From: a virus | Virus record (IMG/VR): IMGVR_UViG_3300009151_000276 | Coordinates: 1 to 29,418 of that record | Reading direction: 5' to 3' (one strand) | DNA: 29,418 nucleotides | In this document: piece by piece, positions 1 to 29,418 of the stretch | Layout: each line of letters opens with the position of its first letter | Numbering within the stretch: the stretch's first letter is position 1 | The notes under the pieces: generated by a model | The model's database searches: none | Told to the model about the DNA's origin: nothing | The model's input: only the letters and a program-made list of their open reading frames with translations | Position numbers and translations under genes: made by a program

Positions 1-11
1 GTGTCGGGCCA
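1..11. repeat. Left copy of the 11-base terminal direct repeat
   Basis: The first 11 bases, GTGTCGGGCCA, are identical to the last 11 bases of the window. Joined through the repeat, the sequence reads CGTGG-TGTCGGG-CCACG, a short inverted repeat centred on the join. The position just upstream of the small terminase gene is where lambda-like phages carry cos. The repeat shows the molecule is probably circular or has matching ends; a cos overhang is an inference. Confidence 0.7.
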
Positions 12-61
12 CGCTTGGGGCGTGGGTGGGGCTAGGAGACTCCTTATGGGGGTGTATTGGC

Positions 62-625
62 TCATTTGTGGGGCGTACGTGGGTGGTGAGTGGGGGATTT
101 GTGCTTATCCCTGCGTGAATTGATATGCGGAAACAATCCGCACGCGTCACCGTTTACCGTCGAGCGTATCTGACGCGCACGTTTCTGCGCCCAGATGTGC
201 GAGCGTCCATACATCCCGGCAATGGTGCGTGAGTCGAGACAGCCAGGGAGTGACAGCGCCCACCTGATCAGCTCGACGTGACGACGGAACGGCATCGAGT
301 CCGACTGAGAGATGGCATCCATGAAAGCCTTAAGCATGACGCCGACATGATCGCGAGATATGAACGCGTCGACTTCCGTGCGTATGTTCATCTCATCCAT
401 GCTCATGCTCCTGGTCTTATCCCTGTCCGTCGACCACGATGGATGGTTAGGGTCGATGTTGTATACCCATCTACTCTGCACCATCTCGCGGTAGGGAAGC
501 ACGCCGGACTCCCTCATCTTCTCTTGGACTTTCTTAGGCTGAGCAAAGAACCACGAGTCGAACGACTTAGCTTCAGCGTGTGGGGCTGTCAGGTCGTTGA
601 CTGTCGCCTTGCGGTTGTGACTCAT
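62..625 (-). CDS. Hypothetical protein with a C-terminal helix-turn-helix-like segment
   Basis: I do not recognise this protein of about 187 residues. Near the C-terminus the stretch LDSRTIAGMYGRSHIWAQKR resembles a helix-turn-helix of the kind found in DNA-binding regulators. It is followed by a basic tail rich in Lys, Arg and His (RRDKHKSPTHHPRTPHK). The start is uncertain: I use the ATG at 625 (MSHNRK), but an ATG at 643 and a TTG at 676 are in frame. It is the last minus-strand gene before the cos-like end and lies directly downstream of another basic protein. Its position next to the packaging site and its likely DNA binding would fit a late regulator, but that is inference. Confidence 0.6.
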   Translation of the reverse strand: MSHNRKATVNDLTAPHAEAKSFDSWFFAQPKKVQEKMRESGVLPYREMVQSRWVYNIDPNHPSWSTDRDKTRSMSMDEMNIRTEVDAFISRDHVGVMLKAFMDAISQSDSMPFRRHVELIRWALSLPGCLDSRTIAGMYGRSHIWAQKRARQIRSTVNGDACGLFPHINSRRDKHKSPTHHPRTPHK

Positions 626-676
626 CCTTGTCGTGACAATCATCTGACGCAACGTTGCGGGGCAAGTTGCAAACAA

Positions 677-1114
677 TCATAGGGCCTTGCATCGGTTCTC
701 CCAAAGCCCGGTGCTGAGGTTTAGCCTAAACATACCCTCCCTGACCATTGTGCGGAAAAGATGATCGGAAGACTTAGCGCGCAGCTTGGTTGATTGGCCG
801 CGGCACGCTTGACGGATTATCGTCATGATCTGAGTCTCGCCGGCTTGGATGACCTGAACCCATCTTAGCCTGGTGTTAGCCTCATCCTGTCGCTGAAGGA
901 ATCGTTGCAAGGATTGAACGACGATGGTCTTGCGCTCGGCAATAGATTTACGGCCTACGGCTGCCCGGGCTTGCATTACGGGCTTAAGGGCTGGGTCTTT
1001 CCATTGCTTGGCATAAGTCTTCAGCTCTTCGATGCGGTTGTTTCTTGCGATCTCGTAGCGTACCTTGTCGGCCGCGACTTGGGCAGGGGTGCGTTTCTTC
1101 CGGTAGTGTGCCAT
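677..1114 (-). CDS. Small basic hypothetical protein
   Basis: This 145-residue protein is very basic, starts MAHYRKKRTPAQVAADKVRY, and is mostly predicted-helical in composition. I recognise no family. The segment KTYAKQW recalls KTYAKEW in the basic repeat protein encoded at 8960-9220, so the two may share a helical DNA- or RNA-binding element. The ATG at 1114 lies in a CATATG sequence, and about 260 bases without a convincing gene, holding several repeats, lie upstream. It is therefore probably the first gene of a two-gene unit with 62-625. Function unknown. Confidence 0.7.
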   Translation of the reverse strand: MAHYRKKRTPAQVAADKVRYEIARNNRIEELKTYAKQWKDPALKPVMQARAAVGRKSIAERKTIVVQSLQRFLQRQDEANTRLRWVQVIQAGETQIMTIIRQACRGQSTKLRAKSSDHLFRTMVREGMFRLNLSTGLWENRCKAL

Positions 1115-1198
1115 ATGCGTCAGCTGTATTTTGTATCTCGAGGGGAGGGGGATAGGCCGCCGTCAAGGCGAGCCGTATTCTTCCCTCCCTCTCTCATT

Positions 1199-1240
1199 GC
1201 ATGTCCATGTAGAAGACATGGACTGCAAGAGAGACATGGA
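1199..1240. promoter_or_regulatory. Cluster of TCCATGT/ACATGGA sites, operator-like
   Basis: GTCCATGT and ACATGGAC form a perfect 8-bp inverted repeat around AGAAG. It extends to 11 bp with one bulged base (1199-1226). A further direct copy of AGACATGGA lies 18 bases downstream of the first (1214-1222 and 1232-1240). The cluster is in the intergenic region upstream of the minus-strand gene starting at 1114. Three half-sites in about 40 bases look like binding sites for a dimeric regulator; a structured RNA is the alternative. Confidence 0.4.
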
Positions 1241-1269
1241 TTTGTCGTCGGTTTTGTCGTCGGTTTTGT
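1241..1269. repeat. Short tandem repeat, 12-base period
   Basis: The unit TTTGTCGTCGGT occurs twice in perfect tandem and is followed by a partial third copy. It abuts the inverted-repeat cluster in the same intergenic region (1115-1371). Open frames cross it on both strands and give four-residue repeats, but they have no other coding character. I treat it as noncoding. Confidence 0.75.
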
Positions 1270-1320
1270 GTAGGGTAGCATGGGTGAGCTAAAATGGGTT
1301 GTTATGTGCATAGTGGCGGG

Positions 1321-1370
1321 GGTGGTAGCCACCTAGCCCTGCAAGGGGCGTAGGAAGCCACGGAGAGTGG
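1321..1370. other. Three consecutive small hairpins after the helicase gene
   Basis: Three short perfect hairpins stand in a row: GGTGG-TAG-CCACC (1321-1333), CCCT-GCA-AGGG (1337-1347) and CCAC-GGAGA-GTGG (1358-1370). They begin immediately past the helicase stop codon at 1372 on the minus strand. None has a clear run of T after it, so it is not a classical intrinsic terminator. It may be a folded 3' end or processing element of the replication transcript. Confidence 0.35.
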
Positions 1371-1371
1371 T

Positions 1372-2625
1372 CTAATAGCCCTCCCCAGAGTCGACTACGG
1401 GAGGCTGAGAGCGCACCCAGCGGATTTCATCGCGGTTAGGGGAGTGGCGAATGTATATTTCCCCGCAACCTTTGAAGCCGTCAGTCATGCCGGCACGCAT
1501 ACGGCGCTTGGTCAGGCCAAAGCGGTAGATCTGCTCTTCCCCTGGGCAGCGCTGAAGGCAGGCGATTTCCCGGGCCCAGTTAGTGACCTCTGAACTCCCG
1601 AAAAGCTGATATGCGAGGTCAGCAGCCGTCTGGCCTTCCTTGTCCTTGGACGACTTCGGCTTCCCGGTGTGGTGCATGAAGACGACGATGACACCCGTCT
1701 CGTTGAGGATGGGCTGAATGATGTGGCGTAGGAACTTGGCGGCCTCTGCGGTCTCCGAGATGTCCGCGCCAACAAATGCCATGAGGGGGTCGACGAAACA
1801 AATCGTCGCTTGGTGCTGGATGACGAGCTTGCGGAGGACGTCGCCGAACTCCTTGCCAGTTGCGACGCTCTCGCGGTAGATAAACATCCTGTCTTTAAGG
1901 TCATCCTTCTGAAACTCGGATAGGCCAAGTCCTTTAATCTGATCCTGCATGGACTCGGCAACGTCTCCGGCATCGTTCTCGGCTTGGATGACTAGCGTGC
2001 GCATCTTCATCCCGTCGTTAGTCTTAATGCCAAAGAAGTCCTGCCCGAGGGTCCAGTTGATAGCGGCCTGCATCATCAGGGCCGACTTGCCGGTGCCAGC
2101 CTGACCAGCCATGACCAGGGAACCGCCGCGGCATAGCCAGCGATTGCCTAAGATGTTTGTTGGGTCGGCCTTGCGGTCAAAGGCCATAAGGTCATCAATC
2201 CGCATCTGCTGCGCGGCTTGCCTATTGCCCAGGCTCTTGCGCTTATCGGCAAGACGAGCATAGTGGTCAATGAGGGCATCAGGATCAGTGACTTTAGATG
2301 CGATGAGGGAAGCCTCACGCATGAAGGCCGCGTCGGCAATCATGTCAATGTGCTCTTGACGCAATTCCTTAAAGGCAGCGTCAGCCGTCAGGTCATTAAT
2401 AAAGGAATAGTCTACCGATGAGCCTGCCGAGTGAAGATACGCTGGCACCGTTGCTTCGTCGGCGGCCTTACCATCTGACTGAAGGTAGAGAATTGCGCCG
2501 GCAACGTCTTGATGCTTTGGCTCAAAGAAGTCAGAGGGCTTAAGGTTTACCGGGAAGGGAAGGTTTTTAAGGAGAAGAACGCCGAGGAGGTGGCGTTCCG
2601 CCGGCACGTTGTTCGGAGGAGTCAT
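1372..2625 (-). CDS. Replicative helicase, DnaB/RepA type
   Basis: The 417-residue protein has an N-terminal helical region like the DnaB N-domain (AERHLLGVLLLKN, residues 9-21). A RecA-fold ATPase domain follows, with Walker A GQAGTGKS (174-181) and Walker B ICFVDPLMAF (Asp279). It should unwind DNA at the phage replication fork using ATP. The match to hexameric RepA/DnaB-like AAA_25 helicases is clear, but the C-terminal half is short and I see no primase domain. I choose the ATG at 2625 because the upstream gene ends at 2666 and residues before this ATG look non-coding; an in-frame upstream ATG at 2793 would overlap that gene. It is the last gene of the replication block, and three small hairpins follow it. 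Confidence 0.85.
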   Translation of the reverse strand: MTPPNNVPAERHLLGVLLLKNLPFPVNLKPSDFFEPKHQDVAGAILYLQSDGKAADEATVPAYLHSAGSSVDYSFINDLTADAAFKELRQEHIDMIADAAFMREASLIASKVTDPDALIDHYARLADKRKSLGNRQAAQQMRIDDLMAFDRKADPTNILGNRWLCRGGSLVMAGQAGTGKSALMMQAAINWTLGQDFFGIKTNDGMKMRTLVIQAENDAGDVAESMQDQIKGLGLSEFQKDDLKDRMFIYRESVATGKEFGDVLRKLVIQHQATICFVDPLMAFVGADISETAEAAKFLRHIIQPILNETGVIVVFMHHTGKPKSSKDKEGQTAADLAYQLFGSSEVTNWAREIACLQRCPGEEQIYRFGLTKRRMRAGMTDGFKGCGEIYIRHSPNRDEIRWVRSQPPVVDSGEGY

Positions 2626-2665
2626 GGAAGAAGAGGATGGGGTTTGCGGGCGTGGGTGCCCTTGG

Positions 2666-2965
2666 TCAATCTGCTTTGCGTTTAGTTGCAGGAGGCGGCG
2701 GGCCGAAGTGGTCGAGTAGGCGCATCCGGCCTTTGGTGATGACGCGGAAGCGTTTCTTAACGAGTATGCCAATCTTAACTGCCCGGTCGACATACACTGA
2801 CGCCTGATGATTTGCGGATAAGTTCCACTTAGTGGCCCACTGCTCGCGAGTCAGGAAGCCTTTGTCGGCTTGGACGGCTTGCATATGGATGTCTGCCATG
2901 ACGGCCTTGAGCACCGGGTCAGTGCCGACACGCGTGTAGAGAAGCTTCTGTCCTTTTTTACTCAT
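2666..2965 (-). CDS. Small winged-helix-like hypothetical protein
   Basis: This 99-residue basic protein has the pattern LTREQWATKWNLSANHQASVYVDRAVKIGILVKKRFRVI, which resembles a winged helix (helix, turn, recognition helix, then a beta wing). That would make it a DNA-binding protein, perhaps a helicase loader or replication accessory given that it directly precedes the helicase gene. I see no family-defining motif. Its ATG overlaps the stop of the upstream phosphoesterase gene by four bases (ATGA), so the two are translationally coupled. Confidence 0.65.
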   Translation of the reverse strand: MSKKGQKLLYTRVGTDPVLKAVMADIHMQAVQADKGFLTREQWATKWNLSANHQASVYVDRAVKIGILVKKRFRVITKGRMRLLDHFGPPPPATKRKAD

Positions 2966-3726
2966 CGCTTTTTAGGGGTGTAGACCTTGAGGTCGGTCTG
3001 CCAAATCCAACTTCTACCGACCTTGTGCACTAGCCAGACCTTCCAGTCTTGGCCGTCGACCCATCCAGCTGCAAACCCTGAACCCCACCGGCTCGTCGCC
3101 AAGCGTTGAGAGGCGTAGGCCATTGCGTCCTTAAGGCATAGACAGCCAGCGGAGAACGCAGCACCACCTCCATGCTTGGTTAGGTTTACTTGTTGGAGAG
3201 TGTGCGTATGTCCGTGAATAACTCCACCACCTGTTGAAGCGTAATGGCTTCCCTGGAGCGATGTGGCGTTCACGCCGTAGGCGTAGCCATGAATGAAGGC
3301 CACCGGGCCGAGACGATAGACACCCTTCTCAGCGTGATAGGGCAGGATGGTCTTAGCACCGGCTTGCTTGGCAGCTGAGTTGATGGCGGTCTTAACGTCG
3401 GTGCAATAATCGCGGACAATAGCCGAGCCAGAGTTTGCAATGAGGGAGTCAAGGCGGGCTTCATGGTTGCCCCATAGGTAGACGGTCGGCTTAAAGCTAC
3501 GGAGGAACTCGATGCCGCCATCGATGTCGGCCTTAAGGCTTTCAGCGCTCTCGGCATCCGTACCGACGCCGCGACGGAGCGATCGAAAGTCAAAGCAGTC
3601 CCCAAGGTGAACGCGTACCGTCGGCTTATAGTCGTCGCAGAACTCGCGTAGGGCGTCGAGGGCTTCCGGGTCAGCCATGTCACCGTGGTTATCACCGGCG
3701 GCAACAAAGCGGGTCGGGGTGCTCAT
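2962..3726 (-). CDS. Calcineurin-like metallophosphoesterase
   Basis: All metal-binding blocks of the metallophosphoesterase fold are present in order in the 254 residues: GDNHGD (Asp12, His14), GDCFD (Asp43), WGNHEAR (Asn87, His88), IHGY (His146) and HGHTHT (His171, His173). The enzyme should hydrolyse phosphomonoesters or phosphodiesters with two bound metal ions. The substrate is unknown; phage relatives are often annotated as DNA-processing or nucleotidase enzymes. The gene is embedded between a likely DNA-binding protein and a nucleotide kinase, with ATGA overlaps at both ends. A nucleic-acid role is therefore plausible but not shown. Confidence 0.9.
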   Translation of the reverse strand: MSTPTRFVAAGDNHGDMADPEALDALREFCDDYKPTVRVHLGDCFDFRSLRRGVGTDAESAESLKADIDGGIEFLRSFKPTVYLWGNHEARLDSLIANSGSAIVRDYCTDVKTAINSAAKQAGAKTILPYHAEKGVYRLGPVAFIHGYAYGVNATSLQGSHYASTGGGVIHGHTHTLQQVNLTKHGGGAAFSAGCLCLKDAMAYASQRLATSRWGSGFAAGWVDGQDWKVWLVHKVGRSWIWQTDLKVYTPKKR

Positions 3727-4037
3727 TTAGCGTTAACGTGAGGGATGGCATTGCCGGAGTCAAAGGCCGCGAGCATCTCGTCACGGCGCTTGCGGGCGGT
3801 CAGTAGGTCGTGGCCGATGTTCTCGACGATGTCCGTGCCGCGACGACGTAGGCGGAACCAGTAGCAGTCGCCCAGGCGTTGCAGGTGATGGTTCGGGTTG
3901 TCAGTGATGACGCGGTCCGACTTGCGGTGACCCTTGCTCACGGTGTACTTAGGGCAGGCCAGCAGGAAAGCGACGCGATCAGGAGGCAGGCCGACCTTGC
4001 GAGCCCATGCCAGCGTCTCGAGGGTTAGAGTCTCCAT
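3723..4037 (-). CDS. Small protein resembling an integrase arm-binding domain
   Basis: The 104-residue protein contains CYWFRLRRRGTDIVENIG followed by HDLLTARKRRDEMLAA. This pattern recalls the arm-type DNA-binding domain at the N-terminus of tyrosine recombinases: a three-stranded sheet with Arg-rich strands, then a helix. No catalytic recombinase domain follows here or elsewhere in the window. It could be a stand-alone DNA-binding protein, perhaps an excisionase-like or replication protein. The N-terminal 45 residues are unassigned. It overlaps the upstream dNMP kinase gene by 13 bases and the next gene by an ATGA. Confidence 0.65.
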   Translation of the reverse strand: METLTLETLAWARKVGLPPDRVAFLLACPKYTVSKGHRKSDRVITDNPNHHLQRLGDCYWFRLRRRGTDIVENIGHDLLTARKRRDEMLAAFDSGNAIPHVNAK

Positions 4038-4621
4038 GACTTTGCAAGTAGGCGGCCTTCGTTCATGATTTGCTGACGAGCGTTTGGCTTAAAGATATAC
4101 TCCTGGTCAAACGAATGACTGGCGCGTATCTCGGCGATGCTGTCGAGCTCTTCGTCGTTCGCCGGGCAGACGCCAGTGGTCGAGACGTAGACCGTGCGGA
4201 CCTTCCAGCCCTTCTCCCAAAGGATGTCCTGACACACCCGCAGCTCATTGATGTAGCGCCAATCGCTAGTCACCACCGTTTCGGGGGATGGCGAGTCAGG
4301 GTGCTTCATCACCGGGCACCAGTTGGCTAAGTGTCGGGCGAATACGTCCTTATCTAAGCGCCGTGCGAAGCGACCCATGTGCACCAGGGCATCGCGGTTC
4401 TCGACCTTGAAGTCCTCGTTCAGGAAGTTGCCATCGAGCCCAAGATAATCCATGTAGTGATTGCCGGCCTCCTTGAGCGCGTCGGCAAAGTTGATGTGCT
4501 CAGCGGCCCGGGTCGACCATTCGAGCAGACCTGTAGCCAGGGTGTCCTTCCCCGCCCTAGCGAAGCCACTGATCAGGACGAGCGTTGGGGCGGACATCGG
4601 CAACGGTGCTTCGTCGGTCAT
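4025..4621 (-). CDS. Deoxynucleoside monophosphate kinase
   Basis: A P-loop GFARAGKDT (residues 19-27) near the N-terminus and the later segment VVTSDWRYINEL are typical of phage dNMP kinases of the T4 gene 1 type. That segment corresponds to the substrate and second acidic region. The enzyme phosphorylates dNMPs to dNDPs to supply DNA synthesis. Length (198 residues) is close to the family size. I keep the ATG at 4621, four bases after the stop of the SSB-like gene; a second ATG at residue 9 is possible. The unusual P-loop spacing (Ala-Arg-Ala before Gly-Lys) is common in this family. Confidence 0.8.
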   Translation of the reverse strand: MTDEAPLPMSAPTLVLISGFARAGKDTLATGLLEWSTRAAEHINFADALKEAGNHYMDYLGLDGNFLNEDFKVENRDALVHMGRFARRLDKDVFARHLANWCPVMKHPDSPSPETVVTSDWRYINELRVCQDILWEKGWKVRTVYVSTTGVCPANDEELDSIAEIRASHSFDQEYIFKPNARQQIMNEGRLLAKSWRL

Positions 4622-4625
4622 GGCC

Positions 4626-5063
4626 TTAGAAGGGAGGGTTATCTGGCAGGGCGTCTTTCACCACCGGCTTTTGCGAGCCCTTCGGGTAGGTCATCTTATA
4701 TTTAAACTGAGGCTTGCCGTTATACTCACCGTTCGGCTCACACTCTACGCCGACGAGGATGGTCTGGCCGCAGGCGGGCTCGAGGTACTGGAGGTACTCG
4801 GCAGCCGTAGCGTCTAGCCTGATCTCCTCGGTGAACTTGCTGGAGTATTTGCCGACGAGCATAGCGAGCGCCTTGCCGTACTTGGTGGAAAAGTTCTTCG
4901 ACAGGCAGAAGCCATTATGGTCGACGAAGAAGAGGCGGGCGGAGCAGGTGCCGTCCTCCCATACTTTGACCTTCTCAAACTTGGGCTTGATGAGCTTTAG
5001 CTTGTAAGTGCCATTGGTCGAGATGGAGGTGAGGGCGGGGCGGTCGTTATTTTCGGTGGTCAT
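4626..5063 (-). CDS. Single-stranded DNA-binding protein candidate
   Basis: The 145-residue protein is beta-rich with basic and aromatic residues (YKLKLIKPKFEKVKVWEDG, ARLFFVDHNG), as expected for an OB fold. It ends in ALPDNPPF, which recalls the acidic C-terminal tip of bacterial SSB (DDDIPF) that recruits partner proteins. It lies directly between the RecE-like exonuclease and the dNMP kinase, with four-base gaps, a typical SSB position in phage recombination operons. The chosen ATG at 5063 follows the exonuclease stop at 5068; a longer in-frame start would overlap that gene. The family match is inferred from composition, tail and context, not from a diagnostic motif. Confidence 0.6.
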   Translation of the reverse strand: MTTENNDRPALTSISTNGTYKLKLIKPKFEKVKVWEDGTCSARLFFVDHNGFCLSKNFSTKYGKALAMLVGKYSSKFTEEIRLDATAAEYLQYLEPACGQTILVGVECEPNGEYNGKPQFKYKMTYPKGSQKPVVKDALPDNPPF

Positions 5064-5067
5064 AGGA

Positions 5068-5880
5068 TTAGGCAAAGGTGATGGCGGTGGAGGTGGACGG
5101 GCCCTTAATGTCGATGACCTGGACTTCGTCACCGTAGGCAGGCCACTCGCCGAGGGTCGTACACTCGCGGTACAGGGCCAGCGCCTTCTCGAAGTCGGAC
5201 ACAGCGTAGGACATCAGCTCAGGGCCAATCTCCACCCATGCGGTGGCGTAGGGCGGGGCCTTCTCAACGAAGAGGAAGCGGAAGCCAAGCACGCGGCGCT
5301 CAAAGGCCGTCTCAAAGCACAGGCGGTAGAAGTAGGCCTGTAGGTTGTAGCGGTAAGCCCGGATAGACTTCAGGATGCCAGCAGGGGACGCGTCCTCGGT
5401 GGTCTTCAGGTCGTACAGGTAGCCATCGGAACCGACGCCGTCGATTGCACATTTCAGCTGCACGCCGCAGTGATCGGTCGTGAACATGAACTCGGTCATC
5501 TCAAAGGTGACCTCCATACGCTCGAGCGCGTGCTTGGCGGCTGACGCGATGATGTGGCACTCGCAAGACTCCTCGGCGCTGACGACAGTCATACCGGGCT
5601 TGAGGCTGGACTGGAAGGATTCGTAGGTGGCCTTGCCGTCCTTGGTGCGGCGGTCGACCTCGGGGGCCGTGACGAACTTCTCATTCAAGAGTTCAGGCTG
5701 GAGCACGGCGCAGTGAATGAGCGAGCCCATACGCAGGGCCTTGGTATCCTCGCGCTCCTGATTGAGGTAGGCTTGGTAGTGGGCCGGTGACTTGAGCAGC
5801 TCTTTGGAGCCACTGTAGTTGAGCGCCTGGATGCCGTCATAGAGGACGCGATGGGTGATGGGTTCGGGTGGGATACGCAT
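5068..5880 (-). CDS. RecE-like PDDEXK exonuclease
   Basis: The 270-residue protein has the layout of the RecE/exonuclease VIII-like family: SKELLKSPAHYQAYL near the N-terminus, MGSLIHCAVLQPE (His56), Glu130, KCAIDG (Asp147), YDLKTT (Asp157, Lys159) and YNLQAYFY (Gln181). These are the PDDEXK catalytic elements with the partner motif QxxxY. It should resect double-stranded DNA ends 5' to 3', making single strands for the annealing protein encoded at 6724-7221. The ATG at 5880 is chosen because the longer open frame overlaps the upstream gene out of frame. It is transcribed just before the SSB-like gene. Confidence 0.85.
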   Translation of the reverse strand: MRIPPEPITHRVLYDGIQALNYSGSKELLKSPAHYQAYLNQEREDTKALRMGSLIHCAVLQPELLNEKFVTAPEVDRRTKDGKATYESFQSSLKPGMTVVSAEESCECHIIASAAKHALERMEVTFEMTEFMFTTDHCGVQLKCAIDGVGSDGYLYDLKTTEDASPAGILKSIRAYRYNLQAYFYRLCFETAFERRVLGFRFLFVEKAPPYATAWVEIGPELMSYAVSDFEKALALYRECTTLGEWPAYGDEVQVIDIKGPSTSTAITFA

Positions 5881-5914
5881 GGTGTGGTGTGGTTTGTTAT
5901 TGGGTTGGTGGAAA

Positions 5915-6268
5915 TTAAAGGGCGTCGTCTTCGGGGACGGCTTCCTCAACGCTGGCGGAAATACGGCGGACATCTTCGAGCGCGGCCTCAGCGGCGTTCT
6001 CCATAATTTCGAGCGTATTGCGTAGGACACGTAACTGCACGGCGATGACGTGTATCCGGTCATGGAGAGGTTTAACCTGAGCGGCTTCGTCAGCCGTCTC
6101 GATGTGATCGGTAAATACCTGCAACTCAGTGATGGCCGAACGGTTTAAATCCGACAGCGTTAGGATGTCGGCGTCGTGTTGTTCATAACGTCCGGCGATG
6201 TGCTGAACGGTGGCTAACGAGCCCGTGATATTTTCCACGAGGCGCTTGATGGATTCGCGGTTGGTCAT
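5915..6268 (-). CDS. Coiled-coil hypothetical protein
   Basis: The 117-residue protein is acidic and almost wholly helical, with long stretches of heptad-like hydrophobic spacing. It ends in the acidic tail SVEEAVPEDDAL. I recognise no family. It lies between the annealing protein and the exonuclease, and its ATG overlaps the previous stop by four bases. It may be a structural or bridging partner in the recombination block, but this is only context. Confidence 0.65.
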   Translation of the reverse strand: MTNRESIKRLVENITGSLATVQHIAGRYEQHDADILTLSDLNRSAITELQVFTDHIETADEAAQVKPLHDRIHVIAVQLRVLRNTLEIMENAAEAALEDVRRISASVEEAVPEDDAL

Positions 6269-6504
6269 CGGTTAAAAGTAAGTTCCTTTATCTCGCCCGA
6301 AGGGGCAAGTGTGAAAAAGCGGACTTGTGATCGGGCAAGGGATGGGTGCGTCTTGCGCTTCCACATCCCAAGGTCCGAGAGATAGTCGGCGTGCTTGCGG
6401 GCGCTCATCTCAACGTAGGGGTAACCATCAAGGAGTATGAGCAGGGCATATTGTCCGGCAACGGTCTTAGCGATGCGCTCGATGCCGGCGGGTAAGTCAG
6501 GCAT
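6265..6504 (-). CDS. Small hypothetical protein
   Basis: This 79-residue protein has a mixed alpha/beta pattern (QYALLILLDGYPYVEMSARK, VRFFTLAPSGEIKEL) and no motif I recognise. It overlaps the preceding gene by eight bases and the next by an ATGA. It therefore belongs to a tightly coupled row of four small genes inside the recombination block. Confidence 0.6.
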   Translation of the reverse strand: MPDLPAGIERIAKTVAGQYALLILLDGYPYVEMSARKHADYLSDLGMWKRKTHPSLARSQVRFFTLAPSGEIKELTFNR

Positions 6505-6727
6505 TGTTGCGGGCTACTTGCCATCTTTCGACGGCCTCGATAAGTTCGGAGGGTCCGGTAGTATGTGCGTGTCGGACGCAGTACCAAATGGCGTCGCCAG
6601 CCTCACGCATACCTTCGAGGTATTGCTCCAGCTGCTTGATGCGGGCCTGAGCGGCGAGGAGTTCGTTCTGAGCGTTGGCGGCCTTGACGGCGTCGTTGAA
6701 GAAAGCGAAGGGATCAGGTTGGCTCAT
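6497..6727 (-). CDS. Small coiled-coil hypothetical protein
   Basis: The 76-residue protein has a central amphipathic helix (AQNELLAAQARIKQLEQYLE) typical of a short coiled coil. It probably oligomerises. No family is apparent. Its ATG overlaps the stop of the ERF-like gene (ATGA), so it is coupled to the annealing protein. Confidence 0.6.
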   Translation of the reverse strand: MSQPDPFAFFNDAVKAANAQNELLAAQARIKQLEQYLEGMREAGDAIWYCVRHAHTTGPSELIEAVERWQVARNNA

Positions 6728-7221
6728 TTGGTCAGGGGGCGAGGGGTGGATGGGTGGGTTAGGACAGTCTGGTTGGAGGCCGTAGCACGAAAGCTAGGGG
6801 CAACGCTTGTAACGACCGCAGAGCGGAATCCAGAGGCCTCTGAGCCATTGTCATCTAGGTCGACACTAATGCCGCATGAAGTACTGACTGACATCCGTCG
6901 AGCATAGGTAATTAAACCGCCGACCTGCTGGGCGGTGAGGGCATCGGCCTTCATCAGAAGAGTGCCGAACTCAAAGCGTTCGCCGCACGCGTGGAGGAAG
7001 GCGGTCGAGACACCAATTTTTCCTTCCTGACTGACGAGAGTCTGGATCAGGGCGAGGTTGTGTTTGAAAAGGATAGGCTTCACGGCGTCAAGCAGCGCGT
7101 CGAGGGACACGTATTTGGCGGTGAAATTAGCCTTAACGACTTTGTTGGCCTTGACGTTGTCGAGCTCAGCGAGAGCGGCGACTAGGTCAGCGGTGGGGGA
7201 TTTGGAGGGCGTGGTGCTCAT
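6724..7221 (-). CDS. ERF-family single-strand annealing protein
   Basis: The 165-residue protein carries the ERF signature. It begins YVSLDALLDAVKPILFKHNL, followed by GVSTAFLHACGERFEFGTL and AQQVGGLITYARRMSVSTSC, and ends GISVDLDDNG. ERF proteins form rings on single-stranded DNA and anneal complementary strands, allowing recombination and circularisation of phage DNA after infection. The remaining C-terminal tail is basic and low complexity. It is paired at a distance of four small genes with the RecE-like exonuclease, an uncommon mixture since RecE is more often coupled with RecT. The assignment is firm on motif grounds. Confidence 0.88.
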   Translation of the reverse strand: MSTTPSKSPTADLVAALAELDNVKANKVVKANFTAKYVSLDALLDAVKPILFKHNLALIQTLVSQEGKIGVSTAFLHACGERFEFGTLLMKADALTAQQVGGLITYARRMSVSTSCGISVDLDDNGSEASGFRSAVVTSVAPSFRATASNQTVLTHPSTPRPLTK

Positions 7222-7230
7222 GGTGGTAAA

Positions 7231-7452
7231 TTATTTGGATTCGGCAGACTTGGTGACTTCACCGGCCTTGATAGTGGCCTCAATGTCAGCCAGGGACATC
7301 CGGGTGTAGTCCGGGACGAAGAGGTTGTAGTACGTCACGCCGTTGCGGACGGTCGGGGTCAGGAGGCGGGCGACCTTCTGATCGGGTAATACGATGTAGG
7401 ACGAGTCGGCGATGATGCGGTACTCGGTTGGGAGTTTGGTGTCTTTCTTCAT
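7231..7452 (-). CDS. Small hypothetical protein upstream of ERF
   Basis: The 73-residue protein is beta-rich at first (YRIIADSSYIVLPDQKVARL) with a short C-terminal helix. I recognise no family. The pattern suggests a small barrel or a compact regulator. An 8-bp inverted repeat lies just upstream of its start, so it may be the first gene of the recombination sub-unit. Confidence 0.6.
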   Translation of the reverse strand: MKKDTKLPTEYRIIADSSYIVLPDQKVARLLTPTVRNGVTYYNLFVPDYTRMSLADIEATIKAGEVTKSAESK

Positions 7453-7463
7453 TGGAGAGGGAG

Positions 7464-7502
7464 AGTTTACAAAAGGTAGGGTTTGGCCGAGTTATGTAAA
7501 CT
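7464..7502 (-). promoter_or_regulatory. 8-bp inverted repeat, operator or leader hairpin
   Basis: AGTTTACA (7464-7471) and TGTAAACT (7495-7502) form a perfect inverted repeat separated by 23 bases. It fills the only sizeable gap between the RuvC-like gene and the 73-residue gene, and ends 12 bases before that gene's start. Centre spacing of about three DNA turns would suit a dimeric repressor. In RNA it would form a hairpin with a long loop. Confidence 0.4.
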
Positions 7503-7981
7503 TAGTTAATGACGCCGCGGCGGGCGGAGTCAAAGATTAGGAGCGCGTCGGCGTTCCAGAGGGTGACGTCGATGTTCGGGAAGAGTTCGGCAGCGCGGGC
7601 CTTAAGCTTGTTCTTCCACTGGGTCGTGGTCAGTTCGCCCTTAGTGCCGCAGGTGTGCGTCTTCTGCCAGATAGCTGGACGGATGCGGTGAATCTTCCAA
7701 CCCATAGCGACGGCGGCGCCGTAGAGTACGCCAGTATTCCACATCAGTTTGCCGATGGCCGAGCCGGGGATGTTCTTGCCGGCGAAGAGAGGAGGTTCCT
7801 CAAGGTACAGGCTTACGTCCTTGGCCTTGCAGGTTAAGTCGGCGAGGAGTTGGCAGACTTCGACATCGGTACCGGGCATCTTAGCACACTCGACAGGATC
7901 ACCTTCAAACGACCAGACGATGCCACCGTTTACGCCAGGGTCTATCGCTACGAGCAAGTGCATGGGCAAGACCCTTGTCAT
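7502..7981 (-). CDS. RuvC-like Holliday junction resolvase
   Basis: The protein has the RNase H-fold resolvase pattern. LLVAIDPGVNGGIVW supplies the first Asp, VSLYLEEPP the Glu, and NADALLIFD the C-terminal acidic pair. It should cut branched DNA, resolving recombination intermediates or trimming branches before packaging. I use the ATG at 7981 because it forms an ATGA overlap with the transglycosylase stop, the pattern seen for its neighbours. An ATG at 7963 (MHLLVAIDPG) gives the more usual compact N-terminus and is equally possible. The context with ERF and exonuclease genes supports a recombination role. Confidence 0.8.
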   Translation of the reverse strand: MTRVLPMHLLVAIDPGVNGGIVWSFEGDPVECAKMPGTDVEVCQLLADLTCKAKDVSLYLEEPPLFAGKNIPGSAIGKLMWNTGVLYGAAVAMGWKIHRIRPAIWQKTHTCGTKGELTTTQWKNKLKARAAELFPNIDVTLWNADALLIFDSARRGVIN

Positions 7982-8421
7982 TTCCCACGCTGGGACAAGC
8001 GGAAAAGATTGGCGACGCGGATTGCGTAATCGTTCGGGGCAAAGTTCCAAGACTTAGCGCCTTCATATCCACGGTTCCAAGCCAGGGCCAACTGCTCAGG
8101 GGTGGGGGTCAAGTAGCCGTCGGCCTTGAAGCGCTGACGGAGAATGCGGAGGTGGGCCGCCGCGATCATGTCCTGGGCGGTGACGTTGCGCCACTGCGAC
8201 CACTGGTAGTGATAGTGGCCTTCTGACTCTAATCGAAAGTTAGCATCCTCCCATGCGGCCCGACCCATCTGATACATCCCACGTTCACCGGCCTTGCCGA
8301 TGGCTTTGCGGTTCTGGCCTGACTCGACCTGAGCGATGGCCTCGAGAAGGGTAGCGTCGGAGGCCGCAGCTGAGTTGAAGCCGAGGAGAAACAGGGCGAC
8401 GATAGAGAAGGGGCGGGTCAT
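7978..8421 (-). CDS. Secreted SLT-type lytic transglycosylase (endolysin candidate)
   Basis: The 147-residue protein begins with a hydrophobic segment, MTRPFSIVALFLLGFNSAAA, that reads as a signal peptide or signal-anchor. The lysozyme-fold SLT motifs follow: AIAQVESGQN with the catalytic Glu33, GERGMYQM, and later LALAWNRGYEGA. It should cleave peptidoglycan glycan strands with 1,6-anhydro formation in the periplasm. The start at 8421 makes an ATGA overlap with the upstream gene. This is the only cell-wall enzyme I recognise, so it is the best endolysin candidate, exported by the Sec route, although it lies among recombination genes instead of next to the holin-like genes. Confidence 0.82.
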   Translation of the reverse strand: MTRPFSIVALFLLGFNSAAASDATLLEAIAQVESGQNRKAIGKAGERGMYQMGRAAWEDANFRLESEGHYHYQWSQWRNVTAQDMIAAAHLRILRQRFKADGYLTPTPEQLALAWNRGYEGAKSWNFAPNDYAIRVANLFRLSQRGK

Positions 8422-8708
8422 ACGCGTCTCGGAACAGTTGACCCCTGCACGCAGAAACCACCGGGTAAAATGTAAGAGAAGGTGATGCCAATCCATCCAC
8501 CGTAGGCGACATACGCTTGCAGATGGATGTCGGTTGCGTCGTCCTCGGCGATGGCCTCATGGTAGTGAAGCATTATCTTCTTCATATTCTTACCAACGAT
8601 GACGGACTTAGCGGAAACGAGGTCGTTAGTCATGATCCGTTCATTCAGCTCAAAAACCTCGGAGAGCAAGGCGCGCATCCCATCAACGTGATTGAATTGA
8701 TTACTCAT
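8418..8708 (-). CDS. Hypothetical protein
   Basis: The 96-residue protein starts with a helical acidic region (VDGMRALLSEVFELNER) and continues with a beta-like region (VAYGGWIGITFSYILPGG). I recognise no family. It overlaps the transglycosylase gene by an ATGA and the previous gene by eight bases, so it is part of the same transcript. Confidence 0.6.
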   Translation of the reverse strand: MSNQFNHVDGMRALLSEVFELNERIMTNDLVSAKSVIVGKNMKKIMLHYHEAIAEDDATDIHLQAYVAYGGWIGITFSYILPGGFCVQGSTVPRRV

Positions 8709-8955
8709 GGATTTGAGCGTCGGGGTTAATAGCGTGACCCTTGATGATGGCGTCGTTTAAGTCATCGTTGCGCTGACGCAGATACTTAATCTCCTTTGAC
8801 TGTTCGGAGATGACGGCCTGTTGCAAGTCGACGCATCGGTCAACTTTGTCGGAGTAGGACTTAAAGGCGCCGACTGCCCGGTGAAGATAGCGGACAGTCA
8901 ACCAGGGGTTAAGCCACCAGAGAGTCGGGAGGCGATCGGGTCGGATTATGTTCAT
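8701..8955 (-). CDS. Hypothetical protein with N-terminal hydrophobic part and coiled coil
   Basis: With the ATG at 8955 the product has 84 residues. It has a Trp-rich moderately hydrophobic start (LPTLWWLNPWLTVRYLHRAV) and then a helix with coiled-coil spacing (AVISEQSKEIKYLRQRNDDL). The start follows the upstream stop at 8960 by four bases; a longer frame to 9063 overlaps that gene and is unlikely. The layout of a membrane-proximal segment plus coiled coil resembles an inner-membrane spanin, but the hydrophobic part is weak. I leave the function open. Confidence 0.55.
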   Translation of the reverse strand: MNIIRPDRLPTLWWLNPWLTVRYLHRAVGAFKSYSDKVDRCVDLQQAVISEQSKEIKYLRQRNDDLNDAIIKGHAINPDAQIHE

Positions 8956-8959
8956 GGGG

Positions 8960-9220
8960 TTATGCGGGAATAAATTTGCGGGCCTTGCGCTTAGCATACG
9001 CACGTTGAAGGATAGCTTTATATCGTTCTGGGTTTGCCGCTTGCCATTTTCTGGCAACTTCAATTCGGGCTTTGCGGTTTTTCTGGTAATAACGTTGCAA
9101 GTAAACCTTACATTTATCGCTGTTGGCCTTCTGCCACTCCTTAGCGTAGGTCTTGTATTTCTCCGGGTTGGCTTTGCGGCAAAGGCGAACCTTATAGGCT
9201 TTGATTTGTGCGTCGGTCAT
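8960..9220 (-). CDS. Basic helical repeat protein
   Basis: The 86-residue protein is strongly basic and built from about three imperfect repeats. Examples are ANPEKYKTYAKEWQKANSDK and AANPERYKAILQRAYAKRK, with Tyr and Lys at regular spacing. Such KANPEKYK-type repeats are often seen in front of HNH nuclease domains, but no nuclease follows here. It probably binds DNA or RNA. The KTYAKEW element recurs as KTYAKQW in the protein encoded at 677-1114. Confidence 0.65.
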   Translation of the reverse strand: MTDAQIKAYKVRLCRKANPEKYKTYAKEWQKANSDKCKVYLQRYYQKNRKARIEVARKWQAANPERYKAILQRAYAKRKARKFIPA

Positions 9221-9230
9221 GGGTGGGAAA

Positions 9231-9323
9231 TTAATAGTTATTCAGGATGTCAATCAGGCTCGGGCCATCGGCCAGAAAGTAGATGAACAGGGTGAGCAGG
9301 ACGGTGAAGGCGAGGAGTTTCAT
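9231..9323 (-). CDS. 30-residue single-pass membrane peptide
   Basis: An ATG at 9323 opens a frame of 30 codons ending at TAA. The peptide begins MKLLAFTVLLTLFIYFLADG and ends ILNNY. After one lysine, about 16 residues are strongly hydrophobic, a single transmembrane helix. It sits ten bases upstream of the next gene's region on the same strand, and follows a terminator and an AT-rich stretch. It could be the first gene of the downstream transcript. Function unknown; small phage membrane peptides are often lysis regulators or host-interaction factors. No start signal beyond the ATG supports it, so confidence is moderate. Confidence 0.5.
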   Translation of the reverse strand: MKLLAFTVLLTLFIYFLADGPSLIDILNNY

Positions 9324-9379
9324 TACAAGCACCTTGCCCGACTGATTTATATTCGTCAAGCACCTTTACTCATAGGCAT
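9324..9379 (-). promoter_or_regulatory. AT-rich leader with possible promoter
   Basis: On the minus strand this stretch, just after a terminator-like hairpin, holds TTGACGAATATAAATCAG before the ATG at 9323. It has a TATAAA box, but TTGACG is too close to it to be its -35 element, so no standard promoter pair can be drawn. Its position between a terminator and the first gene of the next block makes it the most likely place for the promoter of the replication and recombination genes. Confidence 0.3.
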
Positions 9380-9418
9380 AAAAGAAGACTCCCCCGTACC
9401 TTGCGGCAGAGGAGGGAG
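9380..9418 (-). terminator. Intrinsic terminator candidate
   Basis: On the minus strand CTCCCTC (from 9418) pairs with GGGGGAG (ending at 9389), a seven-pair stem with one G-U pair. It is followed by TCTTCTTTTA. It lies about 70 bases after the stop of the membrane-protein gene at 9487 and would end the transcript of the tail and lysis genes. The loop is long (about 16 bases), so strength is uncertain. Confidence 0.5.
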
Positions 9419-9449
9419 CCGTTATGCGTTCCAGTGTGCCGTTAGGTGT

Positions 9450-9461
9450 CCGTCAGTCAAG
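9450..9461 (-). promoter_or_regulatory. CTTGACTGACGG motif, second copy, promoter -35-like
   Basis: The 12 bases CTTGACTGACGG on the minus strand are identical to 20198-20209 upstream of the DNA ligase gene. They include TTGACT, five of six matches to a -35 box. No good -10 box follows at 16-18 bases. Transcription from here would run straight into the terminator at 9418-9380, giving only a short RNA. Both copies are intergenic. Confidence 0.4.
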
Positions 9462-9486
9462 GGGCATTAGACCCCTCTGGCTTGCC

Positions 9487-9807
9487 TTAGGAGGCTTTTG
9501 GACGTGAAAAGCGTATGAGGATAGCCCCTGCCACCCCAAGGCACCCAACTCCCAATGCCCACCCCAAGTCCCGACAGGTTTTCAAGGCCACCGTCGCGGC
9601 GCTTAGATTCTGCTCAAGGTTCTTATCATCTGACTTAACCCCGGCATCGGTCAAGAGCATGACCATTGCGTTACTGTTCTCAAAGGAATCCAAAACGAAC
9701 CCGCAGATGTAAGCCGTACCCATCGCCGTCAGCAAAGCGACCAAGGCCACGGCTGAAACCGCCATCAGCAGATTACCGTCGGCTGTCTGAAGGTTTCTTT
9801 TTCCCAT
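9487..9807 (-). CDS. Two-helix membrane protein, holin-like
   Basis: The 106-residue protein has two clear transmembrane segments, LLMAVSAVALVALLTAMGTA (near residues 13-35) and LGWALGVGCLGVAGAILI near the C-terminus. A polar 40-residue loop joins them. The N-terminus MGKRN and C-terminus RFSRPKAS are basic, so both ends probably face the cytoplasm. It overlaps the LydA-like holin candidate by 35 bases. It may be a second holin, an antiholin or an unrelated membrane protein; no family motif decides. Confidence 0.6.
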   Translation of the reverse strand: MGKRNLQTADGNLLMAVSAVALVALLTAMGTAYICGFVLDSFENSNAMVMLLTDAGVKSDDKNLEQNLSAATVALKTCRDLGWALGVGCLGVAGAILIRFSRPKAS

Positions 9808-10150
9808 TGAGTTTCAATCGGGGAGGGCGTGCCGCTTTGCCCAGCTCTTTATCGCCCCGGGTTTTGACGTACCGCATCAAGTAGTCTAGGCATTCGGGCG
9901 CAGCGTAGCCGGCCGCACCGACGACAGCCATCTTCAGGCCCGTCGTATGGATATGGTCTTGAATGCCGTAGCCAACCAAGGCCGCCGTAATCGCCGCCGC
10001 CAACACTCTACGGATAACCCAACCAGCGGAAACGGGTTCAGTCGATAGGAGTAGCCGAGCAGTCATAGCCAACCCGCCAAGGATTGACGCAATTACGCCA
10101 TCCCTGACGGCTGGGGATAAGTCGTTGGGGTCAAGTGGAGAAGATGCCAT
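9773..10150 (-). CDS. Holin candidate, LydA/superfamily III-like
   Basis: The 125-residue protein has three hydrophobic segments: VIASILGGLAMTARLLL, VLAAAITAALVGYGI and MAVVGAAGYAAPECLDYLM. They are followed by a basic tail (RPPRLKLNGKKKP). The order GGLA..R, then glycine-rich helices, then a leucine/aspartate-rich helix, resembles P1 LydA-type phage holins. It would make lesions in the inner membrane that trigger lysis. Its ATG shares one base with the stop of the upstream 56-residue membrane protein (TGATG). The family call is by pattern and context. Confidence 0.65.
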   Translation of the reverse strand: MASSPLDPNDLSPAVRDGVIASILGGLAMTARLLLSTEPVSAGWVIRRVLAAAITAALVGYGIQDHIHTTGLKMAVVGAAGYAAPECLDYLMRYVKTRGDKELGKAARPPRLKLNGKKKPSDSRR

Positions 10151-10320
10151 CAGCGTTTAGCGGACACCGTGGCAATGAGACAGACGTTGGCTACCGAGTA
10201 GCAAATCCACATCGTTGCGAGGGCATAGTGCCGGGCATAAAGGTTTGCGAATCCAGCTGAGGCGTATGCCAGCGAGGCAATCCCTGGCACGATCAAGGTG
10301 GTAAAGGTTTCAAGGGTCAT
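10150..10320 (-). CDS. 56-residue two-helix membrane protein
   Basis: This gene fills the gap between the HExxH protein and the holin candidate. The ATG at 10320 overlaps the upstream stop (ATGA) and its own TGA overlaps the next start (TGATG). That tight coupling on both sides strongly supports a real gene. The product has two hydrophobic segments, TLIVPGIASLAYASAGFANL and TMWICYSVANVCLIATVSA, and ends in AKR. It is probably a small inner-membrane protein of the lysis group, for example an antiholin, but no motif confirms this. Confidence 0.65.
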   Translation of the reverse strand: MTLETFTTLIVPGIASLAYASAGFANLYARHYALATMWICYSVANVCLIATVSAKR

Positions 10321-10601
10321 GAGATGCGGGGTGGCTTGGCGTTTTTATCCATCACGACGCGGCGGTAATTCTCCGACCATAGGACTCGGGCAATCATCTT
10401 CCCGGTGCGGTCGACTTCGGCCTCAGTCATTTCGGGATGACAGAGGTGCGTGACTTCGTGGATCAGAACTTCAAGCTGACGCTTGGCGCCGAGACGTGGA
10501 TCGACCTCCACCAGCCCTTCGCCGATGGTCGCTTGACCCCATGCCTTCTCCTTGCCGAGTTTACGCCAGACGACCTTTACTTTACTTTTGCGGCGGCTCA
10601 T
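10317..10601 (-). CDS. Small HExxH metallopeptidase-like protein
   Basis: The 94-residue protein contains LEVLIHEVTHLCHPEMTE, an HExxH zinc site (His48, Glu49, His52) with acidic residues after it that could supply the third ligand. This is the SprT/WSS1-like or zincin helix found in several small phage proteins. No signal peptide is present, so it acts in the cytoplasm unless released. The start at 10601 (MSRRKSK) overlaps the lipoprotein gene by 20 bases; the long open frame upstream is the other-frame shadow of that gene. Substrate unknown. A role in lysis or in processing a phage protein is possible. Confidence 0.7.
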   Translation of the reverse strand: MSRRKSKVKVVWRKLGKEKAWGQATIGEGLVEVDPRLGAKRQLEVLIHEVTHLCHPEMTEAEVDRTGKMIARVLWSENYRRVVMDKNAKPPRIS

Positions 10602-11298
10602 TGGGTGCGTTGGCGCTGTCGCGGACGTGGTCCCAAAGCCAGTAGATGCCAAGGCCAGCGGCCAAGGCCAGAGTCGTGCCGGCAATGTAAGCGAAGTAAG
10701 GCGAGTCAACGATGAGCGGGAACGCACCGATGGCGGCACCAGAGGCAAGCAAGGTCGCACCGATGCGGGGGCCGGCAAAGACCATAGCAACGGCGCCGAG
10801 GACTGCGACGGCGATACCTGCCAGCGTCCAAAGGTTTGACGCGGCATCCTTCTTGGCCTGCTCGACGGCCTTGGTCAGTTCGACGATGCGGGCATCTTTT
10901 AAATTAGACACCCTCTTGGCTTCAAATTGGTCAGACTCAAGGCGTGTCCACTTGCTGTCGACGGCGGCGAGGAGTCGCTTACCGTACTCGGCTTGCTTGG
11001 CGTAGGCGGCGGGATCGGCAGCTGATGCCCTGGCTAACGCAAAGGCGATGTCCCCTTCGGACGGCCTGGCTAAGTATGCTTGCCCAAGTTTGGCTTCAGC
11101 GGTGACAACGGCGGGCTTGTCGGCATTGCGCTCGATGGCGACTAAAGAGGCGGCGACGCGATTCTCTGAGATGTCGATTTCATCGCCCAGAGTAGACAGG
11201 TTTTTTGAATCTGTCGGAGCATCTGGCTGGACTGGCAGAGCCTTCGGGGACGTAGCACACCCAGCCATCAGGAGAGAGATGGTCAGGAGGTAACGCAT
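10582..11298 (-). CDS. Lipoprotein with coiled coil and C-terminal membrane helices, spanin-like
   Basis: The 238-residue protein starts MRYLLTISLLMAGCATS, a lipoprotein signal with lipobox LMAGC. A long helical region follows, with coiled-coil spacing (LKDARIVELTKAVEQAKKDA). The C-terminal third has three hydrophobic segments (LWTLAGIAVAVLGAVAMVFA, GATLLASGAAIGAFPLIV, AYIAGTTLALAAGLGIYWLW). An outer-membrane lipid anchor joined to inner-membrane helices is the layout of a unimolecular spanin, which fuses the two membranes in the last step of lysis, though known ones have a single C-terminal helix. The multiple helices are unusual. The start is one base after the 46-residue gene. Confidence 0.65.
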   Translation of the reverse strand: MRYLLTISLLMAGCATSPKALPVQPDAPTDSKNLSTLGDEIDISENRVAASLVAIERNADKPAVVTAEAKLGQAYLARPSEGDIAFALARASAADPAAYAKQAEYGKRLLAAVDSKWTRLESDQFEAKRVSNLKDARIVELTKAVEQAKKDAASNLWTLAGIAVAVLGAVAMVFAGPRIGATLLASGAAIGAFPLIVDSPYFAYIAGTTLALAAGLGIYWLWDHVRDSANAPNEPPQK

Positions 11299-11299
11299 A

Positions 11300-11440
11300 T
11301 CACTTGCCTTTGAGCGCGTCGAGGAGGGCTTTGGTTTTGGCTTCCGTCGAGCTGGCCTTGGCGGCGTTGTTACGCAAGACGAGGTAGCCGGAGATAAAGC
11401 CGAGAAGGAAAGCGGTGCCGATGGAGAGGAGGTAAAACAT
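11300..11440 (-). CDS. 46-residue signal-anchored membrane protein
   Basis: An ATG at 11440 opens 46 codons, MFYLLSIGTAFLLGFISGYL and onward, followed by a short helical charged tail (SSTEAKTKALLDALKGK). It is one N-terminal transmembrane helix plus a soluble helix, the layout of a type II protein such as a very short inner-membrane spanin. Its TGA is one base from the ATG of the lipoprotein gene, supporting translational coupling and a joint role. It overlaps no other gene and fills the gap between 11443 and 11298. Confidence 0.6.
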   Translation of the reverse strand: MFYLLSIGTAFLLGFISGYLVLRNNAAKASSTEAKTKALLDALKGK

Positions 11441-11442
11441 TG

Positions 11443-11649
11443 TTAGACGGTGTCGATGACTTCGACGCGGACAAGTGGGCCGAGGTCGACAGGAGTTTGC
11501 GGGGTATCGAAGGTGACGGTGATTTCCGACTGGCTGGCAGTCACCGCTTGATTGCCATCAAAGGCCGGGAATAGAGTATAAAGAACATCTGGTGGACATT
11601 TAGAATTATCAATGCGTCCAAGCAAATAAGTGATGCGATAAGTGGTCAT
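11443..11649 (-). CDS. Small hypothetical protein downstream of the tail fibre
   Basis: The 68-residue protein is beta-rich (MTTYRITYLLGRIDN, SEITVTFDTPQTPVDL, VRVEVIDTV). It follows the tail-fibre gene by five bases. I recognise no family. Small proteins after tail fibres can be fibre-assembly chaperones or tip caps, but nothing in the sequence decides this. Confidence 0.6.
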   Translation of the reverse strand: MTTYRITYLLGRIDNSKCPPDVLYTLFPAFDGNQAVTASQSEITVTFDTPQTPVDLGPLVRVEVIDTV

Positions 11650-11654
11650 TGGTT

Positions 11655-14150
11655 TTAAACAGCAAACTCGTAACGGAGATTGGTAAGGCGGGTGTTAGAT
11701 CCGGGGGCTGTAACAATGGCGGTATTCTGTGACTCCTGCGTGATGTAGAGTCCTTGCGATACTTGAGTTGTTGGGCCTGCTGATGTCGTACATTCCAAGA
11801 CATCATTGATATATAGTTTTACGTTGCCCGCACCATCCGAAGTAATTCTGAAATCATTGTAAGTTGCAGTGGTGCTAATCGTAGATGCTACGGTTGTAAG
11901 CGTGGTGCCATTATGAACGAGTAAACTAAAGTAGCCACTACCAGATTTCTTAATGCCAACTCCGACGGCTGTTAAGTCTCCTGCGGTTCCGTAATTCTTG
12001 CCAAAAAGAACTCGTGAAATTGTGTTCGCATCGGTGACGACAGAGGCTTCATTAAATCGGAAGGTTGCCGAAAAGGCTTTTGCCCAATTAAAACCCGCAG
12101 TAGCACTTGTGCCACGGTTTACCGAAATTGTATAAATATACATCATTCCTGTGCTGATTGCGGTGCTTGCCGCTTGGCAAAGATAAGTGCCAGAGTTTAA
12201 AGCGGCTGAGCCACCACCCGCAGTGACCGCAGCGGATGCGTTAAACTGCATCCCTTGAAGCGACGAAGGCTTATTCGACCAAGCCATATTTGCCGGAGTG
12301 ATAGAGACGGTTGTAGATGTTCCTGTTGCGGCCTGAGCATCTGTCGCAAACGCCGGAACCGCCGCCGTGACGAAAGCAGTAGTGGCGACCGCCGTGGTGT
12401 TGTTGCCAGCGGTCTGGGTTGTTGCGATCGTGCCAGTCGGCAGGGTAGGCGTGCCCGTGAAGGTCGGGGAAGCCAAGGCGGCCCTGCTGGTGTCAGTCGG
12501 GTGAACGTGATCCTGACGAGCGTAGAGGAGAGACGTACCGACGGCGGCCGTTCCATCAACGATAGGGGTACCCGTACCAGCCTGACCCAATACAAAGGCC
12601 GTGGTGGCTATCTGGGTGGTGTTCGTCGATACGCTGGCGGTGGTCGAGAGGGGCGTGCCGGTTAGGCTTGGGGAGGCGAGGGGAGCAAAACCAGAGATAC
12701 TCGCACCCGATGGGATGGTTACCGTTCCAGTGAAGGTCGGGCTAGCAACCGTGGCATAAGTAGCCGACGACTGCGTTGCCATCGTACCAAGCCCTAAATT
12801 AGTCCGGGCCGTTGAAGCGGACGCCAAGTCTGAAAGATTGTTAGCGGTTTGAGCAACAGCCGTAGAGGCCAAAGTCGAAGCCGTACCAAGCCCTAAATTA
12901 GTCCGGGCATTGGCTGGCGTGTAATTCTTCCAGAGGCTCGTAGACGACTCATAGAACAGCGAATCCTTGTCGGCCACGGAGGCGATGGCCACGTTGTGCA
13001 ACTCTTCCAGATTGAAACCGTTTTGAATCCGTACCGAAACCGTCCCAAGCGAGACGTGTGAACGCGTAACTACTCCGATAAAGACCGCATGATTCGGCGC
13101 CGAAGGCTTAGTCGTTGTCACCGCACCGGCAACGGTGGGCGATAGGTAAAGCATATCACCATCCGTGAACGCCGAAGTATTGACGCCCGATAAGACGCCA
13201 GCCGATATGACGTTACCGTTAGCGTTGTTAGCAATAGCCGTCTCCGTTACCGCAAAGGTTCCCGAGGACGTGGCTTCCGAGTTAGCCTGGGCCTTGGCTA
13301 CCGCGGCTTTGTTACCGACGGCCCCAGTGATATAAACCACCGTGAAAGCGGGAAGCGATGAGCCGGTGTTATTACGGACGTTTGCGACTAAGGTTTCTGC
13401 GTGGGCTGAACCACCGATGATCGCGTCTTGAACAAAAGCCGTCGTAGCGATTTGCGTTGAGTCGTCACCGAGGCTAGCCGATGGGGCTGTCGGGATGCCA
13501 GTTAGAGCCGCGTTATTGAAGCCAACGAAGGCGGTATTCTGAACCGTATTATCTTCAAAAGTTATACCCGTATTTGAATTAATACTAAGAACGGTATCAG
13601 TACCACCATTAGTTAAAATGATAGTACCATCAGCAAGTTGAACATTATAACTGTTATTATCGTCAGTTATATTGATGTATGATGTCGTGATATTTGTATG
13701 CTTTGTCGTATCACTATTTGTTAAATTAATGGCAGTCGGTGTAACATTGATTGTATCCGTTCCATTATAAACATTCAGGCCATTATACTCGACTGTCGTT
13801 CCTTGCGCGTGATCGCTGGATAACTCAATGCCTAAGCCCCATCCATCCAGCGCGCTATCGTGACCATAACCGTCGGAAATGGTAACTTCGGCGCCGGTAT
13901 TCATCGCACCGCCAGCCAGCGGAAGATAGTCGCCTTCGACGTTGACCCACTCGGTATTGTAATTGGTGCCGTCAATCTTAGCCAGCACCTGACCCGTAGT
14001 CCCGCCAGCCGCGACGCCAGGGCCAGCTGCACCCGTGGCACCTGTGGCACCTGTAGCGCCTGGGGAACCCACGCCGACGGTGAGGACGGCAGGGGCGGTT
14101 GACCCGGTGGTAGTCGATACTGCTCCGGGGATAGTAATCGTAAGGGCCAT
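11655..14150 (-). CDS. Mosaic tail fibre with collagen-like start
   Basis: The 831-residue protein begins with a short virion-binding region, then a collagen-like Gly-X-X stretch (residues 28-45), typical of trimeric fibres. Repeated modules follow: the element IATTAFV or VATTAFV near residues 235, 515 and 588; ARTNLGLGT near 415 and 448; SPTFTGT or SPSLTGT near 470, 493 and 561; and RQDHVHP at 545-551, common in phage tail fibres. The C-terminal 200 residues are beta-rich and lectin-like in composition. Residues about 118-202 are encoded by visibly AT-rich DNA with many Thr, Asn and Ile residues. That stretch looks like a swapped module. The fibre should recognise the host surface. Confidence 0.88.
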   Translation of the reverse strand: MALTITIPGAVSTTTGSTAPAVLTVGVGSPGATGATGATGAAGPGVAAGGTTGQVLAKIDGTNYNTEWVNVEGDYLPLAGGAMNTGAEVTISDGYGHDSALDGWGLGIELSSDHAQGTTVEYNGLNVYNGTDTINVTPTAINLTNSDTTKHTNITTSYINITDDNNSYNVQLADGTIILTNGGTDTVLSINSNTGITFEDNTVQNTAFVGFNNAALTGIPTAPSASLGDDSTQIATTAFVQDAIIGGSAHAETLVANVRNNTGSSLPAFTVVYITGAVGNKAAVAKAQANSEATSSGTFAVTETAIANNANGNVISAGVLSGVNTSAFTDGDMLYLSPTVAGAVTTTKPSAPNHAVFIGVVTRSHVSLGTVSVRIQNGFNLEELHNVAIASVADKDSLFYESSTSLWKNYTPANARTNLGLGTASTLASTAVAQTANNLSDLASASTARTNLGLGTMATQSSATYATVASPTFTGTVTIPSGASISGFAPLASPSLTGTPLSTTASVSTNTTQIATTAFVLGQAGTGTPIVDGTAAVGTSLLYARQDHVHPTDTSRAALASPTFTGTPTLPTGTIATTQTAGNNTTAVATTAFVTAAVPAFATDAQAATGTSTTVSITPANMAWSNKPSSLQGMQFNASAAVTAGGGSAALNSGTYLCQAASTAISTGMMYIYTISVNRGTSATAGFNWAKAFSATFRFNEASVVTDANTISRVLFGKNYGTAGDLTAVGVGIKKSGSGYFSLLVHNGTTLTTVASTISTTATYNDFRITSDGAGNVKLYINDVLECTTSAGPTTQVSQGLYITQESQNTAIVTAPGSNTRLTNLRYEFAV
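12783..12908. repeat. Pair of 27-base direct repeats in the tail fibre gene
   Basis: An identical 27-base sequence starting CGTACCAAGCCC occurs at 12783-12809 and 12882-12908, 99 bases (33 codons) apart. It encodes the repeated ARTNLGLGT element. The nucleotide identity, beyond what the protein requires, points to recent duplication or gene conversion and offers a site for in-frame recombination. Confidence 0.85.
14029..14064. repeat. Nine-base tandem repeat encoding the collagen-like stretch
   Basis: Four units related to GCACCTGTG stand in tandem (14029-14037, 14038-14046, 14047-14055, 14056-14064). They encode the Gly-Ala-Thr triplets of the collagen-like part of the fibre. The unit length of three codons allows length changes without frameshift. 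Confidence 0.8.
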
Positions 14151-14154
14151 GAGA

Positions 14155-14472
14155 TTAGACGGTGACCTGGCCGATGATGTCTAGGCGCATGGTGTCCGAG
14201 TAGAAGATGGTCGTGCCCTGCGCGAACTTGATGTCCCAGCGGGCCGTGCCGATGGCCCAGTCAGCGGTCGAGCCCGAGTAGTCCGCGGTGAACGATAGGA
14301 AGTCTCCGGCTACGACCACGGTCAGGTCGTACTCGTTGCGATCCGCGTCGACGATGGTCGAGGTAACGGTCACGCCGGACAGGGTCTGGATGGCCGGAGC
14401 GGCCTCCGGGGTAAAGACGGTCGAGGAACCGAAGTTCGTGCCGCGCTTAAAGGTGACGGTGTTGCAGCTCAT
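14155..14472 (-). CDS. Small beta-rich tail-associated protein
   Basis: The 105-residue protein is almost entirely beta-like (VTVTSTIVDADRNEYDLTVV, FLSFTADYSGS, DTMRLDIIGQVTV). It ends four bases before the tail-fibre start. It resembles the small beta-sandwich proteins found beside tail-fibre genes, which often link fibre to tail tip. No specific family is recognised. Confidence 0.65.
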   Translation of the reverse strand: MSCNTVTFKRGTNFGSSTVFTPEAAPAIQTLSGVTVTSTIVDADRNEYDLTVVVAGDFLSFTADYSGSTADWAIGTARWDIKFAQGTTIFYSDTMRLDIIGQVTV

Positions 14473-14514
14473 CGGGTCTTATCGTTGCGGAAGTTGGAAG
14501 GGGGTATGGGCGGG

Positions 14515-15165
14515 TTAGCCGCCGGGGGGCTGAAAGAAGCCGTTAGGTGGAAGGTTCTCAACTATTACATCAAGGTAATTGAGAGTTCCATCGGGGTGAT
14601 CTTCGTCGGCCTGTTCGGCTCGGATATATATTTTATAACTTACAAAGTAGTTAGACCCTACCCCAGTCCATATGTTTTCATTATCTAAAGACTTAACTCT
14701 TTCGAGGGTATAGTAACCAGAAGTAGGGTAGGGTTTTGGTGACCCGGGATAATATGTTCCATAAGTTGTATTATGACCAACGAAACTGCTTGTGCTAAAT
14801 GTATGAGTGTAATCTTTTTTTGTATATACAGGTGGGTCGCCAGCATCTCTCCCCGCTTTTGTTTGCGTAACTTCAAAATAATAAAATTTAAGTATTTGCC
14901 CGTCATACCATTCGTGACCGTTACAAGCTTCAGATACTGAAGTTGCAATTGATTGTTTCCAATAACTAGAATAATCTACAAAGTGATAATCATATTCAAA
15001 ACCAAAATGAATATTAGCAACTGATGACGCATTATTATTAATGCCACCGTAAAGTCTAGTGTCCCTTGCGTTTACATCCAACTCCCACTTTTCATAATCT
15101 GAAATAATGTCGCCTTGCATATCACCCCACGAAGATAAACGAAATGGTATAACTTCAGTAGCCAT
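14515..15165 (-). CDS. Hypothetical tail protein encoded by AT-rich DNA
   Basis: The 216-residue protein is rich in Tyr, Ser, Thr and Asn (for example FGFEYDYHFVDYSSYWKQSI) and ends in PPNGFFQPPGG. I recognise no domain. Its DNA is visibly more AT-rich than the neighbouring genes, with runs such as ATTATTATTAATG, suggesting recent acquisition. Its place between the two largest tail proteins suggests a tail-tip or receptor-binding component. Confidence 0.65.
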   Translation of the reverse strand: MATEVIPFRLSSWGDMQGDIISDYEKWELDVNARDTRLYGGINNNASSVANIHFGFEYDYHFVDYSSYWKQSIATSVSEACNGHEWYDGQILKFYYFEVTQTKAGRDAGDPPVYTKKDYTHTFSTSSFVGHNTTYGTYYPGSPKPYPTSGYYTLERVKSLDNENIWTGVGSNYFVSYKIYIRAEQADEDHPDGTLNYLDVIVENLPPNGFFQPPGG

Positions 15166-15168
15166 GTT

Positions 15169-16959
15169 TTAAACGCGGTAGAAGTAATACATAGCCGTAT
15201 CTGGCTCCGTGAACTTGTGACGTTCCGACCAGAGTGATCCCGAGACGAACTGATTGGCCGTGGTAGCCGACGTAATCTCGGCCAGAGTTATGTAACCGAA
15301 CGTGTCTGAGTCTGTTGGCGTCGACGCCGCCGTCTCAATGGTAAGCGTATCGCCCGGTAAGGTTCCATCCGTGTTGGATATCTTAAGGTAAATCATGCCG
15401 CTTGAGGCCGTAATCTCTGACTCCATATTGTCGGGAACGTAGTCGTTGAGCGTGCCGGGTTGAACGAGCCACTTGCCGGACGCGGAGCCCTGATAGACCG
15501 TGAAAGGTGGTGTACCTGGCTCGGAGGTAATTTCCCCTCCATCGTAAAGCACTGGGTAAGCCGTGGCTCCGGTACCATTAAACATACCGCCTGTTATAAC
15601 ATCACCCGAGAAGTCCGTACAGGCTACGCATTGCGCCTTGTTTGCAATCTGGTCCCAGCTGGCCGTCTTGTTGACGTTATATGGATCTTCGGCTTCGTCC
15701 TCTCCTATGACGTTGCGCAGCTGAACCATGCCGGTCTGCGTTGGCGTAATTAGGTCAATGCTACCTGTATGGTACTGCGTAATGGTGAACTTGTAATTAT
15801 AATGAGTAACGCTAGCCGTATTGAAAGTAAGTTGAGGCAGATTGAGACCTGCTAATTCATTGCAGAAAGTGACGTAATATGAGCCCTCCGTTGTACGGCT
15901 GACTTCAACGTTACCCGCAAGCGAAACCACGGTAGGGACGTCATCAATTGTAAGTGTAATTGCAGGTATAGAACTAAGGCACGCTGCCATCGTCAGCTCG
16001 TCAGAGTAAACAGGTACGCTTGCGCTCCAGAATGTCGTGACCGGGAAGGGTATAACCGAAGTATGCCCTGCGCAACTGATGTAAGCAGCACCGCCTGATG
16101 CTTCACCGATAAGACTAATGTGCTGAATTTGGTTTTGAATGAGCGGTATGCCAACGCGCTCAATGCTTCCTGACATAGCAAACGTGTTGGACGAAGGGGT
16201 GATTGTAGCGATGGCCTTGTAATTATAACCTAACTTCCTAGGGTTTAGCCAGGAGGTGTGACCGTAGCCCCAGTCGTTGTCTAAACCCGTTGACGCGGCA
16301 TCGTACCCACTCATTTTCTGTACGTTCATTGTTTGAACGTAAGTCGAGGGACCTGGGTCGACGGCTATCTTATTATAATCGGTGGTGTTCGTGCTGGCAA
16401 TCAGCGCCAGAGTCGGGAGGCCAGTGTTGACAACTGAGGATGAAGAGAACGGTGAAACTCCTACAGCCACATCCCATTTAAATGCGACTAGCCCTATTGG
16501 GTTTGAAGTGTCACTTAACAGATAACCTCCACCGTCTTCCATCCACCAAGTCAAAGAATAGGTCGGGTCACCATCAGGGTAAATTGGGTATGGGTCGCCA
16601 TAGGTACGCATACCACTGGGACAGATTTGTACCTTGTTTGCGTAAGCCTGCATGATTCGGGTGTCATTTCCTTGATATATTTCCGGCATCAGGCTCGACG
16701 TGTAGTTGATGGCCCCGACAGCGATCTGCAGGTAACGCAGTCCGTTGATGCTGATAATTTGACATTCAAACGGAGATGGGCGAGCCCCGGTACCTACGGC
16801 GGTTACCAACTGCTCAGGCAAAGAAGAAAAGTTTAAAGCTAACTGTGGAGCAAAGACTAGCGCGTCGCCGATGGGCGGAGTCCATGGCGTGTCGATGTTA
16901 AGCGACGTGCCCTGGCTGGACGATGCGAACGTATAACCGTTACCGGGTTGGATGGTCAT
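15169..16959 (-). CDS. Large tail-tip or baseplate candidate
   Basis: The 596-residue protein is beta-rich, with many Thr, Ser, Gly and Tyr residues and few charged ones. This composition is typical of tail-tip and host-contact proteins. No catalytic or known tail motif is visible. It starts at an ATG three bases after the upstream stop and precedes the AT-rich protein gene by three bases. The position downstream of the tape-measure candidate corresponds to distal tail or tip genes in siphophages. The specific role is inferred from position only. Confidence 0.65.
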   Translation of the reverse strand: MTIQPGNGYTFASSSQGTSLNIDTPWTPPIGDALVFAPQLALNFSSLPEQLVTAVGTGARPSPFECQIISINGLRYLQIAVGAINYTSSLMPEIYQGNDTRIMQAYANKVQICPSGMRTYGDPYPIYPDGDPTYSLTWWMEDGGGYLLSDTSNPIGLVAFKWDVAVGVSPFSSSSVVNTGLPTLALIASTNTTDYNKIAVDPGPSTYVQTMNVQKMSGYDAASTGLDNDWGYGHTSWLNPRKLGYNYKAIATITPSSNTFAMSGSIERVGIPLIQNQIQHISLIGEASGGAAYISCAGHTSVIPFPVTTFWSASVPVYSDELTMAACLSSIPAITLTIDDVPTVVSLAGNVEVSRTTEGSYYVTFCNELAGLNLPQLTFNTASVTHYNYKFTITQYHTGSIDLITPTQTGMVQLRNVIGEDEAEDPYNVNKTASWDQIANKAQCVACTDFSGDVITGGMFNGTGATAYPVLYDGGEITSEPGTPPFTVYQGSASGKWLVQPGTLNDYVPDNMESEITASSGMIYLKISNTDGTLPGDTLTIETAASTPTDSDTFGYITLAEITSATTANQFVSGSLWSERHKFTEPDTAMYYFYRV

Positions 16960-16962
16960 GAC

Positions 16963-17844
16963 TTAGATGTTAGCGTAAACTGAAGAGTGCCAGCCAACGG
17001 CCGAATAGCGGATTTCGTACATTACTTTATATAGTGATCCAAACTCTTCGACGTTTGCTTGCGATAAAAGGTTCATATTCCCTCCTCCGCTGCCAACACC
17101 AACAGGAGCCCACGCAGGAAGTAATTGATATATGCCCCAAGAGTTTGTGGATGTTGCACTATTAAGCAGCGCAAGAAGAGCTTGAACATCTCCTAAAAGT
17201 TTTGTATACATAACTCCCGAGTAGCTTGTAGTCCTACTTAGGTAATTGTTCTTGCCGTAAAAATTAGGATAGGCCGGGTTCACAAAGCCAATGAAACGTC
17301 CACCTGTTGAGCTCTCAAAGCAAGCGCCATTGTTTCCGACATAGGACTGTTTCTTGGAGATGATAACCGTATTGAGATTAACAATTTGAGTGACGTAGTC
17401 GGCTGGATTTTTAATCTCCACTAAGGGCCCGAGGTCGGACTGAGTGTAACTTGTGCCGGCAATGGGTCCGGTCGTAAAGCCACCTGCTGCCGTAAAGAAG
17501 TTTGGGTGAGCGGAAATGTTTTCAGTCGTCAGGCCGTTAGCCGAGGAGGTGTTTGGCTTAGTTCGATTGCCACTATTAAAAGCCGTATCAATGCCGACAT
17601 AGTCAACAGTAAGCGTTCCAATGTTTAATGAGTCCCAACTGACTTTCCACTTGTCGAGTTTAAGGTATGAGTAAGCTGTATCCGGGTGGGGGTTGCCTTT
17701 AGTAACGAAAGTATCGATTTCGAAGGTAGTGTCTATTTTAAAGACGGTCGTAGACGTGTTTAGGCCGAAGCCGTCAGCCGTTACTGTCCAGCCTGGTTGT
17801 AGCAGGGCGGTGGTTAAATCGTTGCCGTTAATTACAATAGCCAT
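16963..17844 (-). CDS. Distal tail protein candidate
   Basis: The 293-residue protein starts MAIVINGNDLTTALLQPGW, has alternating beta segments and contains many Asn, Thr and Ser residues. I recognise no motif. It is the first gene after the tape-measure candidate, where siphophages usually encode the distal tail protein that caps the tube. Parts of its DNA are AT-richer than the head genes. The role is inferred from gene order. Confidence 0.6.
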   Translation of the reverse strand: MAIVINGNDLTTALLQPGWTVTADGFGLNTSTTVFKIDTTFEIDTFVTKGNPHPDTAYSYLKLDKWKVSWDSLNIGTLTVDYVGIDTAFNSGNRTKPNTSSANGLTTENISAHPNFFTAAGGFTTGPIAGTSYTQSDLGPLVEIKNPADYVTQIVNLNTVIISKKQSYVGNNGACFESSTGGRFIGFVNPAYPNFYGKNNYLSRTTSYSGVMYTKLLGDVQALLALLNSATSTNSWGIYQLLPAWAPVGVGSGGGNMNLLSQANVEEFGSLYKVMYEIRYSAVGWHSSVYANI

Positions 17845-17869
17845 GAGTTAGTTATGATCAGTTGGTAAA

Positions 17870-18709
17870 TTATTTGCCTCTAAGCATAGAGGAGCGAGAA
17901 GGACTAGAGTCAGTCGATTTCGTGTAATCGACCGGGACGCCAAGACCCAAATCAGTACGGGCAATCGCTTCAAGCAGGGCGGTCTGCTTGCGAGATTCTT
18001 CAAGCTGCAAGGTCATGGCTTCCATGACCGGGTTAGCGCCAACGCCGACGACATTCGAGAAACCTTCGGGGCCTTTAAAGCTTGTGCCTTTGGCTTTGTC
18101 TGCATCGTCGTTTGCCTTTTGGGCGGCCGTTTGAGCCTTTATTGTATCGGCGGCATTTACGCCAGCTTCAGGGTTATTCTTCATGTCCTGATCGATGAGG
18201 TCTTGAACTTGTTTCTGAGCGATTAAGTCTTTAGCTGGATCCTTTGCACCAAAAAGAATGCTACGACCAAAATAACCGGCTCGTTCACCTGCTTCAATAG
18301 TTATTTGTTTTCCTCTTGGGTCTTCTTGCAAAAATTCTCTGGTTGTTTGTTCGCGCTTAAGTTTTGCTTGTTCAGGGTCTTTCTTGGCTTGAGCCTCATT
18401 ATTTCGTTTATTAGCCCAATATCTATCCTCAGCGGACATTAATTCATTAGTGCCATCAATAGCGGCTTGATTAGCATCATCTTGATTCTTCTGATTTTCT
18501 GCAATCTTATTACCAATAAACGCAATAACAGCGCCAACAAGCGCCATTGGTCCAAGGTATGATAGGAAAATAGATTGAAACGAGTTGCCAAACTTATTGC
18601 CAATACCTTCGATTTGTGCATTAAAACTTTTTACAGCGTTTTTTGCACGCTCCATCGCCTCGGGGACATCCGAGGTCGTCTTTACATTGACTGTCAAATC
18701 TTGGGACAT
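17870..18709 (-). CDS. Tape-measure candidate, unusually short
   Basis: The 279-residue protein has a helical N-terminal region (EAMERAKNAVKSFNAQI), one hydrophobic segment (IFLSYLGPMALVGAVIAFIG, near residues 47-66) and then long polar helical stretches rich in Lys, Gln, Ala and Asp. Helical coiled regions plus a hydrophobic segment, placed right after the chaperone candidate and before the tip genes, is the tape-measure pattern. Tape-measure length sets tail length, and most siphophage examples are several hundred residues longer. No longer candidate exists in the window. If this is the tape measure, the tail is very short; otherwise it is an accessory tail protein. Confidence 0.6.
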   Translation of the reverse strand: MSQDLTVNVKTTSDVPEAMERAKNAVKSFNAQIEGIGNKFGNSFQSIFLSYLGPMALVGAVIAFIGNKIAENQKNQDDANQAAIDGTNELMSAEDRYWANKRNNEAQAKKDPEQAKLKREQTTREFLQEDPRGKQITIEAGERAGYFGRSILFGAKDPAKDLIAQKQVQDLIDQDMKNNPEAGVNAADTIKAQTAAQKANDDADKAKGTSFKGPEGFSNVVGVGANPVMEAMTLQLEESRKQTALLEAIARTDLGLGVPVDYTKSTDSSPSRSSMLRGK

Positions 18710-18712
18710 TGC

Positions 18713-19291
18713 TTAAGGGGTTACCTTTGCAGGATTGGAAGCGGGCGCTGCGGCATCCTTGGCTTCTTCTTCGGCCATGAAGGCTTCCTCTTCGGGCGAC
18801 ATGATCGCCACGTCTGCACCCTTGGAGATAGCCAGGGCGGAGTTAAGCCAGATGGCCTGGCACTCCGGCATCTCCCATGCGCGCTTTTCTTCAATGCCGT
18901 TAGTGATAAGGTTTGCGACGATACTCAACGGCCAAGGCACGCCCTTGCTCCCACCGCTGGTCTTCTTAGTTTGCTGCCAAAACTTTGGCCAGTCATGCAC
19001 AAGAATATAGCCTGAAAAGGCTTTGAGCAGTTGCTCAAACTTTGCAGGGCGGCGGGATAGATTCAGCATCCTCATCTGATCGCGCCAGCCTATGTCGCCC
19101 AGGGGTTCCTCAGCGCATACTTGGCAGGCAAATATAAGGTCGGCAGGAGTGATGCCGCGAGAGCCGGTCACCAGCGGCGAGTCGAAGGCCATTAGGCGCA
19201 CCCGGTACTTAAGACACCAAGGATAAAGGGAACGACCCAACAGCTTAAAAGGTGCTGGGTCGATAAAGGCGTCAAGGAACCGTTTGTCCAT
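18713..19291 (-). CDS. Tail assembly chaperone candidate
   Basis: The 192-residue protein is helical. Its C-terminal part, WLNSALAISKGADVAIMSPEEEAFMAEEEAK, resembles tail assembly chaperones that hold the tape measure during tube growth. Its place between the tail-tube candidate and the tape-measure candidate is the canonical site. In lambda and many others this gene has a programmed frameshift extension; here I see a single frame and no overlapping second frame, with the next gene three bases away. Confidence 0.6.
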   Translation of the reverse strand: MDKRFLDAFIDPAPFKLLGRSLYPWCLKYRVRLMAFDSPLVTGSRGITPADLIFACQVCAEEPLGDIGWRDQMRMLNLSRRPAKFEQLLKAFSGYILVHDWPKFWQQTKKTSGGSKGVPWPLSIVANLITNGIEEKRAWEMPECQAIWLNSALAISKGADVAIMSPEEEAFMAEEEAKDAAAPASNPAKVTP

Positions 19292-19302
19292 GCCGCCTAG
19301 TG

Positions 19303-19319
19303 TAGCCCACTTGGGGCTA
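19303..19319. other. Short hairpin after the tail-tube gene
   Basis: TAGCCC and GGGCTA form a 6-bp inverted repeat around ACTTG, in the 34-base gap between the tube and chaperone candidates. There is no T run, so it is not a strong terminator. It could reduce read-through after the highly expressed tube gene or protect its mRNA end. Confidence 0.35.
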
Positions 19320-19325
19320 AGTCAA

Positions 19326-19709
19326 TTAGGCAGGTGTGATGCCTTCGTAATCGATAGCCGTGATAGAGACTGAGGTAAAACCTTTGTTCTGGCCCTTGTC
19401 GTCAATCTTGGTAATCGTGCCCGTGAACGAAACCGAAGCCGAGCCTGATGGGTAAGCCGAAGCAGTGTTAAGCGTAAAACTAAGGGTTGCGCCGAGGACC
19501 GGGATAGTTGCGGTTTTTGCAATGCCTTCCACGGTCAACTCCGATTTGCGATCGTCGAGGCGGTGAGTCTTGGTCAGGCCCGTCTCATCGACCACTGTTG
19601 CTTCAGCGTTGAAGGAGGACGAGAGGCTGTAGGACTGGACGAAAAGGTTGCCGAACGTACCGTTGGCAATTCCGTAGATACAGGTAGTTCCGTTAGAGAT
19701 GGCGGCCAT
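19326..19709 (-). CDS. Major tail (tube) protein candidate
   Basis: The 127-residue protein is beta-rich with the alternating pattern of tail-tube proteins (GNLFVQSYSLSSSFNAEATV, SELTVEGIAKTATIPVLGAT, SASVSFTGTITKIDDKG). The size and position, after the tail terminator candidate and before the chaperone candidate, match the tube gene of siphophages. It would polymerise around the tape measure. No signature motif; the call is by fold pattern and gene order. Confidence 0.6.
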   Translation of the reverse strand: MAAISNGTTCIYGIANGTFGNLFVQSYSLSSSFNAEATVVDETGLTKTHRLDDRKSELTVEGIAKTATIPVLGATLSFTLNTASAYPSGSASVSFTGTITKIDDKGQNKGFTSVSITAIDYEGITPA

Positions 19710-19733
19710 TTGAATATGCTCGGTTTGGTAACC

Positions 19734-20165
19734 TTACGCGGGGAAGACGGTCAAGATGTCGAAGCTGAACGCAGTCGCCCAGGAGCGCTCATCGATACCC
19801 TCGTCTTCGGACTGCATGGTCACGTCATAGCAGGTCGCGTCGCCGGTGGCCGTGAAGGCCGCCTTGATGGAGGTCAGGTCACGCATATTGCCGGACAAAG
19901 CGGCACAACGAAGGCGGTGATCGGCAAGGGTCGTGTCGTCGGCGTTAGAGAAGAGCGTGATGCGAACCGAGCAGCTGAAGTTGCCTTCGCCCTCCGGTAG
20001 GTCGGACGGTGCCCGGGCGGCTTCGCAGAGTACCACGGCCTTGGGCAGGGTCTGCGTGGCGTTGTTGTCCCCGGTCAGGAACGTGACGGTGGTCAGCCCA
20101 GTCTGGGTCGAGAGGTAAGTTGCGACGGTGGATTCCACGATGTGCCTGATACTTTTCGTTCCCAT
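19734..20165 (-). CDS. Tail terminator candidate
   Basis: The 143-residue protein starts with a helix (SIRHIVESTVATYLSTQTGL) followed by beta strands (PKAVVLCEAARAPSD, CSVRITLFSNADD) and a final strand (WATAFSFDILTVFP). This helix-plus-sheet order is that of tail terminator or tail-completion proteins that close the tube and bind the head. It lies just before the tube candidate and is separated from the rest of the neck genes by the inserted ligase gene. Family assignment is by pattern and position. Confidence 0.55.
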   Translation of the reverse strand: MGTKSIRHIVESTVATYLSTQTGLTTVTFLTGDNNATQTLPKAVVLCEAARAPSDLPEGEGNFSCSVRITLFSNADDTTLADHRLRCAALSGNMRDLTSIKAAFTATGDATCYDVTMQSEDEGIDERSWATAFSFDILTVFPA

Positions 20166-20197
20166 TGTACCATTGCCGTCTTTGGTAGGGAAAGGGG

Positions 20198-20228
20198 CTT
20201 GACTGACGGGGCAGGGGGTGGCTTACTC
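20198..20228 (+). promoter_or_regulatory. Candidate promoter of the ligase gene
   Basis: TTGACT (20199-20204) is followed 18 bases later by CTTACT (20223-20228), a weak -10, and the ligase ATG is at 20243. The 12 bases CTTGACTGACGG are repeated exactly on the other strand at 9450-9461. The 77-base gap between the divergent ligase and tail genes must hold the ligase start signals, since no other plus-strand gene precedes it. Confidence 0.45.
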
Positions 20229-20242
20229 GGGTCGTTCCACTA

Positions 20243-21133
20243 ATGCTCTGCCCACAGGACCCAGTCTTAGCCGCCTTCTTCGCCATATTCGAGGATATGG
20301 TTCCGCGTCAGCCTAAGACCCGCACGCCCAAGGCCCGACACGGAGCCATGCTGGCCCGCCTGTATGCCGGCGAGGCGCCCGCGTCCTATGTCTGCGAGCC
20401 CAAGGTCGACGGCCTACGCGTCCTGATCACTGCGGACCTGTCCACCCGCAACGTCCGCTTTGAGACCCGCAACGGCAACCCTATGCCCTCCCTCGACCAT
20501 CTGGCCGACGAGGTACTCGACCTCCTGACTGGCAAGGCTGGCGTCTGGTCTCTCGATGGCGAGGCCGTATCCGGTAAGTCGTTCTTTACTTCGGTCGGCG
20601 CCCTTCGCTCTGACCGCTCTGCCAACGATGCCCGAGTCTGGCTGTTCGACCTTCCCTCCGTGTATGGCGATTACAGCACCCGCCGTGCTTCTCTGGAGGC
20701 TTTGTTTGCCCAGTCCTACCCTACCTCCCTCCTGCTCATCCCGAGCGTCTCCTGCACCCCAGAGGAAGCCTTTGTCCGCTTTACCTCCGAGGGCTTTGAG
20801 GGTGCCATGGTGAAGGACACGACCGCCGGCTACTCTTACGGCATCCGCTCCAGGGCTTGGCTTAAGGTCAAGGACGTCGACACTACTGACGCCGAGATTG
20901 TGGACGTGGTCGAAGGCACGGGCAAGTGCGCTGGGATGGCAGGCCATATCGTCGTGCGCTGCGGGCGTCGCCTAGTCAGCGTCGGAACGGGCATGGACAA
21001 CGCCACTCGCTCTACCTTGCTCGCCGATCGCTCTCAGCTTATCGGCCAGACCGCCGAGGTAGACTTCCAGATGAAGACCCCACAAGGTTCCCTGCGTCAC
21101 CCGGTGTTTGTCCGAGTGCGCGGGGACAAGTGA
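20243..21133 (+). CDS. ATP-dependent DNA ligase
   Basis: The 296-residue protein carries the nucleotidyltransferase motifs in order: I EPKVDGLR (Lys54 is the AMP-accepting residue), the FETRNGNP segment (Arg76), IIIa SLDGE (104-107), VWLFDLP, IV EGAMVKD (186-192) and V WLKVK (206-210). A C-terminal OB fold of about 85 residues follows. It seals nicks in DNA. It is compact, like other phage ligases, and it lies on the plus strand within minus-strand tail genes. Its TGA abuts the stop of the facing gene as the palindrome TGATCA. The start could also be the ATG at 20297. Confidence 0.93.
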   Translation: MLCPQDPVLAAFFAIFEDMVPRQPKTRTPKARHGAMLARLYAGEAPASYVCEPKVDGLRVLITADLSTRNVRFETRNGNPMPSLDHLADEVLDLLTGKAGVWSLDGEAVSGKSFFTSVGALRSDRSANDARVWLFDLPSVYGDYSTRRASLEALFAQSYPTSLLLIPSVSCTPEEAFVRFTSEGFEGAMVKDTTAGYSYGIRSRAWLKVKDVDTTDAEIVDVVEGTGKCAGMAGHIVVRCGRRLVSVGTGMDNATRSTLLADRSQLIGQTAEVDFQMKTPQGSLRHPVFVRVRGDK

Positions 21134-22081
21134 TCAGAGGCCCATCTTCCGCTTGGTGCGGGCGATGTGTTGATTCAGGTCGGCCTCCATCTGCTTGACG
21201 CGGTTGCCTAGGGCTAAGGCCATAGTGTCAGCCTTTACCGCGATGGCGTTGATATTACCGATAAAGTTCTGAATGGTTACCTGTGCATTTTTGTCGGTAT
21301 AGGTGGCCGTGGCCTGACCCGACCCGCCGTGACGGGCAATCCATCCGGCATTCCGCAGCTTGGCACCGAAGTTACCGCTGGCGACATTGGCACGCATCGG
21401 CTTTGGGATCATGTTCAGCGCACGAAGCCAGCCAGCCTTCGTCCGACCGACGGCGGCCTGACGTTCCTTGATATAGGCATCAAGCTCTTGTTTCGACTCA
21501 ACCAAGAGACGCGGTTCGCCAATATGCTGGTCCCTGCCGATACGTCCGCCGAACTTTGCTTTGACGCGGTTGTGATGTGAGCGCAGGTCTTTTGCGTATT
21601 CAAAGCCGTACTCATTTGTTTTAAGCGGGACGCGTGCAAGGTAGTTCTTGGCCTTCAAGAACGCCCTGTCATAGTTCTGGTCGTTCAAGATTTTAGTCAT
21701 GATTGGCGAGAAGCGGAGAGTCTCGATGCGGGACCTTTTAATAATCTTATCAAAAAGCGGGCGATTGTTGGTCTGGGTGGCGTGAGCTAGGTTCTGGAAG
21801 ACGATTGCCTTCTGGCTGCTGATGTTACGGTCGCCTACTGCGATAAAGATTTTACGGATGTCCCCGGCTACGGCGCCTTCTCCGGCAGCCTTGGCATCCT
21901 TTGACAAACCTTGGCCCCCACCCTTGGGCATCCCTGGCGTAAAGGTCGCCATGTCGGCGCAGATAAGCATGGCCTGTTTTGCCACCATGCTCTGAGCATC
22001 CATGCCAATTTCCTTGGCTACCCTTGTCAGCTGCGCGTTGAACTCGGACAGCGACTTAGGCGGGATGTTAACCGTCACCAC
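21134..22081 (-). CDS. Neck or tail-completion protein candidate
   Basis: The 315-residue basic protein starts VNIPPKSLSEFNAQLTRVAK with a helical region, and contains ICADMATFTPGMPKGGG. This resembles the HK97 gp10-like tail-completion family, where a helix precedes a TPxxTGxL-type region, although the length is about twice the usual size. The start is GTG (two adjacent GTG codons at 22081), directly after the upstream stop. Position between head closure and tail terminator fits a neck role. The central region (about residues 95-230) has no known match and may be an insertion. Confidence 0.6.
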   Translation of the reverse strand: MVTVNIPPKSLSEFNAQLTRVAKEIGMDAQSMVAKQAMLICADMATFTPGMPKGGGQGLSKDAKAAGEGAVAGDIRKIFIAVGDRNISSQKAIVFQNLAHATQTNNRPLFDKIIKRSRIETLRFSPIMTKILNDQNYDRAFLKAKNYLARVPLKTNEYGFEYAKDLRSHHNRVKAKFGGRIGRDQHIGEPRLLVESKQELDAYIKERQAAVGRTKAGWLRALNMIPKPMRANVASGNFGAKLRNAGWIARHGGSGQATATYTDKNAQVTIQNFIGNINAIAVKADTMALALGNRVKQMEADLNQHIARTKRKMGL

Positions 22082-22085
22082 GGCT

Positions 22086-22463
22086 TTACTGGTTGTCGTC
22101 GATGACGACGAGCGTGATCCATGCCGAACCGGGCTTGTAGGTCTGGGTCGTGATGCGGACGGTCTTCCCGCCAGTGACGATTTTCTTGCCCTGGCCTAAG
22201 CTGGCGATGGGGACACCTGCCGACAGTAGGGCCGCCGATGACCCCGTAGACCCATCTGGGAGGGTCCAGGAGGCCGTTACGGCTGGCATCCTGACCGAGT
22301 ACTGGGTCCGCTCACAATACCCCCCTGCTTCGAGGACGGTCATGACGGCGGGGTCAGAGATGAGGCACTGGAAGGTAATGGCCCCAGAGTTGGCGGTTCC
22401 GGCCACGCCGAAGTCCGCGATCATCTCTTTTGCGTCAGCGAGAAAGTCAGCGTAGAGGCTCAT
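22086..22463 (-). CDS. Head-closure or connector protein candidate
   Basis: With the ATG at 22463 (MSLYADFLADAK) the product has 125 residues: an N-terminal helix and then beta strands (AITFQCLISD, KTVRITTQTYKP, WITLVVIDDNQ). The longer frame to 22496 runs into a terminator hairpin and is unlikely. The size and position immediately after the major capsid gene match head-closure or lambda gpFII-like connectors. No diagnostic motif is seen. Confidence 0.6.
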   Translation of the reverse strand: MSLYADFLADAKEMIADFGVAGTANSGAITFQCLISDPAVMTVLEAGGYCERTQYSVRMPAVTASWTLPDGSTGSSAALLSAGVPIASLGQGKKIVTGGKTVRITTQTYKPGSAWITLVVIDDNQ

Positions 22464-22494
22464 CCTATCAATGCCCCGTTTGGGAACTAGGCAC

Positions 22495-22524
22495 AAAAAA
22501 GGGGCCCATTACTGAGCCCCTTAA
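22495..22524 (-). terminator. Intrinsic terminator after the major capsid gene
   Basis: On the minus strand AAGGGGC pairs with GCCCCTT around a ten-base loop, followed by a run reading six T residues in all. It begins about 20 bases after the capsid gene stop (22545). It would partly end transcription there, leaving capsid mRNA in excess over the downstream neck and tail genes. Confidence 0.8.
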
Positions 22525-22544
22525 GTTCGTAGCCTTGGCCGCTA

Positions 22545-23417
22545 TTAAGCGGTCTTGAGGCGGACGAGGGAGGTAGCGCGACCGACAGCGCAACCGAAGA
22601 GCAGCGTGGCGGTGACGTTCATGAAGCCTGACTGCTCCATGCCAACGAGCACCTGAACACCGAGGCCCGTGTTGGCGTCCGTAGCGTTCGAGACATCGAA
22701 GCCGGGGATGCCTTCGGAATCTGGGAGGGCCGAGGCAAACGCGATTGCGTCTGGGCCTGCCACAAATCCTGCCAAGTTTTCGGAGTTGGTAGCGAGGTTG
22801 GCAAACTGGTAGACGCGGGCACCGGCGATGATGCCGAGGTCGCCATCACGGATGATCTGAGCGCCGAGGACGTTGTTGCCAACGATGGTCGTGTCAGAGC
22901 GGAGGCCAGCGATGTAGGTGCTGTTGAGGACGGCGAAGCGAGGGCTCGGGGCCTTGGCGTCGTCGAGGGTCTTCTGGACGGCGACGAGTTCGAGGTAGGA
23001 GAGGTCGGCACCAGAGACAGTCGACACGCTGTAGTTAGCGTTGGTGATCTGAGCGTTGATGACATCCATGACCTTCTGGGCGAGACCGATGGAGGCGGTC
23101 TGGACGAAGTTGTTCACGAAGAAGTCAGCGCCGTAGTCCTTCAGGTTCGAAGGGGTGAATCGACTGGAAATCTTGTAGTGAGCCAGGGTGACGGCGGTCT
23201 GGGTGACAGTTGCATCATCGCCAGTGAGGTAGCCACCAGTCGAGAACGTAGACGCGGTGGACGTGCCGATGAGGGGCACGGTGATGCTCATGCCGGACGA
23301 GCCGGGACGAGCCGAGAAGACTGACGAGATACCCGAAAGTACGGGCAATTTGTTCTGGAGAGCACTAAGCACACCAGCTGCCAGCACACTAGGCGCGGCG
23401 GTAATCGAGTTGGCCAT
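22545..23417 (-). CDS. Major capsid protein
   Basis: The 290-residue protein sits after the head protease and scaffold genes and is followed by a strong terminator, the usual setting of the major capsid gene. Its sequence pattern fits HK97-fold capsid proteins: an N-terminal helix region, ITVPLIGTSTASTFSTGGYL, HYKISSRFTPSNLKDYGADF (E-loop and spine region) and a C-terminal A-domain with AVLNSTYIAGLRSD. It assembles the shell. I cannot place it within an HK97-fold family from sequence alone. The A-rich sequence AATAAA lies just before its ATG instead of a Shine-Dalgarno. Confidence 0.8.
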   Translation of the reverse strand: MANSITAAPSVLAAGVLSALQNKLPVLSGISSVFSARPGSSGMSITVPLIGTSTASTFSTGGYLTGDDATVTQTAVTLAHYKISSRFTPSNLKDYGADFFVNNFVQTASIGLAQKVMDVINAQITNANYSVSTVSGADLSYLELVAVQKTLDDAKAPSPRFAVLNSTYIAGLRSDTTIVGNNVLGAQIIRDGDLGIIAGARVYQFANLATNSENLAGFVAGPDAIAFASALPDSEGIPGFDVSNATDANTGLGVQVLVGMEQSGFMNVTATLLFGCAVGRATSLVRLKTA

Positions 23418-23455
23418 TTTATTATATAGTTAGGATTGGGTAGGGTTGAGGGAAA

Positions 23456-23893
23456 TTAGATAGAGGCCTTGATGATCGCGGAGCGATGGGCCTCAAAGTA
23501 GGCGTTGCGTTCCTTGGACCCGACAGGCAGGGCCATGAAAGCGACGTAGTGATTGACGGCCTCGGCAGGAGCACCGTCGCCCTGGGGAAGGGCAACCGGG
23601 GTGACGCCGACAGACGCGGCAATCTTAGCGGCCTCTTTGGAGGCGCTGACCTTAGTGGCTTCAGCTTCGAGAGCGGCGACCTTGAGGGCGGCGGCTTCGG
23701 CTTCGATGGTCTTGACGACTTCGGTGAGGCTGGCGATGGAGGCGTCCTTGACGGAGGCTTCGACCTTCAGGCTTTCGAGTTCCGCGGCGGCGCCGACGGT
23801 GAGCTTCTCGACGGTGGCACGGAGGTCATCGCGTTCGGCGGTGAGGCCCGAGAGGGCAGCCGAGGCTTCGAGCAATTGTTCTTCGATGGTCAT
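23456..23893 (-). CDS. Scaffold-like coiled-coil protein
   Basis: With the ATG at 23893 the product has 145 residues: a long Ala/Glu/Lys-rich coiled coil (TIEEQLLEASAALSGLTAER through EAEAAALKVAALEAEATKV) and a short C-terminal region ending HRSAIIKASI. Helical proteins encoded between the head protease and capsid genes are usually scaffolds, which guide shell assembly and are then degraded. The frame stays open further upstream but overlaps the protease gene there, so the shorter start is preferred. A fused or longer product cannot be excluded. Confidence 0.65.
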   Translation of the reverse strand: MTIEEQLLEASAALSGLTAERDDLRATVEKLTVGAAAELESLKVEASVKDASIASLTEVVKTIEAEAAALKVAALEAEATKVSASKEAAKIAASVGVTPVALPQGDGAPAEAVNHYVAFMALPVGSKERNAYFEAHRSAIIKASI

Positions 23894-23960
23894 CTTGAGT
23901 TTGCGGGAGTTGGAAACAGCCGAGGCTTTGTCAAGTTGCTCGACCTTGGCTTCAGCGTGC

Positions 23961-25109
23961 TTACTCTTTGACGAGCGACCCAGGGATGACCCAGAGCTTG
24001 CAGATTCCGTTCGGGTCGATGTCGCCAGCGACAAGGCCACAGCCGCGAGGGCCTCGGTAGAAAACACAGTTCTGGCAGAGTAAGCCTTGAGCGCCGAAGG
24101 GCGATGCGGCGACGTAGTGAGCGCCTTCAGGACCTGAGCCTTGCTCAAACATACCGAAGGTCTCTTCTACGTCCATATAGCCATCAATCATCTCACGCTG
24201 ACGCGGGGAGAGGAGTGCGAGCACTTCTTCTTCGATGTCGGAGGCCTTAGGCTTAAGAAGGCTGATGGCCTTGCCACCCTTGGCGAAGGCGTGCACGGCG
24301 GTCGGAACTACGGAGGTCGAGCCAGCAAACTTAACCAGGGCTTCGGTGAAAGAGTCAGAAAGCGCGGCGACGAGGCCGTTCTGGGAGGCCTGCTTACCGG
24401 AGAAGGTCTGGCCTTCCATGGAGTCGGCCTGCACCATCTTGCGCTTCATATTCACGGCGGCCTTAAACTCGACGTGGATTTCGTCGACCGAGGCCTGAAG
24501 GTTGCTGATCTGGTCGGCGTTAAGAGACGTACCTTCGATTCCAGCCCCCTTAAACTTTCCGCTTTTTAGGACGACCATCTTGATACCAGCCATCTCGGCG
24601 GCCTTGGAATAGTCTGGGATGGCGAGGTATACGCCAATCGAGCCGACGGTCGCTGAGGGCGAGGCGACGACGCGGTCAGCAGCCGAACCAATCCAATAGG
24701 CGGCTGATGCCATCTCGGAGTCCGTGTAGGCCATGGTAGGCTTCTTGAGGTTGCGGACCTTGTTGGCGAGTTCCTCGACGCCGGTTACCGTGCCACCCGG
24801 GGAGGAGATTTGCAGGGCGATGCTGGTGACCTCGGGAGCAGAGGCGAACGCGTCGACCGCGTTGGAGATGTCGTTAACGTCGACCGCGCCCATCATCTTT
24901 TCCATCGGGGAGAGGCCCTTGCCGATGACGCCCACGATCGGGATGACGCCGATGCCGTCGACGACGTAGGGCTGCGGGGCAGTGCCGAAGAGCTGCGCAA
25001 GCATATCGGTGAAGCCAAACTTCTCGGCGAGGACAGCGTGATCCTTAGCCTTAGTCGGGTCGATGAGGAGGGGCTCGCGGCCCGAGAGGCCATTGGTGAG
25101 GAAGCGCAT
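23961..25109 (-). CDS. S49 head maturation protease (gpC-like) with four-Cys tail
   Basis: The 382-residue protein is a SppA/ClpP-fold serine protease. ISSPGGTVTG (101-110) lies near the oxyanion site, MASAAYWIG holds the nucleophile Ser135, and LKSGKFKG contains the likely general base Lys187. In lambda-like phages gpC cleaves scaffold and portal during head maturation. The start at 25109 comes four bases after the portal stop; the longer frame reads into the portal gene. The last 40 residues are unusual. CQNCVFYRGPRGC and then GDIDPNGICKLWVIPG give Cys345, Cys348, Cys357 and Cys370, a spacing and context like the iron-sulfur site of high-potential iron-sulfur proteins. Confidence 0.87.
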   Translation of the reverse strand: MRFLTNGLSGREPLLIDPTKAKDHAVLAEKFGFTDMLAQLFGTAPQPYVVDGIGVIPIVGVIGKGLSPMEKMMGAVDVNDISNAVDAFASAPEVTSIALQISSPGGTVTGVEELANKVRNLKKPTMAYTDSEMASAAYWIGSAADRVVASPSATVGSIGVYLAIPDYSKAAEMAGIKMVVLKSGKFKGAGIEGTSLNADQISNLQASVDEIHVEFKAAVNMKRKMVQADSMEGQTFSGKQASQNGLVAALSDSFTEALVKFAGSTSVVPTAVHAFAKGGKAISLLKPKASDIEEEVLALLSPRQREMIDGYMDVEETFGMFEQGSGPEGAHYVAASPFGAQGLLCQNCVFYRGPRGCGLVAGDIDPNGICKLWVIPGSLVKE

Positions 25110-25113
25110 AGAG

Positions 25114-26646
25114 TTATTCGGAAAGGTTGGCATCAGGAGCCGGGGCGGATTGGTCGACTTGGTCAACCGTTCCGACTGGCGTATTGGATGGACGGAAGAG
25201 CAGCTCGAAGGGAATACCGTAGGTCTTTGAAAGGTCTTGGATATAGACCATGTCAGAGGCCCGTTTCTGCATCTCGGTGCGGAAGTCTAGGCCGCGTTGG
25301 GCGTAGAGCTCAGACATGGAGAGGAGGCCCATCTCAACGTCGGCACGATCGTTGGCGGCTTCGCGGCCAGCATCGACCGTCACGCTCTTTGGTGTCGTCC
25401 AAGAGACGGAGGCCCACTGCGGGTCATCAGGAATCTCGCCGTCAGCGATGCCCTGCCCGATGATGTAGCCCCACGTCGGGACGCAGAACTGCTCGATGAT
25501 GATGGTCTGATACTTCGAGAAGACGCGACCAGCCTTGGCCGTAATAAGACGGACCGTTGCGCCGCCGAGCTTGGAGGAGTCGCCGACGAACTCGTAAGGT
25601 AGTACGCCCTGCGAGATGTCGCGTTCAAGCGCCTGAAGGAAACCCGTAAAGGTCGGGTTCGGGCGGTTGCTCATGTGGGAGGTCAGGGCCTCGCCTTGGT
25701 CAAGCACCAGAAGTTTTCCGCCCATCGTGTTGGCGATGGAGGAATAAGAGGAGGTGTTCAGGGCCCCGAGCTCGTTGGCCGTATCCTGGTCTAGGATGCC
25801 GCCCTGCTTCGTGATCACGCGGGTGACGTCAGCGTTGTCCTTTACGCCCTGCTTCTCGAGGGCGAGGATTTCCATCTCGTCTTGGATGGAATTGATAGAG
25901 TGCTGGAGCAGCGGAATGCCACGGGCCCCGGATGCGTACTCGTGGTCGACGACGTGCATCATGGACTGAGCCAGAATCTGGCGGTTGCCGCCGTCCGACT
26001 TGTAGACATTCACCGCTACATATTCACCATAGGGTCCAAAAACGATGCCGTCGTGGGAACCAGGGATAACCACATTCTCGTCGAGCGGGTTTCCTACGCG
26101 GTGACTTTCCATCAGCTGAATCTTGGCTTCGCCGGCGCCGTTGCGTACCTTGGCGGCGAACGAGTCACCGTCACGGATCATACCGCGGAGGAGGATAGCC
26201 TGGGCCTGATAGAATGAGAAGCGGTTCGTGATGTCGATGCGCTTAGCCTTCTCGGCGAAGTAGGCTTCGTAGGTCTCCTGCATATCAGGGGTGCTTGCGT
26301 GGGACTGCGGCTTGATGCCGTCGCCCACTCCGTAGAGCACCATGTCGGCCAGAATCTGTTTGAAGAGTCCGCTGTTGCGCTCGGCCCATCGGCACTTGCG
26401 CATCATCGCCATGCGGTTCCACGGCGTCAGGTCTTGACGTAGGTCGCCCGGTGCACGGCCAAAGATGGCACGGCGAGCGTTCGAGAACATCGTGCTCTGC
26501 CAGCCAGAGTAACCGTTGCCCAAACCTCCACCCATTCCGTTATCCATCACAGCGGCCTGTGGCTTGAGCGTAGGCGCATCAGCCGCGGCCTTGAGCACGG
26601 GCTTGCGGAGGCTGACAGTGGGGACTTTGGTCTTGCGGGGGGCCAT
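25114..26646 (-). CDS. Portal protein, lambda gpB type
   Basis: The 510-residue protein matches the lambda-type portal family in layout. After a basic, disordered N-terminus come the helical segment RAIFGRAPGDLRQDLTPWNR, ADMVLYGVGDGIKP, RGMIRDGDSFAAKVRNG and ASGARGIPLLQHSINSIQDE. A C-terminal region begins AGRVFSKYQTIIIEQF and ends acidic. Twelve copies form the ring through which DNA enters and leaves the head and where the tail attaches. It is followed by the protease gene with a four-base gap, the order found in lambda. Confidence 0.9.
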   Translation of the reverse strand: MAPRKTKVPTVSLRKPVLKAAADAPTLKPQAAVMDNGMGGGLGNGYSGWQSTMFSNARRAIFGRAPGDLRQDLTPWNRMAMMRKCRWAERNSGLFKQILADMVLYGVGDGIKPQSHASTPDMQETYEAYFAEKAKRIDITNRFSFYQAQAILLRGMIRDGDSFAAKVRNGAGEAKIQLMESHRVGNPLDENVVIPGSHDGIVFGPYGEYVAVNVYKSDGGNRQILAQSMMHVVDHEYASGARGIPLLQHSINSIQDEMEILALEKQGVKDNADVTRVITKQGGILDQDTANELGALNTSSYSSIANTMGGKLLVLDQGEALTSHMSNRPNPTFTGFLQALERDISQGVLPYEFVGDSSKLGGATVRLITAKAGRVFSKYQTIIIEQFCVPTWGYIIGQGIADGEIPDDPQWASVSWTTPKSVTVDAGREAANDRADVEMGLLSMSELYAQRGLDFRTEMQKRASDMVYIQDLSKTYGIPFELLFRPSNTPVGTVDQVDQSAPAPDANLSE

Positions 26647-26649
26647 AGA

Positions 26650-26904
26650 TTAATCGCGGCGCGTAGCCCACGACGTCGAGATGGTCGTGATGGAGCGTCC
26701 GTAGGTCTGCGGGTCGAGGCGGCTTAGAGCGAACATGGCCTCGCTGAGCATTTCTTTTGCTGGCATGACCATCTGGCGACTGGCGGACGAACCGCTGTCA
26801 CTGTAACTGATGAGGGTCTTACCCTCCATAATCATAGCAAGAGCCTTGGCCTTGATGTCGAGGAGTTCGCACTCCGTCAGTCCGAGAAAGATTCCAGAGC
26901 TCAT
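26650..26904 (-). CDS. gpW-like head-tail joining protein
   Basis: With the ATG at 26904 the product has 84 residues: helices around LTECELLDIKAKALAMIMEG, a turn with ISYSDSGSSA, and a last helix EMLSEAMFALSRLDP. Size, helix-hairpin-helix pattern and position between large terminase and portal genes match lambda gpW, which sits beneath the portal. A longer frame to 26955 exists, but its extra residues look non-coding. It ends three bases before the portal start. Confidence 0.7.
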   Translation of the reverse strand: MSSGIFLGLTECELLDIKAKALAMIMEGKTLISYSDSGSSASRQMVMPAKEMLSEAMFALSRLDPQTYGRSITTISTSWATRRD

Positions 26905-27012
26905 TGTAGTTATGCTCAAATTGGAACGAAGATGGGGGTGCGCCGAACGACCCACGCCACAAGCTTCTTCCGTCTTGCAACATCGAACGACGCACCCTTG
27001 CAGATAGAGTTA
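26905..27012. other. Intergenic region with inverted and direct repeats
   Basis: This is the largest gap in the head module. GGGTGCG (26936-26942) and CGCACCC (26991-26997) are inverted, and CGAACGAC occurs directly at 26944-26951 and 26984-26991. The arms could fold into a long-loop hairpin. An open frame from 27016 with an ATGA overlap to the terminase crosses the region but then runs out of frame into the gpW-like gene; I do not call it. Confidence 0.4.
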
Positions 27013-28806
27013 TCATGTTCCGCTCTGAGGCAAGTCGGTTTCGGTAGTTTCCCTACCAGCGATACCCCAACGGACGGCGGCTAACAGGGCGAGGATTTCG
27101 CAGTCTAGTGCGTGGTTGTCCTTCCTTCCCTGGGGAAGTATCCAGTGAGCCTTGCCCGTGCGGCGGTCTTTGATGCGTACTTCGGAGTTCAGCTGAGAGA
27201 CGTACTCGGGGTCGGCGTCGAGAGCGTAGGTCCAGACCTTACGTGCACGAAGGCCGTGCATAAGGTCTTTGCCGGCGAGGTTGGAGTGCGAGACGAGGAT
27301 GGCACGTTGCGGGATGCCAGGCACGACGATGGCTTGCTTCTCGGAATAGTAGCGTCGGCTTGTCTTCCCGTCCCGATCAGTGACCGCAAAGTCTTCAGAG
27401 CCCGACCCTTTGGCCGTCTTCCAGTTACGCTTGGCGCACTCGCGGTAGACCTCGGAGGTGTTGTCCCCGGAGTCGACGAAGACCATGGCCGCGTGGACCG
27501 CGTACTGTTTGGCGTACGCTTCGACGTTGTCCCATGTCTCGATGCGGGCAAAGGTTAGGAGCCGACTATGCCCGGTCTTAGCCCAGCGCCTTACGACTAC
27601 CCAGAAGTGACCACGCTGAACGTCGACGCCCATCGTGCGGAACGGGATGCTCCCCTGCGGTGCGTCCGTCTGCTCGATGACGCGGCCCTTCGGCGAGATC
27701 ATGGCCTCGGCGTCCCACGCGTCGCCCATCTTGTAGTTCGCCGACTCGGCGGTGCTGACCATCTCGCCTCCCTCTTCTGACCAAGGCATCGCCAGCCGCT
27801 TCTGTTTGAACTGCATCCGTGCGTTGTCGTCGCCGTATTGGTCGACCGACTCCTTGGCCTTGAGCATCAGCACACCAAGCTCGCCCCAGCTCATAGTTGC
27901 AAGGGCGTTCCAGTGCAGGCCGATGTGCCCGGCGTTGACCGACGCGGCGGTGGCGATAAACGTGCCGCGGGCGTTGGCTTCGATGCGCGTGGCGTTGGTG
28001 TCAGGGAGCAAGGCCCGGCAGGAGGCGCACTCGTAGGTCGTGCCGACGCTCACCTTGTGCAAGTCCCATGACCCGCTGACCTTGGCGTCCTCGGGAAACC
28101 TGATCTGCTCCCATACCCAGGGCTGAAGGTGGTCGCACTTCGGGCAGCGGAAGTTCCAGTCGCGTTGGTCGGTCGTTTCGTGCAGCTGATGAAACTCCTG
28201 ACACGCCTTTCCACCCTGAGACATAAAGATGCGTTTGCCCATCCAGCCGAACGCCGTGACACGCGCGCTCAGTTCGGCCAAGTGACCGGGCGGGCTCATC
28301 CAGCACTCGTCGGCGATGGTGTAGCGTAGCGACAGGCGCTGAAGGTTCGCCTCGTTCCAGATGCCGCGACAGTAGAGAGTCATGCGGTCGAAGTCCGTCG
28401 TCGTGGAACGGTCCATGTCGTCGAGCGAGATGCGGGCTTTAACCGGCGGACAGTTGGCCCACACCGGGCGAAGGTAACGCAGAGCGAAGTCCTTGGCCTC
28501 GGGGTCCGTAGCCTGGAGCACCATCGTCGGGCCCGGAGCGTTGGCGATGATATGGCAAGTGAACAGGCGAGCGAACAGAGATTTGCCCGACTGGATGCTG
28601 GCGAGGATGGTCAGGAGTTTGGTCTCGGGATCGGCTGCAATGCGCAGCGCCTCCGAAATCCACGGCGTGCGCTCCGATCGGAACGGCCCGGGCATCGGTG
28701 AGTCAGGGATGGCGTGCACGTTGTCCTCCAGCCAGTCGACGATGTCGCCCGAGTCCGAAGGCTTCAGCACGTCACGACCGATGCGGAGCAATTCACTCTT
28801 GTTCAT
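27013..28806 (-). CDS. Terminase large subunit, GpA family
   Basis: The 597-residue protein has the GpA layout. An ATPase domain comes first, with Walker A ILASIQSGKS (around 67-76) and Walker B RYTIADECWM (Asp166, Glu167). It is followed by a zinc site with CPKC (221-224) and CASC (260-263). The nuclease domain begins MGVDVQRGHFWVVV (Asp395) and has a late acidic residue in HALDCEILALLA. It pumps DNA into the head and cuts at cos. Overlap of 14 bases with the small subunit gene reproduces the lambda nu1-A arrangement. Length is close to the family's. Confidence 0.93.
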   Translation of the reverse strand: MNKSELLRIGRDVLKPSDSGDIVDWLEDNVHAIPDSPMPGPFRSERTPWISEALRIAADPETKLLTILASIQSGKSLFARLFTCHIIANAPGPTMVLQATDPEAKDFALRYLRPVWANCPPVKARISLDDMDRSTTTDFDRMTLYCRGIWNEANLQRLSLRYTIADECWMSPPGHLAELSARVTAFGWMGKRIFMSQGGKACQEFHQLHETTDQRDWNFRCPKCDHLQPWVWEQIRFPEDAKVSGSWDLHKVSVGTTYECASCRALLPDTNATRIEANARGTFIATAASVNAGHIGLHWNALATMSWGELGVLMLKAKESVDQYGDDNARMQFKQKRLAMPWSEEGGEMVSTAESANYKMGDAWDAEAMISPKGRVIEQTDAPQGSIPFRTMGVDVQRGHFWVVVRRWAKTGHSRLLTFARIETWDNVEAYAKQYAVHAAMVFVDSGDNTSEVYRECAKRNWKTAKGSGSEDFAVTDRDGKTSRRYYSEKQAIVVPGIPQRAILVSHSNLAGKDLMHGLRARKVWTYALDADPEYVSQLNSEVRIKDRRTGKAHWILPQGRKDNHALDCEILALLAAVRWGIAGRETTETDLPQSGT

Positions 28807-29350
28807 CGACGGCGGAGAGTTCAGCCTTCACGCGGCGGACCCAAGCGTCGAGTACCTTGACGGCCTTGGCGGGGTTCTCGGGGTTGCACCCTTCAGCCAC
28901 GTCGAGCGCAAGTTTGTCGAGACGGTTCACCACGCCCGACGCAAGTTCACGCATGGCTTCGGCTGCTTCCTTCGACGAGATGTAGTCCTTAGCCAGGATG
29001 AGTCGGCGTTCCTGTTCCTCTTCGAGAGCGACGAGCGTCTTCAGCGACTGATTATAACTCGTCTGATATTTGGGTCCGTTCGGATCACCCTGTTCCATCG
29101 CCGCCTGCCAGACGCCGCGAGCCCGACCGACCAGGGCACGGTGCTGTTGGATGGTGTCGGCCAGCGTACCATCATCGAGCTGAGCCGGTGCGGGTTGCGG
29201 TGCCCGTGCACGTTGCACGCCAGCCCGGGCTTCTCGCCACGCCTTGGCCGCGTCGATGGAGTCAGTCGGCATACCGTCCTTTCGAAGCGCTGAAATACGC
29301 TGCGCGGTTACGCCTAAAGCGAGGCCGATTTCGGCGTTGGTCAAAGCCAT
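28793..29350 (-). CDS. Terminase small subunit, Nu1-like
   Basis: The 185-residue protein starts with a helix-turn-helix, TNAEIGLALGVTAQRISALR, followed by KDGMPTDSIDAAKAWREARA. This is the winged-helix pattern of Nu1-type small terminases. A long helical region follows (KYQTSYNQSLKTLVALEEEQ) that would mediate assembly with the large subunit. It binds the packaging site next to cos, which should lie just upstream of its own gene in the terminal 68 bases. The start codon lies within a 26-base inverted repeat. Confidence 0.85.
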   Translation of the reverse strand: MALTNAEIGLALGVTAQRISALRKDGMPTDSIDAAKAWREARAGVQRARAPQPAPAQLDDGTLADTIQQHRALVGRARGVWQAAMEQGDPNGPKYQTSYNQSLKTLVALEEEQERRLILAKDYISSKEAAEAMRELASGVVNRLDKLALDVAEGCNPENPAKAVKVLDAWVRRVKAELSAVDEQE

Positions 29351-29373
29351 GGGTTTTGGAGAGAAACCCCATG
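29348..29373 (-). promoter_or_regulatory. Inverted repeat covering the small terminase start
   Basis: CATGGGTTT and AAACCCCATG (29348-29373) are inverted, with one bulged C and a short spacer. On the minus-strand mRNA the hairpin includes the start codon of the small terminase. It could hide the start until unfolded, or it could be a DNA site for the packaging protein upstream of its gene, as cosB is in lambda. Confidence 0.5.
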
Positions 29374-29407
29374 AAAACGCAAAGTGACCCCACAGAATTC
29401 CTCCGTG
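29374..29407. other. Cos-like packaging region candidate
   Basis: This short noncoding stretch lies between the inverted repeat and the terminal repeat. It occupies the place of cosB next to the small terminase gene. I see no repeated binding motif within it, so cosB is an assignment by position only. Confidence 0.35.
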
Positions 29408-29418
29408 GTGTCGGGCCA
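29408..29418. repeat. Right copy of the 11-base terminal direct repeat
   Basis: GTGTCGGGCCA repeats bases 1-11 exactly. This is probably a circular join or the shared terminal sequence of cos-type ends. Confidence 0.7.

Follow-up and report, generated by a model that had tools for sequence, protein, structure and literature searches.

In an uncultured aquatic phage (IMG/VR record IMGVR_UViG_3300009151_000276), the head-maturation protease ends in a four-cysteine tail that is real, resembles the high-potential iron-sulfur proteins (HiPIPs), is mobile and is optional among sister phages, and the interpretation given to it in an earlier, sequence-only reading is supported in part. We consider it probable that this tail is a mobile accessory module, most likely of a [4Fe-4S]-binding kind, which would reach the prohead attached to the protease. 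The whole stretch of DNA analysed, 29,418 nucleotides long, is called the window in the following.

The window contains genes for terminase, portal, protease, scaffold and major head protein in that order, and the module lies between the protease core and the scaffold gene (Table 1). Peptidase_S49 of Pfam is recognized in the protease with 95.2 bits (E 5e-27) against a cut-off of 24.9, and phrog_53, 'head maturation protease', matches it at E 2e-56. Thus, both the S49 domain above its cut-off and the portal-protease-scaffold-capsid order that mark the S49 head-maturation proteases are found here. The reading frame (23961..25166, minus strand) is open up to 25166; alignment with relatives, in which the MRFL start is conserved, fixes the true start at the ATG at 25109, giving the protease length that the sequence-only reading had implied. 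All residue positions follow this 382-residue numbering, including those of Ser135 and Lys187, which we take to be the catalytic residues by analogy with the Ser/Lys dyad of SppA-type S49 enzymes. The role of the coiled-coil gene as scaffold is suggested by its position. An ATP-dependent DNA ligase gene (20243-21133, plus strand; phrog_114, E 9e-63) is located on the opposite strand inside this structural gene block.

Table 1. Protease gene of the window, its parts and its neighbours
Feature	Positions	Strand	Basis
Major head protein	22545..23417	-	phrog_267, E 7e-12
Coiled-coil scaffold gene, Nu3-like position, 145 aa, MTIEEQLLEA...	23456..23893	-	ORF list; conserved in relatives
S49 head-maturation protease gene with C-terminal module	23961..25109	-	382 aa; Pfam, phrog_53, MRFL start
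HiPIP-like four-cysteine core, residues 328-376	23982..24128	-	79% mean pairwise identity; HiPIP matches
Cys370 codon, presumed ligand 4	24000..24002	-	Invariant in alignment A2 (59 sequences)
Cys357 codon, presumed ligand 3	24039..24041	-	Invariant in A2 (59 sequences)
Cys348 codon, presumed ligand 2	24066..24068	-	Invariant in A2 (59 sequences)
Cys345 codon, presumed ligand 1	24075..24077	-	Invariant in A2 (59 sequences)
Predicted amphipathic helix LALLSPRQREMIDGYMDVEETFGMF, residues 297-321, first half of the module	24147..24221	-	Motif common to S78 proteins; 61% identity
Variable linker, protease core to module, residues 261-292	24234..24329	-	31% mean pairwise identity; dN/dS 0.54
Presumed catalytic Ser135 codon (24705-24707) to presumed catalytic Lys187 codon (24549-24551)	24549..24707	-	Invariant columns, alignment A4
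Portal protein, lambda family	25114..26646	-	Pfam Phage_portal_2, E 1e-34

The translated frame ends in ...GAHYVAASPFGAQGLLCQNCVFYRGPRGCGLVAGDIDPNGICKLWVIPGSLVKE, with the cysteines spaced C-x2-C-x8-C-x12-C as first noticed. This spacing is kept in 219 of the 220 ORFs that bear the domain and occurs 12 times in 2.0 million residues from other ORFs; it is therefore not a product of chance. Together with the preceding helix (LxPRQxxxxxxxExIxExFGxFDQ), the four-Cys core makes up a module of about 80 residues.

When the 54-residue tail alone was searched against the PDB (177,635 sequences), the top two matches were both HiPIPs, namely 3h31 (E 0.0037) and PioC (E 0.028), and in the alignment the Cys spacing of PioC is identical to that of the tail. 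With a profile of 23 relatives the match to 3h31 improved to E 1.5e-6, and a further four HiPIPs were retrieved at E 0.004-0.24. With the larger profile (A2), 3h31 was found at E 7.5e-6, but the other HiPIPs were mixed among disulphide-rich disintegrins (E 0.03-0.13), leaving 3h31 as the only strong PDB match; the profile of a second phage subfamily (A7) retrieved by itself no HiPIPs from the PDB. A phage-profile scan of 84,980 species genomes returned five loci, four of them short MAG contigs coding for the phage-type module (L144 being of the S49 type) and the fifth a true cellular HiPIP from a Myxococcota MAG (Pfam HIPIP, E 1e-11). Eight cellular HiPIP loci, representing seven different HiPIPs of which six were newly gathered with PF01355, were all placed by the phage profile ahead of every other ORF among the 298 ranked. 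In hhalign, the phage profile matched the seven cellular HiPIPs at E 1.9e-8 over 45 columns including the HiPIP-family Tyr, for example with phage HYVAASPFGAQGLLCQNCVFYRG aligned to cellular GYVAASPNAEQRCGNCQLYTAG.

How far this likeness depends on the cysteines bears on a rival explanation, in which the four Cys form a structural zinc or disulphide knuckle that stabilizes a small domain contacting portal, scaffold or capsid, the HiPIP likeness being convergent. Masking the Cys indeed removes most of the HiPIP signal, with one HiPIP alone still scoring weakly (E 0.02-0.04); zinc sites are frequent in small four-Cys domains, and disintegrins, which are among the weak PDB matches, would suit the disulphide version. 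However, the match is also lost when the Cys stay in place and all other columns are permuted: none of 20 trials scored above 6.9 bits, against a best score of 25.5 for the unpermuted profile. Outside the Cys, the HiPIP pattern is followed by the Tyr upstream, the aromatic residue behind the CxxC and the Trp at the third position past the fourth Cys, all shared with HiPIPs, and the top PDB matches are HiPIPs, not zinc proteins. The tail spacing also has no second CxxC as in zinc ribbons, which are disfavoured on this ground. We thus regard a zinc or disulphide knuckle as unlikely.

The HiPIP-like reading has its own counter-evidence. Most phage members tested score 12-16.5 bits with Pfam HIPIP (PF01355), under the gathering cut-off of 22, and HIPIP is unlisted for the window protein in a Pfam search at E 1. 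AlphaFold2 and Foldseek give no fold evidence: the domain model has a low-confidence pLDDT of 58 and a single, unrelated Foldseek match (E 10), and in the full-protein model (pLDDT 63.6) the helix at 302-318 is likewise modelled at low confidence. Since the scores lie below the Pfam cut-off and the model is too weak to define the fold, we call the domain 'HiPIP-like' instead of a certified member of the family. The known HiPIPs serve as exported electron carriers and come mainly from phototrophs and iron oxidisers, whereas this domain forms the C-terminal end of a head protease whose translation, by eye, has no evident signal peptide, and no redox partner is in evidence here. On the other side stand the four Cys in the order CxxC..C..C with HiPIP-like spacing, invariant in 59 sequences, and the significant similarity to accepted HiPIPs by both the profile search and hhalign. 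The likeness to HiPIPs proposed in the sequence-only reading is supported, better than had been expected, by the sequence statistics and by the Tyr, aromatic and Trp positions beyond the Cys, but stops short of the Pfam threshold. On this evidence, the four-Cys domain is very likely a distant homologue of HiPIPs, and it is likely to bind a cluster.

Relatives of the module are coded on at least 579 IMG/VR stretches, where it is placed C-terminally on S49 proteases, N- or C-terminally to the unrelated S78 protease, or on portal/protease proteins. Its helix motif is held in common with the S78 proteins (LxPRQ...E.I.E.FG.FDQ), and module, S78 protease and capsid are even fused into single ORFs of 906-1052 residues (L093:52-3207, L128:4254-7061 and L130:4269-6986). 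Between the S78-type phages and the window, the module is about 55-75% identical, with BLASTP similarity of TerL, portal, scaffold and capsid being absent or marginal (21-24%). The second subfamily, found on portal/protease proteins like that of the Actinomycetia phage DSL-LC01, aligns with the first at E 5.9e-15 (hhalign), and the four Cys and the upstream Tyr are kept in the aligned members of both. Judged from these comparisons, the module is mobile, turning up in many phages from the environment on head proteases that are unrelated to each other, and missing from close sister phages. It appears to be nearly absent from cultured phages: tblastn with two single-sequence queries against 50,697 phage records found DSL-LC01 alone, a search that more divergent copies may escape.

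Several unusual arrangements were also seen. Both subfamilies occur in tandem in a 223-residue ORF (L215:3854-4522), and a stand-alone protein of 117 residues consists of helix and four-Cys core, with no protease recognised around it (L216:3821-4174). In S78 proteins, a phrog_2859-like domain is found N-terminal to the module. DUF5824 and further small domains are present on S78 or related head proteins in L070, L072, L126 and L143, a hint that there are additional accessory modules.

To avoid bias, the relatives used for scoring presence or absence were gathered with the S49 core only (n=80). With cores 70-84% identical, 11 of them have the module and 69 do not; the four Cys, whose presence in close homologues the sequence-only reading had made a touchstone, are thus invariant wherever the tail exists, but the whole tail is missing from most relatives. 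In nearly all tail-less relatives the protease stops directly after the core (..ALxSF*), and no copy of the module was found elsewhere on any of 19 tail-less contigs, which may be incomplete. The scaffold mostly begins 14-49 nt (as aligned) beyond the stop codon of the protease, whether the module is there or not, and in most tail-less phages 22-36 nt separate protease stop and scaffold start. The slot measures 31-45 nt when empty and 376-439 nt with the module, which lengthens the core-to-scaffold distance by about 350-400 nt. On a tree of the cores the tail state changes at least four times, three of these being forced by well-supported branches; a tree of the domain, based on few columns, has the S49 tails mostly clustering together and gives no indication of repeated acquisition from different sources.

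The dN/dS ratio is lowest in the four-Cys domain (about 0.10), followed by the protease core (0.33) and the linker ahead of the domain (0.54), values drawn from non-independent pairs with synonymous sites near saturation. Mean identity in the S49 relatives is 79% for the four-Cys core and 56% for the protease, in a set that was picked by the tail and is biased in its favour. By its dN/dS, the four-Cys domain is under purifying selection. Such strong constraint, combined with covalent attachment to the protease in the S49, S78 and portal/protease contexts, would be in keeping with a redox or iron-status switch, in which oxidation or loss of the cluster alters protease activation or the timing of head maturation. 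We nevertheless find such a switch quite improbable, as the module is missing from close relatives with near-identical cores, can stand on either side of the protease domain and follows a variable linker, and exists as a stand-alone ORF without a protease (L216). The assembly switch suggested at the outset is likewise unlikely as a general role, because 69 of the 80 close homologues have no tail, and it is rejected as the main reading on the same count.

The slot is also used by other domains. A phrog_2859-like domain (..GLAWHAEGKSGDGVTD..AWALWGG..) precedes the scaffold in 20 tail-less relatives, and both it and the module are present in four; it was seen in L242 (3654-4463), in about 20 other tail-less relatives and also in L012, L034, L063 and L088. 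In L265, L271, L301, L302 and L303, a HAD/PNKP-phosphatase-like domain (Pfam Hydrolase_6, Acid_phosphat_B; phrog_415) occupies the same slot as the window's module, in frame with the scaffold start. Sister-phage slots holding a HiPIP-like domain, a phrog_2859-like domain, both, a HAD/PNKP-phosphatase-like domain or none raise one specific version of the accessory role, namely that the junction is a loading dock for interchangeable head-packaged proteins, perhaps delivered on infection, of which the HiPIP-like unit is one cargo and the phosphatase-like and phrog_2859 domains are others. We hold this to be doubtful: the HiPIP-like unit is fused to the protease but the other modules lie ahead of the scaffold, mature lambda heads have lost most of their scaffold, and neither retention of the modules in mature heads nor their ejection is in evidence. 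It also seems unlikely that these phages use the junction of protease and scaffold generally as an exchangeable slot for loading small functional proteins, namely an Fe-S redox protein, HAD phosphatase-like and phrog_2859 domains, into the prohead as cargo acting in the virion or on infection.

The mobile accessory module that we favour would consist of an amphipathic helix and a minimal HiPIP-like domain holding one [4Fe-4S] cluster on its four Cys, the cluster being supplied by the host Fe-S machinery. In lambda, the protease C and the scaffold Nu3 assemble with the portal into an initiator complex within the nascent prohead (PMC3224144). By analogy with gpC, the module, being inserted at the junction of head-maturation protease and scaffold, would be brought into the prohead by its tether to the protease, at low copy number and outside the catalytic machinery. 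Its nature as an add-on is suggested by the sister phages without it and by a slot that may hold other modules, and an accessory role by the closely related phages that assemble in its absence. It might serve to place a compact, cluster-stabilised unit in the prohead interior or, alternatively, to fit the complex of protease, portal and scaffold to a given host or condition.

Our literature search found no paper on a HiPIP in phage heads or in virus assembly. A strongly constrained, mobile HiPIP-like unit, borne on three kinds of head protease and optional in sister phages, constitutes a natural presence/absence experiment, from which the role of Fe-S sites in phage morphogenesis may be learned, a point that concerns lambda gpL as well (PMC10721106). 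A slot with interchangeable modules may, in addition, indicate cargo loading of heads.

Compared with the lambda gpC/Nu3 system, an S49 protease with a nested scaffold, the window has the same S49 core and the same portal-protease-scaffold-capsid order. However, the C-terminus of a lambda-type gpC is the scaffold itself, while in the window the scaffold has a gene of its own downstream of the module; lambdoid gpC (phage 434 examined) has no four-Cys tail, as the sequence-only reading had supposed for lambda. The 'capsid maturation protease' of DSL-LC01 (OQ999401, WJZ48514) ends in a second-subfamily copy in which Cys and Tyr are retained, but it is a portal/protease-type protein, and the domain is unannotated in the record. 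In a neighbouring CDS of that phage (L081:38-772), labelled 'high potential iron-sulfur protein', the cysteines follow another pattern (CGNC..C..C..C..CDAW), and neither Pfam nor PHROG gives a match; the DSL-LC01 publication does not mention iron-sulfur.

With the HiPIPs (PF01355; PioC, PDB 6xyv, and 3h31), the module shares the Cys order, the upstream Tyr, the aromatic after the CxxC and an aromatic three residues after the fourth Cys, and with PioC (54 aa) also the exact Cys spacing and a similar size. It differs in its fusion to cytoplasmic phage head proteases, with no export signal seen, and in having its own conserved helix ahead. A [4Fe-4S] domain is known in a phage morphogenesis protein from the tail-tip proteins lambda gpL and RcGTA gp13 (PMC10721106), where a four-Cys Fe-S domain forms the C-terminus, as the four-Cys module does here; there, in contrast, the Cys are at positions 173, 182, 205 and 212, and the protein belongs to the tail instead of the head and is present in the mature virion (PMC10721106).
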